A stretch of DNA of 59,722 nucleotides from Oscillospiraceae bacterium (lineage in GTDB: Bacteria > Bacillota > Clostridia > Oscillospirales > Acutalibacteraceae), in assembly GCA_015065425.1 (NCBI GenBank), contig SVQH01000016.1, positions 9,345 to 69,066 of the forward strand, in the 5' to 3' direction. Shown here in pieces: positions 1-59,722 of this stretch; the stretch's first letter is position 1, and each line of letters begins with the position of its first letter. The position numbers were made by a program, and so were the translations under genes. A model generated the notes under the pieces. The model saw nothing but the letters and a program-made list of their open reading frames with translations, ran no database searches and was not told the origin of the DNA.

Positions 1-297
1 TACAATGCCTCTTCTAATGCTTTTGATAATTTTATTTTACTGCTTGCCTGAATATGCGAATATATGTTTGCAGTAACAGTATAATTGCTGTAACCTGTCT
101 GCTCCTGAAGTTCTTTTATACTTGCTCCTGTTTCAAGAAAAATACTTATATTTGTGTGCCGCAACTCATGAAGTTTTATTCTGCATAAACCGTACTTTTC
201 ACAAATTTTAGGCGAAGTTCTTTAATACATATTCCAAAGGTGTCAAATCGTCATTTTCACGCACACAGATAAAGTCGTCCCACTTATGATTATAATC
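1..297 (-). pseudogene. Tyrosine recombinase/integrase remnant, frameshifted and truncated
   Basis: Reading the minus strand from about 297 down to 1 gives the C-terminal part of a phage/transposon-type tyrosine recombinase in two frames. The first frame (297-211) gives a segment starting DYNHKWDDFICVREND and hits a stop at 208-210. Shifting by one base near 210 restores a long reading that includes HELRHTNISIFLETGAS, the conserved HxLRHT box, and NIYSHI, the segment with the expected nucleophilic tyrosine. The N-terminal half is missing: a stop and a hairpin lie just upstream. The end may lie just beyond the window edge. Known: these enzymes move integrative elements. Inferred: this is a dead remnant of an element end. 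A sequencing error could cause the frameshift but not the missing N-terminus. Confidence 0.8.
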
Positions 298-303
298 TTA
301 TCT

Positions 304-345
304 AACCGCCTTACTTACGTTTTGCAAGCAAGGCGGTTGTGTTTT
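304..345 (+). terminator. Hairpin, possible terminator
   Basis: AACCGCCTT at 304-312 pairs with AAGGCGGTT at 330-338, and the stem extends inward with one mismatch. It is followed by a weak T-rich run on the plus strand. It separates the integrase remnant from the LytTR gene. Confidence 0.5.
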
Positions 346-484
346 ATTGGGATGGTTATACAAATTAAAACCATTTAAATTGTGCGTTTCGACAAAGTTT
401 GAAAAATATAATAAAACCGTGTTACTTTTCCTGATTAACTGCACTTTATACATGTAGGACAAACTTAATTAAGGAAAAGTAATT

Positions 485-964
485 ATGAAAGTAAAAGATA
501 TCGGACAAACAAAAACCAAAGAAGAAGTAATAGAAATTTTGAATACAAACGGTATATCGCATACTGTGGCAAATTGTAACGGTAGTGAACAAATCCGCAT
601 TTTGTTTGGTGATGAGACCAACGGTTGTTACAATTCCCCGATAATGGTGCAAACCTGTAATAAAGACATTTGTAAAGTCTATCCTCACGAAATTCTTTAC
701 ATCGCCATAGAAAACAGAAAATCCGTACTGTACCTGACCGACAGAAAAATTGAAACCAACTATCACCTTGAACATTGGAAAAATGTTCTAAATAAAAAAT
801 CCTTCGCCCAGCCGCATTACAGCTACATAGTCAACCTGAATTATGTCGACGAGGTGACGAAAGATTTCGTTACACTCAAATACTGCAATGATAAATATAA
901 GGTTTACACTTCAATGCGAAAAATAGGTGCATTTAAGAAGGCTGTGTTAGAGTTTAAAGGGTAA
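485..964 (+). CDS. LytTR-domain DNA-binding regulator
   Basis: This 159-residue protein has a LytTR DNA-binding domain in about residues 60-155. The visible family pattern is ILYIAIENRKSVLYLTDR followed by the FAQPHYSYIVNLNYV segment (aromatic, His, Ser, Asn-Leu, then Val). LytTR domains bind direct repeats and usually sit behind a response-regulator receiver domain. No receiver with its acidic pocket and Lys is seen here; the first 55 residues are a short unrecognised leader. It is therefore a stand-alone LytTR protein, not a full two-component regulator. The start has AAGGAAAAG upstream. The small membrane protein 90 bp downstream could be a partner, as stand-alone LytTR genes often sit beside small membrane proteins, but that gene has its own promoter. 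Confidence 0.8.
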   Translation: MKVKDIGQTKTKEEVIEILNTNGISHTVANCNGSEQIRILFGDETNGCYNSPIMVQTCNKDICKVYPHEILYIAIENRKSVLYLTDRKIETNYHLEHWKNVLNKKSFAQPHYSYIVNLNYVDEVTKDFVTLKYCNDKYKVYTSMRKIGAFKKAVLEFKG

Positions 965-1002
965 TGTAAACGAAAACTATGCTCTTCAAAATTAAATCTC
1001 GC

Positions 1003-1031
1003 TTGAAACCACCGAATAAATGTGTTATTAT
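1003..1031 (+). promoter_or_regulatory. Sigma-A-type promoter
   Basis: TTGAAA at 1003-1008, 17-bp spacer, TATTAT at 1026-1031, about 25 bp before the start of the small membrane protein gene. Confidence 0.55.
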
Positions 1032-1056
1032 CTACATATAGAAATGGGTGGGGGAT

Positions 1057-1281
1057 ATGAAAAAATATATTAAGAAGTTGATTGCCCCTGTTATTGTTGC
1101 TGTGCTTCTGATAATATACTTTATTGTGTATTTTGGCTTTTTAATCACATTATTAAACGGTTTTTTCAAATATATTTTAGGGATTGTTCCCCTTGTGTTT
1201 GTTGTTCTTACTGTTTATGTATGTATTGAAAGAATAAAAGAAATAAGGAGTGGCGAAGAAGATGATCTTAGTAAATACTGA
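1057..1281 (+). CDS. Small membrane protein, two predicted helices
   Basis: This 74-residue protein has a short basic N-terminus (MKKYIKK), two hydrophobic stretches (about residues 8-33 and 40-60) and a charged tail. I do not recognise a family. The start was placed at ATG 1057, which has GGGTGGGGG directly upstream; a GTG at 1048 is in frame but lies inside that Shine-Dalgarno sequence. Its last 20 bases overlap the next gene in another frame, so the two are probably translated together. Topology suggests both ends in the cytoplasm. Function is unknown. Confidence 0.6.
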   Translation: MKKYIKKLIAPVIVAVLLIIYFIVYFGFLITLLNGFFKYILGIVPLVFVVLTVYVCIERIKEIRSGEEDDLSKY

Positions 1282-1573
1282 TTACATCACAGGCAAGGAA
1301 TTTGAAATGCTGGGATTGGTTCGCGGAAGCACAATTCAAAGCAAAAATATCGGCAAAGATATTACACAGAGCTTTAAAACACTGGTTGGCGGCGAATTAA
1401 AAGCCTATAACCAGATGATGAATGAAGCCCGTGCACTTGCAACAAAACGAATGGTTGAGGATGCTGAACAGCTTGGTGCAGATGCAGTTGTAAATATCCG
1501 TTATGCCTCTGCTGCCGTTATGCAGGGAGCAGCTGAAGTTATTGCTTACGGTACAGCTGTAAAATTCAAATAA
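1262..1573 (+). CDS. YbjQ/UPF0145 family protein
   Basis: This 103-residue protein (MILVNTDYITGKEFEMLG...) matches the YbjQ/UPF0145 family (putative heavy-metal-binding domain, DUF74). It shows the typical GK(E)FE and LGLVRG N-terminus, the central GGELKAYNQMMNEARALA helix, and the AEQLGADAVVNIRY core. Family members are about this length and form ring-like pentamers; their cellular role is not established. ATG 1262 is chosen because AGGAG (1246-1250) lies at a suitable distance; a GTG at 1250 is also in frame but overlaps that site. The gene overlaps the membrane protein by 20 nt, suggesting translational coupling. Confidence 0.85.
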   Translation: MILVNTDYITGKEFEMLGLVRGSTIQSKNIGKDITQSFKTLVGGELKAYNQMMNEARALATKRMVEDAEQLGADAVVNIRYASAAVMQGAAEVIAYGTAVKFK

Positions 1574-2043
1574 AATTCAGAATTAACGGGGATTCACTTC
1601 CCTGATGCAAAACCCAAAACATATTTTTTGGATAACCTAAAACCGGCAAAGAGCTGCATCAAAATCCTCTTCGCTGTAAGCAAAGCGAAGGATTTCATTA
1701 TGAATACCGTTGAAATCTTTTTTAGAATTTTCGGCGGTTATTTTTTGTTTTAAATGCAGATTTTATGCCATTTTGTTATAAAAACAGACATTTTTATAAC
1801 CAAATCAAAAACGGATTCTGACAAAAGCAGTTTTTCCTTTTATATTAACATCTCTGTTTTTCACCGCGTATCACTACACCACATCCAAATAACTTCAAAA
1901 TAACACAAAAATATATAACAAAAATAAATAGACACATAAGAATACTTTTTATATGTAGACTTATAGTGTTAGATTCACTTATTAATTCTCCTTGTCTAAT
2001 CGGTCATTTTATACTATAATCAAGAAAAAAGGCGGTGGGGTTT
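1574..2043. other. Intergenic stretch without a clear gene
   Basis: I see no convincing gene in these 470 bases. There is an imperfect hairpin at about 1662-1697 (AATCC/GGATT arms around TTCGCT/AGCGAA), which resembles a palindromic intergenic repeat. An 18-codon ORF follows it (ATG 1700) but lacks a ribosome binding site. The rest is AT-rich, with a promoter at its right end. Confidence 0.5.
1992..2020 (+). promoter_or_regulatory. Sigma-A-type promoter
   Basis: TTGTCT at 1992-1997, 17-bp spacer, TATAAT at 2015-2020, 23 bp before the start of the DUF4275-like gene. Confidence 0.65.
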
Positions 2044-3063
2044 ATGAGAACAATTCAGTATGGCAGTTGGATGATTGAGGTTGATGTTGATAAGACACGG
2101 GAGTTTTATTCCGAGTATAAACGCAAGGACACTCAGGCGAACAGGAATTTTGCCGAGTACTGTAAAAATCTTTCAGCAGACGAAAAAGAATTTTTTGAAA
2201 ACTTCGGCATTGACCCTATATGCTGTGAAATTGAGCATATAGGTGTAAGCCGGAAAAAGGAGTTTCCCTGTGGCAGCCAATATTTTGTCTGCGGAAAATA
2301 CCTCCAATACCCGAAAGAGGAACTCTTAACACCCGAAGAGCTTGCAGCGAATGATTTTGAAGATGAACGGGAGGACAACAGAGTTTATATCGGAATATTT
2401 CAGTTTGAATTTCAGCATGAGGATTATACTATTAATGAAATTCCCGAAAATATGCCCGAAGGATTTATATGTATTGACTTTTGGTGCGAAGAAATGAAAT
2501 GGCTTCTGAAAGAAAAGCCTGAGGAAAGAATGTATGAGTCTCCGCGTTTTTGGGAAATACATAGAATTATCGGATTTAAGCTCCGTGACAGGCGGCAACA
2601 TATCTTATACATAGAGGGAGCGAAAAAGGAATTCTCTGACTTTTTCGATTATCTCGACATAAAAGTAATTCCTTTGAAGAAAAAAGAAATTGTTCCCTAT
2701 AAAAAGAAATGGATAAAAAATTTCACCCCTGACGGCACCGACATAAAAGAAGCAGAAAGACACTGTCTCAGCACCCGCAAATATACCGCTTTTTTGTGGC
2801 ATATCTTCTCTTATGAAATACTCTCCTGTAAAGAGGAAGAAACAGCAGATGAAGCCTTCAATAAAGAGAATAAAAAGAATTGTGTGCTCATCAGTAACAT
2901 TCACGATATTGCATACAAAATTGATAATGCGGAGAATCTGACGGCAGAAATGCTGAAACAATTTATAGATGTAACGGTAACGGCGGAAAACTTCTCCTGG
3001 ACATATTCCAAAACCCACGAAGGCTATTGTGGCCCCTATTTTTACAGAAGAAGCAGCAAATGA
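2044..3063 (+). CDS. Unknown protein with DUF4275-like C-terminal domain
   Basis: The protein has 339 residues. Its last ~110 residues match my memory of DUF4275: a FLWHIFSYE segment, an acidic stretch, an aliphatic segment around HDIAYKIDNAENLTAE, and the closing FSWTYSKTHEGYCGPYF motif. The first ~220 residues are rich in acidic and aromatic residues and I cannot assign them; usual DUF4275 proteins are shorter, so this looks like a fusion or an extended form. No signal peptide or membrane segment is present. ATG 2044 was chosen because GGCGGTGGGG precedes it; a GTG at 2035 in frame falls inside that site. The gene stands alone between its own promoter and a terminator. Function is unknown. 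Confidence 0.65.
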   Translation: MRTIQYGSWMIEVDVDKTREFYSEYKRKDTQANRNFAEYCKNLSADEKEFFENFGIDPICCEIEHIGVSRKKEFPCGSQYFVCGKYLQYPKEELLTPEELAANDFEDEREDNRVYIGIFQFEFQHEDYTINEIPENMPEGFICIDFWCEEMKWLLKEKPEERMYESPRFWEIHRIIGFKLRDRRQHILYIEGAKKEFSDFFDYLDIKVIPLKKKEIVPYKKKWIKNFTPDGTDIKEAERHCLSTRKYTAFLWHIFSYEILSCKEEETADEAFNKENKKNCVLISNIHDIAYKIDNAENLTAEMLKQFIDVTVTAENFSWTYSKTHEGYCGPYFYRRSSK

Positions 3064-3085
3064 ACTTTGTCTGTAAAACAAAAAT

Positions 3086-3121
3086 AAAGACAGAACTTCC
3101 GTTTTAAGAGGTTCTGTCTTT
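3086..3121. terminator. Bidirectional terminator
   Basis: AAAGACAGAAC (3086-3096) and GTTCTGTCTTT (3111-3121) form an 11-bp stem, followed by T-rich sequence on the plus strand and A-rich sequence on the left. It serves the convergent DUF4275-like gene and the acyl carrier protein operon. Confidence 0.85.
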
Positions 3122-3141
3122 CTTCTTTAAGTTTTTTTGAA

Positions 3142-3369
3142 TTATTTATTTTCAAGAAAAGCAACGAGGTCGCCGACGTTTTTTATTTTTGTCAGATCAC
3201 TTGCTTTTATTGTAATCTTGAATTTTTCTTCTATTGCAGTGCCTATGTTCATGAGGTCGAAGGATGATGCACCGAGGTCATATCTGAGGGATGACTCTGC
3301 AGTGATTTCATCGGGGTCTGTTTCAACATATTCACAGATTATTTCTTTTAACATTTCAAGTATATCCAT
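3142..3369 (-). CDS. Acyl/peptidyl carrier protein
   Basis: This is a 75-residue carrier protein. A phosphopantetheine arm would attach to Ser36 in the segment DLGASSFDLM, where the usual D-S-L is S-S-F, followed by a normal helix III (AIEEKFKITI) and the closing VGDLVAFLENK. Fatty-acid ACPs almost always have DSL, so the altered site and the neighbours suggest a dedicated carrier for a specialised pathway. The start ATG overlaps the stop of the upstream acyltransferase gene by one base (TAATG) with GGAGGAAAT just before it, so translation is tightly coupled. It is the last gene of a three-gene operon with an AMP ligase and an HxxxD acyltransferase. No phosphopantetheinyl transferase is seen in the window. 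Confidence 0.88.
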   Translation of the reverse strand: MDILEMLKEIICEYVETDPDEITAESSLRYDLGASSFDLMNIGTAIEEKFKITIKASDLTKIKNVGDLVAFLENK

Positions 3370-4754
3370 TATATTTCCTCCAGAATTTCACCTATTGTTT
3401 TATCGGGATTTTCAACGCCCTTAAGCAATGTGCGTACAACACCGTCATTGAATTTATATACATCCTCATCCTTTGTAAGGAACAGACGGTGGATATAAGA
3501 AAATACGAATCTTCCCGTTGATGCTTCCTGCATGGTAAGGGCATATACAGGCATAACATAATGTCCGAAGTTATATGCAGAAAATTCATATTTTCTGTCG
3601 CCGAAGGCATTTTCACCTGCGGGTAAAAATGAGAACATCATGCTGTTTGCCGTCTGCATAAGAGAAAGTCCGTAACGGTCTCTTTCCAACTGACGAATAT
3701 CGGTAAACGGAACGTCGGAATGACGGAACAGGAATATCTGAGATTCGCTCAGCTGCCTTATTGTATCAATAAAAGACTTGTCATCGTCAAGTATCTCTCG
3801 CCAGGGCATAGGCGAAGCCAGTGTACCGCCGCAACGCTTTTCCTTTACAGTTCTTCTTCTCGGGCACAGCACCCAGAAAAGGGTATCATTGGTATGATAA
3901 TTCAATTTTGAAAGATAGATACGGAAACCGAGCTGTATGACCCATTCGGGACTTAACTGATTTTCTTTTATAAAGCCGTCTATCTTTTTGCTGTCTTCAT
4001 CACTTAAATGACACTTTACAAGATTTGTGGAATCGAGAACGGGAAGATAGATATGAGGCATATTCATATCCTTCTTATGCAAAAGTTTTCTTTGCATATC
4101 AAGCACCTTGGGACCGTTTATTGCATTATAGAAAGGAACACGGTCTTTTGCCATCCACTCGTCAACAAGCTTTCCCTCTCTCTTGATTCTCTCTTCAAGC
4201 TCAGGATTGTCCTGTTCCTTTATGATAATATCCTCATACTTTGACAAGGGTCTCGGCATGGGAGTATTATTTTTCAGGCTGTCGTAAACCGCCATAAGGT
4301 CTTTGAAAAACATAAACGCAGCAGCAAAGTCCATTATTATATGCGAAGCAACAATGAAAATACCGCATTTATTCTCGTGTGTACGGAAAAAAATTACGCG
4401 GAACATCTCACCGCCGAAAACATCAAGCTTTGCGGATGCAACACTGTCAAAATATGCAACCTGCTCCTCTTTTGAAGAGAACTTTTTTATCTGTATCTTA
4501 TCAAGCTTATATTCATCAAGAAAAAACTGCTTTACTCTGAGTTTTTCACGGAAAATGCGAAGACGCATGCAGTCATTTCTTTCAATTTCAACATTCACGG
4601 CACGGGCGAGAATTCTGAAATCCAGTTCTTCATCAAATGCAATGGCAAGAGGAACCTGCGTTGACTGCTTATGCACGGAATACTTCCACATGTACTGAAC
4701 CATTTCCTGTGAATGTATCAGTTTATAAACCGGTTCACCGTTTTTCGGTTTCAT
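3369..4754 (-). CDS. Condensation-like HxxxD acyltransferase
   Basis: This 461-residue protein belongs to the CoA/carrier-dependent acyltransferase superfamily that includes NRPS condensation domains. The active-site motif is SHIIMDF, with His138 and Asp142; condensation domains usually have HHxxxDG, so HxxxD is kept while the first His and the Gly are replaced. The N-terminus (residues 1-60) has the usual FRILARAVNVEIERNDCMRLRI pattern of such enzymes, split here by no gap. It should join an acyl or aminoacyl group held on the neighbouring carrier protein to an amine or alcohol. GAGGTGA precedes the start. It lies 21 bp after the AMP ligase and overlaps the ACP gene. The acceptor is unknown. 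An alcohol acyltransferase role is an alternative. Confidence 0.75.
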   Translation of the reverse strand: MKPKNGEPVYKLIHSQEMVQYMWKYSVHKQSTQVPLAIAFDEELDFRILARAVNVEIERNDCMRLRIFREKLRVKQFFLDEYKLDKIQIKKFSSKEEQVAYFDSVASAKLDVFGGEMFRVIFFRTHENKCGIFIVASHIIMDFAAAFMFFKDLMAVYDSLKNNTPMPRPLSKYEDIIIKEQDNPELEERIKREGKLVDEWMAKDRVPFYNAINGPKVLDMQRKLLHKKDMNMPHIYLPVLDSTNLVKCHLSDEDSKKIDGFIKENQLSPEWVIQLGFRIYLSKLNYHTNDTLFWVLCPRRRTVKEKRCGGTLASPMPWREILDDDKSFIDTIRQLSESQIFLFRHSDVPFTDIRQLERDRYGLSLMQTANSMMFSFLPAGENAFGDRKYEFSAYNFGHYVMPVYALTMQEASTGRFVFSYIHRLFLTKDEDVYKFNDGVVRTLLKGVENPDKTIGEILEEI

Positions 4755-4775
4755 TGGTTTTTCACCTCAGTTGCT

Positions 4776-6311
4776 TTAGTTATGGGCACGTTTAACTTTA
4801 CCGAGTGCCGTCTTTTCAAGAGGAGTGTCACGGACAATAAGCTTTGCTACGATATGTGAGGGCAGAGCCGTTTCATTAAGCTTATCAGTAAGTTCCTCGA
4901 GTGCAACCTTAATGTCTGTTATTCCTGAAAGCTCGGCATATTCCTTATTGGGATATACTTCAGCAACGATAACATCCTTATCGGCATAAACAAGCACTTC
5001 CTCTACAAGCTTATTTGCCTTATATTTATTTTCGATTCCCTCGGGAGAAACATTTTCTCCGTTTGAAAGAATGATGAGATTTTTAAGTCTTCCAGTGACA
5101 TAAAGAATTCTGTTTTCATCAATGTAACCGATGTCACCTGTACGAAGCCAGCCGTCCTCTGTTATTGCCTCGGCTGTATCTTCGGGACGCTTATAATAAC
5201 CCATCATCATACCGGGAGTGTCAAGCTGTATTTCACCGCCTACTATACGTGCATCAACGGTGCTCATAAGTCTTCCCACACTGTCAGCAGGGCAGGAGGG
5301 GTCGGGAAGTGTTACCTTTGCACTGGCTTCACTCATACCGTAGCCCTGTCTTACAAGTATACCGTAAGGCTCGAATGCCTTACATAATGAGGGGTCAAGA
5401 TATGCACCGCCTGAAAGCATCATATCAAGATTTCCGCCTGTAACCTGTGCTGCAGCTTCCTTGGGAGAAAGGTCGGGATTTTTTGCCTGAACAGCACGGA
5501 TTCTGCCTAAAATTGCCTGTGCAATAAGAGGAACTACTCTTATCTGGTCAGGCTTGAATATAAGAAGGTTTTTGAAAAGGTCTTTCATTTCACCGTTAAG
5601 GCATATACAGTTTCCTACATTAAGAGGACCTATGTAACCGCAGATAAAGCAGAAAATGTGGTGAAGAGGTAAAATTGAAAGATTTGTATCCACACGGATA
5701 ACAATATCATCATAAGGCTCGAAAATAAGGTTGCTTACAAGTGCTTCACATGAAAGCATAACACCCTTCTTATCGCCTGTTGTACCTGAAGTGTAAATGA
5801 TAAGACAACATTTTTCAGGCTCCATCTTATAATCGGACAAATGAGCATAGGATGATGTTTCGGAGAATTCTTTATATATATCAGCAAAATTATCATGGCT
5901 CATCACCATTTCATATTTAAGTGCGGGACAAAGTGCCCTTACTTCTTCTATTCTGTCAGAAAATTCTTCTCCGTACAAAAGAGCTGTTGCATCCGAATCG
6001 TTGATAATGGCGGCAGCATCTGCAGCCAGTGAATCGGGGTCAATGGGCACTGCCACATGACCGCCTACAAGAACACCTGTCATACATGCAATATATTCAT
6101 AAGTACTCTTGCTGATAATTGCTATATGAGTTCTTTCGGGAATATCATGACGAAGCTTTCTGCAGACGGCAAGTCCGTCGCTTCTTACTTCGCTGAATTT
6201 CTTTTCGATTATTTCTCCGTTGCGGATATATTTAATGAATGTTCTGTCGTTATGCTTCCCGGGAGCAACATCCAGCAAATCTCTTATGGTAGGTACATTT
6301 TCAAGTTTCAT
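4776..6311 (-). CDS. AMP-dependent acyl/aminoacyl ligase (adenylation enzyme)
   Basis: A 511-residue stand-alone member of the ANL adenylate-forming superfamily. Visible signatures are the phosphate loop IIYTSGTTGDKKG (about 171-183), GYGMSEASAK (A5), LRTGDIGYIDENR (A7), VTGRLKNLIILSNGENVSPEGIE (A8, given here in two parts by its hinge residues), and the catalytic Lys505 near the end in TALGKVKR. Such enzymes activate a carboxylic acid with ATP and load it on CoA or a carrier protein. With an ACP and a condensation-like enzyme downstream, loading the ACP is the likely job. Substrate cannot be read from the sequence. First gene of the operon, with GAAGGTGA before the start and a promoter about 60 bp upstream. 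Confidence 0.88.
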   Translation of the reverse strand: MKLENVPTIRDLLDVAPGKHNDRTFIKYIRNGEIIEKKFSEVRSDGLAVCRKLRHDIPERTHIAIISKSTYEYIACMTGVLVGGHVAVPIDPDSLAADAAAIINDSDATALLYGEEFSDRIEEVRALCPALKYEMVMSHDNFADIYKEFSETSSYAHLSDYKMEPEKCCLIIYTSGTTGDKKGVMLSCEALVSNLIFEPYDDIVIRVDTNLSILPLHHIFCFICGYIGPLNVGNCICLNGEMKDLFKNLLIFKPDQIRVVPLIAQAILGRIRAVQAKNPDLSPKEAAAQVTGGNLDMMLSGGAYLDPSLCKAFEPYGILVRQGYGMSEASAKVTLPDPSCPADSVGRLMSTVDARIVGGEIQLDTPGMMMGYYKRPEDTAEAITEDGWLRTGDIGYIDENRILYVTGRLKNLIILSNGENVSPEGIENKYKANKLVEEVLVYADKDVIVAEVYPNKEYAELSGITDIKVALEELTDKLNETALPSHIVAKLIVRDTPLEKTALGKVKRAHN

Positions 6312-6368
6312 TTTTCTTCACCTTCAAAAAAACATTTGCAATTCTACAAAATTATGCATTGTCGTTTA

Positions 6369-6397
6369 ATTATAATAATATTTTTCAGTAAATGCAA
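6369..6397 (-). promoter_or_regulatory. Sigma-A-type promoter for the ligase/ACP operon
   Basis: On the minus strand TTGCAT (6392-6397), 17-bp spacer and TATAAT (6369-6374), upstream of the AMP ligase gene. Confidence 0.6.
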
Positions 6398-6467
6398 TTA
6401 TATAAATTAATCTTTAACAAAAAATTCATCAGATTGTCTTTTTTTGTCAAATTACTCACTAAAATAA

Positions 6468-6501
6468 AGCCGATATGTTGGTTTAACAACAACTGTCGGC
6501 T
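6468..6501 (-). terminator. Hairpin downstream of the lipoprotein gene
   Basis: AGCCGATATGTT (6468-6479) pairs imperfectly with AACTGTCGGCT (6491-6501). On the minus strand it is followed by TTTATTTTA. It probably ends the kinase/lipoprotein operon. Confidence 0.5.
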
Positions 6502-6580
6502 AAAAATTTCGCTAATGCAGAATATTTCTCTATTGAAGGTCTTTTTTTCTTTACTGCCGGTCATTTTTTCGATAACAATA

Positions 6581-7765
6581 TCACCCGGAAACTTTTTCTG
6601 ATCTGTAGTTAAAATACCATACAGGACATAAAATACTGTTATCATCAAGAAGATATGACACATTTCCGTTATTCCAGCATAACAGATTCAGAGTATCCCC
6701 TGCTTCAAGATATACAGAGTATTCTTCCCCGTAAACACTGCCGTCTCTTACTGAAATAACCGCACCGTAGCTCTCAATGATGTCCAGATATCCAATAAAC
6801 TGCTCTTTATCCGTTTCTTCATAAAGAACGGAATATGAGCACTGAAGTCCTTGAAGGTCATCACCGGGTTTTATGTTATATGTAACCTCGCATGTCTCAT
6901 CCCCGCCGAAATATACACAGAAACATTTGGAAAAGGTCCAGCCGGGACCTGCAAGAGGCATACAGCGGTCTCCCCATGAAAGGGCACGGGCATAGAATTC
7001 ACCGTAGTCCCCTGTGCCGACAGCCTTTTCAAGCATATCAAAATTGGTTTTCCACAAGGCATCAAGCCGAGCGTACTCCAATTCAAGCTCCGCTGTCCTG
7101 TCAAGGCATTCATCGGTCATTTTTTCAAGGCTTTCAAGGTTGTCATTGAATTCGGTTCCTGACGGGAATATTGCGGTCAGTTCTTCTGTCATTTCTGAAG
7201 GAAATCCTTTTTCACCTAATTCACAAAGAATATAATTTGTCATAAGACGGTAATACTCGGCATCAAGAAGGGAATATCTGTCATAATAATCGGCAATCCC
7301 TGAAATCCACTCCAGACCGTATTCCCAGTAAGCATCACTGAAAAAGGCTTTTCCGACAACATCCCATTCTGATATTCCCTGCAATACCCTGTCTTCAAGC
7401 AGGGTAAACTCAGAAGCAAGGAAAGAAATATCTACCCCCTTTTTAAGAGCCTTTGAATAATCTTCATCATCAAGAGTAAAAACAGGCAAATCATCTTCAA
7501 TAAGTGTTCTGAGGTCATCAAGAAGGGCAAAAACTGCACATATACTGTTGTTGTATCCGGTAATATCAGGGGAACTGCAGAAATCTTTTACATACGCTGA
7601 AGCCCACTGAGCACCGCTTATTATCCTGTTTTTTGCTTCAAGAAAATCGGTCAGATTTTCGATAACTTCCGCTGTCACACCGTCAGAAGCCGGTATATTT
7701 ATACAGCAGCCGGAAGAAACAAAAATAACACAAATGCAAAGAAATACGCATATCAGCTTTTTCAA
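6581..7765 (-). CDS. Lipoprotein of unknown function
   Basis: The 394-residue product starts with a lipoprotein signal peptide (MKKLICVFLCICVIFVSSGCC) and a lipobox ending at Cys20, so the mature protein should be anchored outside the membrane. The rest is rich in acidic and aromatic residues and mainly helical in appearance up to about residue 270, followed by a strand-rich end with several Cys. I recognise no catalytic motif. Its ATG overlaps the stop of the kinase-NACHT gene by 4 nt, so the two are co-translated. The partner has an extracellular C-terminal domain, so an interaction outside the cell is a reasonable inference: the lipoprotein could be a sensor, a ligand or a target. Confidence 0.7.
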   Translation of the reverse strand: MKKLICVFLCICVIFVSSGCCINIPASDGVTAEVIENLTDFLEAKNRIISGAQWASAYVKDFCSSPDITGYNNSICAVFALLDDLRTLIEDDLPVFTLDDEDYSKALKKGVDISFLASEFTLLEDRVLQGISEWDVVGKAFFSDAYWEYGLEWISGIADYYDRYSLLDAEYYRLMTNYILCELGEKGFPSEMTEELTAIFPSGTEFNDNLESLEKMTDECLDRTAELELEYARLDALWKTNFDMLEKAVGTGDYGEFYARALSWGDRCMPLAGPGWTFSKCFCVYFGGDETCEVTYNIKPGDDLQGLQCSYSVLYEETDKEQFIGYLDIIESYGAVISVRDGSVYGEEYSVYLEAGDTLNLLCWNNGNVSYLLDDNSILCPVWYFNYRSEKVSG

Positions 7766-10656
7766 TCTCTGTTCATCCTTTCATAAATTACGAAAATCTC
7801 CAGTGATTTCAGTTCTCTTGTCTTTTCATCACGGACACTCTTAAGCCTTTCCGTTGCGGCTCTGTCAGGCTTTTCAGGGTCATTTCTTCCGATATCGGCA
7901 TATTTCCCCACAGTATCCCAGTAATAGCCGTATTTTTCAGGTTTATCTGCTCTGAAGCTTTCAATGTGTCTTACACAGGCAGTATAAAACAGTGCGTCTG
8001 CAAGGGATGCATCCGCTTCAAGTCTCTCCCCGAGACGTGTTATAAATTCTTCTCCGTATTTTTCATAAAGTACGCTGTCACCTTCAAGGAACAGAAGAAT
8101 ATTGACAAACTCCTCGTATTCGGCGGGAATTTCTTCGGCAAGCTCAAAAAGCCCGGAAAAGTCATCTTCCGTAATCGCTTCTTTTGTAGTATAAATGACA
8201 TCGCCTGTCCTTATAAGTTCATTAAATATACGCCCGGTATTCTGACGGCTTCCCATGCCTGAGGAATTGAAAAGAATTTCACTCTGCTGCATGTCTCTCA
8301 GAAGAAGCTGTATTTTTTCATGTAATTCATCTTCATCCGAAGAATATGCCTGTGAAACATCGAGCATACCGGAAATATTCCTGCCGGTAAAAACATGAGA
8401 CGAAGCAATGGCTTCAAGATAGGAATCTGTCAGTTTTTCATCATATACATCAACGGAAAATACACTTACAAGTATAAACACAGCTACGGTAAGCAATACT
8501 GCAGAAGACACGGCAATAACCGAGTTCTGTTTTCTGACTCTGCGGTTTATGTCCTTATACTCCGAAAGCAGGTACTCTTCAAGATTCTGATGCATGATTT
8601 TATATGCACCCGACGGATCCTTCACGATAAGCCCCATGCTGTACCGCAGAATTCTGTTTACCGTACTTCCGTACCATTCCTCGGCATTTTTACTGCCGCC
8701 TTTTATATCCTTGCTGTGGCCTGTCCATCCGGGAAACAGGATGGGAAGCCTTCCGCCGGAAATAAGAGTGTAGCATTTCTTTACTGTCTTATAAACCTCT
8801 TCTTCACTGAGGGCTCTGTTTTTTGCATGCATCTCAGCACTGATAAACGGCAGAACAAGCTTTACTGCGGCATCGGTCATCCAGCGTTTTCCGTCTTCCT
8901 CGGAAAGCTCTCTTTTTTCCTTGTCACACAAAGCTTCAAGATATGCAGCCATCAGTTCATCTTCGTTTCTGCACTGAAGCTGTTTTTCATTGATAACTGC
9001 CGTTTTACAGAACACCGACAGCATCATGGGGATTTTCAGAAGCTCCTGCATCTCCCGTTTTTCGGGATAAATAAGAGAATGCTCCGAAAGAGTTTTTCTT
9101 ATATCTTCTTCATTGAGTAAAGCTGTTTCGAGAACGGAGAAAGGCAATTCCTCACTTTTATTTCTTGATGAAACGATAACTCTTACCGACGGCAGAAGGG
9201 CAAGGGCAAGAATTTCTTTTATAACAGGGGAAGAGTCTCCCGATATTTCATTCAATCCGTCAAGAAGCAGTATATATCGCGGTTTTTCTCCCTTACCGCT
9301 TCGGCAAAACTCCCTTACAAGTTTGTCTCTCGCATCCTCCATGCTATGCACGGAAGCATCAAATTTCAGATTTTCGAGAATTTTATTCTTAATATAATTT
9401 CCGTCACTCTCAGCACCGTACAAGGGCACATAAATTATTACGGGGCTGTTCGGTGAATAATTACGGCTTTGCTTTTTCACCGTATGCAAAAATGCGGTGG
9501 TCTTACCCATGCCACCTGCACCGTACATAAGAAAAGAACCCTTTTCCATACAGGCTTCAATCATTTTTTCCGTATCAAGGCTTCCGTATAACGGACTTTC
9601 AAATCTCAGAGGATACAGTCTGTCCCCGTCTTCAAGATAAGAAAATGCCGCATTTGTCTTTATCATTTTCAGAACATTGCGTTTTCCCGATTCCCATAAA
9701 GCGGCATGGGTGATGCCTGTCCCGTCAATTCTGGAAATAAGTTCATCTATATCCCGTTTCATGTCGTCACAGGTCTTATACCTTTTTGAAGGCAATACCG
9801 CAAGTCCTCTTTTAAGTATAAAAGCAACCTGTTTTTTTACCGTGTCGGGCATACTTTCAAGACAAGGACAAAGGGATACATCGGGAGGGGATTTACTTAT
9901 TCTCTGAAAAAGTGTCAGTGTTTTTCCCGTTAAAAGACGGTAAAACACGGCACATACGGAATAAATATCGGTAGCCTCACACACAGATGACAAATCACCC
10001 GAGGCTGTCTCGGGAGCCGTATATCCTTCTTTAATACTGCAATACAGAGTGGAGCCGTCTCTTATATCATCAATATGATGAACACTGTTATAATCTATAA
10101 GTGAGACACGGGAATATTCTCCCCTGCCGGTAACAAGAATGTTGTCGGGACTTACATCAAGATGCAGATATCCGCTTTCATGAAATATAAAAAGAGCATC
10201 AAGAAGCTGCCTCATAAACTGAGAGATTTCCCTGAGATCTTTCAGTTCATTTATTTTATCAAGACTTCTTCCCGAGTCAAAGCCTATTACACTGTATAAA
10301 GTCGAATTAAGTTCAAAGGTATTTATGTTCGCACCTGTTTTGTCAGGGTACTTTTCAAGAAGCCTAAGATGTATCTCATTTCCTCTTTCAAAACTGAGCT
10401 TCTGAAGATTGAAATAATCCATGGCTTCACAAATGAGTGTTCTGCCGTCATCACCGCGGTATATAAGGGCCTCCGGATGATAGGGAAAAAGCTCCTTAAC
10501 AAGAACTCTGTGAAGAATATCCCTGTTCAGTCCGTCAGGATATGTACACAGATATACTATGGCATTTGAGCCTTTACCGACGGTTTTTTCAACTGTACAC
10601 TTCATTCCCGGGAAAGGCAGAACTTCTCCGTTTTTCAACAATCTTCTGCTGTCCAT
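7762..10656 (-). CDS. Membrane-anchored protein kinase fused to NACHT-type NTPase
   Basis: A 964-residue fusion. Residues ~20-315 are a Hanks-type Ser/Thr kinase: glycine loop GKGSNA (27-32), probable ATP-binding Lys54, catalytic HLD (165-167) with Asn172, metal-binding Asp188 in LIDYN (replacing DFG) and APE at 214-216. Residues ~365-710 form a STAND/NACHT NTPase: Walker A GAGGMGKTT (379-387), Walker B LLLDGLNE (463-470), SSR sensor (496-498), and an end resembling the NACHT winged helix (MHQNLEEYLLSEY). One membrane helix follows at ~713-735, then ~230 residues predicted outside. Both enzymatic parts should be cytoplasmic and look active. Transcribed after the conserved protein at 10726-11892 and overlapping the lipoprotein gene. 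Likely a signalling device; input and target are unknown. Confidence 0.85.
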   Translation of the reverse strand: MDSRRLLKNGEVLPFPGMKCTVEKTVGKGSNAIVYLCTYPDGLNRDILHRVLVKELFPYHPEALIYRGDDGRTLICEAMDYFNLQKLSFERGNEIHLRLLEKYPDKTGANINTFELNSTLYSVIGFDSGRSLDKINELKDLREISQFMRQLLDALFIFHESGYLHLDVSPDNILVTGRGEYSRVSLIDYNSVHHIDDIRDGSTLYCSIKEGYTAPETASGDLSSVCEATDIYSVCAVFYRLLTGKTLTLFQRISKSPPDVSLCPCLESMPDTVKKQVAFILKRGLAVLPSKRYKTCDDMKRDIDELISRIDGTGITHAALWESGKRNVLKMIKTNAAFSYLEDGDRLYPLRFESPLYGSLDTEKMIEACMEKGSFLMYGAGGMGKTTAFLHTVKKQSRNYSPNSPVIIYVPLYGAESDGNYIKNKILENLKFDASVHSMEDARDKLVREFCRSGKGEKPRYILLLDGLNEISGDSSPVIKEILALALLPSVRVIVSSRNKSEELPFSVLETALLNEEDIRKTLSEHSLIYPEKREMQELLKIPMMLSVFCKTAVINEKQLQCRNEDELMAAYLEALCDKEKRELSEEDGKRWMTDAAVKLVLPFISAEMHAKNRALSEEEVYKTVKKCYTLISGGRLPILFPGWTGHSKDIKGGSKNAEEWYGSTVNRILRYSMGLIVKDPSGAYKIMHQNLEEYLLSEYKDINRRVRKQNSVIAVSSAVLLTVAVFILVSVFSVDVYDEKLTDSYLEAIASSHVFTGRNISGMLDVSQAYSSDEDELHEKIQLLLRDMQQSEILFNSSGMGSRQNTGRIFNELIRTGDVIYTTKEAITEDDFSGLFELAEEIPAEYEEFVNILLFLEGDSVLYEKYGEEFITRLGERLEADASLADALFYTACVRHIESFRADKPEKYGYYWDTVGKYADIGRNDPEKPDRAATERLKSVRDEKTRELKSLEIFVIYERMNRD

Positions 10657-10725
10657 ATAACTTCACACACTTTCATGACCCGTTTTAACAGGTAAAGTCT
10701 TCAGCCTTATTTTAGCATTATAAGC

Positions 10726-11892
10726 TCAACCGTTTTGCAAAGTGTTTCCGATATTATTTTCGGAAAACAGTGTCTGAAGAAACTCCGAAAGCGTACTGTC
10801 TGTTGCCCAGAAGTCCTCTGCACCCATACAGAAAATTATCATCCAATCAAAGGGATTGCGGGGGTCAAGAGTACTGAAACCGCAGGAGGAGAGCATGGTA
10901 TTCATGCTCATATAAAATTCCATGAATATTTCATCACGGCTTTTTTCCTTCTCTTCCTCATTTTCCAAATATTCATCTTCATCCGTAATTTCACATTCAT
11001 CATAGGTGGCAAGAAACAGAAGGATAAGCGTTTTTCTTGATATGTCTGCACGGCGGTTTTTAATTCTCGACAGCACGGACTCATCAGGCCAGTTTGCACT
11101 GACACTTTTCTGAAGAGCGGAATATAACGACTTCTTTTTGTTATCAGTGTTTTCGGGTATATCCTCTCTGTGCATATATGTTGCAACTATTCTTCCCACA
11201 CTGTATTTTTCATTTTCGGGGAAATAATCGTCGTCACTGCCGTAAACCTCGGGAGCTTCAAGCTTTTCCATCATTTCCGTAAAAAGGCTGTAAGCGGTAT
11301 TATGCATTTTTCCGAGCCGCGAAGCTTCACTTATCACATATTCCGTCAGTTCTTCTTCGCTTGAAATATTCTTTATTCTCTCGTGTATCACTGCGGTAAA
11401 GGTCTCACTGTCCTCTTCGGTAACATCTTTTTCTTTCAGTGCACAATTTATCTTTTCTGCAAGAGCTTTTGCCTGAAGATAATTCATGCCGTGCATAAGT
11501 GCGTAGATATAGGGTATCTCATCGGGATCACGCCAGTGAAAACCCTCTTCCGATATCATGGCAAGAAAATGTTCACTTTCATCAATCTGAAGTCCGAGAA
11601 TAAAACAAAGCTCAATGGCATCGGCTTTCTGTATGCCGGTCTGCCTGTCAGCCAGCCAATTTCTGACTTTTTTATCAACGGAATCATGTTTTGCTTCGGG
11701 ATGATTATTACAAATCCCCTCCGTCAGCAGTTTTCTGATATCCCGTCCTTTTGCAAAAGCTCCGAGCTTTGCACTGAGTGTCCTGAACTGAGTACATTCT
11801 CTCAGCATATTCACGGCTTCTTTAACATTCATTTCTCCGTTCACTGCTTTATCATACATCGCAGCAGATATTACCGTCATTTTCCCGTCCAT
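10726..11892 (-). CDS. Conserved Clostridial protein, possibly regulatory
   Basis: This 388-residue soluble protein has no signal peptide or membrane helix. Residues ~60-130 contain KKVRNWLADRQ followed by IELCFILGLQ and a FHWRDPDEIPYIYAL stretch, a pattern I remember from uncharacterised Clostridial proteins. It looks helical and could be a helix-turn-helix-like module, but I cannot confirm this. A very acidic segment (TDEDEYLENEEEKEKSRDE) lies near residues 315-333. ATG 11892 is chosen because GAGGTG lies four bases upstream; a TTG at 11910 is less likely. It is the first gene of an operon with the kinase-NACHT gene 69 bp downstream. It may be the regulator or the substrate of that kinase (inference). 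Confidence 0.6.
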   Translation of the reverse strand: MDGKMTVISAAMYDKAVNGEMNVKEAVNMLRECTQFRTLSAKLGAFAKGRDIRKLLTEGICNNHPEAKHDSVDKKVRNWLADRQTGIQKADAIELCFILGLQIDESEHFLAMISEEGFHWRDPDEIPYIYALMHGMNYLQAKALAEKINCALKEKDVTEEDSETFTAVIHERIKNISSEEELTEYVISEASRLGKMHNTAYSLFTEMMEKLEAPEVYGSDDDYFPENEKYSVGRIVATYMHREDIPENTDNKKKSLYSALQKSVSANWPDESVLSRIKNRRADISRKTLILLFLATYDECEITDEDEYLENEEEKEKSRDEIFMEFYMSMNTMLSSCGFSTLDPRNPFDWMIIFCMGAEDFWATDSTLSEFLQTLFSENNIGNTLQNG

Positions 11893-11925
11893 AATACACC
11901 TCAAAAACAAAAAAATGTTGTATTA

Positions 11926-11954
11926 ATAATATCACAGCCCTTATCCTTTTTCAA
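11926..11954 (-). promoter_or_regulatory. Promoter of the kinase-NACHT operon
   Basis: On the minus strand TTGAAA (11949-11954), 17-bp spacer, TATTAT (11926-11931), about 35 bp before the operon's first start codon. The whole 11893-12206 gap holds only this promoter and the divergent one at 12066. Confidence 0.6.
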
Positions 11955-12065
11955 TATGTATGTCTGTCAAAAAACAGTCAGAACAGTCAACTTAAAACCG
12001 ACAAAATTACTGTAAATCGTTGCTTTTTTGTAAAAATATACCATTAAAATACTGTTAATTATCTA

Positions 12066-12094
12066 TGGACATGCGAATTTTACTGTGTTATAAT
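12066..12094 (+). promoter_or_regulatory. Promoter of the dockerin-protein gene
   Basis: TGGACA (12066-12071), 17-bp spacer, TATAAT (12089-12094). The leader to the start codon is about 105 nt. Confidence 0.6.
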
Positions 12095-12206
12095 TAATAT
12101 ATCTGTATGAATGTCCTTTTCCTGAAGGTAAAAAACACAGAAAAGAACAACAGTATCAGAAAAAAACGGCAGCTCTGCCGAAAAATCTTTTTGGAGGTAA
12201 GTTACA

Positions 12207-13622
12207 ATGAAAAAACTCATTTCCGTTCTTGTTGCAGCAATAATGGTATGCAGTCTTTGCATTATTCCTGCATTTGCAGCAACAACTGAAGAAATTGCTC
12301 CCGCAGACGATTTCTGTCCGGCAAAGGGCGACGTCAGCAATGACAAAACGGTAGGTGCTGAAGATGCCCGTCTTGCTCTTCGTTATTCAGTAGGTCTTGA
12401 AGACCTTGACGATGAAGCTCTCATACGTGCAGATATGGACAATGACGGTGAAATCCTGTCCGCAGACGCAAGAAAAATTCTCAGACTTTCTGTTAAACTT
12501 GACAAAGCTCCCGCTCATGTTTATATTGAAAAGACAACAGAATCCACGTGGGTTACTGCAGGTGCTGATTTCGAGGAATGCTCGGCTTGTCATGACATAA
12601 TCACAAATGCTGTTTATGACACAAAGCTTCACGAAGTAATTGAAGCCGCAAATGCATGGGCAGAAGAAACAGGTATAGCTCAGTTCATTTCCGCTGAGGA
12701 CACAAACGGCGAAACAAACGAAGCTTCCCTTGAGCTCAATGTTGACGGAATCTGGGAAGATATGGACATTGACACTTCCGTATTTGACGGTTTCCTTACA
12801 AAGCTCGGTGATGTTATCGATACATATCTTACTGATGAAGATATTCTTACCATCGACGGCAACGAAGTATTCGCAAACGGTAAGGTTCAGAACACTGCTG
12901 TAAAGAATGCTCTCTTCGACATCGGTGCAGGCTTCTTCTGCAAGATGGCAAATCTTGCTGAAGACGGTGTTTACGGCACTTATGCTATAGAAATCAACGG
13001 CGAAGAAATCGCTCTTTCCGTTGCTTTCACAGGCAGCGAAGAAAACATTGAAAAGGTAAAAGGCTTCTGCCTTACAATCTCCGAACACATCAGTGCTGAA
13101 GTAGTTGAAGGCAACCTCGTAATCGATGTTTATGCTCCCGATGCTCTTAAGAACGTAATCATTGAAAAGGCAGGCGAAGACGCAAAGGTTTCTCTTGATG
13201 CTCTTACACTTGCAGACGGTTTCTCAATCGTTAACAATCTCAGTGTTGAAGAAGTATTCGGTTCACAGGCAAGTGCCGTAAATAAGCTTTGTGCATTCAT
13301 CTGCGAACTCAGCCCCTTCGTAAACAAGGTTCTCAGCAAGACAGATGCTAAGGTTGAACTTCAGGACGGAACAAAGCTCGTTCTCAATGCAAACGGATTT
13401 GACTGCAACGGCGATAACAGCTTCTCAGGTCTTGTTGACGGCTTCACAGGCGCTCTTTCCGATGAGCTTCTTGCAACAACAGTAGGTGCTTTCGCTGTTG
13501 AAGGCGAAGAATACTACAGTGTTCCTGTACACGTTTCAGTTGATTTGTCCTCACTCGGCCTTATGGCAGGTGAAACAATCGAAGAAACAGTTGTTCTCAA
13601 CATCCACGTTTTTGATAACTGA
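12207..13622 (+). CDS. Secreted protein with N-terminal dockerin-like module
   Basis: A 471-residue exported protein. The signal peptide runs to about residue 26 (…IIPAFAATT). Residues ~37-100 hold two calcium-loop repeats of dockerin type I: GDVSNDKTVGAEDARLAL and RADMDNDGEILSADARKIL, each a DxN/DxD loop followed by a helix. A short linker with a CSACHD Cys pair follows, then ~330 residues of acidic, hydrophobic-patterned sequence with no recognised catalytic motif. Dockerins bind cohesins in cellulosomes or on the surface; they are mostly C-terminal in enzymes, so the N-terminal position and unknown cargo are notable. GGAGGTAAG precedes the start. It is flanked by a promoter and a strong terminator, so probably transcribed alone. 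Confidence 0.75.
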   Translation: MKKLISVLVAAIMVCSLCIIPAFAATTEEIAPADDFCPAKGDVSNDKTVGAEDARLALRYSVGLEDLDDEALIRADMDNDGEILSADARKILRLSVKLDKAPAHVYIEKTTESTWVTAGADFEECSACHDIITNAVYDTKLHEVIEAANAWAEETGIAQFISAEDTNGETNEASLELNVDGIWEDMDIDTSVFDGFLTKLGDVIDTYLTDEDILTIDGNEVFANGKVQNTAVKNALFDIGAGFFCKMANLAEDGVYGTYAIEINGEEIALSVAFTGSEENIEKVKGFCLTISEHISAEVVEGNLVIDVYAPDALKNVIIEKAGEDAKVSLDALTLADGFSIVNNLSVEEVFGSQASAVNKLCAFICELSPFVNKVLSKTDAKVELQDGTKLVLNANGFDCNGDNSFSGLVDGFTGALSDELLATTVGAFAVEGEEYYSVPVHVSVDLSSLGLMAGETIEETVVLNIHVFDN

Positions 13623-13640
13623 TAACAGGTCTTAATCATT

Positions 13641-13674
13641 ACGGCATGGTAGTGTTCTGCCATGCCGTATTTTT
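13641..13674 (+). terminator. Rho-independent terminator
   Basis: ACGGCATGG (13641-13649) pairs with CCATGCCGT (13660-13668), followed by ATTTTT. Confidence 0.9.
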
Positions 13675-13702
13675 AACATTGCAGGAAATTCCTTACTATA
13701 AT
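13673..13702 (+). promoter_or_regulatory. Possible promoter of the Cys-rich surface protein gene
   Basis: TTAACA (13673-13678), 18-bp spacer, TATAAT (13697-13702). The -35 lies in the T-tract of the preceding terminator, and the leader would be about 110 nt. Confidence 0.45.
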
Positions 13703-13762
13703 GTTAAATATTTTTATGTCCCGCTGAACGGCAAATGAATTTGCATCGGCGATGAACTATCC

Positions 13763-13800
13763 GAAAACGTTCGCCGTAGACATACGGCGAAGCCGTTTTC
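13763..13800. repeat. Large hairpin in the 5' leader
   Basis: GAAAACGTTCGCCGTA (13763-13778) pairs with 13783-13800 (its complement plus two extra bases), a nearly perfect stem with a 4-base loop. A second short palindrome (GCAAATGAATTTGC) lies at about 13733-13746. The stem ends 20 bases before the start codon of the next gene. It may be a dispersed palindromic repeat or a leader structure that affects expression. Confidence 0.7.
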
Positions 13801-13820
13801 TTGTAAAAAGGATGATAAAG

Positions 13821-15959
13821 ATGAAAATAATAACGAGAACCTCATTATCCGTATTGGCTGTCACGGTGCTTCTTTTCGCAGGTGCAGGTATTTCTGCGGC
13901 AAATTCCGATGATTCCGGTTTTGTCACTCAATGCTTCGCATCGGAAAGCATGGCTGTCCCCGATGACGGTATCATAATTACGGAAGATGACAATTATTGT
14001 TCCTGTTGTCATTCTCATGAACATACGAAAAGCGTTTTTGACAGATATGCGTGTTTTTTCTGTAAGGTCGGCAGATTTTTCAGGAGCATGTTCGGAAAAG
14101 ATGAAACTGATGTAATTCATAAATATCTGCTCATTTCTTCACTTTCTCCCACCTGTTTTGATACGGGAGAGAGAGCTTATGAATGTGCTGTCTGTAAAGA
14201 GAGTATTTCCTTTACAGACGAAAAGCTTACCCATATCCCCGTTCCCACAGAAGGAAAGGCGGCTTCATGTACCGAAGACGGGATTTCTGAGGGAAGTAAA
14301 TGTTCTTTATGCGATACGGTACTTGTACCGCAAAATATAATCCCTGCTCTCGGACATGATGAAATCATTGACTATGAAATTTCTCCCACCTGTACCGAAA
14401 GCGGCATTTCAGAGGGTAAACACTGCGGAAGATGTACCCTTGTTATCACTGAACAGCAAACTCTTCCCCCAACAGGTCACGATTTTGCAGACGGTGACAC
14501 GGTTTCGGATCTCAAAACTTACAAAACAGGTACAGGTCGTGCAACCGCCGACATTACCTGCTGCAGATGTTCACAGGTGCTTTCCGATTTCCCGATTGAT
14601 GCAGCGGCATCCGTGGGCGGCTACGGTAAAATTTATCATACACTCGAAGCCGCAGTAAAAGCAGCCAAAAATCAAACAGTATATCTCATCAACGACTACA
14701 CGCTCAAAAAGAATATCACAGTCGGAAACGGCATTACCCTTGTCATTCCGTGTTTTGTCGGAGATACGGGATACACGGTAAGAGATGACGAAGGATATTA
14801 CAGTAAATACTGTCCCGATAACCCCACTCAGGAAATAAACATTCATTCCTTCAGACGTCTCAGTGTTCCCTCTGACATAACAATAACGGTTGCAAACACA
14901 GGTACTGTTCTCATTTCTGCCGTAACAGGTCTTTTCGGCGGCGGAAATCCCGCAAGCTACGGCATATCGGGCGGTTACGGAGAAATTGAACTGGCAGGTA
15001 CAATAAATGTACAAAACGGCGGAATCTTTGACTGTTCAGGCTATGTAACCGACAAGGGCGGTGAGGTAAATCTCGCCAACGGTGCAAAAATGTTTGAAAC
15101 ATACGGTATTCTTTACTGGAGAGGCGGCTCTTATGCTTACGCCGCAAACAGCAAAGACATTTTCCCCATCGACGGTTATGAAATGAATTACATGAGAGCA
15201 AAGCTCAATATAAGTTACGGAGCCGTACTTGCAGGAAACTGCAAGATGTGTGCGGGTAATCTTCTGAGCGGACAATCTCAGTATTATTACTGTCATTTCA
15301 AGCTTATCGGCAACAGCGACGGCTTCCTCTACCGGATGAAAAACGGTGCAAGAGTTGAAAGAGTTGTGGAAAATGACGGCAGAACAGTGGTACGTGCTTA
15401 CGGTGACTTTGTTTTCGGTATTGCCAATATCAACGCAGGTATAATGAACCTGAAAACTTCGTCCTTCCAGGCATATAAGGTGGACGGAAAGCTCAGATTT
15501 GAGTTTTATGACGGTACAATAACCTGTAATCAGAAATGTCAGTTCATGCCCGGTGCTGAAATGACAGTCGGAAAGGGTGCCGTATTCAATATCTCGGAAT
15601 CAGGTGCACTTGTATTCTGTACAGCCAAGGATTATACAGTTAACGGTAATAACTATCCGGGCTATTACAGTTTTGATTCAAGATATGCAGGTGCATTATA
15701 TCCTGCAGGCAGAGATGATGCAAAGCTTTATGTAAAAGACGGCGGTAAAGTAGTCGTCAAAGGCAGCAGCATTTTTACAAAAGCATGTCTGGCAGGAATG
15801 GTCTATATTGATTCTTCTTCCACTGTAGATTTTTCAAAGAATTATTCAACCTCAGCAACACTCAAGGTCGCAACAGGTGCAATAAGCGGAGCATCAATCT
15901 TTGCAAGTGTCAAAGCAGAAGAATATACGGTTCCTTACATAAGGAATACTCTTTCATAG
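13821..15959 (+). CDS. Secreted Cys-rich surface protein with beta-helix-like region
   Basis: A 712-residue exported protein with a signal peptide (…LLFAGAGISAANS). After a Cys-rich stretch come repeats of the type ASCTEDGISEGSKCSLC and PTCTESGISEGKHCGRC, each ending in an ALGHD/PTGHD motif. I know these from surface proteins of gut Clostridia, where the paired Cys residues may bind metal or form disulfides. Residues ~240-710 are rich in short strands, Gly and Asn with a repeating pattern (e.g. GGIFDCSGYVTDKGGEVNLANGA broken into turns), consistent with a parallel beta-helix or a similar repetitive fold. No catalytic motif seen. ATG 13821 is chosen for its AAAAAGG upstream; longer in-frame starts would run through the leader hairpin. 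Role at the surface, perhaps adhesion, is inferred. Confidence 0.65.
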   Translation: MKIITRTSLSVLAVTVLLFAGAGISAANSDDSGFVTQCFASESMAVPDDGIIITEDDNYCSCCHSHEHTKSVFDRYACFFCKVGRFFRSMFGKDETDVIHKYLLISSLSPTCFDTGERAYECAVCKESISFTDEKLTHIPVPTEGKAASCTEDGISEGSKCSLCDTVLVPQNIIPALGHDEIIDYEISPTCTESGISEGKHCGRCTLVITEQQTLPPTGHDFADGDTVSDLKTYKTGTGRATADITCCRCSQVLSDFPIDAAASVGGYGKIYHTLEAAVKAAKNQTVYLINDYTLKKNITVGNGITLVIPCFVGDTGYTVRDDEGYYSKYCPDNPTQEINIHSFRRLSVPSDITITVANTGTVLISAVTGLFGGGNPASYGISGGYGEIELAGTINVQNGGIFDCSGYVTDKGGEVNLANGAKMFETYGILYWRGGSYAYAANSKDIFPIDGYEMNYMRAKLNISYGAVLAGNCKMCAGNLLSGQSQYYYCHFKLIGNSDGFLYRMKNGARVERVVENDGRTVVRAYGDFVFGIANINAGIMNLKTSSFQAYKVDGKLRFEFYDGTITCNQKCQFMPGAEMTVGKGAVFNISESGALVFCTAKDYTVNGNNYPGYYSFDSRYAGALYPAGRDDAKLYVKDGGKVVVKGSSIFTKACLAGMVYIDSSSTVDFSKNYSTSATLKVATGAISGASIFASVKAEEYTVPYIRNTLS

Positions 15960-15977
15960 TCATAAATATTGAAAAAC

Positions 15978-16014
15978 AAGGATTAAGTTTACTTTTTCGG
16001 CAAACTTAATCCTT
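15978..16014. terminator. Bidirectional terminator, family 1 copy A
   Basis: AAGGATTAAGTTT (15978-15990) and AAACTTAATCCTT (16002-16014) form a 13-bp stem with a T-rich loop. It is shared by the convergent surface protein and recQ genes. A close relative lies at 22213-22252. Confidence 0.85.
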
Positions 16015-16017
16015 ATT

Positions 16018-17850
16018 TCATTTTTTTGAAAGATATTTTCTTATTTCTTCCGTAAAGATATCGCCGTAAAGCTCGGCTTTAACCTTTCCCACTCCCGAAA
16101 TATCCATGAATTCCTCCATGGTAACGGGAGCTTTTTCAGCCATATCCTGCAATGCGGCATTGGAAAATACAATATAGGCGGGAACCTTTTCTTTTCCTGC
16201 GATACGCATTCTTACAGCACGCAGAATATCGTAAAGACCGGGATCCCCCACAGCAATACTGCTTTTACCGGTTTTTCCGGTACTGGTTTTTTCACGGGTC
16301 TTTCTTACGGTCATATATACTTTTTCATTTTCAAAAAGAACAGCCTTTGATTTTTCAGTAAATATAATACCTTCAAATTCGTTCTTTTTCAGATATCCGT
16401 CAAAAAGCAGACGGTCAAACACTTCCTTAACATCATTCTTTGATTTCTCTTTCATGATACCGTAGCTCTTTATTGCATCGAGCTTCAGATCGAGTATCCT
16501 CTGTTCCCTGCTCTCTCTTAAAACATTTATAAGAAGAGTCTCACCGGGAGTATAACCGAGAAAATCCTTTACTCTTTTTACACATGAAAGTATCTTCTGA
16601 GCATCCTCTGTGATATCAACGGTACGCATTTCGTTTTTACAGTTTCCGCAGTTACAGCAGTTATCCTCCGTATTCTGTCCGAAATATCTGAGCATATAGG
16701 CTCTGAGACAGGAGGATGTGTTTGAATATGTAACCATTCTGTCAAGTCTTCTGTTGTCACCTTCAATAACTGCCTGACGCTCATCTTCCGTCAGTTCATC
16801 ATTTTCAGAGGAATTTTCTATAAGAAACCTTGCAGTAGAAACATCCTTTGCAGAAAACATGAGTATACATTCTGCAAAAGTACCGTCTCTGCCTGCTCTG
16901 CCTGCCTCCTGATAATATGCTTCGGGACTTTTTGGCATATTATAGTGAATTACAAATGATACATTTGATTTGTCAATACCCATTCCGAAAGCATTGGTTG
17001 CAACCATAATATTTTTTCTGTCAAAAATAAAATCATCCTGATTGGCTTTGCGTTCCTCATCGGACAACCCTGCATGATAGCGTGTTGCAAGAAAACCGCT
17101 GTCACGCAAATCTTCCGTGACCTTCTCAACATCCTTTCTTGTGGAACAGTAAACGATGCCCGTTTTACCTTTTCTGTCGGAAAGAAGGGATATAAGCTTT
17201 TCTGTCTTGTTCCCGGGACGCAGCACATCAAAATACAAATTCGGTCTGTCAAATCCCGTAACAGTCCTGAAGGGAGAGCGAAGTCCCAGAAGCCTTTCTA
17301 TATCGTTTTGTACTTCCTCTGTCGCCGTGGCTGTAAATGCCGTTACAACAGGTCTTACGGGAAGTGAAGCAATAAACTGAGGTATCTTAAGATAAGTCGG
17401 TCTGAAATCCTGACCCCACTGAGAAATACAGTGGGCTTCATCAACAGCCACCATGGCTACCGATATCCTTTTAACAGTTGCAGTAAACCCTTCGGTAAAA
17501 AGCCGTTCGGGGGCAACATATACTATCTTATACCGTCCTTCCCCCATATATCCGTATACTTTTCTCAGCTGCTCTATTGTAAGGGAGCTGTTTATATAAG
17601 CGGCTGATATTCCCGCATTTTTAAGGGAAAGCACCTGATCCTTCATAAGGGAAATAAGAGGGGAGATAACGATGGTTATGCCTTTCATCATAAGTGCGGG
17701 AAGCTGATAACACATACTCTTTCCGCCGCCCGTGGGCATTATTCCGAAGCTGTCTCGTCCTGAAAGAATAGCATCGATAAGCTCCTCCTGCCCCGCACGG
17801 AACTGCTTATAGCCGAAATATTTACTTAGTAATTCATATTTTCTGTCCAT
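16018..17850 (-). CDS. recQ: ATP-dependent DNA helicase RecQ
   Basis: A 610-residue RecQ helicase, close to the usual length. It shows motif I MPTGGGKS (Lys44), DEAH (137-140), motif III TAFTATAT, motif VI QEAGRAGRDG, the RecQ zinc-binding Cys cluster near residues 360-395 (…NCCNCGNC), a winged-helix RQC region, and a C-terminal HRDC domain (~520-600) around LRAVRMRIAGKEKVPAYIVF. RecQ unwinds DNA 3'-5' in recombination and repair of stalled forks. Its start lies only 4 bp after the stop of the acyltransferase at 17855-19183, so both are on one transcript although no functional link is known. The ribosome binding site before the ATG is weak, which fits coupling. Confidence 0.95.
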   Translation of the reverse strand: MDRKYELLSKYFGYKQFRAGQEELIDAILSGRDSFGIMPTGGGKSMCYQLPALMMKGITIVISPLISLMKDQVLSLKNAGISAAYINSSLTIEQLRKVYGYMGEGRYKIVYVAPERLFTEGFTATVKRISVAMVAVDEAHCISQWGQDFRPTYLKIPQFIASLPVRPVVTAFTATATEEVQNDIERLLGLRSPFRTVTGFDRPNLYFDVLRPGNKTEKLISLLSDRKGKTGIVYCSTRKDVEKVTEDLRDSGFLATRYHAGLSDEERKANQDDFIFDRKNIMVATNAFGMGIDKSNVSFVIHYNMPKSPEAYYQEAGRAGRDGTFAECILMFSAKDVSTARFLIENSSENDELTEDERQAVIEGDNRRLDRMVTYSNTSSCLRAYMLRYFGQNTEDNCCNCGNCKNEMRTVDITEDAQKILSCVKRVKDFLGYTPGETLLINVLRESREQRILDLKLDAIKSYGIMKEKSKNDVKEVFDRLLFDGYLKKNEFEGIIFTEKSKAVLFENEKVYMTVRKTREKTSTGKTGKSSIAVGDPGLYDILRAVRMRIAGKEKVPAYIVFSNAALQDMAEKAPVTMEEFMDISGVGKVKAELYGDIFTEEIRKYLSKK

Positions 17851-17854
17851 AATA

Positions 17855-19183
17855 TCACATATTGAAATAAGCCTTGATTTTTTCTTTTGAAAGCTTTTCT
17901 TTGAAAGACTTTTCCTTGTTATTTTTATTTTCTCCGTGTCCTTCTATAACCTGAGTGCTGACGGAAATACCTTCTTCTTCAAAAATTTTCAGACAGGCAT
18001 CATACCATGAGGTATCACGGTTTGCTGCCGAATAGCAAAGGGACAGTGTATCACCCCGGCTTATACATGAGCAGGTCACTGCAAGACCGTATCTTCTTGT
18101 ATCTCCGTTTACAAACTGAAGCTTTTCTGTATCCTGTGCGAGAGAATCGGGAAGATTGCAGGCACCGTAATTTGTAAATATGGTGGTAACTCCCGCATGG
18201 GTCTTTCTCTGAAGCATTCTCATAACAGGCTGTTTTATAACATTGGGAACAACTTTTATTACGGGATTATTCACAAGGGAGCCGTATTTATTTATTTTTT
18301 TCTGCAGCTCCTCTTTTTTCAGCTGTGCTTTGAGTTGCCCTCTTGTTCCATCAAGAATCTCACTGAGAGTAACTCCCCTCCGTCCGTCGGGACAGAAGGT
18401 AATAAATGTCTGAACGGTAAAGTTTCTTACACTCATTGTCGGGAAGAATCTTCTGAGATTTACGGGAACTGCTATGGTTACGGGTTCGGTTATTCCCTCC
18501 TTCTGACTACGGATTATTCCGAGCATAAGAACCGCACAAAGGTATTCCGTAACTGTCATTTTTTCACGGTGGGCAAGTTCCTTTACCTTCTGAGAACTCA
18601 TCTCTGCAAACAGAAGCTTCAGATAATTTTCTTCATATTTCTCGGGAAAATGAAAAGCTCTGTCAGGGTCACCCTTCGCTTTTTCTCCCCTGTCATAATA
18701 ATCGGAAAAGGCGTTTGTGATGTTTTCTTCCGTATCCTCTTCTGATTCATACTCTCCCGTTTTTCCGTGACAAAGCTCATTATAACGAGTAAGAAGAGCC
18801 TTGAAATATACCATAATACCCTTTCCGTCACCGAGAGAATGAGAACATTCTATATTAAGTCTGTTTCCCTTATATGTAAGTCTGAAATCAGGCTTCCCGT
18901 CCCCTCTCATAACAACGGGAAGCATACCCTCCTCGTTTTCCTTCCTGATTTCGGGCAGAGAGTCCGTAAGTGCAAGATAATTCCAGAAAAAGCCTCTTTT
19001 AAGATAAGCGTATATGGCAGGATAATAAGGCATAAGCTCAAGACAAGCCTGCTTTAACAATTCAGGTACTATGTCACTTTTCAAATAAGCTGAATATCTG
19101 AAGGTTCTCCCCCATGTCTTTGTTGACAGCGAAGAAAACATTATTGCCGCTGTATCAATTTTAACCCATTTATATTCTGACAT
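17855..19183 (-). CDS. HxxxD acyltransferase (alcohol acetyltransferase-like)
   Basis: A 442-residue protein with the complete HxxxDG motif of the condensation/acyltransferase superfamily, SHSLGDGKG (His115, Asp119, Gly120). The N-terminus (SSLSTKTWGRTFRYSAYL) and the RGFFWNYL and PVNLRRFF segments match a family I remember from Clostridia as alcohol acetyltransferase-like or DUF-type condensation proteins, often near lipid genes. It differs strongly from the enzyme at 3369-4754, so they are distinct subfamilies. The end is a Lys-rich tail (NNKEKSFKEKLSKEKIKAYF), perhaps for membrane or nucleic acid contact. Own promoter at 19216-19244; recQ follows at once. Substrate is unknown. Confidence 0.7.
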   Translation of the reverse strand: MSEYKWVKIDTAAIMFSSLSTKTWGRTFRYSAYLKSDIVPELLKQACLELMPYYPAIYAYLKRGFFWNYLALTDSLPEIRKENEEGMLPVVMRGDGKPDFRLTYKGNRLNIECSHSLGDGKGIMVYFKALLTRYNELCHGKTGEYESEEDTEENITNAFSDYYDRGEKAKGDPDRAFHFPEKYEENYLKLLFAEMSSQKVKELAHREKMTVTEYLCAVLMLGIIRSQKEGITEPVTIAVPVNLRRFFPTMSVRNFTVQTFITFCPDGRRGVTLSEILDGTRGQLKAQLKKEELQKKINKYGSLVNNPVIKVVPNVIKQPVMRMLQRKTHAGVTTIFTNYGACNLPDSLAQDTEKLQFVNGDTRRYGLAVTCSCISRGDTLSLCYSAANRDTSWYDACLKIFEEEGISVSTQVIEGHGENKNNKEKSFKEKLSKEKIKAYFNM

Positions 19184-19215
19184 AAATTATCCCTCTTTTA
19201 TCCGAATTAAATAAC

Positions 19216-19244
19216 ATTATACCCTAAATTTCCGAAATTTTCAA
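19216..19244 (-). promoter_or_regulatory. Promoter of the acyltransferase/recQ operon
   Basis: On the minus strand TTGAAA (19239-19244), 17-bp spacer, TATAAT (19216-19221). Confidence 0.65.
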
Positions 19245-19298
19245 CAATTAAGAAAGGTAAAAAATGTCAAACTGAATGCAATCTGAAGTATTAAATAC

Positions 19299-19327
19299 TT
19301 GACTACTTCTTTATTATAATTTATTAT
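19299..19327 (+). promoter_or_regulatory. Promoter of the arabinofuranosidase gene
   Basis: TTGACT (19299-19304), 17-bp spacer, TATTAT (19322-19327), 32 bp before the start codon. Confidence 0.6.
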
Positions 19328-19359
19328 AAGTACAGAATTAAAAAACAAGGAGAAGTGTT

Positions 19360-22104
19360 ATGAAATATACTATCATCAGTTTTTTCAGAACCGTCATAGC
19401 AACTCTTACCGCATTTTTCACCACCATTACGGGATTTTTTGCAGGTATAGGAAATACTGTACCTGAAGATATTCCCGAAAATATCGTTTCTTCATACGAT
19501 GAAGAAGCCGCCGATTACAATCTCAGCATCGACCCCGAAAAGAAGATACACGATATCAGTGAGCTTTTATTCGGTATTTTCTTTGAGGACATAAACTTTG
19601 CCGCAGACGGCGGACTTTATGCCGAAAAAGTGGCAAACCGTTCCTTTGAATATACGGAAATTGCCGAAAAAGACCAGCTTTACGCATGGAGCCGTGTGGG
19701 CACAGCCGATGTTTCCGTGACAAAGAATGACAAAAACAATTATCTCAATGAAAACAATGTGAATTTCCTTGTAATAAGAAACAATTCCTCTGAAAAAGCA
19801 GGTGTTGAAAACAAGGGATTTCTTGAGGGAATGAGCATAGAAGAAAACGCTGTATACAATATTTCCTTCTATGCAAAAGCTCCGGAAGGCTACGGCGGAA
19901 AACTCACTGCACGTCTTGCAGTAAACGGAGAAGTCACAGCCGAGACTTCCGTAGATATGATAAAATCCTCCTCTGACTGGTATAAATACGAGCTTTCACT
20001 CACCTCTCATGTAACTGCTTTTGAGGGTGTTACCCTTCAGATACTCATTGACAAGGGTGAAGTATGGTTTGACATGATATCCATGTTCCCCGAGGACACC
20101 TTCAAGGGAAGAGAAAACGGACTGAGAAAAGACCTTGCAACCATGCTCGAAGAGCTTCAGCCGAAATTCCTGAGATTCCCCGGCGGCTGTATCATTGAAG
20201 GCTATGATGATGAAACCGCTTATGACTGGAAAGACTCAATAGGTGTTGACGAAAACAGAGAACCTCTCCTGTTTGAGGGTACTTACGGTGATGCTGCCGC
20301 AAGAAAGCAGAGTGCAAATCTGTGGACAGACCTTGCAAAGACCGACGACCCCAACCCCAGTTTCATGAGCTACGGTCTCGGATTTTATGAATATTTCCTT
20401 TTAGCTGAGGATATCGGTGCTGTCGGCGTTCCCGTAATCAACTGCGGTCTTTACTGCCAGATGAGAGGAAAAGGCCCCGTTGAAATGTACACCCCCGAAT
20501 TTCAGAGATACATTGACGATATGCTTGACCTTATAGAATTCTGCCGCGGAGACGAAAACACACTATGGGGAAAAGTCAGAACCGAAATGGGACATCCCGA
20601 GCCTTTTGAACTTAAATATATATGCATCGGCAACGAAAATGAAGGTCAGGTATATTTTGAGAGATATTCCGCTTTCCTTGAAGCATTCAATGAAGCAAAG
20701 GCTGAAAATCCCAATCTTTATAAAGGACTTGAACTCATATACTCGGCAGGTACTGCTGACGGCACAAGAGGCACACAATATCTTCCCTCATATCAGTACG
20801 CAAAGAACGAACTTGACAAAATGAGTTCTGAAAATGCACTTGATTTCGCAGGTGCAACAGACCAGCACTATTATAACGACCCCGTATGGTTCTTAAAGAA
20901 TGCCGACTATTACGACGAGGATAATTACAGACGTAATGTCAGTGAAATGACAGATACCCTTTACGGCGGTGCAATAAATGTCTTCCTCGGAGAATATGCC
21001 GCAAAGAGCAACCGCCTTGAAGCAGCTCTTGCAGAAGCAGCATATATGACAGGGCTTGAAAGAAACGGCGATATTGTAAAAATGGCTGCTTATGCACCGC
21101 TTTTCGGCAATCTCACCGCAACCCACTGGGCTCCCGACCTTATATGGTTCAACAATCATCAGGTAACAGGCTCCATAAGCTATTATGCACAGAGGCTCTT
21201 CTCCGTAAATCAGGGTACGGCTGTGCTTGAGCATGATTTCACGGGTGCTGAAATAACAGAAGGTGACATCACGGGTAAAGTAGGTGTCGGAACCTGGTAC
21301 ACAAGTGCAGAATTCGACGATGTTAAAATAACCGATATCAACACGGGAAAAACCCTTGCAGAAGATAAGTTTTCAATCAGGAATATGTTCTGGAACTGGG
21401 TAAAGCCCACTGACGGTGACTGGAAAATAGAAAACGGCGTTCTTAAACAGAAAACAACGGAAATGGCATACAACAATACTGGAAGTGTTGCATATTTCGG
21501 TGATGAGACCTGGACAGACTATACATTCACCGTCAAAGCCACAAAAACAGGCGGTCAGGAAGGCTTCCTTATTCCCTTCGGTGTAAAGGATGTCGAGAAT
21601 AATTTCTTCTGGAATATCGGTGGCTGGGGCAACACAAGAAGCGTTGTTCAGCAGGTTGAAAACAATATTAAAACAGAAATCCTCGGCACTGCAAGTAACT
21701 TCACCGTAGAAACAGGAAAAACATACGAAATAAAGCTTGAAATTTCAGGAAGAACCGTTAAAGGCTACATTGACGGTGTTCTTCAGTTTGAATATGATTT
21801 TACAAACGAAGCCTATGCAGAAACATACACCGTGGTCAGCACCGATGAAAACGGAGATATAATAATAAAGCTTGTAAACACCACAGGCGAAACTAAGACC
21901 GTTGCCGTAGACTTAAAAGGTACTGAAGTGCATTCCGACGCCTGTGTTGAACAGTTAAAGGGCAGCAGCCCCGACAATGACAACATCCTCGGAGCAAAAG
22001 AGGACTGCAAAACAGAGAGCTTCACTATTTCAGATATATCTTCGGAATTCAACTATTCCATCCCCGCATACAGCATAACTGTTCTCAGAATAGAGAAGGC
22101 ATAA
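19360..22104 (+). CDS. Secreted GH51-type alpha-L-arabinofuranosidase, multidomain
   Basis: A 914-residue exported protein that should release arabinose from arabinoxylan or arabinan. After a hydrophobic N-terminus (~5-32) comes FGIFFEDINFAADGGLYAE, typical of GH51 N-termini. Residues ~95-250 look like an inserted CBM4/9-type sandwich. The TIM barrel follows, with FLRFPGGC, acid/base Glu426 in CIGNENEG and nucleophile Glu545 in FLGEYAA. Residues ~630-830 form a concanavalin-like (LamG/DUF1080-type) domain, inserted before the end of the C-terminal beta-sandwich that closes with ITVLRIEKA. Typical GH51 enzymes are ~500 residues, so this is a large variant. It has its own promoter and a terminator. 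Confidence 0.85.
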   Translation: MKYTIISFFRTVIATLTAFFTTITGFFAGIGNTVPEDIPENIVSSYDEEAADYNLSIDPEKKIHDISELLFGIFFEDINFAADGGLYAEKVANRSFEYTEIAEKDQLYAWSRVGTADVSVTKNDKNNYLNENNVNFLVIRNNSSEKAGVENKGFLEGMSIEENAVYNISFYAKAPEGYGGKLTARLAVNGEVTAETSVDMIKSSSDWYKYELSLTSHVTAFEGVTLQILIDKGEVWFDMISMFPEDTFKGRENGLRKDLATMLEELQPKFLRFPGGCIIEGYDDETAYDWKDSIGVDENREPLLFEGTYGDAAARKQSANLWTDLAKTDDPNPSFMSYGLGFYEYFLLAEDIGAVGVPVINCGLYCQMRGKGPVEMYTPEFQRYIDDMLDLIEFCRGDENTLWGKVRTEMGHPEPFELKYICIGNENEGQVYFERYSAFLEAFNEAKAENPNLYKGLELIYSAGTADGTRGTQYLPSYQYAKNELDKMSSENALDFAGATDQHYYNDPVWFLKNADYYDEDNYRRNVSEMTDTLYGGAINVFLGEYAAKSNRLEAALAEAAYMTGLERNGDIVKMAAYAPLFGNLTATHWAPDLIWFNNHQVTGSISYYAQRLFSVNQGTAVLEHDFTGAEITEGDITGKVGVGTWYTSAEFDDVKITDINTGKTLAEDKFSIRNMFWNWVKPTDGDWKIENGVLKQKTTEMAYNNTGSVAYFGDETWTDYTFTVKATKTGGQEGFLIPFGVKDVENNFFWNIGGWGNTRSVVQQVENNIKTEILGTASNFTVETGKTYEIKLEISGRTVKGYIDGVLQFEYDFTNEAYAETYTVVSTDENGDIIIKLVNTTGETKTVAVDLKGTEVHSDACVEQLKGSSPDNDNILGAKEDCKTESFTISDISSEFNYSIPAYSITVLRIEKA

Positions 22105-22127
22105 CACCAAAATCACGCATTTTGCGG

Positions 22128-22178
22128 GTGGCACTATGAGAAATCTTACTTTTGACTTTTTCATCAGATTTCTGCCAC
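22128..22178. repeat. Bulged inverted repeat
   Basis: GTGGCA plus AGAAATCT (22128-22146) pairs with AGATTTCTGCCAC (22166-22178), with a 5-base bulge. It lies between the arabinofuranosidase gene and the terminator; no role is assigned. Confidence 0.5.
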
Positions 22179-22212
22179 ATCAAACAAATGATTAAATAAA
22201 TACTCAAAAAGA

Positions 22213-22252
22213 CAAGGCTTAAGTTTACTTTTTTCAGTAAACTTAAGCCTTG
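22213..22252. terminator. Bidirectional terminator, family 1 copy B
   Basis: A perfect 16-bp stem (22213-22228 with 22237-22252; core AAGGCTTAAGTTTAC) with a T-rich loop. It is nearly identical in layout and sequence to 15978-16014. Shared by the convergent arabinofuranosidase and AIM24-like genes. Confidence 0.9.
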
Positions 22253-22294
22253 ATTTATAATTTTTTATTATTCATATAAACTGCAGAACAGGAA

Positions 22295-22978
22295 TTAATT
22301 ACCTGTTACGATATATGGTGCAATGGAAGATGCCACATTGATTATGGGCATGGACTGAATGTAAACCTTACCGGGGCCTGTAACCTTTGTATTGAATAAA
22401 CCTTCACCGCCGAAAAGAACATTCTTTACACCCTTTACACTGACAATATCCATAGTACAGGTTGAACTCATGGCTGCAAGATAACCTGTATCAAGAATAA
22501 TGCTCTGACCTGCTGCCAGCTCATATTCTTTACAGCAGCCGTCGATTTCAATGAACACAAGACCGTCACCTGAAATTTTCTGCATAATAAAGCCCTCACC
22601 GCCGACAAGACCTTTTCCGAGCCTTTTCTGGAAAAATACGGAAAGCTCAAGTCCTTTTTCCATAGCAAGGAAGCCTTTTTTCTGAACAACAATACTGTTT
22701 CCGGGTGTAACACGGTACGGAATGATGGAACCGGGGAAAGAGGATGCAAAAGCTATCATCCCGGGACCGCCCTTAGCCGTATATTCATTCATAAACATAG
22801 ACTCGCCCGTAAAAAGTCTTCCCACAGCTTTTCCGACACCGCCGCCGCTGTTGGTTTCCATAACCATATTGGGGCTCATCCAGCTCATTGCTCCTCTTTC
22901 GGTACAAAGTGTCTGACCCTCATCGGGATAACAAATTACTACAGGCAGACTTCCGCCGTCAATCTGATATTTAATCAT
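22295..22978 (-). CDS. AIM24/TIGR00266 family protein
   Basis: A 227-residue protein of the TIGR00266/AIM24 family, a Gly-rich beta-sandwich fold. Visible features are the N-terminal SLPVVICYPDEGQTL, the ERGAMSWMSPNM segment, GGGVGKAVGRLFTGES, GFLAMEKGLELSVFFQKR, and GGEGLFNTKVTGPGKVYIQSMP near the end. No signal peptide or membrane helix. The family is widespread; in bacteria its role is not established, and the eukaryotic members act in mitochondrial inner membrane organisation. The start at 22978 (MIKYQIDGG) is chosen because it follows GAGAGA and fits the family; the longer reading to 23050 has no support. It is a single gene. Confidence 0.85.
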   Translation of the reverse strand: MIKYQIDGGSLPVVICYPDEGQTLCTERGAMSWMSPNMVMETNSGGGVGKAVGRLFTGESMFMNEYTAKGGPGMIAFASSFPGSIIPYRVTPGNSIVVQKKGFLAMEKGLELSVFFQKRLGKGLVGGEGFIMQKISGDGLVFIEIDGCCKEYELAAGQSIILDTGYLAAMSSTCTMDIVSVKGVKNVLFGGEGLFNTKVTGPGKVYIQSMPIINVASSIAPYIVTGN

Positions 22979-23170
22979 AATAAATCTCTCTTTTCTTAAT
23001 AGTTTTCCCGCCATAAAAAGTATACTCGTCGGGATAATTAAATTATACATAAAATAAATTTTCTTGTAAATATATTATATATCCGTTTTTCATATCGTTC
23101 ACACACATATCTTGATTTTTTTACCGTATCATGCTAATCTTTTACGGTAAATGATTTAAGGGGAAAAAAT

Positions 23171-23737
23171 ATGATTATAAGACAATTTGAAAAAAGAGAC
23201 ACTGAAGATGTAAGATATATCTGCCTTAACTGTGACGGACCGTCCGACATGACACCCGAGGGTGAACATTTCATACTTGTAACATACTGTGACTATTTTA
23301 TTGAAAAAGAGGGGCACAACTGTTTTGTTGCCTGTGATGAAAACGATAAAGCCGTAGGATATATTCTGTGTGCGGAAAACTATGACAAATTCATTGAATG
23401 CTTCAGAAATGAGTATATACCGAAAATTCCCGAAGAACAGAAGGAGCACCGTTTTTATGCCTCAACTTCAGCTGTACTTCAGGGAAAATACAAGGATGAA
23501 TATCCCGCACACCTTCATATTGATATTCTTCCCGAATATCAGAGAATGGGACTGGGACATAAGCTTACAGATGCTTTATGCTCCCATCTGAAAAGCAAAA
23601 AAGTTAAGGCAGTTATGCTCACAGTAAACCCGGAAAACCTTAAGGGTGCTGCATTTTATGAAAAATACGGTTTCAGCCTCATTGAAAGCACCCCGACTGA
23701 CCTTGTATACGGAATAAAATTTTCCGATGAAGAATAA
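23171..23737 (+). CDS. GNAT family N-acetyltransferase
   Basis: A 188-residue GNAT enzyme, which would transfer an acetyl group from acetyl-CoA to an amine. The acetyl-CoA loop is PEYQRMGLGHKLTD (motif A, about 120-133), preceded by the strand AHLHIDILP, and motif B follows in NPENLKGAAFYEKYGFSLIE. The pattern with an inserted segment (residues ~75-110) before motif A resembles the OGA-like/GNAT group with a long alpha region. AAGGGG lies upstream of the ATG. Single gene between an AIM24-like gene and a phosphoesterase gene. Substrate unknown. Confidence 0.85.
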   Translation: MIIRQFEKRDTEDVRYICLNCDGPSDMTPEGEHFILVTYCDYFIEKEGHNCFVACDENDKAVGYILCAENYDKFIECFRNEYIPKIPEEQKEHRFYASTSAVLQGKYKDEYPAHLHIDILPEYQRMGLGHKLTDALCSHLKSKKVKAVMLTVNPENLKGAAFYEKYGFSLIESTPTDLVYGIKFSDEE

Positions 23738-23868
23738 AAGCTGATAAATACGGTCAGAAACAAGCAGTATGAAGCACAAAACAATCAACAAATACGGTTA
23801 TACTGATGCAGTAAAAGGAAAATTTTGCACAGAACAAACAATTAATTAACAAATATTTAACAATTCTA

Positions 23869-23898
23869 TTGACAAAACATCCACTTCTTTTGTAGAAT
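23869..23898 (+). promoter_or_regulatory. Promoter of the phosphoesterase gene
   Basis: TTGACA (23869-23874), 18-bp spacer, TAGAAT (23893-23898), 31 bp before the start codon. Confidence 0.65.
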
Positions 23899-23928
23899 AT
23901 TTAAAATAAACAAAAGGAGCAAAACTGT

Positions 23929-25608
23929 ATGAAAAAAACTATTTCTCTGCTTTTATGTATAATTATGACTTTTTCTGTCTTCACAGTAGCTGCAGCAGCC
24001 GAAGAAAATCCTCTTGTCATTACGGTTGCCAACGACCTGCATCTTAATGTTGCCTCATCTTCGGCGGAAACTGTTTCAAAGAAAAACAGCGTAAGCGAAG
24101 AATATGCACATGCTTCCTCCGGCGGTCAGCTTCATTACGAATCTCTCGCTGTCGTAAAATCTTTCCTCGCACTTGCAGGAAACAATGAAAGTGAATTTAT
24201 CATTCTTCCGGGGGACATTACCGACAGCGGTAAAGCGGAAGAGCACACAGCACTTGCCGCAATGCTTAAAGAATTTGAAGAGACCTACGGTAAAAAAGTC
24301 TTTGTCGTTGCAGGCAACCACGACCTTTTAAAAACAAGTGTTGCCGAGTTTGAAGGCTATTACGCAGAATTCGGTTATAATGAAGCACTTGTAAATGACC
24401 CCGCTTCCGCTTCTTATACTGCAGAGCTTAACGATGAATACAGACTTCTTGCCATTGACTCATGTAATCCGGGAAAATCTCCTAACGGCATGACTTCAGC
24501 GAGAATTGACTGGATAGAAGCACAGTGCAAAGCTGCAAAGGCAGACGGGAAAAAGCTTATCGCAATGATGCACCACAATCTTCTTGAGCACTACATTCTC
24601 GCATCACAGATTCACACAGGTGCTGTTGTTACAAAGGATTCCATGCGTCTTGCAGATGTCCTTGCCGATAACGGTGTCAAATATATCTTTACGGCTCATA
24701 CTCATAATCATGACATCACTTCTTATACCTCAGCTGCAGGAAACGTGATTTATGATGCAGTCACAACCTCAATTAATGCATATCCCTGTGCATACAGAGT
24801 TGTATCCTTCGGGGAAAAAGCTGTTTTCAGAACAGATTATGTACGCTCTATAGATACATCTATTCTTCCCACAGGTATTCATGAAGCTGCACTTGCAACA
24901 GCCGAGAGTAATTTCCTTCTCTATGCAAAAAACTGCACATATCTCGGTGTTGAAATAATGGTAAGTGCTTATACAAAAGCTGCTCAGCTTAAAAAGCTAC
25001 TTAAGACTGATAATGAAGCAATAAACGGTATTATTGACAAAGCAGCACAGAAAATAGAGGAAGTAGTATCCCTTCCCTTCTATGCAAAGGATGAAACTGT
25101 TGAAGGAAAGAGCATAGAATCCATGGCAAAAGACCTCGGAATAACTCTCCCCGCAACAAATTATCCCACACTTATAAATCTCGCTACCTGCATTTATCAG
25201 AAAAATGCTGAAGGTGACGAAAACTTTGCAGCATATTCCGATGAAATGATTCTTTTCTCCCGCGGCCTTGCAGTGGCAATAAACTATGCATTAAGCGATG
25301 TCTCAGCAGAAGAATTTACCCTCATTCTCTCTTATGTTGCCTCCCTTCTCGGAGTAAACATATCTGAAGACCTCATAGGTGTTGTAGGCGGAAGCATTGA
25401 CAAGTTCAGAGGAAGCGAACTCTTTGTTACCTCAGTAGCTGTTCCGCTTCTTGCAAAATTCGGTGTTGACGAAGCACCTGCAGACAAGAATGTGAATCTT
25501 CCCGGTTACGATTCGGATAAACCTGCCGAAAGCTTCCTTGATAAAATCATGGCTTTCTTCAAAAAGATATTTGACTTTTTCCACATGCTTTTAGCAATGA
25601 TTGCATAA
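23929..25608 (+). CDS. Secreted calcineurin-like metallophosphoesterase
   Basis: A 559-residue exported protein. The signal peptide ends at about residue 24 (VAAAAEE). Five metal-ligand motifs of the calcineurin-like phosphoesterase fold are seen in order: NDLHLN (DxH), PGDITDSG (GD), VAGNHDLL (GNHD), AMMHHN, and FTAHTHNHD (the GHxH position, here AHTH). The catalytic part ends near residue 310. The remaining ~230 residues are helical and unassigned; the last 25 residues are hydrophobic (FFKKIFDFFHMLLAMIA) and may anchor the protein in the membrane. Substrate may be a nucleotide, phospholipid or sugar phosphate outside the cell. AAAGGAGC lies before the start. Confidence 0.85.
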   Translation: MKKTISLLLCIIMTFSVFTVAAAAEENPLVITVANDLHLNVASSSAETVSKKNSVSEEYAHASSGGQLHYESLAVVKSFLALAGNNESEFIILPGDITDSGKAEEHTALAAMLKEFEETYGKKVFVVAGNHDLLKTSVAEFEGYYAEFGYNEALVNDPASASYTAELNDEYRLLAIDSCNPGKSPNGMTSARIDWIEAQCKAAKADGKKLIAMMHHNLLEHYILASQIHTGAVVTKDSMRLADVLADNGVKYIFTAHTHNHDITSYTSAAGNVIYDAVTTSINAYPCAYRVVSFGEKAVFRTDYVRSIDTSILPTGIHEAALATAESNFLLYAKNCTYLGVEIMVSAYTKAAQLKKLLKTDNEAINGIIDKAAQKIEEVVSLPFYAKDETVEGKSIESMAKDLGITLPATNYPTLINLATCIYQKNAEGDENFAAYSDEMILFSRGLAVAINYALSDVSAEEFTLILSYVASLLGVNISEDLIGVVGGSIDKFRGSELFVTSVAVPLLAKFGVDEAPADKNVNLPGYDSDKPAESFLDKIMAFFKKIFDFFHMLLAMIA

Positions 25609-25626
25609 CTCAGTATCAAAACTCTG

Positions 25627-25656
25627 TCCCTGTTCCTTCACGGAGCAGGGATTTTT
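25627..25656 (+). terminator. Rho-independent terminator
   Basis: CCCTGTTCC (25628-25636) pairs with GGAGCAGGG (25642-25650), followed by ATTTTTC. Confidence 0.85.
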
Positions 25657-25751
25657 CTCTTGTAACATTTCAATTAATATGTTATTTTAATATAAAGATT
25701 TTACAGGAAGTAATCTTATGATGCCTTTAGGATATATGCTTAAAAATAAAA

Positions 25752-25795
25752 ACCTCCCGAAAGCTTACGGAAATACCGTAAATGCTTCGGGAGGT
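25752..25795 (-). terminator. Terminator of the DUF4234-like gene
   Basis: ACCTCCCGAAAGC (25752-25764) pairs with GCTTCGGGAGGT (25784-25795); the inner TTACGG/CCGTAA extends the stem. On the minus strand it is followed by TTTTTATTTT. Confidence 0.85.
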
Positions 25796-25811
25796 AATTT
25801 ATATCTCAGAA

Positions 25812-26186
25812 TTACATTGTCTTCTGATCGGGGATAACACGGTTGTAGTTTTCGCAAAGAACATAATAGCTGTAGAAGGGCACATAAAGAATAAGAACAA
25901 GAAGAATGGGTTCTTCTGTAGGCTCTACCTTTACACCCTTTGCACGAGCAATTTCAACCTGCTGCTTCATAAACTGATAATACCATACTATCAGGAAAAT
26001 GCCGCATGTTACAAAACCGAGAAGAAGAGCAGGAACGAAATTCATAATTTTCTTACATCCGTAACGCTCAGCTTCAGCATTGCTTGATGCTCCCATATAA
26101 CCGAATACATAGAAACCGTATATACCGCAGGTTACAAGACTAAGAAGATATGTTACGATCCAATTGAACTGCTTATAACTATTCAT
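25812..26186 (-). CDS. DUF4234-like membrane protein
   Basis: A 124-residue membrane protein with three hydrophobic stretches (about 8-30, 48-70 and 90-112). The segment VTYLLSLVTCGIYGFYVF, followed by a second SVTCGIF-like turn, is typical of the DUF4234 family, and the N-terminal NSYKQFNWI fits. Family function is not established. It is the first of seven small membrane proteins between 25.8 and 30.7 kb. It has its own terminator and a possible promoter at 26223-26251, so likely a separate transcript. Confidence 0.75.
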   Translation of the reverse strand: MNSYKQFNWIVTYLLSLVTCGIYGFYVFGYMGASSNAEAERYGCKKIMNFVPALLLGFVTCGIFLIVWYYQFMKQQVEIARAKGVKVEPTEEPILLVLILYVPFYSYYVLCENYNRVIPDQKTM

Positions 26187-26222
26187 TATAATTTACCGTC
26201 CTTTCCTTAAATTTTCATTAAT

Positions 26223-26251
26223 AAATTAACAAATTTTTCTGTAATTGTCAA
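26223..26251 (-). promoter_or_regulatory. Possible promoter of the DUF4234-like gene
   Basis: On the minus strand TTGACA (26246-26251), 17-bp spacer, TAATTT (26223-26228). Confidence 0.45.
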
Positions 26252-26353
26252 TAATTATGATAAAAAAACTGTCGAAACACTATTTTTTATTGCTTTGCAT
26301 CCTTAATTATGATAAAATTCCACAGTAATCAATTTTTATTAACAGGAAATACG

Positions 26354-26755
26354 ATGAACGGAACGGCAAAAAACGAACAGTTGAAACGTATAAGAAACAT
26401 AATACTGCTTTCCTGTCTGATAGTTATTCTTATCGGACTGTTTTATATATTGGCAAAAATCGGAATCTCCATCCCCTGTATGTTCAATAAAATTACAGGG
26501 CTTCTTTGTCCCGGGTGCGGCAACACCCGTGCAGCAATTTCGCTTATAAAAGGTGATATTGCTGCTGCGTTTTCATACAATGCCCTGTTTCCCGTTGAAT
26601 TCTTTTATATTGCCTGGGTATTTATAATTTCATCTGTAAGATATATAAAGGGGAAACGCTTTTCCTATGTACCTCCGTGTCAATGGCTTGATATCGTAAT
26701 ACTTATCACGGTTTCCGTATGGACTGTTGTAAGAAACATCCTATTGTTTATATAA
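26354..26755 (+). CDS. DUF2752 family membrane protein (A)
   Basis: A 133-residue membrane protein with the DUF2752 signature: IPCMFNKITGLLCPGCGNTRAAISLIKGD, seen here as IPC, then CPGCGNTRA, then the FSYNALFPVEF segment. Three or four hydrophobic helices. The CxxC pair in the motif could bind a metal or be redox-active; the family is uncharacterised. ATG 26354 is chosen for its AGGAAA; an upstream ATG at 26309 in frame has none. A second DUF2752 gene lies at 27526-27957 on the other strand, so two members of the family sit within 2 kb. Confidence 0.8.
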   Translation: MNGTAKNEQLKRIRNIILLSCLIVILIGLFYILAKIGISIPCMFNKITGLLCPGCGNTRAAISLIKGDIAAAFSYNALFPVEFFYIAWVFIISSVRYIKGKRFSYVPPCQWLDIVILITVSVWTVVRNILLFI

Positions 26756-26764
26756 TAAGCGAAA

Positions 26765-26799
26765 AAACTGTGTTCTGCCTTTCGGGAAGAACACAGTTT
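26765..26799. terminator. Bidirectional terminator
   Basis: AAACTGTGTTCT (26765-26776) and AGAACACAGTTT (26788-26799) form a perfect 12-bp stem, with A/T-rich flanks on both sides. Convergent genes share it. Confidence 0.88.
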
Positions 26800-26834
26800 A
26801 ATTTTTAAAACCTTTACTATGTACGTATTTTTTA

Positions 26835-27392
26835 TCAGAACATATATTCAAGTTCAGATAAAATTCCTCCGGCAAGACCTGTTCCTACAACACCGACAGC
26901 CATGAGAATAACAAGTACAAGGCTAAAAATAAATGTAAGCATTGCAACGATTGAAAGAATGAGACCGACAAGACCGAGTACACTCTTTTCTCCCTGCTTC
27001 TTTGCCTTTCCCATGGACATAACACCAAGAACAATACCTGCTATACCCACGAATAATGACAGAATTATCATTATCCAAGGAACAAACGGAATTATACAGC
27101 AACAACTACCAACAGATAAAACTATACCAACCGCACCGAGGATAATTGATACAATACCGAAAACATCGGTAGGTTTCTTTTCAGGTACAGTGTTTTCATA
27201 ACCATTTTCATAGCTGTTCTCGTAGCTGTTTTCATAGTTATTTTCATAACCGTATACAGGCTGTTCTCCATAGTTTGCCTGTTCATTGTAGCCACCGTTC
27301 TGATAATCGGCATTTGTGCCAAGATTTGCTCCGCAGTTTACACAGATAATGTTTCCGTCTGCGTTGCTATAACCACAGTTATTGCAATACAT
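26835..27392 (-). CDS. Zinc-ribbon, DUF4190-like membrane protein
   Basis: A 185-residue protein. Residues 1-25 form a zinc ribbon (MYCNNCGYSNADGNIICVNCG, two CxxC pairs). A Tyr-Glu-Asn-rich linker follows (see repeat at 27189-27248). The rest holds two long hydrophobic regions (~72-115 and ~133-175) separated by KAKKQGEKS, with the pattern LGAVGIVLSVGS typical of DUF4190 proteins. The ribbon should be cytoplasmic. ATG 27392 has AGAGGGGG upstream. It has its own promoter. Proteins of this layout are common in Firmicutes; function unknown. Confidence 0.75.
   Translation of the reverse strand: MYCNNCGYSNADGNIICVNCGANLGTNADYQNGGYNEQANYGEQPVYGYENNYENSYENSYENGYENTVPEKKPTDVFGIVSIILGAVGIVLSVGSCCCIIPFVPWIMIILSLFVGIAGIVLGVMSMGKAKKQGEKSVLGLVGLILSIVAMLTFIFSLVLVILMAVGVVGTGLAGGILSELEYMF
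27189..27248. repeat. 12-nt tandem repeat, five copies, within a coding region
   Basis: Sixty bases made of five 12-nt units on the minus strand, each coding Tyr-Glu-Asn followed by Asn, Ser, Ser, Gly or Thr. A unit of this kind can change in copy number by slippage without breaking the frame. Confidence 0.85.
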
Positions 27393-27419
27393 AAAATAAC
27401 CCCCTCTATTTTTTATGAA

Positions 27420-27448
27420 ATAATACACCTAAAAAAATTCCAAGTCAA
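27420..27448 (-). promoter_or_regulatory. Promoter of the zinc-ribbon protein gene
   Basis: On the minus strand TTGACT (27443-27448), 17-bp spacer, TATTAT (27420-27425), about 28 bp before the start codon. Confidence 0.6.
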
Positions 27449-27525
27449 TACAAAATTAATGTCAAGCTCCCGTTGCACCGAAGAAAATATTGTATTTATT
27501 ATATACACTGTCACAGCAGAAAAGC

Positions 27526-27957
27526 CTAAAGGGACGAAAATAATATAATCACATTATAAATATTTCTTGCGAGAAAAAACAGTGCGAATGTAACAAGAAC
27601 TATCACAAGTGACCACAAACTGTACATTTTTTTCAGAGCTTTTTTCGCAAAAGAAGAATTTCTCAATAAAAGTATATTAAGAAAAATGAAAGATATCACA
27701 AGATACATGATACAAAGAAAGATAAACGGATTGAGTTTTATTGCCTCGATAATATTCCCACTGAGAAGATTGCTTACACATCTTGTTCCGCCGCAGGTAG
27801 CACATTGAAGACCTATAAGCGTCCACACACAAGGTCTGTCCGTTGAGAGCATAAAAGAACTGAGATATTTCAACAAAAAAAGTCCGGGTATAACAGCAAC
27901 GTCAACAGCTATCATCAATATTTTTTTGTATTTTTTTAAAAAATCAAGTACCGTCAT
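27526..27957 (-). CDS. DUF2752 family membrane protein (B)
   Basis: A 143-residue membrane protein with the DUF2752 core CATCGGTRCVSNLLSGN followed by the AIKLNPFIF segment. Four hydrophobic helices are visible. The two Cys of CxxCGGTR match those of the first DUF2752 protein at 26354-26755, while the rest of the sequences are quite different, so they are not recent duplicates. The gene is divergent from the DUF5684-like genes and has its own promoter. Function is unknown. Confidence 0.8.
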   Translation of the reverse strand: MTVLDFLKKYKKILMIAVDVAVIPGLFLLKYLSSFMLSTDRPCVWTLIGLQCATCGGTRCVSNLLSGNIIEAIKLNPFIFLCIMYLVISFIFLNILLLRNSSFAKKALKKMYSLWSLVIVLVTFALFFLARNIYNVIILFSSL

Positions 27958-27988
27958 CCGACATATTTCCTCTTTGTTCAGTGAATTT

Positions 27989-28017
27989 ATAATACAGGTA
28001 TTTTATCATTATGTCAA
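27989..28017 (-). promoter_or_regulatory. Promoter of the second DUF2752 gene
   Basis: On the minus strand TTGACA (28012-28017), 17-bp spacer, TATTAT (27989-27994). Confidence 0.65.
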
Positions 28018-28069
28018 CAGCCGTATACCGCAAAATACCCTTAAAACACCTGCAAAACATCACAATTTA

Positions 28070-28098
28070 TTGACACATTATCGTATTGATGTTAATAT
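28070..28098 (+). promoter_or_regulatory. Promoter of the first two paralogous membrane proteins
   Basis: TTGACA (28070-28075), 17-bp spacer, TAATAT (28093-28098), about 35 bp before the start codon; divergent from the promoter at 27989-28017. Confidence 0.6.
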
Positions 28099-28133
28099 CA
28101 ATTTATAATAAACATTTGAAGGAGGGAAGCAGC

Positions 28134-28877
28134 ATGACTTTTTCATTTAGAGTAAATTTACCTGCAGATCCTTTTTCCGATTTCTCAGGAGACGATGCTA
28201 TCACCTTCGCTGTAATTTTTGCAATATGGCTTGGCTTAGCATGTTTTATCCTGTTTGCAAATGTCGCCTTTTTCTTAATTAAATCTTACCCGCTTTATCG
28301 CATGGCAAAAATAACAGGTGCAAAAAAACCATACCTTGCATGGATACCCGTCTTAGGATCTGTTCTGCAGATGTATACAGCGGCAGAAATTGCAAGAGAT
28401 AAAAGTTTTATTCTTTTCGGGAAAAAACTTTTTAAAAACAGAAAAACACCTGTATATATATCGGCTGCTGTTTTTGCGGTGAATGCATTCACCGTAGTTG
28501 CATACTTAGCATTGTTTTCTGCAATGTTCTTTTTTCAGGAAGCTATCCTGCCATTGGCATTTTTTCTTGCCATCGCCGCATTTATTCCGCTGTTTCTGAC
28601 AGGCATTGCTTCATCGGTGCTTCTTCCGTTTATAAACTATGTCTATTACAGGGATATCCTTAATTTATTCAATGACAATACCGACAACAATGTTCTTTTT
28701 TCCGTACTGGCAGTACTAATAGACCTCTACTGCAACGGTATTGCAAGTACGATACTTTTGTACTTTGCAATGATAAAAGCAACAAAAAAACCTGAAGAAA
28801 CCGAAAACGAAGCTTTCAATGCAGAAAACAGCAATGCAGAAGAAAACACAGTCGAAAATATTTATGAGGACAACTAA
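28134..28877 (+). CDS. Multi-pass membrane protein, paralogue 1 (DUF5684-like)
   Basis: A 247-residue membrane protein with about five hydrophobic helices and an acidic Asn/Glu-rich tail (NEAFNAENSNAEENTVENIYEDN split by turns). The segment SYPLYRMAKITGAKKPYLAWIP after the first helix recurs in the two following genes as AYPLYKIAKKLDYDKSFLPWIP and NAVAISKFSKKLGYNTNTGLAWIP, so the three are paralogues. A later YYRDILNLFNDN segment also recurs. The Ile-Pro turn after a Trp resembles the DUF5684 family, a tentative match. AAGGAGGG precedes ATG 28134. It is 12 bp from the second paralogue. Function unknown. Confidence 0.65.
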   Translation: MTFSFRVNLPADPFSDFSGDDAITFAVIFAIWLGLACFILFANVAFFLIKSYPLYRMAKITGAKKPYLAWIPVLGSVLQMYTAAEIARDKSFILFGKKLFKNRKTPVYISAAVFAVNAFTVVAYLALFSAMFFFQEAILPLAFFLAIAAFIPLFLTGIASSVLLPFINYVYYRDILNLFNDNTDNNVLFSVLAVLIDLYCNGIASTILLYFAMIKATKKPEETENEAFNAENSNAEENTVENIYEDN

Positions 28878-28889
28878 AGGAGGTTCTTT

Positions 28890-29750
28890 ATGAAATTACT
28901 CAATCTTTTAACGGATGCTACCACAGCAGCCAATCCAATAATGATTTTAGCTTTTATCATGATTATGATGATATTTATCTTCGTTTTTGCGGGAGTGTTA
29001 TACTTTCTTAATGCATATCCATTGTATAAAATCGCAAAAAAGCTTGATTATGACAAATCATTCCTTCCGTGGATACCCATATTTCAATCTTACATCTGTC
29101 TTTTTACAATAGCAGACCTGCCCGGAAGACGAGATTTTTACATCTCACCGAAGTTCGACAGCCTTTTCAAAATAAAAGACAGGAAGAAATCCTATACCGC
29201 TGTTATTATAATTATTGTAGTGACAACTGTTCTTTCTTATTTCGCATCGTTTTTTTCAACATTCCTGATGAGCTTCCTCTCTGCTTTTATGGAAATGAAT
29301 TCCGCCATGTCGGCAATCGGAACAGCAATTCCCGCATTACTCAGCCTTTGCATTGCTCTTCCGCTTTCTCTGATTACAGGTTTTCTTCTCGGCATATTCC
29401 AGTATGCATACATAAGAGACCTTATTGATTTATTTAAGCCTGACAGAGAACAGAACAAAAAAACTGCACTTATAATAGTTATCATAAATAATTTTACAGC
29501 CGGTCTTGCTCTCCCAATATATCTTATGACTCTGCAGCAATATGACCCTCTACCCATTGCACCCGAGGGTATGACTGAAGAAGCGTTCTATTCGACCAAT
29601 TTCAACTTCGCCTATCCCGGTGAACCTCCTTATTATCCCGAATCCGGAAAATCGGAAGAAAAACATGAAGAAACTCATATCCCCGAAAGAAATGAAGAAG
29701 TCCCGTTAAATATTGAAGAGTCTTGCAAAGAAAATGAAAAACAGGATTAA
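28890..29750 (+). CDS. Multi-pass membrane protein, paralogue 2
   Basis: A 286-residue paralogue of the previous gene. It keeps the first helix, the AYPLYKIAKKLDYDKSFLPWIP loop, a second block of helices, and the YIRDLIDLFKPDREQNKKTAL segment that matches YYRDILNLFNDNTDNNVLF in paralogue 1. The tail is rich in Glu, Pro and Lys (about residues 245-286), as expected for a disordered cytoplasmic end. AAAGGAGG precedes the start and the gap is only 12 bp, so it is in one operon with paralogue 1. Function unknown. Confidence 0.65.
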   Translation: MKLLNLLTDATTAANPIMILAFIMIMMIFIFVFAGVLYFLNAYPLYKIAKKLDYDKSFLPWIPIFQSYICLFTIADLPGRRDFYISPKFDSLFKIKDRKKSYTAVIIIIVVTTVLSYFASFFSTFLMSFLSAFMEMNSAMSAIGTAIPALLSLCIALPLSLITGFLLGIFQYAYIRDLIDLFKPDREQNKKTALIIVIINNFTAGLALPIYLMTLQQYDPLPIAPEGMTEEAFYSTNFNFAYPGEPPYYPESGKSEEKHEETHIPERNEEVPLNIEESCKENEKQD

Positions 29751-29756
29751 TTCAAC

Positions 29757-29785
29757 TTGATATAACACTTCTGATATGATATAAT
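29757..29785 (+). promoter_or_regulatory. Promoter of paralogue 3
   Basis: TTGATA (29757-29762), 17-bp spacer, TATAAT (29780-29785), 38 bp before the start codon. The third paralogue can thus be expressed on its own. Confidence 0.6.
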
Positions 29786-29823
29786 TCCGAATATACACAA
29801 TAACAGAACAAAGGAGCAATATC

Positions 29824-30738
29824 ATGGATTTTCTTGAAGATATATTCTGGTTTTTTGAAGATATTTTTGAAAGTATCGGGTGGTTTATTGAAGACCTTAT
29901 GTATGAATTGGATCTGGAAGACCTTTTCTACTCTCTCACGGGCGGAATGTCTTTAGTGATGATTATGGCAGTTTTTGGCATAGTATTTTTGTTTTTCGGC
30001 GTTATCGCCATCGGTATATATGTACTTAATGCCGTTGCAATTTCAAAGTTTTCAAAAAAGCTTGGTTACAACACAAACACAGGTCTTGCATGGATACCCT
30101 TTTTACAGGGAATATTTGTAATATACCTTCTGTCAAAAGCATCAGGAAGAAACGATTTCAGAATTGACCCCAAAATTGATGAAAAATTCAAGATACAGGA
30201 CAGAAACACTTCATTTTTATATTATGTACTTGTTTACTTTCTTGGCACTGCTGTTGCGACGACAGTCTCCTCCATTGTCGGTTTTATTCTCGGCTTAATT
30301 CCCTTTGTCGGTGTTATTCTTTCACCCTTGGTTGGTTTCGTTATCGGGCTTATCCCTGCTGCAGCAATGGGTATATTCAAATTTGTATATCTGCGGGATT
30401 GTCTTGACCTTCTCAAAGAAGACAAAAACACCAACAAAACAACCGCAATCATCATAACTATAGCGGACCACTTTATCGGTCTTGTTCTTCCCATATATCT
30501 TCTCACGCTTCTTAAGTGTGACCCCCTTCCCGTAAACCATGCACCCTACGAAGAGTATGAGCAGTACGGTTACGACCCCAACGGGTATAACTCAAACGGT
30601 TACAACCCCGAAGGTTATAATCAGTACGGATACGCTCCCGAGGGTTATGAGCAGAATACTTATCAGAACAACGGTTATGCCCCCAACAACTACAACAATA
30701 TACAGGGCAATGAACAGCCCCCTTATCAGCAGTTCTGA
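29824..30738 (+). CDS. Multi-pass membrane protein, paralogue 3, with Tyr/Gly/Asn repeat tail
   Basis: A 304-residue third paralogue. It starts with a very acidic, aromatic segment (DFLEDIFWFFEDIFESIGWF), unlike the other two. The common loop is here SKKLGYNTNTGLAWIP. After four or five helices and a YLRDCLDLLKEDKNTNK segment comes a tail of ~60 residues made of short units of the kind GYNSNGYNPEGYNQYGYAPEGY (positions about 30556-30735), low in charge and probably disordered. Similar tails in bacterial membrane proteins can form condensates or bind partners; that is only an analogy. Own promoter; a terminator follows. Confidence 0.65.
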   Translation: MDFLEDIFWFFEDIFESIGWFIEDLMYELDLEDLFYSLTGGMSLVMIMAVFGIVFLFFGVIAIGIYVLNAVAISKFSKKLGYNTNTGLAWIPFLQGIFVIYLLSKASGRNDFRIDPKIDEKFKIQDRNTSFLYYVLVYFLGTAVATTVSSIVGFILGLIPFVGVILSPLVGFVIGLIPAAAMGIFKFVYLRDCLDLLKEDKNTNKTTAIIITIADHFIGLVLPIYLLTLLKCDPLPVNHAPYEEYEQYGYDPNGYNSNGYNPEGYNQYGYAPEGYEQNTYQNNGYAPNNYNNIQGNEQPPYQQF

Positions 30739-30753
30739 TATTATTACAAAGAA

Positions 30754-30793
30754 AAAGATCTCAGCATACCGAAAAAAGTATGCCGGGATCTTT
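30754..30793. terminator. Bidirectional terminator
   Basis: AAAGATCTCAGCATAC (30754-30769) pairs with GTATGCCGGGATCTTT (30778-30793) with two imperfect pairs; A-rich and T-rich flanks. Convergent genes share it. Confidence 0.8.
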
Positions 30794-30797
30794 AGCT

Positions 30798-31514
30798 TTA
30801 TTCTTTTTTATCTTTAATTTCACCCTGTGTTAATATAATATTTTTGCCGTCGGGAATTTCAAGTCCCCAGTTGTCCCAGCCGATATAGTTTTTCCTTGCG
30901 AATAGCTCTATTTTTTTCTGAGTCGGAAACATTTTTGTTATCCCTTCAATGACGGCATCGGGTTTTTCACTGTGAATTCCTCTCGGAGAAGAGAGAAGCT
31001 GACGGACATTTCTTGCTCCTCTGGGAGAAGGAAATCTTCCTTTTTTGAAAGCAAGGACAAATTCTGTCTGTGAAAGAGTATATCTTCCGGGATTATGAAC
31101 CATCTTATCCCACACAAAAGCCACTGTCTTATACTCAAATCCCCAGCTCTCACCAAGATTTACGGCATTTGCAAGCTGAGGTCCCGTAGTCCACATAAAC
31201 AATATGCAGTCATCTGCAGCAATGGAAGGGACATCAAGCTTTTTCAGGTCCTTCATCTTCAGTGTAGGGTATTTGAAGCTGGCACTGCTTATAAAAATAT
31301 TCTTCTGAAATCCTTCATTTTCGGATTTAATACTTGATTTATCGTACTGCATCTTTCCGCCGTAATCCCACGGCGGGTCACAGTAAATGATATCATATTT
31401 TTCATCGGGCAAGGAAGGATAAATGTCCTCTAAAGGATTAATTTTTTTTCTTCTCTTAGCCTCAGGATCATATTTTGAATATCCACTGACAATTTTTCCT
31501 GAATTCTTCTCCAT
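30798..31514 (-). CDS. MT-A70 family N6-adenine methyltransferase
   Basis: A 238-residue MT-A70 family enzyme. The catalytic motif CDPPWDYGG lies at about residues 45-53, and the S-adenosylmethionine-binding and target parts are seen in ILFMWTTGPQLANA, KTVAFVWDK and the closing ELFARKNYIGWDNWGLE. MT-A70 enzymes methylate adenine N6 in DNA or RNA; bacterial and phage members usually act on DNA. No restriction endonuclease or other modification gene is next to it, so it is an orphan. ATG 31514 is chosen because GGGAGGGGG lies upstream. Such orphan genes often come from prophages, although no phage genes are nearby. Confidence 0.88.
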   Translation of the reverse strand: MEKNSGKIVSGYSKYDPEAKRRKKINPLEDIYPSLPDEKYDIIYCDPPWDYGGKMQYDKSSIKSENEGFQKNIFISSASFKYPTLKMKDLKKLDVPSIAADDCILFMWTTGPQLANAVNLGESWGFEYKTVAFVWDKMVHNPGRYTLSQTEFVLAFKKGRFPSPRGARNVRQLLSSPRGIHSEKPDAVIEGITKMFPTQKKIELFARKNYIGWDNWGLEIPDGKNIILTQGEIKDKKE

Positions 31515-31671
31515 TGAACTCCCCCTCCCTGATATTATGAATTTTATCATATTTTACCGGAAAATGAAACATTTTTCGGTAATTTGCCTTATTAAATTTA
31601 TCTTCTTCTACACACCTTAATCTCTTAAGAATAGAGACAGATTGATATAATATAAGATTTTTTCTTATTAT

Positions 31672-31700
31672 TTGACTTTTATAATATAGCATTGTATAAT
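31672..31700 (+). promoter_or_regulatory. Promoter of the exopolysaccharide operon
   Basis: TTGACT (31672-31677), 17-bp spacer, TATAAT (31695-31700), 30 bp before the first start codon. No leader terminator is visible, so expression may be constant. Confidence 0.65.
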
Positions 31701-31730
31701 TGCTTTATAAATTTTGAAAAGGTGAAAAAT

Positions 31731-32780
31731 ATGGATGTGCCTTCAGTAAGCATTATAATCCCTGTATATAATGCTCAGAAAACAATAGAACATACATTAA
31801 ACAGTCTTCAGAAGCAGACCCTAAACGATATAGAAGTATTAATAATCGACGATTGCAGTACAGATGATACCAGCAGAATAATTTCAGAAATTATAAAAAC
31901 CGATACAAGAATAAAATATTTTTGCTTAGAAAAAAATAGTGGCCCCGGCATTGCACGAAACCTTGGGCTGAAAGAAGCAAAAGGCAAATATATAGGTTTT
32001 ATGGATGCCGATGACATAGTCGAAGAAAACATGTTTGAACAATTATACATAAATTCGGATGACGCTGATATCGTTATATCAGGATATGCAGATGCTGTTC
32101 CGGCAGATGGTCAAAAACCAAGCATACTTTCTTATGCAAAACCTGAAAAAGATGTTCTGCTCATAGACAGACAGGAAATATTAAAAAGTTTGATATATCT
32201 TGATAAAAACAGGTTATTTGCTTTTTTATGGAACAAGTTATATAAAAAAGAAATTCTTGATAATAAACTATTTTCAGAAAAAAGATTAAACGAAGATTAT
32301 TGCTTCAACTGTCTGGTATGGCAGGACTTATCCTCCTTAAAAATGATAAACAAGTCTCTATACTATTATATTGATCATTCTAATGGCTCTTTATCACGAA
32401 AATTCATTCCTGATTATTTCGAGATAATGTACAACAAATTTGTCATTACAAAAAATCTGTTTGTTGCTGAAAATATGTTTTTTGATGATATAAGAGGTAA
32501 CATCTGCACCATGCACATCAAACACCTGATTGCCGGAATCAGCAAATTGTTTTTCAGAGAATCAGGCTTATCTGCAAAGCAGATAAGAAAAAAGATAAAA
32601 GAAATTATGCAGCACGAAACCTGTATTGAAGCCTGCAAATATGCCCGTGCAACAAGAAAACAGGAAAGGATATGTAATTTTATTTTATCCTGCAATAATG
32701 TTTCTATTGTATATATTTTTTCAAAACTTCTGTTCATTCTAAAATACAAAATGAAGGGCTTATTTGGAAAAATAAAATAA
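31731..32780 (+). CDS. Glycosyltransferase family 2
   Basis: A 349-residue GT-A fold glycosyltransferase. The N-terminus has VSIIIPVYNAQKTI, the nucleotide-binding pattern VLIIDDCSTDDT, then GPGIARNLGLKEAKG and the metal-binding FMDADDI (DxD position). Such enzymes transfer a sugar from a nucleotide sugar to a growing chain on the cytoplasmic face. The last ~60 residues include hydrophobic stretches that may touch the membrane. ATG 31731 has AAAAGGTG before it; a TTG at 31692 would extend into the promoter. First of six genes on one strand. Sugar specificity cannot be read. Confidence 0.88.
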   Translation: MDVPSVSIIIPVYNAQKTIEHTLNSLQKQTLNDIEVLIIDDCSTDDTSRIISEIIKTDTRIKYFCLEKNSGPGIARNLGLKEAKGKYIGFMDADDIVEENMFEQLYINSDDADIVISGYADAVPADGQKPSILSYAKPEKDVLLIDRQEILKSLIYLDKNRLFAFLWNKLYKKEILDNKLFSEKRLNEDYCFNCLVWQDLSSLKMINKSLYYYIDHSNGSLSRKFIPDYFEIMYNKFVITKNLFVAENMFFDDIRGNICTMHIKHLIAGISKLFFRESGLSAKQIRKKIKEIMQHETCIEACKYARATRKQERICNFILSCNNVSIVYIFSKLLFILKYKMKGLFGKIK

Positions 32781-32804
32781 AAACTATAAACGGAGTATTT
32801 AATT

Positions 32805-34469
32805 ATGTTATTAAAGTTGAAAAATAACGAGAAATTACGTAATATTATCGGCAATATCAACTTGATTTATACATGCATTTTAATTACATATGCTGTATTA
32901 AGAGAAATTGTTCCGTTAGCCAAAATAATTGGTAATGAAGTTTTTTCTTACGGTATTTTTTTTATTGGATTATTGATAATTGTAGCAAATTTATCCTTTT
33001 ATCTGTCTGCTTTTCGCAACAAGAAGTTTTTACTGATCTTGGTATTCTTAGCCGCATGCGTTTTATCCACAGTGCTCAATCATAAATTAGGGATAATTGA
33101 AAACATTAAAGCAATCGGCTGGATGATGATTTACTTTTTTGTTGCCTATCCATTGGTAACATTACAAAAAGATAAAAAAGAATTTACGCTTACTGCAATC
33201 TTCAGTGTCATTTTAATAGTTTTAAGTTTTGCCGTAGCTTTTTCTTTACCCATGTACTTCTATAATGTGGATTACACATATTTTAATTTTAACGCTGCAG
33301 GTATAACTTCAAATCAAGGCTTCAGTCACGAATATATGCGTTTATGGGGTATTTTTAATGAAGCAAACAGAGCTGCAGTGTACTCGTTAGTCGGAATTAT
33401 TGCAGCCATCTATATTTTTGCAAAGAAAAAATCTGTTTTTGTAAAAATTGGGTCTGCGTTTGCCGCAGTATTGATGTTCTCATTTATTATTTTAAGCCAA
33501 TCAAGAACAGCACAGCTTATATCTGTACTTATTTGTGTATGGTTTGCTTTCTATTCTCTGTTTACAAAATTTGCCGTATCATTTTCATTGCTCAAAAGAA
33601 TTCTGTATGCAGTAATTGTTGCAATACTATCTGCGGTAATATGTTTAGGCATATTTGTTTTAAGCGAAAAGACCTTACCCATTGTAAAAAAGACAGTATA
33701 TAATACAAGTTCCGTTTCTTATATTATTAGCGTTCATGAGTTTTACGATAACATCTACAAAAAAACTGATCTAAACATAACAAACGGTTATCTGGAAAGT
33801 ATCATAAACGAGTTATTGCCACTTGAAACTAATACAGAAAACATTCAGGAAACTGAGTCGACAACAGAAATTTCTATCCCGGCGGAGACAGAAACAATTT
33901 CTGAGAAAGAAACCTCTGTATCAGAAAATATAACAGGACAAGAAGAATTCACATCAGCAGAAACACAATCGACGCCATCACAAAACAATATCACACAAAA
34001 ACCGAGCATTGATATCGAAGAATTGAAAAGACCTGATGTGTCTGGTAACGGCAATTTATCAAACGGACGTTTAAGAAGATGGCAGGAAGGAATAATAGTA
34101 TTTTCAAAATCCCCTATAATAGGAACCTCACCGAGAGAAGTTTCCGATTTTGCAAAAATACACTGTCCTGAAACATATTTAGCAAAATATGACTATATAA
34201 TACATAATTCATATATTGAGCTTTTGGCAGGGACAGGTATTTTAGGTTTTTTCCCGCTGATGATACTGTTAATTGTTTCGGCTTGTTATATGCTTATTTC
34301 AGTATTTAAAAAAGAATTTAATTTTGCATTTATGATTTTGGCATCAATTGTTATCACATTTGCTTGTATGGCGATATTACAAACAGAAATATTCTTTATC
34401 TTTACCTTAGGCGGATTACTTTTCTGGTTTGCTCTTGGTTCCGTCACGGAAAAAAAACAGAAGCATTAA
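32805..34469 (+). CDS. O-antigen ligase/polymerase-like membrane protein (Wzy type)
   Basis: A 554-residue integral membrane protein with about ten helices. The C-terminal part carries the O-antigen ligase/polymerase pattern: a large extracytoplasmic loop, then RRWQEGIIVFSKSPIIGTS and HNSYIELLAGTGILGFFPL. These proteins polymerise repeat units on the outer face. The loop (residues ~335-415) contains an unusual stretch very rich in Thr, Ser and Glu, with many TET/SET triplets, which looks disordered and may be spaced like a linker. GGAG lies 10 bases before the start. It is likely the polymerase of the cluster. Confidence 0.82.
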   Translation: MLLKLKNNEKLRNIIGNINLIYTCILITYAVLREIVPLAKIIGNEVFSYGIFFIGLLIIVANLSFYLSAFRNKKFLLILVFLAACVLSTVLNHKLGIIENIKAIGWMMIYFFVAYPLVTLQKDKKEFTLTAIFSVILIVLSFAVAFSLPMYFYNVDYTYFNFNAAGITSNQGFSHEYMRLWGIFNEANRAAVYSLVGIIAAIYIFAKKKSVFVKIGSAFAAVLMFSFIILSQSRTAQLISVLICVWFAFYSLFTKFAVSFSLLKRILYAVIVAILSAVICLGIFVLSEKTLPIVKKTVYNTSSVSYIISVHEFYDNIYKKTDLNITNGYLESIINELLPLETNTENIQETESTTEISIPAETETISEKETSVSENITGQEEFTSAETQSTPSQNNITQKPSIDIEELKRPDVSGNGNLSNGRLRRWQEGIIVFSKSPIIGTSPREVSDFAKIHCPETYLAKYDYIIHNSYIELLAGTGILGFFPLMILLIVSACYMLISVFKKEFNFAFMILASIVITFACMAILQTEIFFIFTLGGLLFWFALGSVTEKKQKH

Positions 34470-34499
34470 TAAATTATTTTCTGTAAGAGGTTATGTGTT

Positions 34500-35612
34500 A
34501 TGATAAAAGTTTTGGTATCCGGATTAAAAGAACCTGTCGGAGGTTTGGAAAAAGTTGTTTTTGAATATGCAAAACCGTTAATCAAGAAGTATGATATTCA
34601 TTTTGACTTTATTATTTTTAATAAAAACTTTTCAAAAGAACAGGAACTGAGCCGCCTTGGAACAATATTCCATGTTACCTCAAGAAAGGATAATTTAAAA
34701 AAATACAAAGAAGAGCTTGAGGATATCTTCAGGAAAACTTCTTATGATGCTGTATGGGGAAATTATACAGGACTTACAAACATAGACTTATTAGTTCTAG
34801 CAAAAAAACATAATGTTCCCGTCAGAATCGCCCACAGCCATGTATCTGCATTAAGCTGGGGCTCTCACGTTATGGAGTATATTGTAAAGTTGCTGCATTA
34901 TTATAATAAAAAACGGCTGCCCAAATTTGCTACCCACTATTGGGGATGCTCAGAAAGTGCGTGTAGCTTCATGTTCCCATCCAAGGTAAAAAATAACTTT
35001 ACAGTAATCAAAAATGCTGTTGACCTCAATATATTTCACCCTGATAAACACAAAAGAAATACCGTGCGGGAAGAATTGGGTATATTCTCATCTGCACCAA
35101 TTATCGGACATGTGGCAAGAATGTGCAAAGAAAAGAATCAATTTTTTTTATTATCGGTTTTTGCAGAAATAATAAAACTTTGTCCTGATGCAGTTCTTCT
35201 GTTTATCGGTGACGGAGAGTTAAAAGATCAATTAATTGAACAAGCACATTTATTAAAAATAGAAAACAGCATTATATTTACCGGTTACAAAAGTAATGTT
35301 GCAGACTATCTTTGTGCAATGGATGTTTTTGTTCTGCCCTCAATATCAGAAGGCTTAGGTTTATGTGCTATAGAGGCACAGGCATCTGGAGTACCTTGTG
35401 TTGTATCAGATGTTGTCCCTTCAGTTGTTGACATTTCTGAAACAACAGAATTTTTATCTTTAAACAGCGAAAAAACCTTATGGGCAGAAACTATTTTATT
35501 CTCCTGCAAAAAAAATATCAATGAACCTGCAGAATGTGTATCAAAAAACGGATATGAAATAAATGTTCAGGCTGAAAAAATTATAAAAATTTTTACTGGA
35601 GATAAAGTATGA
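34500..35612 (+). CDS. Glycosyltransferase family 4
   Basis: A 370-residue GT-B fold enzyme. It has the N-terminal GGLEKVVFEYAKPL, the linker PNAVDLNIF-like segment (KNAVDLNIFHP), GHVARMCKEKNQF, FIGDGELKDQL, FTGYKSNVADYL and the donor-site motif VLPSISEGLGLCAIEAQA with E-x7-E. These are the GT4 features. It should add a sugar with retention of configuration. AGAGG lies before the start. Its end overlaps the next gene by 4 nt (ATGA), indicating coupling. Confidence 0.9.
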   Translation: MIKVLVSGLKEPVGGLEKVVFEYAKPLIKKYDIHFDFIIFNKNFSKEQELSRLGTIFHVTSRKDNLKKYKEELEDIFRKTSYDAVWGNYTGLTNIDLLVLAKKHNVPVRIAHSHVSALSWGSHVMEYIVKLLHYYNKKRLPKFATHYWGCSESACSFMFPSKVKNNFTVIKNAVDLNIFHPDKHKRNTVREELGIFSSAPIIGHVARMCKEKNQFFLLSVFAEIIKLCPDAVLLFIGDGELKDQLIEQAHLLKIENSIIFTGYKSNVADYLCAMDVFVLPSISEGLGLCAIEAQASGVPCVVSDVVPSVVDISETTEFLSLNSEKTLWAETILFSCKKNINEPAECVSKNGYEINVQAEKIIKIFTGDKV

Positions 35613-36691
35613 AAATCGGAATTTTAACATTTCCCAAAGCTATAAATTACGGTGCTGCATTACAGGCTGCTGCTCTTAGCAGGGTTTTGTCTGACCGTTC
35701 ACATGATGTTTACTTCCTTTCGCATATCAATAAAAATACTGCATCTGCATCAAAGGTTTTCGATATAACTAAAATCCTTAACATAAAATATTCCCTGGCA
35801 CATATCATCAATTTGCCTGTTGCAGTAAAAAGAAAACTTAATTTTTCCGATTTCTGGAAAAAACACTTCAGATTTGATTCTGCAATTCCTCATAATTATG
35901 ATCTCATTATAACAGGAAGCGATCAGGTATGGAATTATAATCTGACCGGTGATGATTGGTTTTTCTATCTTGATTTTGAGAAAAACAACACAAAAAAGGC
36001 AGCATACTCAGCAAGTTTTGGTCTGTCAGAAATAGCTACTGACAGGCAGGATAAGATTAGAACATTAATCAATGATATTGATTTTCTGTCTGTACGGGAA
36101 AAAACTGCGGCAAAGTTAATATCGGAATTATGCGAAAAAGAAGCCACTGTTACAGTTGACCCAACATTGCTTTTAACCAAAGAACAATGGTGTAAATTCT
36201 TCGATAAAAAGGAAGAAAAAAAGGGGTATATTTTTGTTTATACACTGTTCAACAGCGATAAAATATGGGAATACGCAAAGTTTCTTTCCAACAAAACAGG
36301 GCTTCCCATAAAGACCATCAGCTATTCAAAACTTCACCGTCACAATGCCATATACAACTTTACTGCAGGCCCTGATGATTGGGTAAATTATATGCTCAAT
36401 GCCGACTATGTAGTGACAAATTCTTTCCACGGAGTTGCATTTTCAATCAATTTCAACAAAAATTTCTTTTTTGATATGCCTCCCGAAAAAGCTGGTGTCG
36501 GATCAAGAATATCAGACATAACGGAAAGATATTCGCTGTCGCACAGGAACATTTCCGCACCCAATTTTGTTGAAACGGCAGAAGCTCCTGATTTTTCAGC
36601 AGCAAACAAACTACTTGAAGAAGACAGATTTTTTTCTTTCAGTTTTATTGACAGTTTTCTTAACAGCAAAAGTGCTCCTGAGGAGGAATAG
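35609..36691 (+). CDS. Polysaccharide pyruvyl transferase family protein
   Basis: A 360-residue member of the polysaccharide pyruvyl transferase family (CsaB-like, PF04230). The pattern is GILTFPKAINYGAALQAAAL, ITGSDQVWN, AYSASFGLS, SVREKTAA, TVDPTLLLTKEQW and the late NSFHGVAFSINF. These enzymes use phosphoenolpyruvate to add a pyruvate ketal to a sugar. The product would be an acidic polymer. Some family members do other sulfur or methyl-type modifications, so the function is likely, not certain. GGAG lies before the start, 4-nt overlap with the GT4 gene. Confidence 0.85.
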   Translation: MKIGILTFPKAINYGAALQAAALSRVLSDRSHDVYFLSHINKNTASASKVFDITKILNIKYSLAHIINLPVAVKRKLNFSDFWKKHFRFDSAIPHNYDLIITGSDQVWNYNLTGDDWFFYLDFEKNNTKKAAYSASFGLSEIATDRQDKIRTLINDIDFLSVREKTAAKLISELCEKEATVTVDPTLLLTKEQWCKFFDKKEEKKGYIFVYTLFNSDKIWEYAKFLSNKTGLPIKTISYSKLHRHNAIYNFTAGPDDWVNYMLNADYVVTNSFHGVAFSINFNKNFFFDMPPEKAGVGSRISDITERYSLSHRNISAPNFVETAEAPDFSAANKLLEEDRFFSFSFIDSFLNSKSAPEEE

Positions 36692-36693
36692 AA

Positions 36694-38121
36694 TTGAGTT
36701 CCCGCAATGAAAAACTTGTTAAAAACGTGATCCTTTTTGCAATAGGTAATATAGGCTCAAAGCTTCTGCAGGTCATTCTTGTTCCTTTATATACAAGGGT
36801 AATGACAAGTTCCGAATACGGCACCGTAGATATAATGCAGGCTGTTGTCTCACTTCTGATACCGATATTCTCTTTTACCATATATGAAGCCGTATTCAGA
36901 TATGCCATGGAAAAGGAATACAATAAAAAAGCGGTTTACTCAACAGGCATAGTAATGTCCGTTCTTGGTACACTTATCCTTTGCACCGGAGGAACAGCAG
37001 TTTCATTTTTCATTGATCCTGTTTTTGTCTGGCTTGTTGTGGCAAATTCTGTTGCAGGTTTTTTCAGAAGTCTTCTCTCACAATATGCCCGAGCAGTTGA
37101 AAAAACTGTTCTTTTTACTGTAGACAGCGTATTGCTCACCGTTTTTGTTCTCATTCTTAATATTATATTTATCATAAAACTTGATATGGGTATCATCGGC
37201 TATATGCTTGGTTATATTCTTGCCAATCTTTTATCCTGCTTTTTCCTGTTCTTATTCCTTGGAGAATACAGAAAATTTTCACTGAAAGCTGTCACAAAAC
37301 CTCTTGTAAAAGAAATGATGAGATTTTCTCTGCCTCTGATACCAAATGCTGTATGCTGGTGGTTATCAAGTTTTATTGACAGAGTAATCATTACTGCTGT
37401 TGTAGGAGAAGCTGCCAACGGAATATATGCGGCAGGACACAAAATCCCCAGCATGTTAACCGTTATCGTCACAATCTTTTTTCAGGCATGGCAGATGTCA
37501 GCGAATCAGGAGTTCAAAAAAAAGGATATTGCAGACTTTTATACGGAAATACATGACCAGATATTCTCTGTAATAACTCTTGCATCATCCTTACTTATTC
37601 TTTTCTGCAAACCCATCACATCGATTTTTCTCGGTGAAGAATATTACAGTGCCTGGCAAGTAATGCCCTTACTTCTGGTTGCAATAAGTTTCTTTTCTTT
37701 TGCACAGTTTCTCGGTTCAATTTATTCGGCAAATAAAAAAACAGGAATGGCTCTTGTAACAAATCTTATAGGTGTCATTATAAGTCTTTCTGTTAACATA
37801 ATTCTTGTTGCTGTGTTAAAAATCGGAATAATCGGTTCAGCGATTGCAACGGTATGCAGTTACTTTGTCCTTTGGAATATAAGAATAAAAAACACATATA
37901 GAATCGTTCCTATCAAGTACAAAAGGGGAAAAATGGTAATTACAACAGTAATACTGCTTGCACAGGCAATTCTTGTAACATTATCGTTGAACCACGTTAT
38001 TACCTACATCCTTTCTGCTGTCGCTTTTGTTTCTCTTACCATCATTTTCTTAAAGGATATAGTCAGTCTAATAAGATTTGCTCTTAGTTTTGTAAAGAAA
38101 ATACTGAAAAGAGGTGCCTGA
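36694..38121 (+). CDS. Polysaccharide flippase (Wzx type)
   Basis: A 475-residue membrane protein of the polysaccharide biosynthesis/MOP flippase superfamily with about 12-14 hydrophobic helices. The N-terminal NVILFAIGNIGSKLLQVILVPLYTRVM is split by a typical Gly turn, and SEYGTVDIM follows, the usual motif of Wzx proteins. It should move lipid-linked repeat units to the outer face for the polymerase. Translation starts at a TTG (36694), which has AGGAGG eight bases upstream and no nearby ATG in frame. The gap to the upstream gene is 2 bp. Confidence 0.88.
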   Translation: MSSRNEKLVKNVILFAIGNIGSKLLQVILVPLYTRVMTSSEYGTVDIMQAVVSLLIPIFSFTIYEAVFRYAMEKEYNKKAVYSTGIVMSVLGTLILCTGGTAVSFFIDPVFVWLVVANSVAGFFRSLLSQYARAVEKTVLFTVDSVLLTVFVLILNIIFIIKLDMGIIGYMLGYILANLLSCFFLFLFLGEYRKFSLKAVTKPLVKEMMRFSLPLIPNAVCWWLSSFIDRVIITAVVGEAANGIYAAGHKIPSMLTVIVTIFFQAWQMSANQEFKKKDIADFYTEIHDQIFSVITLASSLLILFCKPITSIFLGEEYYSAWQVMPLLLVAISFFSFAQFLGSIYSANKKTGMALVTNLIGVIISLSVNIILVAVLKIGIIGSAIATVCSYFVLWNIRIKNTYRIVPIKYKRGKMVITTVILLAQAILVTLSLNHVITYILSAVAFVSLTIIFLKDIVSLIRFALSFVKKILKRGA

Positions 38122-38122
38122 T

Positions 38123-39265
38123 TTGAATACGGTTTATAACGATTTATCAAACTGCTGCGGATGTGCTTTATGTGAATATGTATGTCCCAAAAATGCAATT
38201 ACAATGAAAATGATTGATGGGTTTTATTACCCCGACATAAATCAGGAGCTTTGCATAGACTGCGGAATCTGTCAGAAAAAATGTCCGTTTAACAAAGACA
38301 AAAACGAGCAATCTAACTGTAAAGAAGCTTATGCATTAAAGAATAAAAACGATGATGTAATAAAAAAGAGTTCATCAGGGGGTATATTTACGGCTCTTTC
38401 TGATTATATACTATCTCTCGATGGATATATAATCGGAGCAGATTTTGATCAGAATATGAATGCAATTCATACAGTAGCATCAACATCATCTGAACGTGAC
38501 CGTATGAGAGGTTCTAAGTATATTCAATGTGACACTGCAGGTATATATTATAAAATAAAACAGTTGCTTGAAACAGGAAAACCAATTCTTTTTACAGGTA
38601 CCCCATGCCAGGTTGCAGCAGCAAGAACTGCATTTTCCGGGAAAGAAAATATTTATTTTGTAGATATAATCTGTCACGGTGTTCCTTCCCCTGATGTATG
38701 GAAGAAATATGTTGACTTTATTGAAAATAAATACAATAAAAAGTTGGCATTCTATTCTTTCAGAGACAAAGAAAAAAGCGGCTGGAGAAATTACAGTGCA
38801 AAATTGACCTTTACAGACGGTTCAACGCTTTCTCATAACAATATAACAGGAAGTTTTATTGAGCTTTTCAGTTATGATGTCTGTATGCGTGAATCCTGCA
38901 CAAAATGCCCTTTCACTTCCTTATTCAGATACGGAGACATAACAATAGGCGACTTCTGGGGCATTGAAAATATAATACCTGAAATAAGCGACAACAAGGG
39001 AATATCTGCGGTAATGCTGAATACGCAAAATGGAGAAAATTTGTTTTCAAAGATTTCTTCTTCAGTTGATGTTTTCGCATGTAAGCAAACGGATATAGCA
39101 AAAAAACAACCGAATCTCTCTCGCCCGTCCTCTTTTTCAAATAAAGCAGCAAATTTCCAAAAGGACATAAGAATTATGCCTTTCGAGGAAATTCTGAAAA
39201 AATATACACGGGTAGGAATGAAAAGAAGGATAATCGACTTAGTAAAAACCATTTTGAAAAAATAA
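38123..39265 (+). CDS. FrhB-like iron-sulfur protein of polysaccharide clusters
   Basis: A 380-residue protein. It starts with two 4Fe-4S ferredoxin motifs (CCGCALCEYVCP and CIDCGICQKKCPF), followed by the FrhB/coenzyme F420 hydrogenase beta-subunit N- and C-terminal domains (SSGGIFTALSDYIL, FTGTPCQVAAAR, DIICHGVPSPDVWKKY, GDFWGIE). These proteins occur in polysaccharide loci of bacteria that lack F420, often near pyruvyl transferases, with unknown role, probably a redox or FAD-linked step on a sugar. Start: TTG 38123, seven bases after GAGGTG, with a GTG at 38114 as alternative; the upstream gene stops at 38121. Confidence 0.85.
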   Translation: MNTVYNDLSNCCGCALCEYVCPKNAITMKMIDGFYYPDINQELCIDCGICQKKCPFNKDKNEQSNCKEAYALKNKNDDVIKKSSSGGIFTALSDYILSLDGYIIGADFDQNMNAIHTVASTSSERDRMRGSKYIQCDTAGIYYKIKQLLETGKPILFTGTPCQVAAARTAFSGKENIYFVDIICHGVPSPDVWKKYVDFIENKYNKKLAFYSFRDKEKSGWRNYSAKLTFTDGSTLSHNNITGSFIELFSYDVCMRESCTKCPFTSLFRYGDITIGDFWGIENIIPEISDNKGISAVMLNTQNGENLFSKISSSVDVFACKQTDIAKKQPNLSRPSSFSNKAANFQKDIRIMPFEEILKKYTRVGMKRRIIDLVKTILKK

Positions 39266-39267
39266 TA

Positions 39268-39313
39268 CATAAACTGACCCGGATGCATTTTACTGCACCC
39301 GGGTCAGTTTATG
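39268..39313. terminator. Strong bidirectional terminator
   Basis: A 20-bp stem, 39268-39287 with 39294-39313, with one A/C mismatch and a six-base loop. It ends both convergent halves of the polysaccharide cluster. T-runs are short on both sides. Confidence 0.85.
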
Positions 39314-39315
39314 TG

Positions 39316-40374
39316 TTATCGTTCTGCTTTGAGCTTTGTAAAGAGTTTTATAAATCTTCTCTTTACGAAGGTTATGGTTTTGCTTTCGAGGTATACAAGG
39401 GAAGTTGAATTTATTTTGTAGGGGATGAGCATTATTTTCATGTATGTTGAATTTGCTCTTGCATTCTGTAGGCTCCATTTTACATTGGGATTTTTCAGCA
39501 TCTTTTTTATCTCGGCTCTTTTTTCCTTTGAGGAAAGTGTACAGCCGGGATTTGTTATATTTTCAACACAGCCTATAAAACGCTCTATGTATCTTCTTGC
39601 GAGGAATTCTCTGCTGTTTTCATCATCAATGCCCCAATTTTTATAGAGGTCTGTCATCCAGCCGTGCTCTTCTTCTCGCTTGGCATACATTTCGGGGCGA
39701 TACTTTGCAGTTTCGCTTTCAGCTCTTGCTCTCATGAAATGATAATACTTATTATCGGATACAACAACCCTTTCAACTCCTTTTATGACACTGAGGTTAA
39801 AGGGGAAATCATCCCAGAAGGTGTTGGGGAACAAAAGCTCGTTTTCATGGATATACGAAGACAGGAAAAGCTTGTTCCAGGGAGTGTAGAGAAGGTTTTT
39901 ATCAAAAAGTCTGTAAGCATTTTCTCTGAATTCCTGCTGAGAAGAAAACACCTGAGAAGGCTGTGACAGCTCCTGAGTTGTATACTCGGTATCACTGTGA
40001 TAAGTGTCTATAAAATAACCTGTTACCACATACTGAGCATTGTTTTCTTCTGCAAGGTCATACATATCCTGAAGCATGGTAGGCTCTGCCCAGTCGTCAG
40101 AGTCCATAAAGTACATATACTTACCTTTTGCCTGAGGAATGGCAACATTTCTTGCAGATGGGGCACCGCCGTTTTCCTTGTGAATAACCTTGATTCTCGG
40201 GTCATTTGCGGCATATTCATCGCATATCTCGCCGCTTCTGTCCTTGGTTCCGTCATCAACGGCAAAAAGCTCCCATTCGCTGAGAGTCTGTGCCTGAATA
40301 CTCTCTATTGCCTTTCCGACAAATTTTTCAACACCGTATACCGGCATTATTACAGATACTTTAATTTCTTCCAT
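39316..40374 (-). CDS. Glycosyltransferase family 2
   Basis: A 352-residue GT-A enzyme. It has VSVIMPVYGVEKFVG, LFAVDDGTKDRS, GGAPSARNVAIPQAKG and the YFMDSDDWAEP (DxD) segment, all at expected spacing. The C-terminal half (~150-350) is unlike that of the GT2 at 31731, so it is a separate enzyme. It lies 20 bp after the UDP-galactopyranose mutase gene, so it could be a galactofuranosyl transferase (inference from context). Start at 40374 is taken because GGACGGGGG precedes it; a longer reading to 40398 is unsupported. Confidence 0.87.
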   Translation of the reverse strand: MEEIKVSVIMPVYGVEKFVGKAIESIQAQTLSEWELFAVDDGTKDRSGEICDEYAANDPRIKVIHKENGGAPSARNVAIPQAKGKYMYFMDSDDWAEPTMLQDMYDLAEENNAQYVVTGYFIDTYHSDTEYTTQELSQPSQVFSSQQEFRENAYRLFDKNLLYTPWNKLFLSSYIHENELLFPNTFWDDFPFNLSVIKGVERVVVSDNKYYHFMRARAESETAKYRPEMYAKREEEHGWMTDLYKNWGIDDENSREFLARRYIERFIGCVENITNPGCTLSSKEKRAEIKKMLKNPNVKWSLQNARANSTYMKIMLIPYKINSTSLVYLESKTITFVKRRFIKLFTKLKAER

Positions 40375-40394
40375 TTTCCCCCGTCCTTCCGACA

Positions 40395-41495
40395 TCATCC
40401 GAATATCTCTTTTGCCTTATCAAGTGCAGACCTTATTACCTTATCCATATCGTAATATTTATACTCGGCAAGTCTTCCTCCGAATATAACATTTTCTTCT
40501 TTATCAGCAAGAGCCTTATATTTACCGTAAAGCTCCTGATTTTCTTCATCGTTTACGGGATAATAAGCCTCCATGCCTTTTTCCCATGATGAAGGATACT
40601 CTCTTGTTATAACGGTTTTTTCCTGTGTGCCGAACTCGAAATGCTTATGCTCAATGATTCTTGTAAAGGGAGTCTCCCTGTCTGTATAATTGACAACGGC
40701 GACACCCTGATAATCGGGCATATCCTTTACTTCCGTCTCAAAACGCAGGCTTCTGTAGGAGAGGTCACCGTAAAGTGAATCGTAAAAAGAATCAAGCGTT
40801 CCCGTATAAAGCACCTCATGTGCAAGGGCATTATATTTTTCCCTGTCAGAGTTATAATCGACACCCGTGATAATATCTGCACCTTCAAAAAGCTTTTCTA
40901 TAAGCACATTATATCCGCCTATGGGTATTCCCTGATAACTATCATTGAAATAATTATTATCATAAGTATATCTTACGGGAAGCCGTTTTATAATAAATGA
41001 CGGCAGCTGAGTACAGTCTCTGCCCCATTGCTTTTCTGTATACCCTTTGACAAGCTTACGGTATACATCCTCACCCACAAGGCTGATTGCCTGTTCCTCA
41101 AGGTTTTCGGGCTCATGTGTTATTACACTGCTCTGTTCTTCAATTTTTTTTCTTGCTTCTTCGGGAGTGATAACACCCCAAAGCTTTGAAAAAGTGTTCA
41201 TATTGAAGGGCAGATTATATATTTCCCCCTTATAATTTGCAATGGGAGAATTTGTAAAGCGGTTGAACTCACATAAGGAATTGACATACTCCCATACTTC
41301 TTTATCACTTGTATGAAAAATATGTGCTCCGTATTTATGTACGGTCACACCTTCTATGTTTTCACAATATATATTTCCGCCGATATGCTCTCTTTTTTCA
41401 ATAACCAAACACTTTTTTGAGTGCTTAAGAGCTTCTCTGCAGAATACTGCACCGAAAAGTCCGCTTCCGACTATAAGATAGTCGTATTTTTTCAT
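40395..41495 (-). CDS. glf: UDP-galactopyranose mutase
   Basis: A 366-residue flavoenzyme, the usual length of Glf. It has the FAD-binding N-terminus YDYLIVGSGLFGAVFCREA, then KREHIGGNIYCEN, YGAHIFHTSD, NLPFNMNTFSKLWG, KGYTEKQWGRD and the substrate-binding RYPSSW-like segment TREYPSSWEKG, plus a late AEYKYYDMDKVI. It converts UDP-galactopyranose to UDP-galactofuranose, so the polymer likely contains galactofuranose. ATG 41495 has GGAGATGATAAT upstream; the ORF extends to 41519 in frame without support. First gene of a two-gene operon with the GT2. Confidence 0.95.
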   Translation of the reverse strand: MKKYDYLIVGSGLFGAVFCREALKHSKKCLVIEKREHIGGNIYCENIEGVTVHKYGAHIFHTSDKEVWEYVNSLCEFNRFTNSPIANYKGEIYNLPFNMNTFSKLWGVITPEEARKKIEEQSSVITHEPENLEEQAISLVGEDVYRKLVKGYTEKQWGRDCTQLPSFIIKRLPVRYTYDNNYFNDSYQGIPIGGYNVLIEKLFEGADIITGVDYNSDREKYNALAHEVLYTGTLDSFYDSLYGDLSYRSLRFETEVKDMPDYQGVAVVNYTDRETPFTRIIEHKHFEFGTQEKTVITREYPSSWEKGMEAYYPVNDEENQELYGKYKALADKEENVIFGGRLAEYKYYDMDKVIRSALDKAKEIFG

Positions 41496-41531
41496 ATTAT
41501 CATCTCCGAAAAAACGCACATAATCAAGTAT

Positions 41532-41561
41532 ATATTACTATATTTTATACCTTAATGTCAA
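41532..41561 (-). promoter_or_regulatory. Possible promoter of glf
   Basis: On the minus strand TTGACA (41556-41561), 18-bp spacer, TAATAT (41532-41537). Confidence 0.5.
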
Positions 41562-41644
41562 TAAATGCAGAAGAATATAATAATATGTTTATAATAATTA
41601 ATTTTTGTGTATCTGTTTGCTCAATAAAAAACTTAGAAAACTAT

Positions 41645-41673
41645 TTGACATACCATAGCATATTTCCTATAAT
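41645..41673 (+). promoter_or_regulatory. Consensus promoter of the histidine phosphatase gene
   Basis: TTGACA (41645-41650), 17-bp spacer, TATAAT (41668-41673), 41 bp before the start codon. Confidence 0.8.
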
Positions 41674-41714
41674 GATTATAATTATCCGATAAAATAATCA
41701 AAGGAAACAATAAT

Positions 41715-42416
41715 ATGGAAAACAAACAACCCGTCCTTGAACTTGAAATATATCTTATCCGCCATGCACAAAGCAACGGCAATGCGGGAATCAAAATTCA
41801 CGAAGTACCTACAATACAGGATATGGCTGATCCTCTTCTTACTCAGCTCGGAATTTCACAGGCAAAGGCACTTGGAGATTGTCTTTCCGATATTGATTTT
41901 GATTATGTTTATTCGAGTGCACTTATGAGAGCCGAGAGAACGGCAACAGAAGTTATAAACAAACAGAAAAACAGGCAGAAATTAAGAATACTGCCATTTC
42001 TCACCGAAAACGGAATGGGAGAAGACTATACGGGTGCCACATGGGAGGAGCTTCACGAAATCAATCCGGATGCCTCATTAGCTCCCGACCTTCCCGAGGA
42101 TACGACAATACTTTGTTATTCGGATAAGGACGATGATAAAGCTCTTTTTGAAAGAGCAAAAAGCACAATAGATTATCTTCGCTCACATCATGCCGACGGC
42201 GAAAAGCTTTGTGTGGTGTCCCATGCCGCATTTATAACTCACATAATTTTCTATCTTATGGGATTAAAAGAAATCCCCGTGTTTGACATCAATTTTTCAA
42301 ACACGGGAATTACAAGAATACTTTTTTATGAACCGGGCACAAATCAGTACGGTGATATCATATTTGACTACATAAACAGTACATCCCATCTTCCTAAAGA
42401 TATGAACAGCAAATAA
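41715..42416 (+). CDS. Histidine phosphatase family protein
   Basis: A 233-residue protein of the phosphoglycerate mutase-like histidine phosphatase superfamily. The catalytic LIRHAQSNGN (His17) is at the N-terminus; SSALMRAERTA and ENGMGEDYTGATW follow, and VVSHAAFITHI holds the second catalytic His. The order fits the RHG branch. It should remove phosphate from a small molecule or sugar phosphate. No signal peptide. AAAGGAAAC lies before the start. Single gene with its own promoter; the substrate is not indicated by its neighbours. Confidence 0.88.
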   Translation: MENKQPVLELEIYLIRHAQSNGNAGIKIHEVPTIQDMADPLLTQLGISQAKALGDCLSDIDFDYVYSSALMRAERTATEVINKQKNRQKLRILPFLTENGMGEDYTGATWEELHEINPDASLAPDLPEDTTILCYSDKDDDKALFERAKSTIDYLRSHHADGEKLCVVSHAAFITHIIFYLMGLKEIPVFDINFSNTGITRILFYEPGTNQYGDIIFDYINSTSHLPKDMNSK

Positions 42417-42425
42417 ATTCAAGAC

Positions 42426-42456
42426 AAAATGCCGATTCCCTCTGAACCGGCATTTT
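42426..42456. terminator. Bidirectional terminator
   Basis: AAAATGCCG (42426-42434) and CGGCATTTT (42448-42456), with TTTTC on the plus strand. Confidence 0.8.
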
Positions 42457-42458
42457 CT

Positions 42459-42965
42459 TTATCCTTTTTTTCTGTATCTTATAAGTGCAATAACAGATGA
42501 GACTATTCCTGCGAGCTGGGCGAATATGGCAGTGGAGCCGAGAACTGCGTGATATATAGTCCACGAAATCATATTCCCCATTAAAAAGAGCCTTATTCTC
42601 TGTTCTTTCTTTTGGAACATGGCAAGCATATAGAAAACTGCCGCAACTATTGAAAGAATATCTATGGGAGCCTTGAAGCCCAGTGCACCGCCTGCAACGT
42701 ACAGCACGAGGAAAATAATTTTTTCGGGCAAAGTCACATCCGTGTTTTTCTTTTCGTGCCGCAAAGACAGAAAAATCTGCAACACTGCAACAAGATTTAT
42801 TATTACACCCGAACTGAAGGTGTCAAGAAGCAGAATATTAAGTGCGGCAAGAATATTTACAGCAGCCGACACTGTAAGCATCTGTTTCTTATTTTTAAGT
42901 TGTAATGTTACTATGGCACCGATTGTTACAATAACCCCGAGTGCCTGACCGATATAATATGTCAT
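42459..42965 (-). CDS. YgjV-like membrane protein
   Basis: A 168-residue membrane protein with five or six short hydrophobic helices. The N-terminus YYIGQALGVIVTIGAIVTLQLKNKKQM and the repeated ALNILLLD/NMISWTIYHAVLG patterns fit the YgjV (Imp-YgjV, PF10688) family of inner membrane proteins. Function of the family is not known. GGTGAG lies before the start. It follows 15 bp after the stop of the beta-helix protein gene, so co-transcription from the promoter at 45146-45173 is likely. Confidence 0.75.
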   Translation of the reverse strand: MTYYIGQALGVIVTIGAIVTLQLKNKKQMLTVSAAVNILAALNILLLDTFSSGVIINLVAVLQIFLSLRHEKKNTDVTLPEKIIFLVLYVAGGALGFKAPIDILSIVAAVFYMLAMFQKKEQRIRLFLMGNMISWTIYHAVLGSTAIFAQLAGIVSSVIALIRYRKKG

Positions 42966-42980
42966 AGCTCACCAAAAGTT

Positions 42981-45122
42981 TTATTCAAATATAAAATTTG
43001 TACCGGCATTGTAGTCGAAGGGGACAAAGCCTGTATCGAGTACGGGGGAATTTTCTGCGAGGGTAAAATCACGGTTAAACGCATCCTTGAATAAGGGATT
43101 TGCGAAAACTGCATTGTTATAATATCCTCTTTCAACCATGCAGGGGATGCCGAGTCTATGACCGTATTTTGTTGATTCACCTGAATATACAAGTTTTCTT
43201 GAATAGTCGAAATAGAGGTTATTGTTGTCAATAAACCAGTCTTTATCACAGGTTTCCCAATACATAACCGCATCGTCTGTAACAAGGATATTGTTTTCAA
43301 GGAAAAGAGAGTTGTGCTCCTCGTTACGGGTTATTCTGAAAGCACCGTTTCCGCCGAAAGCGAAAATGTTGTTTCTTACAACGTTATCTCTGCCGTAATG
43401 CTGATGGAAGCACTGAGAATTGCAGTCATAAACAAGGTTATTTTCAACAAGCATTTCACTTGTACCTTCGTCAAGGTATATGCCCCAACCGCCGTAGCCT
43501 GCGGCACCTTCATAACAACCGACATTGTAAATGACATTGCCTGAAATTACGGAGTTCGGCTGAATACCGAGAGTATAAATACCACCCATGTCAGAAAGCC
43601 AGCCGTTACCGATGTTATAAATGAGATTTTCCTTTATAAGAATATTATCTGTGGGATTTTCTGCATAACCCCATATCCAGCCTACGGAAACAGCAGTGTA
43701 CCAGCCGTCGTGAATTTCATTGTTAGCTATAATACAATCGGATGCGTGGCAAAGAAGTACACCTATTGAATGATTATAAATTCTTCCGTATTCATTAATT
43801 TCGCAGTTTGTGACACTGATACCCTTTGTTACTGCAGGAATGGCATAAGGAGCGTTTATAAATACGGCATTTGCACCTATTTCGTCAAAAAGACAGGCAT
43901 ATACTTCACAATCCGTCACATTACCCTTGAACATAAGAGCTGTGTTTGAAATACTGCGGAAAATACAGTCGGTAAAATTTATATTATTTGCATTTTCAAC
44001 GGTAATGGCGGCGGGAACTTCATAAGCTGCCTGGGGATGCGTGGGAAGATAATCAAGTGTTGAGTAAAGAGGATTTGTTTTATCGACAGGCCAGAGATTC
44101 AATGTTCCGTTTACAAAATCCCAGTCGGTATTTATAAATTTAATACCCTGAAAGCTTATATCCGAAATTCCGTTCATTTCAAGAAAAGCATCTGTCACGG
44201 GAACGGAAAGAACAAGGTTTTCTGCTGTTTCTCCCTCTTCGGGAATGTAATAAAGCGTACCTTCTTCTCTGTCGAGATACCATTCACCGGGAAGAGAAAG
44301 TGCTTCCTTTACATTTTCATAAATATAATTATCTCCGTCATCTATTGACATTGCGGCGGCTTTTCTGAGAACAACTCTGCCGTTTGCCGTATCTGCAGAG
44401 AGAAGAGGCAGAATATCATCGCACCATTTATGCATAATGCGGACATTTACATCCTTCACATCGGAGAAATCCATAATTTCACTTTTATTTGCATAAAAAG
44501 CAGCATGAAGCTTGAAATAATCACTGTCGGGAAAAAGTGCGTCGGAAAGCTCCGAATTTTTTACGGTAAACACACCTTCCTTGGGCCATATACTGTTGGA
44601 AAGTCTTTTTTCACCCTTAAAAAGTGTACGGAAATAATTATTTTCAGAATCTACTTTGGCAACAAGGCAGGATATTCCGTTAATTGTACCGTTTTTCCAC
44701 TCTGTGATATCATAAGAACCTGAGAAAACGACTTCTTCACCGGGAATATTTCTGAAAAGCACATCAGAATAATCGTTTTCATCAAATTTCACGGCTGAAT
44801 CAAAATAATATGTACCGCCATTAATCCATACCGTTACGGTTTCGTCAATACCTTTACTCTTATAGGTTCTTAAAATATTTTTTGCACCTTCAAGAGTTTT
44901 AAGAGGCTCAGCTTCCGAGCCCTGATTCTTATCATCCCCGTCGGGAGATATAAAAAGATCATATTCACTCACGATAAATTCACCTTCATCAAAAACAGTC
45001 TTTGTTCCCTCTTCGGTATCATTGAATATACCGTTATTTCCTGCTGCCGGAGAAAAAAGAAGAACAAGAGAGGTAATAAGGGATGTAAAAAATGCAATTA
45101 TTCTGTCAAACAAAATAAACAC
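42981..45122 (-). CDS. Secreted right-handed beta-helix protein (GH141-like)
   Basis: A 713-residue exported protein with a signal-like N-terminus (residues ~1-28, FDRIIAFFTSLITSLVLLF). LFISPDGDDKNQGSEAEPLKTLEGAK is the standard N-cap of pectate-lyase-like beta-helix enzymes, given here by its start and end. GGTYYF and VVFSGSYDI follow. Residues ~330-690 show many short repeats of the type NIxFTDCIFxxISNTA and VENNLVYDCN, forming the helix coils. The order resembles GH141 (fucosidase/xylanase), but GH120 or a polysaccharide lyase is possible. Catalytic residues cannot be assigned. Own promoter; AAAAAGGAG before the start. Confidence 0.7.
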   Translation of the reverse strand: MFILFDRIIAFFTSLITSLVLLFSPAAGNNGIFNDTEEGTKTVFDEGEFIVSEYDLFISPDGDDKNQGSEAEPLKTLEGAKNILRTYKSKGIDETVTVWINGGTYYFDSAVKFDENDYSDVLFRNIPGEEVVFSGSYDITEWKNGTINGISCLVAKVDSENNYFRTLFKGEKRLSNSIWPKEGVFTVKNSELSDALFPDSDYFKLHAAFYANKSEIMDFSDVKDVNVRIMHKWCDDILPLLSADTANGRVVLRKAAAMSIDDGDNYIYENVKEALSLPGEWYLDREEGTLYYIPEEGETAENLVLSVPVTDAFLEMNGISDISFQGIKFINTDWDFVNGTLNLWPVDKTNPLYSTLDYLPTHPQAAYEVPAAITVENANNINFTDCIFRSISNTALMFKGNVTDCEVYACLFDEIGANAVFINAPYAIPAVTKGISVTNCEINEYGRIYNHSIGVLLCHASDCIIANNEIHDGWYTAVSVGWIWGYAENPTDNILIKENLIYNIGNGWLSDMGGIYTLGIQPNSVISGNVIYNVGCYEGAAGYGGWGIYLDEGTSEMLVENNLVYDCNSQCFHQHYGRDNVVRNNIFAFGGNGAFRITRNEEHNSLFLENNILVTDDAVMYWETCDKDWFIDNNNLYFDYSRKLVYSGESTKYGHRLGIPCMVERGYYNNAVFANPLFKDAFNRDFTLAENSPVLDTGFVPFDYNAGTNFIFE

Positions 45123-45145
45123 TCCTTTTTATATGCTGAGAATAT

Positions 45146-45173
45146 TTTATATTAATATGTGCTTCAATGTCAA
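45146..45173 (-). promoter_or_regulatory. Promoter of the beta-helix protein gene
   Basis: On the minus strand TTGACA (45168-45173), 16-bp spacer, TATAAA (45146-45151). Confidence 0.6.
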
Positions 45174-45174
45174 C

Positions 45175-45215
45175 AAAAAAACAACTTTTGAAACAACAAA
45201 AACTGCTTCAAAAGT
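45175..45215 (-). terminator. Terminator of the small basic protein gene
   Basis: ACTTTTGAA (45184-45192) pairs with TTCAAAAGT (45207-45215); on the minus strand it is followed by TGTTTTTTTG. Confidence 0.8.
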
Positions 45216-45229
45216 CATGCATTATATAT

Positions 45230-45505
45230 TTATAAATCCTGCAAATCTTCAAAAGGAAGGTCATTTTCGAGATTATCTCTTGCAAGGTCGTTGTCTATAA
45301 CAGGATATGCAGAAGATATTTCTCTCTCCTTGCTGTAAGGCTTTGTATGATAAACCTTTTGCGACGGTGCAGAGGTTCCCGGAATTAAGGGATTTGCTTT
45401 TTCTTTTCCGTGCTTTGCCTTACCCCCGATTTCCTGAACAGCGGCTTCTTCATTTCTTGGTTTTACATGAGTATACTCGGGTCTTTTCATTCCTTTTTTT
45501 GCCAC
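45230..45505 (-). CDS. Small conserved protein, Lys/Pro-rich
   Basis: A 91-residue, probably disordered protein (MAKKGMKRPEYTHVKPRNEE..., then GKAKHGKEKANPLIPGTSAPS). I remember similar short proteins from many gut Clostridia but know no function. The first part is basic with Pro and His, the last part acidic (NDLARDNLENDLPFEDLQDL). Translation is assumed to start at GTG 45505, six bases after GAGGTG; a GTG at 45514 is inside that site. Own terminator. The conserved basic-to-acidic layout suggests a binding partner, which is not visible here. Confidence 0.6.
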   Translation of the reverse strand: MAKKGMKRPEYTHVKPRNEEAAVQEIGGKAKHGKEKANPLIPGTSAPSQKVYHTKPYSKEREISSAYPVIDNDLARDNLENDLPFEDLQDL

Positions 45506-45554
45506 GTTAATCACCTCATTTATATTGTACCCCTGAACTACTCTTTATAATCAA

Positions 45555-45583
45555 TTGACTTTATGCTGTCTTATTGATATAAT
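45555..45583 (+). promoter_or_regulatory. Promoter of the GH16 gene
   Basis: TTGACT (45555-45560), 17-bp spacer, TATAAT (45578-45583), 21 bp before the start codon. Confidence 0.75.
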
Positions 45584-45604
45584 TAGAAAAAAGGAGGATT
45601 TTTT

Positions 45605-46507
45605 ATGTTCAGAACAATTATCAGAATTCTTGTTGCATTTTTACTTATGATCTCCCCCTCGCTTCCCGGCATGCTTGATCTTCCCGTTCCCCCTTCGGGA
45701 CAGGATTTAGAGCTTGAGGACCGTTTTGAACTTGTCTGGTCGGATGAATTTGAAGGCGACAGCCTTGACAGAACAAAATGGCAGACCGAATGGTGGGTAA
45801 CCGAAAGAAAAGGCGGTTATTGGCATGAGGATATGGTATCCGTTGCTGACGGAAATCTTACCATTACCACGGAATATTTTGAAGAACCTCTTGAAAACCG
45901 TTACCTCGAACAGTGGGGTGATACCATTGATTTCAAGGAATATAAAGAGGGCTGGTATACTGCTTGTATATCCACTCAGGATTTACATGAATTCAAATAC
46001 GGTTATTATGAAATAAGCTGTATTCTTCCCAAATCAACGGGAATGTGGTCCGCATTCTGGATGATGAACGACGGTGTCGTAAATGAAGACGGCTCGGGCA
46101 AGGACGGAACAGAGGTTGATATTTTTGAATCAATGTTCTATAAGGATGAAATCTGGGGCTACGGTAACTGCGTACAGACGGGCATTATTTATGACGGCTA
46201 CGGTGAAGCAAATGTGGGCGTGGGTCTCGGAAAATATTACGCAAACAACCCTTATGAAGAATATAATACCTACGGTGTTGAGTGGAATGAAAATGAATAC
46301 ATTTTCTATATAAACGGTGTCGAAACCTGCAGAACATCTGCCGGTGGAGTAAGTCAGAACCCCGAATGGCTTCTCGTATCCTGTGAAGTTGCAGGAGAAA
46401 ACGGTGTAGCCAACGCCGACCGCCACGGCACGGGCAAAATCAGCATGAAACCGGGAGACACAGCCGAATTCATCGTTGATTATGTAAGAGTATATCAGTA
46501 TAAATAA
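45605..46507 (+). CDS. Secreted glycoside hydrolase family 16 enzyme
   Basis: A 300-residue exported GH16 protein. After a hydrophobic leader (residues ~5-20) comes FELVWSDEFEGDSLDRTKW, the common start of GH16, then KYGYYEISCILPKSTGMWSAFWMM (read in two parts) and the catalytic GTEVDIFES with nucleophile Glu170 and acid/base Glu175, with Asp172 between. The C-terminus FIVDYVRVYQYK is typical. GH16 enzymes cut beta-1,3/1,4-glucans, xyloglucan or agar-type chains. Specificity cannot be read. GGAGG lies before the start. No carbohydrate-binding module or dockerin is attached. Confidence 0.9.
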   Translation: MFRTIIRILVAFLLMISPSLPGMLDLPVPPSGQDLELEDRFELVWSDEFEGDSLDRTKWQTEWWVTERKGGYWHEDMVSVADGNLTITTEYFEEPLENRYLEQWGDTIDFKEYKEGWYTACISTQDLHEFKYGYYEISCILPKSTGMWSAFWMMNDGVVNEDGSGKDGTEVDIFESMFYKDEIWGYGNCVQTGIIYDGYGEANVGVGLGKYYANNPYEEYNTYGVEWNENEYIFYINGVETCRTSAGGVSQNPEWLLVSCEVAGENGVANADRHGTGKISMKPGDTAEFIVDYVRVYQYK

Positions 46508-46540
46508 ATACCATAAATTCAGGGACTGCTTTGTTCGCTG

Positions 46541-46584
46541 ACGCCACATAAGGCAGTAATTTCGAAATACTAACTTATGGGCGT
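46541..46584. repeat. 44-nt palindrome at the island boundary
   Basis: ACGCCACATAAG (46541-46552) pairs with CTTATGGGCGT (46574-46584), and an inner near-palindrome AGTAATTTCGAAATACT continues the stem. It lies between the last chromosome-like gene (GH16) and tnpV. It could be the end of an insertion or a MITE-like remnant. Confidence 0.6.
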
Positions 46585-46601
46585 TGCAAGGAAAGAAAAT
46601 C

Positions 46602-46631
46602 AGAGAGAAGTTTCGGCTTCTCTCTTTTTTC
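46602..46631 (+). terminator. Rho-independent terminator
   Basis: AGAGAGAAG (46602-46610) pairs with CTTCTCTCT (46617-46625), then TTTTTC. It may end the GH16 transcript. Confidence 0.88.
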
Positions 46632-46645
46632 TTATATTTGCACAT

Positions 46646-46674
46646 TCGACAAAACCTCCTTTAATTTGTACAAT
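46646..46674 (+). promoter_or_regulatory. Possible promoter of tnpV
   Basis: TCGACA (46646-46651), 17-bp spacer, TACAAT (46669-46674). Confidence 0.4.
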
Positions 46675-46704
46675 GAAAGCACAAAATTAAAAGGAGGACT
46701 TTTT

Positions 46705-47070
46705 ATGTCAAACAAAAATTCTATCAGCTATCGCAATGTTGGAGATTACAACATACCTAACCTCGTATTACCGCCTGAAGAAGCAAATATTACTCTCGGC
46801 AAATGGGGTATGTTACACAAAGATTATCTGTTAAAAAACAAGAGGGTGTTATTTACAACACTGTTTACCCAAGGTAAACTTTATCAGCACTGTGCTGAAG
46901 TCGAAACTCAGGCACGAGATATGTTTGACACTCTTATTGAACAGATGAAAGCCGCAGAAGGTGTTACTGAACAACTAAAAGAGGAGAATCAAATGGAGTG
47001 GGTATGCCGTATGCAAAACATTGAAGCAAGGGCAAGGGAGGTTGTGTACTCAGAAATAGTTTTTAAATAA
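46705..47070 (+). CDS. tnpV: TnpV-type transposon-encoded protein
   Basis: A 121-residue protein that matches the TnpV family of integrative/mobilisable elements in Clostridia: NIPNLVLPPEE near the start, LGKWGMLHKDYLLKNK, the GKLYQHCAEVETQA segment, and MEWVCRMQNIEARAREVVYSEIV at the end (given by its conserved parts). TnpV is an accessory protein of Tn4451-type elements with unclear function; it is not itself a recombinase. AAGGAGG precedes ATG 46705. No recombinase gene is seen beside it, so it marks element-derived DNA rather than a whole element. A terminator follows directly. Confidence 0.8.
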   Translation: MSNKNSISYRNVGDYNIPNLVLPPEEANITLGKWGMLHKDYLLKNKRVLFTTLFTQGKLYQHCAEVETQARDMFDTLIEQMKAAEGVTEQLKEENQMEWVCRMQNIEARAREVVYSEIVFK

Positions 47071-47073
47071 CAT

Positions 47074-47107
47074 AAAGCAGTCACTATTGAAAAATAGTGG
47101 CTGCTTT
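47074..47107 (+). terminator. Rho-independent terminator
   Basis: A 15-bp stem: 47074-47088 with 47093-47107 (AAAGCAGTCACTATT and complement with one wobble), followed by TGTTGTCTTTT. Confidence 0.85.
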
Positions 47108-47175
47108 TGTTGTCTTTTAAATTTAAGAAATATATGCTATAATTATATAACAAATTTACCCAAGGAGACTTCTGT

Positions 47176-48180
47176 ATGCCAAGTAACAGAAAAAAGAAAC
47201 AACATTATGTTCCTCAATGTTATCTAGAACAGTGGGCTATAGAAAACACCCACCAAATTAATGTTTATGATAAAGCAAAAAAAGAGAACAGACAAAACAA
47301 TATTACAGATGTTGCTTCAGAAAACTACTTTTACGACATTGACTTCAACAAAGCTTTTTCTGGGGACGAGAAAAAAACTACAAATTATAGTAGTGAAGAA
47401 TTAAATGAACTCAGTCATGAACAGTTCATAGAGAATTTTTTTGCTGATACAATTGAAAATGAATTATCTATGTTTTTGAACTTTTTTAAGAGGAAGGCTG
47501 AAATTTTTAATAAGAAAAAGCACTTTATATCCAATTTTTTGAGAAAACGTTTTTCTAAACAACTTGCTTATCAGCACATTCGCACAAAATCAACAAGAAC
47601 TACAATTGACGGAATGTCTGATTGTTTGCAACAAGTACTTGTTGCAATGAACGCATCTGAAAATAATATAAAAGCTTTTCAGACAACCAAAGATTCCACC
47701 AAATTGATTCACGGACAAATGATAACTAATAAAGCCGAAATCAAAAAATTTTCTCAAACGTTTAATAATTATATATGGATTCTTGCTATAAACAAAACTA
47801 ATAAAGAATTTTATACCACGGATAAGCCTATAACCACACGACCTCATGTTACACATCAATTCATGTCAATGTCGGGGCTTGCGTCAAAAGGTGTTGAGGT
47901 GTTTTATCCTATTTCTCCCAAAATAATGCTTATTATGTTTGAGCGAGAATATCACAAGGATATAAGAAATTTAGACCGTCATTATTTTGTTATAGACAAT
48001 GTTAAAGATGTAGATTCTTACAATGCTTTAAGTGCAATCTTTTCAACCCGTTTTGTGTTTTCTAAGTCAGGTGATTTTGATATAATAAACGAATTACTCA
48101 AAGCAGACAATACTATTTTTGACAGACCTAATATTTCTCTTTCTTGGAATGGACAAACTTATTATCCGCAAGGAAAATAA
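47176..48180 (+). CDS. DUF4238 family protein
   Basis: A 334-residue soluble protein. The N-terminus RKKKQHYVPQCYLEQWA is the DUF4238 hallmark (QHYVPxxYLxxF/W), followed by INVYDKAKK and ENYFYDIDF. A late TTDKPITTRPH and PISPKIMLIMF match the rest of the family. The family is uncharacterised and, as I remember it, found often in genomic islands. AAGGAG lies before the start. It is AT-rich compared with genes before 46.5 kb. It is convergent with the FRG-domain gene; no hairpin separates them. A defence role is only a guess from company. Confidence 0.75.
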   Translation: MPSNRKKKQHYVPQCYLEQWAIENTHQINVYDKAKKENRQNNITDVASENYFYDIDFNKAFSGDEKKTTNYSSEELNELSHEQFIENFFADTIENELSMFLNFFKRKAEIFNKKKHFISNFLRKRFSKQLAYQHIRTKSTRTTIDGMSDCLQQVLVAMNASENNIKAFQTTKDSTKLIHGQMITNKAEIKKFSQTFNNYIWILAINKTNKEFYTTDKPITTRPHVTHQFMSMSGLASKGVEVFYPISPKIMLIMFEREYHKDIRNLDRHYFVIDNVKDVDSYNALSAIFSTRFVFSKSGDFDIINELLKADNTIFDRPNISLSWNGQTYYPQGK

Positions 48181-48213
48181 GTTTTAAAAATCGAAAAGTT
48201 TTTGAATTACGTA

Positions 48214-49299
48214 TTATATATACTTGCTTTTTATATATTTGGCAATGCTATCAAAATCTCCATAAATAAACTTTTCGTTTATTCCCATAAAATCTAATTC
48301 TTGGAGAATGTTTTCTTTGTTTTCTACCACAATGACAAATTCCGGCCAAACCCTCTGTTGTGATAATATATGGGTCCCATATGTATCTTCATCATAAGAC
48401 AAATGTGCCTGATAAACAAATAAGCCTTGCTGATTTCTACCTCTTTCAAAAGTAAGAAATGGCGAATATATGAAATTGGGTATGCAATTGAGCCACCATG
48501 TTGTAGCTTGAAAATTTTGAATTTCTCTTAAAAATTCCTGTAACATTAAAACGTATTCTAATACAGGAAGTCTTAAAATGCTATTTTTTTCTATACTTCT
48601 AATAAGTTCTCGATTCTCTTCAACAAATTTGTAGTTCATTTTAAACTCATAATTACCATCATTGTATTTTGGGAATCTAGAACTTTTTGAAAACGGTGAT
48701 TGAAAATCTACTAAGTAGTATTTCCAATCATCATTAAGTTTTTTTAAGTAATAATGAAACTTTTCAGGATGTTTTTTTTCGAAGTTAACAAATTTTTCGT
48801 ATAAAGATATTAGTAAGCCTTCTTCATTTTTTGAAAAACGTTCTAATAGGTTGTCATCTTCATGTCCAGAAAGAATATCTGTAATATCAATTAAATCATC
48901 ACTTAGTATATAAACAAATCCTCTTGAAGTATCGAATTTTGAAGAGTTATCTACATATGGTTGACAAGCAAAAAATAGTGCAATCAATGGAGATCTAGTG
49001 AAATCTATCAAATTAGTAGGCAATCCATGATGCTGAGCAAAAGCAAGAAAATCTTTACGTTCATCGTCAGTTAAACGATGATATATTTCTCTTTTATATT
49101 CATTTTTCATTTGCATGTAAGGATATTCCCCGTCTCTTAAGGCGGATGATATTGTATTATTGAAATTAGTAGGTTCGCCTCTAAAAATGAAGTTTGAAAA
49201 TTTATCGGTAGAAAATAGTTTAATATAATCAGAAAGGCTTTTAACAACTATTTCCTTTGGTGAAGGTAATCCTTTGATATGTCGTTTGGAGTAATGCAT
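48214..49299 (-). CDS. FRG-domain protein
   Basis: A 361-residue soluble protein with an FRG domain (PF08867), named for its Phe-Arg-Gly motif, here FIFRGEP near residues 38-44. AQHHGLPTNLIDFTRSPLIALFFAC (given by its start AQHHGLPT and end ALFFAC) is the strongest family segment, and a GFVYIL segment follows. The rest is rich in aromatic residues and unassigned. FRG proteins are uncharacterised, occur near mobile DNA and phage defence genes, and may be nucleotide-binding or ADP-ribosyl-type; this is not proven. GGTGAG lies before the start. Confidence 0.78.
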   Translation of the reverse strand: MHYSKRHIKGLPSPKEIVVKSLSDYIKLFSTDKFSNFIFRGEPTNFNNTISSALRDGEYPYMQMKNEYKREIYHRLTDDERKDFLAFAQHHGLPTNLIDFTRSPLIALFFACQPYVDNSSKFDTSRGFVYILSDDLIDITDILSGHEDDNLLERFSKNEEGLLISLYEKFVNFEKKHPEKFHYYLKKLNDDWKYYLVDFQSPFSKSSRFPKYNDGNYEFKMNYKFVEENRELIRSIEKNSILRLPVLEYVLMLQEFLREIQNFQATTWWLNCIPNFIYSPFLTFERGRNQQGLFVYQAHLSYDEDTYGTHILSQQRVWPEFVIVVENKENILQELDFMGINEKFIYGDFDSIAKYIKSKYI

Positions 49300-49399
49300 T
49301 TTCTCACCTACTTAAGTTTAATCTAGTAATACATATTTTACACTATTTCTCTTTTATTTTCAACTGAATATAAATTTAGAAAACCTTATCACAAGAGAT

Positions 49400-50803
49400 T
49401 TATTCTGCTATGTGTTTTTTTACAAATGGAATAACCGCTAATAAGGAGCTTATCGCCGGTAAAACGCTGAACAGGAAGAACAGCATTGTAAATAAAGCGG
49501 AATATTCAGCACTTTCTCTTGCTACAAAACCATTAGCAATATACTCATTCAGTTTTGCTGTTTCGGTACTTGTAAAGCCTATCACCATATATCCTGCACT
49601 TGAAATTAAGGAAGATATGCCGCTTTGAATTTTGATGATTGCCGTTTGAAAAGAGAAGAACAGTGCTGTCGGCTTTGTGCCTGATAGTTTGTATTCTAAC
49701 TCTACCGCATCATCAATAAGCAAAGTACGGATATTTGAAGCAAGACTCAAGAAACTACCCGAAACGACTGAAAGTATGAACATAACCGCAAAGTTTGCAA
49801 AGGTGTTCATTGTTGTTTTATTGCCAAGATATAACACAAAAATCAAAACGTTCGGAAGTATTGAAGCAAGATTGCATAATACATAGGCTTTCACATTACC
49901 GAGCTTTCTTGATAGCATAGGCACAAGAAATGTTGAAAGCATTAAACCAACAAAGCTACCGGTACCAAGCAAGAATGTATAAAGAAAAGTAAGTCCTGAA
50001 TTTTTGCTTGAGAAGTAAAAAGCAACCAACGCAGACAGTACCACACCCTGCAAAGCACTCATTGAGGAGAGTAATCCTGATATAATGATTTTCTTTAAAA
50101 GCGGATTAGTGAGTATATATTTGTACTGTTGTTTTGTGTTGGCGTTTCTCTTTTCGTTATGGTTTAATCGTTCTTTAGATACGGTCAACTGATAAAGAAA
50201 ATATCCAACAACGGAGAAAACGAGAGTAATGATAAAAAAAGCGTTTCGTTCATCTGTCTGTGTTCCGCCAAGCGCTTCCGAAACTGCAAAGGCAAGGGGT
50301 TGAACAATCAAGCAACAAATACTGCAAACCATCGCACCGATAGGTCGCAACGAAAGAAGATTTGTGCGTTCTCTTTCATCTGCACACAGTACATTAGGAT
50401 AACTTATCATTGGTATGTCACCAAAAGAAAACATAATCTCCCACAGAATGAAAATAGCAAAGCCATAAATAATAATTGTTGCGTTTTCAAGTGTGCTATT
50501 ATTGTCAGAATAAATCTTCATCACAAAGCAAAGAATCGTAATTATAGCCGTAGGTAAAGGTAAATATCGCAAATATTTTGCTAACGGCCAGCTGCTTTTA
50601 TTAATGAACGCTCCTATAAATGGGTCTTTAACAGCATCGAAAATTTTTGCTGTGCTGAGGATGATTCCAAGCCAAAAGGCAGGGATAAGAATAGTGAATT
50701 GAAGATAGTAGGCAAAGCAGGATGATACGAGGGCATATAGTATGTTCTGCCCTGATAGGCCTAAAAGATAGCGTGTTTTTTGATTTTGCGTTTTTGTTTT
50801 CAT
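49400..50803 (-). CDS. MFS transporter, GPH-like
   Basis: A 467-residue transporter with 12 hydrophobic helices. The segment KIFDAVKDPFIGAFINKSSWPLAKYLRYLP after helix 2 matches the MFS_2/GPH family (glycoside-pentoside-hexuronide:cation symporters), here given by its first and last parts. GPH members move sugars with sodium or protons. However, its TetR neighbour suggests export or uptake under control of a small effector. Operators in front (50820-50840) overlap its promoter region. AAAAGGAG lies before the start. Transport of a drug or metabolite cannot be excluded. Confidence 0.82.
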   Translation of the reverse strand: MKTKTQNQKTRYLLGLSGQNILYALVSSCFAYYLQFTILIPAFWLGIILSTAKIFDAVKDPFIGAFINKSSWPLAKYLRYLPLPTAIITILCFVMKIYSDNNSTLENATIIIYGFAIFILWEIMFSFGDIPMISYPNVLCADERERTNLLSLRPIGAMVCSICCLIVQPLAFAVSEALGGTQTDERNAFFIITLVFSVVGYFLYQLTVSKERLNHNEKRNANTKQQYKYILTNPLLKKIIISGLLSSMSALQGVVLSALVAFYFSSKNSGLTFLYTFLLGTGSFVGLMLSTFLVPMLSRKLGNVKAYVLCNLASILPNVLIFVLYLGNKTTMNTFANFAVMFILSVVSGSFLSLASNIRTLLIDDAVELEYKLSGTKPTALFFSFQTAIIKIQSGISSLISSAGYMVIGFTSTETAKLNEYIANGFVARESAEYSALFTMLFFLFSVLPAISSLLAVIPFVKKHIAE

Positions 50804-50819
50804 TGTGAAACTCCTTTTA

Positions 50820-50840
50820 TTACATACTCTCGGTATGTAA
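50820..50840. promoter_or_regulatory. TetR operator, copy 1
   Basis: TTACATAC-TCTCG-GTATGTAA is a palindrome with an 8-bp arm, 16 bp upstream of the MFS start codon. Identical half-sites recur at 50889-50905 and 51616-51634. Confidence 0.85.
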
Positions 50841-50888
50841 AATGGTAAAATATATTGCCGCAGGTGCGGCTTGTTTTTTTGTTTATAT

Positions 50889-50905
50889 TCATACTTTTGG
50901 TATGT
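50889..50905. promoter_or_regulatory. TetR operator, copy 2
   Basis: CATAC (50890-50894), 5-bp spacer, GTATG (50900-50904). It lies in the region between TetR and the MFS gene, about 90 bp upstream of the MFS start. Confidence 0.8.
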
Positions 50906-50913
50906 ATATTACC

Positions 50914-50939
50914 TTAATAAATTGCCACCGAGGTGGCAA
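50914..50939 (-). terminator. Hairpin after tetR
   Basis: TTGCCACC (50922-50929) pairs with GGTGGCAA (50932-50939). On the minus strand TTTATTAA follows, so a weak terminator behind tetR. A second palindrome (GCCGCAGGTGCGGC, 50857-50870) lies between operators 1 and 2. Confidence 0.6.
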
Positions 50940-50943
50940 CCTA

Positions 50944-51606
50944 TCATTTTCTGTTATCCATTTCGTTGATTTGCTTGTTCATATTGTAAACTGCCGGGTA
51001 CATATCAGTAACATCAACACCGAGCATAGCCATCATACCCAAGATTACCTGACACTTTTTCTCAATATCCTCATCGCTCATGGAGAATACAAGAGGATTG
51101 AGCCAAACATTGGCAAGTAAAGAGATAACCTCTGCAAGTTCTTTTGCAAACGGTATTTTAATTGAGCCATCTTTTATGCCTTCTTCAAGTACAGGTTTGA
51201 TTGCATTAGGTGCAATATCATTAACAGACCTTAAAAGCAAGTCACTCAACATGTGCGGCATATTCTGCAGATGAATACCCATACTTCTGAACTTTTGCTC
51301 TTGTTCGTCAACAAGAGATTCATAAAGCATAGCTTTAAGCTTCTCTGCACCGTTGAGAGATGTGTCTTCTGCTATCTTATTCCACTTACGAGCCAAAGAG
51401 TTTTCTTGAAAAAGCCTTGCAGTAACAGCGTTCAGAATATCCTCTTTTGATGTGAAGTGATGATAAATAGCTCCTTTTGTAAGACCACCTAAATTATCAA
51501 TAATATCTTGAATTGTCGTGTGTTCGTAACCTTTTTCAAGAAACAGCTTTTGAGCTGTATCAAGAATTAAGGTTACGGTTTCTTCGGGGTATTTATTCCT
51601 TGCCAT
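50944..51606 (-). CDS. TetR family repressor
   Basis: A 220-residue TetR regulator. The helix-turn-helix is in residues ~10-55: ILDTAQKLFLEKGYEHTTIQDI then GGLTKGAIYHHFTSKEDIL, both fitting TetR closely. The C-terminal part (~60-215) is the ligand-binding domain, with no identifiable ligand. It probably represses itself and the MFS gene: the same palindrome occurs in front of both. TAAGGTGAATT lies before the start. The TetR/MFS pair looks like an effector-induced transport module. Confidence 0.93.
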   Translation of the reverse strand: MARNKYPEETVTLILDTAQKLFLEKGYEHTTIQDIIDNLGGLTKGAIYHHFTSKEDILNAVTARLFQENSLARKWNKIAEDTSLNGAEKLKAMLYESLVDEQEQKFRSMGIHLQNMPHMLSDLLLRSVNDIAPNAIKPVLEEGIKDGSIKIPFAKELAEVISLLANVWLNPLVFSMSDEDIEKKCQVILGMMAMLGVDVTDMYPAVYNMNKQINEMDNRK

Positions 51607-51615
51607 AATTCACCT

Positions 51616-51634
51616 TACATACTATTAGTATGTT
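51616..51634. promoter_or_regulatory. TetR operator, copy 3
   Basis: CATAC (51618-51622), 5-bp spacer, GTATG (51628-51632). It lies between the tetR promoter and its start codon, so binding there would block its own transcription. Confidence 0.85.
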
Positions 51635-51635
51635 T

Positions 51636-51664
51636 ATTATATCAATCAAACACCGCATTGTCAA
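51636..51664 (-). promoter_or_regulatory. Promoter of tetR
   Basis: On the minus strand TTGACA (51659-51664), 17-bp spacer, TATAAT (51636-51641), a consensus promoter. Confidence 0.85.
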
Positions 51665-51715
51665 GACTTTACTATGAAAAGTACATTATCTATACATAAC
51701 ACCACTTTCAAAATA

Positions 51716-51744
51716 TTGACTTTCTTGGTACAGAAGAGTATAAT
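51716..51744 (+). promoter_or_regulatory. Promoter of the leader/resistance-like operon
   Basis: TTGACT (51716-51721), 17-bp spacer, TATAAT (51739-51744), about 33 bp before the leader peptide. Confidence 0.8.
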
Positions 51745-51776
51745 TATAGAAAATTACTGAAAGGCAGGTGGGCAAA

Positions 51777-51833
51777 ATGATGAAAAGAATTTACTTGGTG
51801 AAGTCAGTTACCGTTTTGTCCGTTTGCAAATAA
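51777..51833 (+). CDS. Short leader peptide (18 residues)
   Basis: ATG 51777 opens MMKRIYLVKSVTVLSVCK then TAA at 51831. AAAGGCAGGTGGGC lies upstream at suitable distance. It sits between a strong promoter and a terminator that precedes the next gene, the classic layout of ribosome-mediated attenuation, in which stalling of a ribosome on the leader exposes the gene. I cannot match the peptide to a known leader with certainty. Val/Ser/Lys-rich, no run of one amino acid, so amino acid starvation is a less natural signal than a ribosome-targeting drug. Confidence 0.65.
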   Translation: MMKRIYLVKSVTVLSVCK

Positions 51834-51853
51834 TACTTCTTTTATACGGATTT

Positions 51854-51890
51854 ATGCGTTTCTGATTTCACAGTCAGAGACGCATTTTTT
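51854..51890 (+). terminator. Attenuator-like terminator
   Basis: ATGCGTTTCTGA (51854-51865) pairs with TCAGAGACGCAT (51874-51885; one wobble), followed by TTTTT. It lies 24 bases before the first full gene of the operon. TCCGT (51819-51823) and ACGGA (51846-51850) form a possible smaller alternative stem upstream, partly inside the leader. Confidence 0.8.
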
Positions 51891-51913
51891 AATTTTATGA
51901 AAGAGGTACAGTA

Positions 51914-52423
51914 ATGAACGAATTAAAATTTGTAACAGCAAAAAACAACAGGAAGCACCATAAACTTCTTGAAAGCATTATGCTTCCCTATTGTCGTGAG
52001 CTTGACAATAATGTCGGCAGAGAAACTCCCGAAGCAACATTGAAAAAATTCATAGCAAGTATTGTCGATATGTCAGAGGATAAAGACAGATTTGTAGAGC
52101 TTTGTTATCTTGATGAACACTTGATTGGCTTCGCTTATGGCAAGATTGACCGTAAGACGCATCGTGGTTATGTACGTCCCGGCTGGGGATATGTAATGGA
52201 GTTTTATCTTAAGCCTAAATACAGACGCAAAGGGTATGGCAAAGAGATATACAAACATCTTGAAAACATATTCAAATCAAACGGTGTCAGTAATGTTTGG
52301 CTTACCGCTGACCCTGTAACTGGCGAGCCATTTTGGAGTGCTGTAGGTTTTACTAATAGCAGGGAGAAATCTCCTGAAAACAATCTGTACATATATGAGA
52401 AACTCATTTTAACGGAGATGTAA
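51914..52423 (+). CDS. GNAT family N-acetyltransferase (operon gene 1)
   Basis: A 169-residue GNAT enzyme with the acetyl-CoA loop KPKYRRKGYGKEIYKHLE (around residues 98-115) after the YVMEFYLKP strand, then FWSAVGFTNS in motif B. It would acetylate a small amine or a protein. First gene of a six-gene operon behind an attenuator; related GNATs in such settings include drug-modifying enzymes but this one has no known resistance signature that I can name. GAAAGAGGT lies before the start. 3 bp separate it from the next gene. Confidence 0.85.
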   Translation: MNELKFVTAKNNRKHHKLLESIMLPYCRELDNNVGRETPEATLKKFIASIVDMSEDKDRFVELCYLDEHLIGFAYGKIDRKTHRGYVRPGWGYVMEFYLKPKYRRKGYGKEIYKHLENIFKSNGVSNVWLTADPVTGEPFWSAVGFTNSREKSPENNLYIYEKLILTEM

Positions 52424-52426
52424 ATT

Positions 52427-52966
52427 ATGAATAATTTCAAAAACAACGCAGACAAACTTCTTTATGACTTCGGTTTGCTTAATGAATTAAAGAATTACGG
52501 TACCCCCTACATTGTTGGCAGTTATGCTATGGACTTATTGGCGTGGAATGACTTAGATATTTATGTTTCCAATGAGACTATGTCAACAGAAAAACTGTAT
52601 GAACTTACCTCATTTATTCTTAATACTTTCCACCCTGTGTGGTATGAAGCAAAGAAAGAGGTTATTGATGGCAAGACAGTTTGGTTTCACGGCTTTGAAA
52701 CTGAAATATTAGGTGAGCTTTGTAATGTAGATGTTTGGTTCTTTGATAAAGATACCATAGCTAAAGCTTTGGATTTCAGTAAGAACATAAAGCAGAAACT
52801 TTTAGCTAATCCTGAGCTTAAAGAAGTCGTTATAAACATCAAACAATCATTGATAGAAAACGAGCAATATGGCTTTGACAAAATTTTAAGTATGGATGTA
52901 TATAAAGCTGTGTTTGAAGATAATATCAGAAGTTATAAGGAATTTATAGAAAATTACGGAGTATAA
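52427..52966 (+). CDS. Nucleotidyltransferase-like protein (operon gene 2)
   Basis: A 179-residue protein. GSYAMDLLAWNDLDIYVS (about residues 28-45) resembles the GS-x(9-12)-DxD active site of nucleotidyltransferases of the Pol-beta superfamily, and NVDVWFFDKD is a possible third acidic strand. The same core is found in lincosamide and aminoglycoside nucleotidyltransferases, which would transfer AMP to a drug, and in many unrelated antitoxins. GGAGATG lies before the start. It follows the GNAT with 3 bp. No resistance subfamily is recognised. Confidence 0.65.
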   Translation: MNNFKNNADKLLYDFGLLNELKNYGTPYIVGSYAMDLLAWNDLDIYVSNETMSTEKLYELTSFILNTFHPVWYEAKKEVIDGKTVWFHGFETEILGELCNVDVWFFDKDTIAKALDFSKNIKQKLLANPELKEVVINIKQSLIENEQYGFDKILSMDVYKAVFEDNIRSYKEFIENYGV

Positions 52967-52968
52967 TT

Positions 52969-53454
52969 ATGCCGAAACATCCATTTCCGCCCTTATACGA
53001 CAAAAACTCAAAAGTGCTTATCCTCGGCAGTTTTCCGTCGGTGAAATCACGTGAGCAGATGTTTTTCTACGGCCATCCGCAGAACAGATTCTGGAAGGTT
53101 GTTTCTGCCGTTATGGGTGCTGATACACCTGTAAGCATTGAGGATAAAAGCAACTTCCTGCACTCGAATCATATTGCATTATGGGATGTAATTGCCTCTT
53201 GCGATATTACAGGCAGCTCCGACAGTTCGATTAAAAATGTGGTCGCAAATGACCTTACAGAGATACTCAAAAACGCTGACATCAGTCAGATATTCGTCAA
53301 CGGCAAAACCGCTGAAAAGTATTATAACAAGTACATCCGTGACACAATCGGCAGAGATGCTGTTTGTTTGCCATCAACATCACCTGCAAATGCCGGTTGG
53401 AGTGTGGATAGACTTGTTGAGGCGTGGGGAGTAATTAAGAATTATACTGATTAA
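52969..53454 (+). CDS. DNA-deoxyinosine glycosylase (uracil-DNA glycosylase superfamily)
   Basis: A 161-residue member of the uracil-DNA glycosylase superfamily, of the deoxyinosine/hypoxanthine type (family 6). It shows VLILGSFPSVKSRE (catalytic-loop motif), FFYGHPQNRFWKV, the LWDVIASCDITGSSDSSI segment and PSTSPANAG near the end. It should remove hypoxanthine or related bases from DNA. GGAGTATAATT lies before the ATG, overlapping the preceding stop. A DNA repair enzyme among drug-modification-like genes is unexpected. Confidence 0.85.
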   Translation: MPKHPFPPLYDKNSKVLILGSFPSVKSREQMFFYGHPQNRFWKVVSAVMGADTPVSIEDKSNFLHSNHIALWDVIASCDITGSSDSSIKNVVANDLTEILKNADISQIFVNGKTAEKYYNKYIRDTIGRDAVCLPSTSPANAGWSVDRLVEAWGVIKNYTD

Positions 53455-53471
53455 GGAGTAATAATTTCAAA

Positions 53472-53933
53472 ATGCTTGTTAGAAAACTTAAAGTAAGCGA
53501 GATACCAAAATTAACAGAGCTTTTCAAATACAAAGATGTAAATGAAATGATTGTCGAAAACACAAAAGAAATTGAAAACGGGGTTATTGATATTTTCGCT
53601 TTGTTTGACGATGATAAGATTATCGGCGAATTAAGAGCTAAATACATTAGTGATGACAACCGCTTTGCTGAAAAAGGCAAACGAGCATATCTATATGCTT
53701 TTCGTATTCATAAGAAGTATCAAGGTAAGGGTTTAGGCAACTTCTTGCTTGAAAATGTACTGACAATTCTTACAGAAAACGGTTATAGCGAGTTTACTGT
53801 CGGCGTTGTAGATGATAACTCAAGAGCTCGTTATGTGTACGAAAAGAATGGTTTTACGGAACCTATTGCAAGAATAAAAGAAAGTTATCAGGGCGACAGC
53901 TATGAATATGACTTGTTTCTGAAAAGAATTTAA
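53472..53933 (+). CDS. GNAT family N-acetyltransferase (operon gene 4)
   Basis: A 153-residue GNAT enzyme. The acetyl-CoA loop is IHKKYQGKGLGNFLLENVL (about 77-95), preceded by AYLYAFRIH, followed by DNSRARYVYEKNGFTEP (motif B). It has a usual length for the fold. It differs in sequence from the GNAT of gene 1, so not a recent copy. AAGGAG lies 13 bases before the start, which is rather far. Substrate unknown. Confidence 0.87.
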   Translation: MLVRKLKVSEIPKLTELFKYKDVNEMIVENTKEIENGVIDIFALFDDDKIIGELRAKYISDDNRFAEKGKRAYLYAFRIHKKYQGKGLGNFLLENVLTILTENGYSEFTVGVVDDNSRARYVYEKNGFTEPIARIKESYQGDSYEYDLFLKRI

Positions 53934-53946
53934 TGGAGAAAAAACG

Positions 53947-54924
53947 ATGGATATATTTAATAAAATATGCCTACAGTTAGATTTAGGCAAAATACTATCA
54001 GAGCCGCTTCAGCTCAAAGGTGGCTTTATGCACAAAATGTACTCATTGTTCACAACAAAGGGCAATTATGCAATTAAGCTATTAAATCCTTATGTTATGA
54101 AGCGTGATACTGTTTTTGAAAATTACCGTATTGCTGAAGAGCTTGAAGCAAAATTAGAACAAACTGATATTCCTATACTTCCTGCTTTGACGTTCAACGG
54201 TAAGAAAATGCAAGAAATTGACGGACAATATTTTTATTTGTTTGATTTTTATGAGGGCAAGTCTCTCAAGGGTGAAGAAATCACCATTGAACACTGTCGA
54301 AAAATTGGCGAGTTTCTTGCCAAAATACATAACATTGAGAAGAAAGCACAGCCTTATAATCGCAGTGAAATAAATGTTAATTGGGATATGCTTATTGAAA
54401 AACTGTCAGCAAACAATACTGAGTTACATAATCTTCTAAGTGCCAACCGTGACACTCTTTATGAAAGTCAGCAAAAAGGTAATCTTGCCACAAAGAAGAT
54501 GTCGCCTGTACTGACAATCTGCCACAATGATATGGATAGTAAAAATGTTCTTTGGAACGGTGCTGATTGCCGCATCATCGATTTGGAGTGCCTTTGCTAT
54601 TCAAGTCCGTTTGTTGAGCTGTATGAAATGGCTTTATGTTGGTCAGGTTATGAAAACTGCAACATTAATTTCGAACTTTTTAAAGCACTTATCAAGTCTT
54701 ATGCTGACAATGGTGGTGAACTGCCTGATGATTGGGAAACAATCTATTACAGTAGTTACGGCCGTTTAGAATGGCTTGAATACAATGTCAAGCGTGCATT
54801 GGGTATTGATTGCGGTGAAGATGAAATTGAAATGGGTATTTCAGAAGTCCGTGAAACTATGGAGCATATAGTTTATTATAATGCTGTCAAAGATGGAATT
54901 TTGGAGTGCCTAAAAAGTTTATAA
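53947..54924 (+). CDS. Aminoglycoside phosphotransferase-like kinase
   Basis: A 325-residue protein of the APH/choline kinase family. The Brenner motif ICHNDMDSKNVLWN (catalytic Asp, about residue 197) and the metal-binding IIDLECLCYSSPFVEL segment are both present. NYAIKLLNPYVMKR holds the likely ATP-binding Lys near residue 37. Known members phosphorylate aminoglycosides, macrolides, choline or thiamine; the exact substrate cannot be read. GGAG precedes the start. With two GNATs and a nucleotidyltransferase in the operon, all three chemistries of aminoglycoside modification are present. Confidence 0.85.
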   Translation: MDIFNKICLQLDLGKILSEPLQLKGGFMHKMYSLFTTKGNYAIKLLNPYVMKRDTVFENYRIAEELEAKLEQTDIPILPALTFNGKKMQEIDGQYFYLFDFYEGKSLKGEEITIEHCRKIGEFLAKIHNIEKKAQPYNRSEINVNWDMLIEKLSANNTELHNLLSANRDTLYESQQKGNLATKKMSPVLTICHNDMDSKNVLWNGADCRIIDLECLCYSSPFVELYEMALCWSGYENCNINFELFKALIKSYADNGGELPDDWETIYYSSYGRLEWLEYNVKRALGIDCGEDEIEMGISEVRETMEHIVYYNAVKDGILECLKSL

Positions 54925-54936
54925 GGAGGATGGCTT

Positions 54937-55305
54937 ATGTATAACACAAAATATTGCGAAGTCCATTATGAAGAAGCTTACAATGTAGTTTTGGTAAAAT
55001 GGAAAGAATTTTGCCGTTTTGACGATTACCGCAAACCATTGGAATACGCCATGGATATTATCAAAAAACATAGTGATTGTAACTATGTAGCAGATACCCG
55101 AACAGGCTTTGAAAATCACCCTGATGATACAAAATGGGTTGCAGATGTTTTTATCCCAACTGCCGTTGAATACGGTTGCAAAATAATATATTTCGTTATT
55201 GATGAAAACAACTCATTAAAAGATGAGCTTGAAGGTCAGGAAAGCGATTCTTCCGATATAATTGAATTTAAGTATATTTACAGTTTGAACGAAATTGAAA
55301 ATTAA
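54937..55305 (+). CDS. Small soluble protein of unknown function (operon gene 6)
   Basis: A 122-residue soluble protein. YVADTRTGFENHPDDTKWVADVFIPTAVEYGCKIIYFVID (seen around residues 50-90; its conserved-looking parts are YVADTRTGF and KIIYFVID) recalls STAS/SpoIIAA-like folds, a tentative guess. No catalytic motif. AAGGAGG precedes the start. It is the last gene of the operon; a terminator follows. Confidence 0.55.
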   Translation: MYNTKYCEVHYEEAYNVVLVKWKEFCRFDDYRKPLEYAMDIIKKHSDCNYVADTRTGFENHPDDTKWVADVFIPTAVEYGCKIIYFVIDENNSLKDELEGQESDSSDIIEFKYIYSLNEIEN

Positions 55306-55315
55306 ATAATAAAGC

Positions 55316-55362
55316 AAACCGCATCGAAGCATTTGAAATAGCTATGACGCGGTTTACTTTTT
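55316..55362 (+). terminator. Terminator of the operon
   Basis: AAACCGC (55316-55322) pairs with GCGGTTT (55349-55355), with a few more pairs inside; ACTTTTTG follows. Confidence 0.7.
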
Positions 55363-55489
55363 GTTCTACTTAGCGTGAAAAATAAGCGTTTTTGTTGAAA
55401 AACATAGCTTTTTTGTAAATAGGATTGTTTTGCTTCTATTTAATAATTATAATATTTGTATTTTAATATCATTGTATACAGGTGTGAAA

Positions 55490-56428
55490 ATGCGAAAACT
55501 TTACGATTTGTTAACAAGTAGCTTTCTTGCTAGATATGTTTTTTTATTAACTTTACTTATTTCAGTTGTAACATTATTTGGTAATATAGAACTTTCTGAT
55601 TTTCCCCAAAAAATATTTTTTGTAAAAGTAGGATTAGTATTTTTTATTCCGCTGCTTTTCAATGTATGTTTTGAAATATTATCAAGGCATGTTAATATGT
55701 ATTCCAAAGATTTTGGTGACATTTTAAATATATTAAATCACCGTTTTGGTTCACAAATTAGTTTGCGAACTCTCGATGAAAGAGCTTTTGATTATATACA
55801 TAAATATGAACTTATATATCGACAAGATCAATTGGATTTTGCTGGCTCTTTGGATTATCATTCTTTTAGACAATTAAAAGGCAAGAACATAAGCAAAGAT
55901 ATTAGCAGTTTTTTGATTTATACAGAATCTTCAGATATTCCTATAGCTTTTGATGATATGAATATTACTGCTCAAAACAATATAAACAAAAAAACGCTTG
56001 TTGTTGAATGCTTGCATTCTACTAGCGAAAAAAGACTTCAACATACTTTTAAAATAAATTTTGATAAACCTATAGTTCCTCATGAAGAGTTTGATATTTC
56101 TTATTCAATCACAATACCAAATGAACTTTCCGTATATGATAAAAAGAAAGAAATTCAGAGCATATCGTTAGTTCGAATAAAACACCCTGTTGATAAATTA
56201 GTGTTTAATATTTGTTTAGATTTTGAACCAAGAGCAGTAAAAGCTTACAGTAGAAAAAATAGTAATGGATTAAAAGAAATAGGCCACGCTCAAATAAACC
56301 AATATATTCCAACAACAGATTTACAAAAAACATATAACATTAGTTGGGGAAAGAATACTCCTTATATAATTGAAACTGAAGTTGATAATCCGTCACAAGA
56401 TCAATACATTATTCAATTTATCAAATAA
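55490..56428 (+). CDS. Two-helix membrane protein of unknown function
   Basis: A 312-residue protein. Two hydrophobic helices at about residues 15-32 and 45-63 are joined by a short outside loop; the remaining ~245 residues are predicted cytoplasmic, mixed strand and helix, with no motif I recognise. ATG 55490 is chosen for its AGGTG; a TTG-led extension of 20 residues is possible. AT-rich like its neighbours. First of five same-strand genes of unknown or barely known role, with gaps of 39-62 bp. A membrane-anchored effector is a possibility, but no function is shown. Confidence 0.55.
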   Translation: MRKLYDLLTSSFLARYVFLLTLLISVVTLFGNIELSDFPQKIFFVKVGLVFFIPLLFNVCFEILSRHVNMYSKDFGDILNILNHRFGSQISLRTLDERAFDYIHKYELIYRQDQLDFAGSLDYHSFRQLKGKNISKDISSFLIYTESSDIPIAFDDMNITAQNNINKKTLVVECLHSTSEKRLQHTFKINFDKPIVPHEEFDISYSITIPNELSVYDKKKEIQSISLVRIKHPVDKLVFNICLDFEPRAVKAYSRKNSNGLKEIGHAQINQYIPTTDLQKTYNISWGKNTPYIIETEVDNPSQDQYIIQFIK

Positions 56429-56477
56429 CAGTTGCTTATAATTATTAAAATTATTCTGTAATAACTAGGAGCCATAA

Positions 56478-57191
56478 ATGAAGCCTTATTATTCTTTTGT
56501 ATACATAGACGACTACTTTATTGATAGCTTATATTCTCAATTTTTCGGAGACATCACTGAGCAAACAGTGCTAACAACCAATTCAGAAGATATGAATGTA
56601 TCTGCTGAATCAAAGCTACTGAGTTTTTTAGGCTTTGGTTTATCAGGTAATGAAGCTTTTTCTGAATCATATACAAATAAAATTGTTATATCAACACCTC
56701 GAAAAGCTCAGTTGCTAATAAATTATTTAACTAAAGAAAAAGAGGTTATTTCTTCATTGCAAGAGATTATAGAAAACAATCAGCCATTTAATGAAAGTCT
56801 TTTGTTTGTAGGAAAAGCGACATTTTTTCTTAGTGATATTATTGATAGAAAGACCGACAGTTCTTTATTATACGCTAATGATGCAAGTGAACGCGAAAAA
56901 GTTGTTATAGATAAAAATTCTGTCTTAATTCTTGAAACAGGTAATACTCATTTTATTCACAAACATTGTTCTGATTATATGAATACCGATGATTATTATA
57001 AATTGAATATAAACAAAAATGTAAAATATGGCATAATGATGCATATGTCTAACTCTAAAATTAAGAAAGATATTCGACATTTAACATGGGCTATTAGCAA
57101 AGCTAAAAGTTTTAATTTCTTTGTTTTAGGTGAACTTGTGAAATCAAGTGACCAGTTTTATAAGGCAATACCTTTTGCGGTATGGATGTAA
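56478..57191 (+). CDS. Unknown protein, possibly DUF6414-like
   Basis: A 237-residue soluble protein. The opening YYSFVYIDDYFIDSLYSQFFGDI with a leading Tyr/Asp turn, followed by a ~40-residue Ser/Glu stretch (TTNSEDMNVSAESKLLSFLG), resembles the DUF6414 family, which I recall only weakly. The later part (LILETGNTHFIHKH, YGIMMHMSNSKI) has no motif I know. GGAG lies before the start. No signal peptide or membrane helix. In an island setting it may belong to a defence or toxin-type system. Confidence 0.5.
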   Translation: MKPYYSFVYIDDYFIDSLYSQFFGDITEQTVLTTNSEDMNVSAESKLLSFLGFGLSGNEAFSESYTNKIVISTPRKAQLLINYLTKEKEVISSLQEIIENNQPFNESLLFVGKATFFLSDIIDRKTDSSLLYANDASEREKVVIDKNSVLILETGNTHFIHKHCSDYMNTDDYYKLNINKNVKYGIMMHMSNSKIKKDIRHLTWAISKAKSFNFFVLGELVKSSDQFYKAIPFAVWM

Positions 57192-57230
57192 CAGTTTTTT
57201 TTAGAATTATGAAAATTAGTGGTAATTAAA

Positions 57231-58148
57231 ATGAACAAGGAACAACTTGATTTTTTGGATGATTTGTTGCTTTCTGCAAGAAAAAGTGTTAACTCAAAAT
57301 TATTACGCTTTGACGATAAAGGCTCGCCCATATCGGAGCCTATAGATGAAGAAATTTATTTGAAAATAAAAACACATCTTTTAAAATATGCTCCTCCTAT
57401 GTTATATAGATATAGACCTGGAAATGCTTGGGATATTGATAACATAAAAAATGGAAGTATATGGTTATCAACATTAAGTGAATTTAATGACCCTTTTGAA
57501 TGTAAAATATATATTGATTTTGAGAAAATTGCAAACGATTTAGTTCAATTGAGTCCAGATCTACTCATGTTAATGAAAATAAAACACATAGATCAAAATC
57601 ATCGTATTTATAAAAATTATATAGATGAAATGAAAGGAAATGGAAAAAAACTTCTAGATGAACTAGCATTAAAACGAAATAGGGCTTTTGTGGCATCTTT
57701 TAGCGAAAATAAAAACTCATTATTAATGTGGGCACATTATGCCAATTCTCATAAAGGTTTTTGCGTTGGTTATGATTTTCGTGACATTATCAATATGTTT
57801 GGTATTAACATATTCCCTGTTTCATATTCAGATGAATATTTAACTATTAGTTCGTTAAAAAAATTTTGTGACCACCATGATGTGTTTTTAAAATCAATTA
57901 AAACTAAATCTGTCGAATGGGCATATGAAAAAGAATGGCGACTTTTTGGTAAATATAAGATAAACGAACCATATGAAAAAGGAATGATTACAGAAATGAT
58001 AAAGCCTCAGACTATTTATTTGGGGGCAAAAATAGATAATAATATAAAACAACAATTAATTGAGATTTGCAAAATAAAGAAAATAAATCTATATCAAATG
58101 CAACTTTCTGATAAAAGATATGGTTTGTTATCATATAGAATTCTATAG
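57231..58148 (+). CDS. DUF2971 family protein
   Basis: A 305-residue soluble protein of the DUF2971 family. The hallmarks are MLYRYRPGNAWDIDNIKNGSIWLSTLSEFNDPFE (first RYR, later WLS and FNDPFE), VASFSENKNSLLMWAHYANSHKGFCVGYD (given by SFSENKNSLLMWAHYA and KGFCVGYD), and the KSVEWAYEKEWRLF block. The family is frequent in bacterial islands and uncharacterised. No clear Shine-Dalgarno is seen before ATG 57231. The gene follows the previous one by 39 bp. Confidence 0.78.
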   Translation: MNKEQLDFLDDLLLSARKSVNSKLLRFDDKGSPISEPIDEEIYLKIKTHLLKYAPPMLYRYRPGNAWDIDNIKNGSIWLSTLSEFNDPFECKIYIDFEKIANDLVQLSPDLLMLMKIKHIDQNHRIYKNYIDEMKGNGKKLLDELALKRNRAFVASFSENKNSLLMWAHYANSHKGFCVGYDFRDIINMFGINIFPVSYSDEYLTISSLKKFCDHHDVFLKSIKTKSVEWAYEKEWRLFGKYKINEPYEKGMITEMIKPQTIYLGAKIDNNIKQQLIEICKIKKINLYQMQLSDKRYGLLSYRIL

Positions 58149-58210
58149 TAAAAACAATATGCAACACAGTTTACTATGTATTCGTGTAAACCATATATAT
58201 GAGGTAACAT

Positions 58211-58879
58211 ATGCAAACAATAAAACTATATCATATAAGTTATGATACTACCGAGTCATTAAAAAAAGAATTTATACCTCGAATTCCGGAAAATATTGCA
58301 ACCGGGGAAGATAAATCTATACCTCGAATTTGTTTATGTGATTCAATAGAAAGATGCATAAATGCCGCAGAAGATAATTTCGGTGATTACGAAGAAGAAG
58401 ACAAAGCAATAATTATTGTTTGGGAACATGAGTTTTGTTTGTTCGATGATAAATTATTATGTTGGCAACATTTATATGAAAACAACCTTGTACCCGATGC
58501 AGCTTTAACTCACGAGTATTGGTATTTGGATACATTACAAATGACGGGTAACTATTATGAAATAATTAATATCAATGATGCAATTTTCAATAAAAGGTTA
58601 GTGTATATTATCAACCCGAAGTACAAAGAAAAAGTGTTGCAAGTATTTAACGATTATGGTATAGATACATCCTCGATTAGTAATTTTGACTTATATACCC
58701 TAGTAAATGAATGGCTTCCTAGTTTTTTTCCAAATGAGCATGAAACCATTATTGATAAACTAAAAAAAGAAATTAGAATCGTAGATGATTCTGACAATAA
58801 TGATTTAACATATGGCGATAATGTGCTTAATATTTATCCTCAAAAGGTATATCATAATCTTGTCATTATTAGAAAGTAA
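58211..58879 (+). CDS. Unknown protein, possible ADP-ribosyltransferase-like start
   Basis: A 222-residue soluble protein. It starts IKLYHISYDTTESLKKEFIPRIP and then has SIPRICLCDSIERCINAAEDN. The Leu-Tyr-His opening and the 'RICL..SIE.C' box remind me of phage or island proteins such as AbiGi/ADP-ribosyltransferase-like families, but I cannot establish membership. The rest shows no motif. GAGGT lies before the start. Small gaps (62 and 38 bp) suggest one operon with DUF2971 and the next gene. Confidence 0.45.
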   Translation: MQTIKLYHISYDTTESLKKEFIPRIPENIATGEDKSIPRICLCDSIERCINAAEDNFGDYEEEDKAIIIVWEHEFCLFDDKLLCWQHLYENNLVPDAALTHEYWYLDTLQMTGNYYEIININDAIFNKRLVYIINPKYKEKVLQVFNDYGIDTSSISNFDLYTLVNEWLPSFFPNEHETIIDKLKKEIRIVDDSDNNDLTYGDNVLNIYPQKVYHNLVIIRK

Positions 58880-58917
58880 AATATCACCAAATAATATCAC
58901 AAGGAGGTATAATTATT

Positions 58918-59583
58918 ATGATTTATGAGTGTGATTTAAGTTGTTACAAAGCTCTTCGTGAAAAAATGCGTCAATTACAAATTAATATGTATCCGTTTAA
59001 ATTCAACTATCTTGGTAATAAATTTTTTGTTGCAGCATATTGCATTTCAAAAAATGAAAGAACAGAATTAACACAATATGCACTATTCCATCTTATATTT
59101 ATGAAGCAAGGAAAGTTAGATGATACATATGAACTTTATATAAATTCAAGGGAAATCATGGAATTCGATTTAACTAATTTAAGAAATTATTTTGGTATTG
59201 AATTTGATTCTAAAGGAATAAGTTTTTTGTATGCTTTTTGCTGTGCTTTAAGCACGCAATGTCCACCAGATATAGAATCATTTGAGGATGAAGAATTGCT
59301 TAAAGTGGAAAAATATAGTTTATGCAAAAAACTGGGGGTTGATCCAGATCATTGTTATAGATTAGCTATTATGCGCCTTCCACAACCCCATAAAAGAAAT
59401 CCAAATAGATATCAGTTAGCTCTGAGGATTTTTCCAAATGCATCAAAACAATATAAAAATGCAATGGATGTTACTTATCGTTTTACAGCTAATCCGGACG
59501 AAGAGGTGTCAGAAGAAATAGCGATAGAACGATTTATAAAAAATGAGCAGAAACGAAAATCAAAGCACAGAAACGAATTATAA
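58918..59583 (+). CDS. Unknown soluble protein
   Basis: A 221-residue soluble protein. I recognise no family. It starts with a helix-rich region (KALREKMRQLQINMYPFKF), a short strand block (YLGNKFFVAAYCISKNER), and ends in a basic tail (KNEQKRKSKHRNEL), perhaps for nucleic acid contact. AAGGAGG lies before the start. Last of the five island genes in one direction. Confidence 0.5.
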   Translation: MIYECDLSCYKALREKMRQLQINMYPFKFNYLGNKFFVAAYCISKNERTELTQYALFHLIFMKQGKLDDTYELYINSREIMEFDLTNLRNYFGIEFDSKGISFLYAFCCALSTQCPPDIESFEDEELLKVEKYSLCKKLGVDPDHCYRLAIMRLPQPHKRNPNRYQLALRIFPNASKQYKNAMDVTYRFTANPDEEVSEEIAIERFIKNEQKRKSKHRNEL

Positions 59584-59597
59584 TATGTGAAATCCTA

Positions 59598-59626
59598 TTG
59601 ACAATCATACATTCGTTCTGTATAAT
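59598..59626 (+). promoter_or_regulatory. Consensus promoter with overlapping inverted repeat
   Basis: TTGACA (59598-59603), 17-bp spacer, TATAAT (59621-59626), a perfect promoter. ATACA (59607-59611) and TGTAT (59619-59623) form an inverted repeat with a 7-bp spacer that overlaps the spacer and -10, a plausible operator. Its gene lies to the right, beyond the window; an ATG at 59698 (MKIRTEAI...) could be the start but has no ribosome binding site. Confidence 0.75.
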
Positions 59627-59722
59627 GATGTCACAAATTAAATATTAACTTTGTAGCGCGTAAGCGGAGCAATATTTATTGACTACCCAAGCACCGTATG
59701 AAGATAAGAACAGAGGCAATCT

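Follow-up and report, generated by a model that had tools for sequence, protein, structure and literature searches.

A clostridial three-gene cassette built around a predicted membrane-spanning kinase-NACHT protein suggests a receptor system with interchangeable outside sensors

Can a NACHT switch and a protein kinase be driven from outside the cell? This question is raised by three adjoining minus-strand genes in a 59,722-nucleotide stretch of contig SVQH01000016.1 (hereafter the window) from an Oscillospiraceae bacterium, which encode a partner protein, a kinase-NACHT protein and a lipoprotein (Table 1). The original prediction, made from the DNA letters alone, had described the middle gene as a fusion of kinase, NACHT module, membrane helix and outside region, and had envisaged the three products as an inside-outside signal device. 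Here we examine the anatomy of this cassette, its distribution and conservation, and the readings of its function.

Table 1. Features of the cassette in the window (positions counted from the first letter of the window)
Feature	Position	Strand	Description
Upstream partner gene	11892-10726	-	388 aa, all-helical, new family
Kinase-NACHT-TM gene	10656-7762	-	964 aa
Hanks-type kinase domain	9721..10656	-	Residues 1-312
NACHT STAND module and helical part after it	8557..9654	-	Residues 335-700; Pfam NACHT at 376-504
Predicted single membrane helix	8467..8523	-	About residues 712-730
Predicted outside domain	7765..8445	-	Residues 738-964; helical, fast-evolving
Lipoprotein gene	7765-6581	-	394 aa, TTG start; proposed outside partner
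Promoter-like site ahead of partner gene	11926..11954	-	TTGAAA-17-TATTAT; consensus match only

The partner gene starts at the ATG after GAGGTGTATT, the mechanical open reading frame (ORF) beginning at 11910, and the start codon of the lipoprotein gene overlaps the kinase-NACHT stop by 4 nt (TTGA). A promoter-like site ahead of the partner gene (-35 at 11954, -10 ending at 11926) agrees with the consensus at 10 of 12 positions, and such sites show no excess over shuffled DNA in the region (11 vs a mean of 13.8). Terminator-like sites are more numerous than in shuffles (10 vs 4.7, sd 2.2); the 69-bp gap separating the partner and kinase-NACHT genes has none on the minus strand, where five fall within the genes. 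Judging by spacing and conservation, the three genes are presumably co-transcribed. Ahead of the cassette lies a divergent gene (12207-13622) with a weak dockerin match, and behind it follow genes for an AMP-binding enzyme and a condensation-domain protein.

The domain calls for the 964-residue protein held up against curated profiles. Pfam Pkinase matched above its curated cut-off (1.7e-13, residues 112-249), as did NACHT (2.2e-6, 28.0 bits vs a cut-off of 26.7), while NCBIfam and PADLOC gave kinase-level similarity only. Residues were compared across 53 aligned proteins (alignment A6), comprising the window protein and 52 of the 56 other kinase ORFs of 900-1100 aa uncut by contig ends; alignments A8, A9 and A10 hold 50, 51 and 48 of these rows, and sequences were left out of alignments as near duplicates, for odd length, as cut, or to fit a size limit. 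Lys54 is lysine in 51 of the 53 and arginine in two, and Asp167, Asn172, Asp188, the Walker A Lys385 and the Walker B Asp466 are invariant, with HLD replacing HRD and DYN replacing DFG in the window kinase. The protein is thus a Hanks-type kinase by its catalytic lysine, catalytic-loop aspartate and asparagine and metal-binding aspartate, and a NACHT STAND protein by Walker A and B motifs with a NACHT profile match. Among 48 members scanned with Pfam, Pkinase was found in all and NACHT in 46 (E 0.01), and the NACHT profile matched NLRC4 chains in the PDB (best E 1.6e-5).

The topology of this protein also fits the expected helix with about 230 outside residues behind it. Its top hydrophobic 19-mer covers residues 712-730 and is followed by 234 residues; a hydrophobic helix is present in all 53 aligned proteins (median start at residue 727, with 214-257 residues after it), and lysine plus arginine are more frequent before the helix than after it in 52 of them. 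From helix and flank charges, the C-terminal domain is predicted to lie outside. An AlphaFold2 model (mean pLDDT 90.2, pTM 0.69) renders this domain helical; the best Foldseek match of the model is the kinase 5hnv (E 8.9e-11), and matches of the kinase part include PpkA and PknG.

How widespread is such a protein? As sole query against genome contigs, the window protein found no relatives. The 250 genomes searched in its family gave, apart from the one that contains the window, a single full relative (G106) plus three partial matches, and 391 genomes of the class added one further full relative (G605) and three more partial matches. The window protein aligned with these two full relatives then served as query for a genome-contig scan, which gave 139 relatives; the best 80 were studied, near-duplicate pairs included, and loci L101 and L087 among them appear to be those of G106 and G605. 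Where record titles name a group, it is Clostridia sensu lato, in many cases Lachnospiraceae or Oscillospiraceae, and the less familiar names presumably belong there too. Carriers include isolates, for example [Clostridium] asparagiforme DSM 15981 (L089), a complete chromosome. Two other sampled genomes of the window's genus held no relative at the thresholds used. Spread by phages or plasmids was discarded as an explanation, since those records gave no relative at E 1e-20 with the queries used and IMG/VR none that was confirmed.

The gene order of the window recurs in these relatives. Fifty-nine of the best 80 loci were assessable, having a kinase ORF uncut by a contig end and sufficient flank on both sides (the short kinase ORFs of L125 and L129 are counted among them), and 44 of the 59 hold the exact triad of partner, kinase-NACHT and signal-peptide protein, in line with the fixed order that had been anticipated. 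Two more (L090 and L093) carry the partner on the opposite strand. The partner was missing within 400 bp upstream in six of the 59 and the lipoprotein missing directly downstream in 13. Across the best 80 of the 139 loci, a partner gene lies within 400 bp upstream in 67 (on the same strand in 64), a lipoprotein-family gene directly downstream in 54, and both neighbours on the same strand in 49; clustering at 70% identity gave 67 clusters, 43 of which hold a triad member. The gap between kinase and lipoprotein genes has a median of 1 base, with an overlap of exactly four in 11 of 49. The three genes are co-inherited.

The downstream gene had been called a lipoprotein, correctly for the window protein: it is one, with a signal peptide and the lipobox SSGC. 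Nothing convincing matched it in Pfam, NCBIfam or PADLOC. An HMM seeded with its mature part alone was iterated against 5,534 ORFs of 80 loci, kinase ORFs excluded, and converged on 57 ORFs spread over 57 loci, 54 of them directly behind the kinase and the other three at or behind the kinase end within 3.6 kb. By this profile the downstream proteins are one family, and since the mature part alone recovered it, homology through signal peptides alone was rejected. A lipobox was found by pattern in 41 of 55 linked downstream proteins, of which at least two (L068 and L102) look like over-calls; the 14 misses, inspected by eye, comprise four with a variant box and ten with a plain signal peptide. 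The long lipoproteins are represented by an alignment (A7) of 22 of 23, window included. Separately, the best PDB match of the lipoprotein profile was SG122_C3 (8e1e; 2e-4 over 92 positions). Comparison of outside domain and lipoprotein for homology gave weak signals only (hhalign probability 33 and 21), with partial matches in L099 and L085.

Four loci (L061, L065, L066 and L075) combine the two domains in a single polypeptide. The fused outside part spans about 600 residues, with the usual outside domain first (5e-15 to 8.8e-35) and a nearly complete lipoprotein domain second (3.7e-61 to 8.4e-129; 4.1e-53 to 8.4e-111 with the iterated profile), and no separate lipoprotein-family gene stands directly behind. 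In L065 and L066, where only 636 and 1,025 bases are available behind the fused gene, a different signal-peptide-like ORF follows, each linked only to the other's. With the two domains joined in this order, both would lie on one side of the membrane. Elsewhere the outside part has been replaced: at least five long variants (L073, L077, L082, L084 and L123) have beta-propeller matches outside, with a weak one (0.0024) in L062, and this group matched neither the usual outside profile nor the lipoprotein profile below E 0.16. The tail of L081 has segments in common with L082 and L123; the long tails of L081, L087 and L124 have no Pfam match, so the swaps are not all explained. In the propeller group the partner lies upstream in L082 and downstream in L123, and L062, L073, L077 and L084 show none within the available sequence. 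From these fused and swapped forms, outside domain and lipoprotein seem to make up a single exchangeable unit, as a sensor head might. Together with the topology signs, they give the proposed inside-outside device its anatomy.

Evolutionary rates differ along the cassette. In the 43 of 55 linked lipoprotein loci whose three genes are all represented in the alignments, mean pairwise identity was 0.44 for the kinase, 0.36 for the partner, 0.34 for NACHT, 0.22 for the lipoprotein and 0.19 for the outside domain, so that the two outside parts evolve fastest and the kinase slowest. Distance matrices of the parts correlate at 0.838 or above. Given kinase and NACHT, the partial Mantel r was 0.61 for outside domain and lipoprotein vs 0.53 for outside domain and partner, and the former value was 0.16 in the long-lipoprotein class (18 loci) and 0.72 in the short (25 loci); beyond shared descent, these values show no coevolution peculiar to outside domain and lipoprotein.

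At the other end of the cassette, the partner is linked to several classes of Hanks kinase. Of 21 non-control loci searched with a broadened partner profile, 16 gave a match. Because several of these had contributed rows to that profile, or had been retrieved through the partner to begin with, independent support comes from L024, L025 and L026: all three were retrieved by kinase similarity, have no row in the profile and matched at 8e-10, 6.7e-31 and 3.2e-10. In 14 of the 16 loci the nearest kinase-motif ORF overlaps the partner or lies within 415 bp of it. At L043, from the window's own genome, it lies 4.4 kb away in a stretch with several kinase-motif ORFs, and at L046 the script found none, yet one of 194 aa adjoins the partner on the other strand. 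Fifteen control stretches (300 kb) gave no match. The linked kinases carry other modules, for example NB-ARC with TPR in L021, L025 and L045, NB-ARC in L022, and a membrane helix with a long outside region in L018. The profile had no match in L032, L033, L034, L048 and L049. Kinase-motif ORFs occur in three of these loci (L033, L034 and L048), so a Hanks kinase can also be found without the partner. The partner follows the kinase and not any one sensor type, and its place beside Hanks kinases with other modules probably marks it as an output partner or substrate.

With an outside unit that appears interchangeable, a kinase and NACHT that form the constant core and a partner tied to the kinase, the path would run from head to NACHT, kinase and partner. 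We consider it somewhat probable that the cassette encodes a receptor system with interchangeable outside sensors, consisting of outside sensor, NACHT switch, kinase and partner. The lipoprotein, anchored to the membrane from outside, would touch the helical outside domain of the kinase-NACHT protein and form with it a joint sensing head, which would be altered by a bound ligand or by envelope damage. The single membrane helix would relay this change to the NACHT module, acting as an ATP-dependent oligomerisation switch, and NACHT oligomerisation would gather the kinase domains and thereby activate them. The active kinase would then phosphorylate, or release, the cytoplasmic partner made from the gene just upstream, which would carry the final output.

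What this output might be separates the alternatives. In one special case of the receptor model, the cassette would be a nutrient, surface or quorum sensor whose partner is a DNA-binding protein set by phosphorylation, by analogy with PknK and VirS; PknK, whose kinase is joined to a C-terminal STAND domain, has the transcription factor VirS among its substrates (PMC4601284). By eye, the partner resembles, around residues 69-114, the stretch of a Cro/C1-type helix-turn-helix (HTH) that contains the recognition helix. DNA binding by the partner is only a possibility. The 'regulator-like' label that the original prediction gave to the upstream gene is not backed in that form. The partner model is all-helical (pLDDT 88.4), and searches of Pfam, PDB sequences, PDB folds and viral folds gave no convincing match, the fold search none at E 0.001 or below; for the window partner, NCBIfam and PADLOC likewise gave nothing convincing. 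In 54 partners (alignment A5: the window protein and 53 of 61 partner proteins of at least 340 aa), the sole Pfam HTH match was HTH_54 in one protein at 0.029, with none for the consensus, and residues 121-388 are acidic-heavy (27 K+R vs 54 D+E). Weak, scattered Pfam matches of single partners, for example to TFIIA (0.00099, one partner) and to an Rv0078B-related antitoxin (0.0026, three of 54) were put down to chance, as was a doublecortin match in the PDB (0.98), and an internal duplication was rejected at an hhalign probability of 2.3. A clear dyad shared upstream of the partner gene was also lacking: the top 5-mer dyads occur in at most three of 61 upstream regions vs at most two in five shuffles and 6-mer dyads in two of 61 vs one in shuffles, so a shared operator was dropped; one 10-mer occurs in five of the 61, a count taken without a control. 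On balance we regard this transcriptional variant as somewhat unlikely.

Alternatively, the cassette could defend against phages or rivals, the head sensing phage adsorption or attack and NACHT and kinase starting dormancy or death. This reading fits most of the anatomy of the receptor model, differing in ligand and output. In its favour, bNACHT proteins likewise place an effector domain ahead of NACHT (PMC12169576); a NACHT-pentapeptide gene adjoins the cassette in L052, L055 and L064, at 1, 43 and 14 bases; and the distribution is patchy, with a long match in just one of 250 family genomes besides the window's. PADLOC matches of the 964-residue protein (33 families at E 1) include PD-T4-6, mad6 and MkoA, but the best stretches of the 25 matches listed fall within residues 96-314, inside the kinase part, and among the matches listed none to PD-T4-6, mads or Mokosh has its best stretch beyond it. 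On a location in defence islands, one check named in the original prediction, the flanks are at most suggestive: 150 of 458 eligible flank proteins sampled gave 15 PADLOC families (22 family matches) vs four families (six family matches) for 150 of 190 eligible control proteins. These figures tally family matches rather than separate proteins, and flank and control proteins were drawn from different genomes. Against defence stand the condensation, AMP-binding and dockerin-like neighbours in the window, the failure to find relatives in phage or plasmid records at E 1e-20, and the lack of any recurrent nuclease or pore family by Pfam in 48 kinase-NACHT proteins, 10 long tails and 54 partners. 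We judge the defence reading unlikely. Finally, the genes might form no system at all, the fusion being fortuitous or an artefact of annotation. This reading, to which the lack of a match in the two sampled congeners might point, is highly improbable and was set aside, given 139 relatives, kept catalytic residues and a gene order conserved in 43 of 67 clusters, including that of the complete L089 chromosome.

Returning to the receptor reading, how does it relate to known systems? Known bNACHT members keep their C-terminal sensor inside the cell, whereas the corresponding part here is predicted to lie outside. With bacterial NACHT and Avs proteins, as PMC12169576 describes them, the cassette shares a central NACHT, an effector-type domain in front and a variable sensor behind; it differs in a C-terminal part carried outside by a helix, a Hanks kinase in front, and dedicated lipoprotein and partner genes. 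PknK of Mycobacterium also has a Hanks kinase followed by a STAND domain (PMC4601284). However, PknK is described as soluble, whereas a predicted membrane helix is found here in 53 of 53 aligned proteins, a lipoprotein is added, and the upstream partner had no AraC-type match in Pfam scans. Receptor kinases of the PASTA and PknD type share the inside kinase, single helix and outside sensor, and the outside beta-propeller of PknD (PMC6213207) is paralleled by some of the long variants; they differ from the present cassette, which has a NACHT between kinase and membrane, plus a lipoprotein gene. No PASTA match was found, and NCBIfam PknB_PASTA_kin scored 46 bits vs a cut-off of 450. Moreover, Aravind and colleagues have described conflict systems, preponderantly of multicellular prokaryotes, in which S/T/Y kinases occur together with STAND NTPases; the clostridial triad was not met in the available parts of those papers (PMC7159879, PMC8195603). 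Our search of mostly open-access papers, without preprints, found no description of the cassette. Each part is of a known kind; what would be new is a NACHT-kinase that faces outward and is paired with a lipoprotein, together with a new output family.

The cassette may therefore represent an undescribed class of receptor, a reading we offer tentatively, as possible rather than probable: an outward-facing, NLR-like protein with NACHT switch and kinase inside, an interchangeable head outside and a new family of dedicated partners for output, by which gut Clostridia would monitor their surface for attack or neighbours. The head would come as helical domain and lipoprotein, fused or separate, or as beta-propellers. 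To our knowledge, NACHT and other NLR-type switches have been studied as sensors of the cell interior. If the reading is true, outside sensing through a helix and a lipoprotein would link receptor kinases with an NLR switch, and the family would offer a tractable system in which to study the control of a kinase by a STAND switch, with the fused, split and swapped sensor variants as natural controls.

The partner, a 388-residue all-helical protein of a new family, also has relatives beside other Hanks kinases (loci below carry an L-number). In the window's own genome, a distant one (E 1e-18) occurs on contig C31 (L043), where several kinase-motif ORFs cluster with, by eye, PP2C-like and FHA/ATPase-like genes. 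PknB-like kinases adjoin partner-family genes at L018 and L020, convergently at L020; these kinases possess a membrane helix, and by eye their N-terminal stretch is cysteine-rich and zinc-ribbon-like and their outside region long and repeat-like.

The three-gene cassette of partner, kinase-NACHT-TM protein and lipoprotein is followed in the window by a small NRPS-like pair. Elsewhere, NACHT proteins with pentapeptide repeats immediately adjoin it at three loci, the neighbour there being a second STAND protein, and a dynamin-type protein lies near L109 (Pfam 1.2e-20). ORFs resembling tyrosine integrases, likewise read by eye, lie ~570 bases (L097) and ~360 bases (L124) upstream of the cassette, marking possible integrated elements.

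Coordinates of cassette neighbours and partner-family loci
Locus	Position	Feature
Window	3369-6311	Condensation-domain protein and AMP-binding enzyme, behind cassette, same strand
Window	12207-13622	Secreted-looking protein, divergent from cassette; dockerin-like stretch (Pfam 5e-4, below cut-off)
L043	4125-15465	Kinase-motif cluster
L043	14128-15462	Partner relative
L018	9803-14453	PknB-like kinase, partner-family gene
L020	6171-10870	PknB-like kinase, partner-family gene
L052	6114-8786	NACHT, pentapeptide repeats
L055	6036-8774	NACHT, pentapeptide repeats
L064	5255-7939	NACHT, pentapeptide repeats
L031	286-6883	GTPase-like genes and HExxH protease-like gene (by eye), immediately ahead of cassette

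The outside part varies on a shared kinase-NACHT-TM core: C-terminal tails match beta-propellers at L073, L077, L082, L084 and L123, with three such copies in genome RUG12263 (L073, L084, L123). In L085 and L099, part of the outside domain (kinase residues 874-968) weakly matches the iterated lipoprotein profile (9e-5 and 3e-7); the outside domain and the lipoprotein may share a common ancestor.
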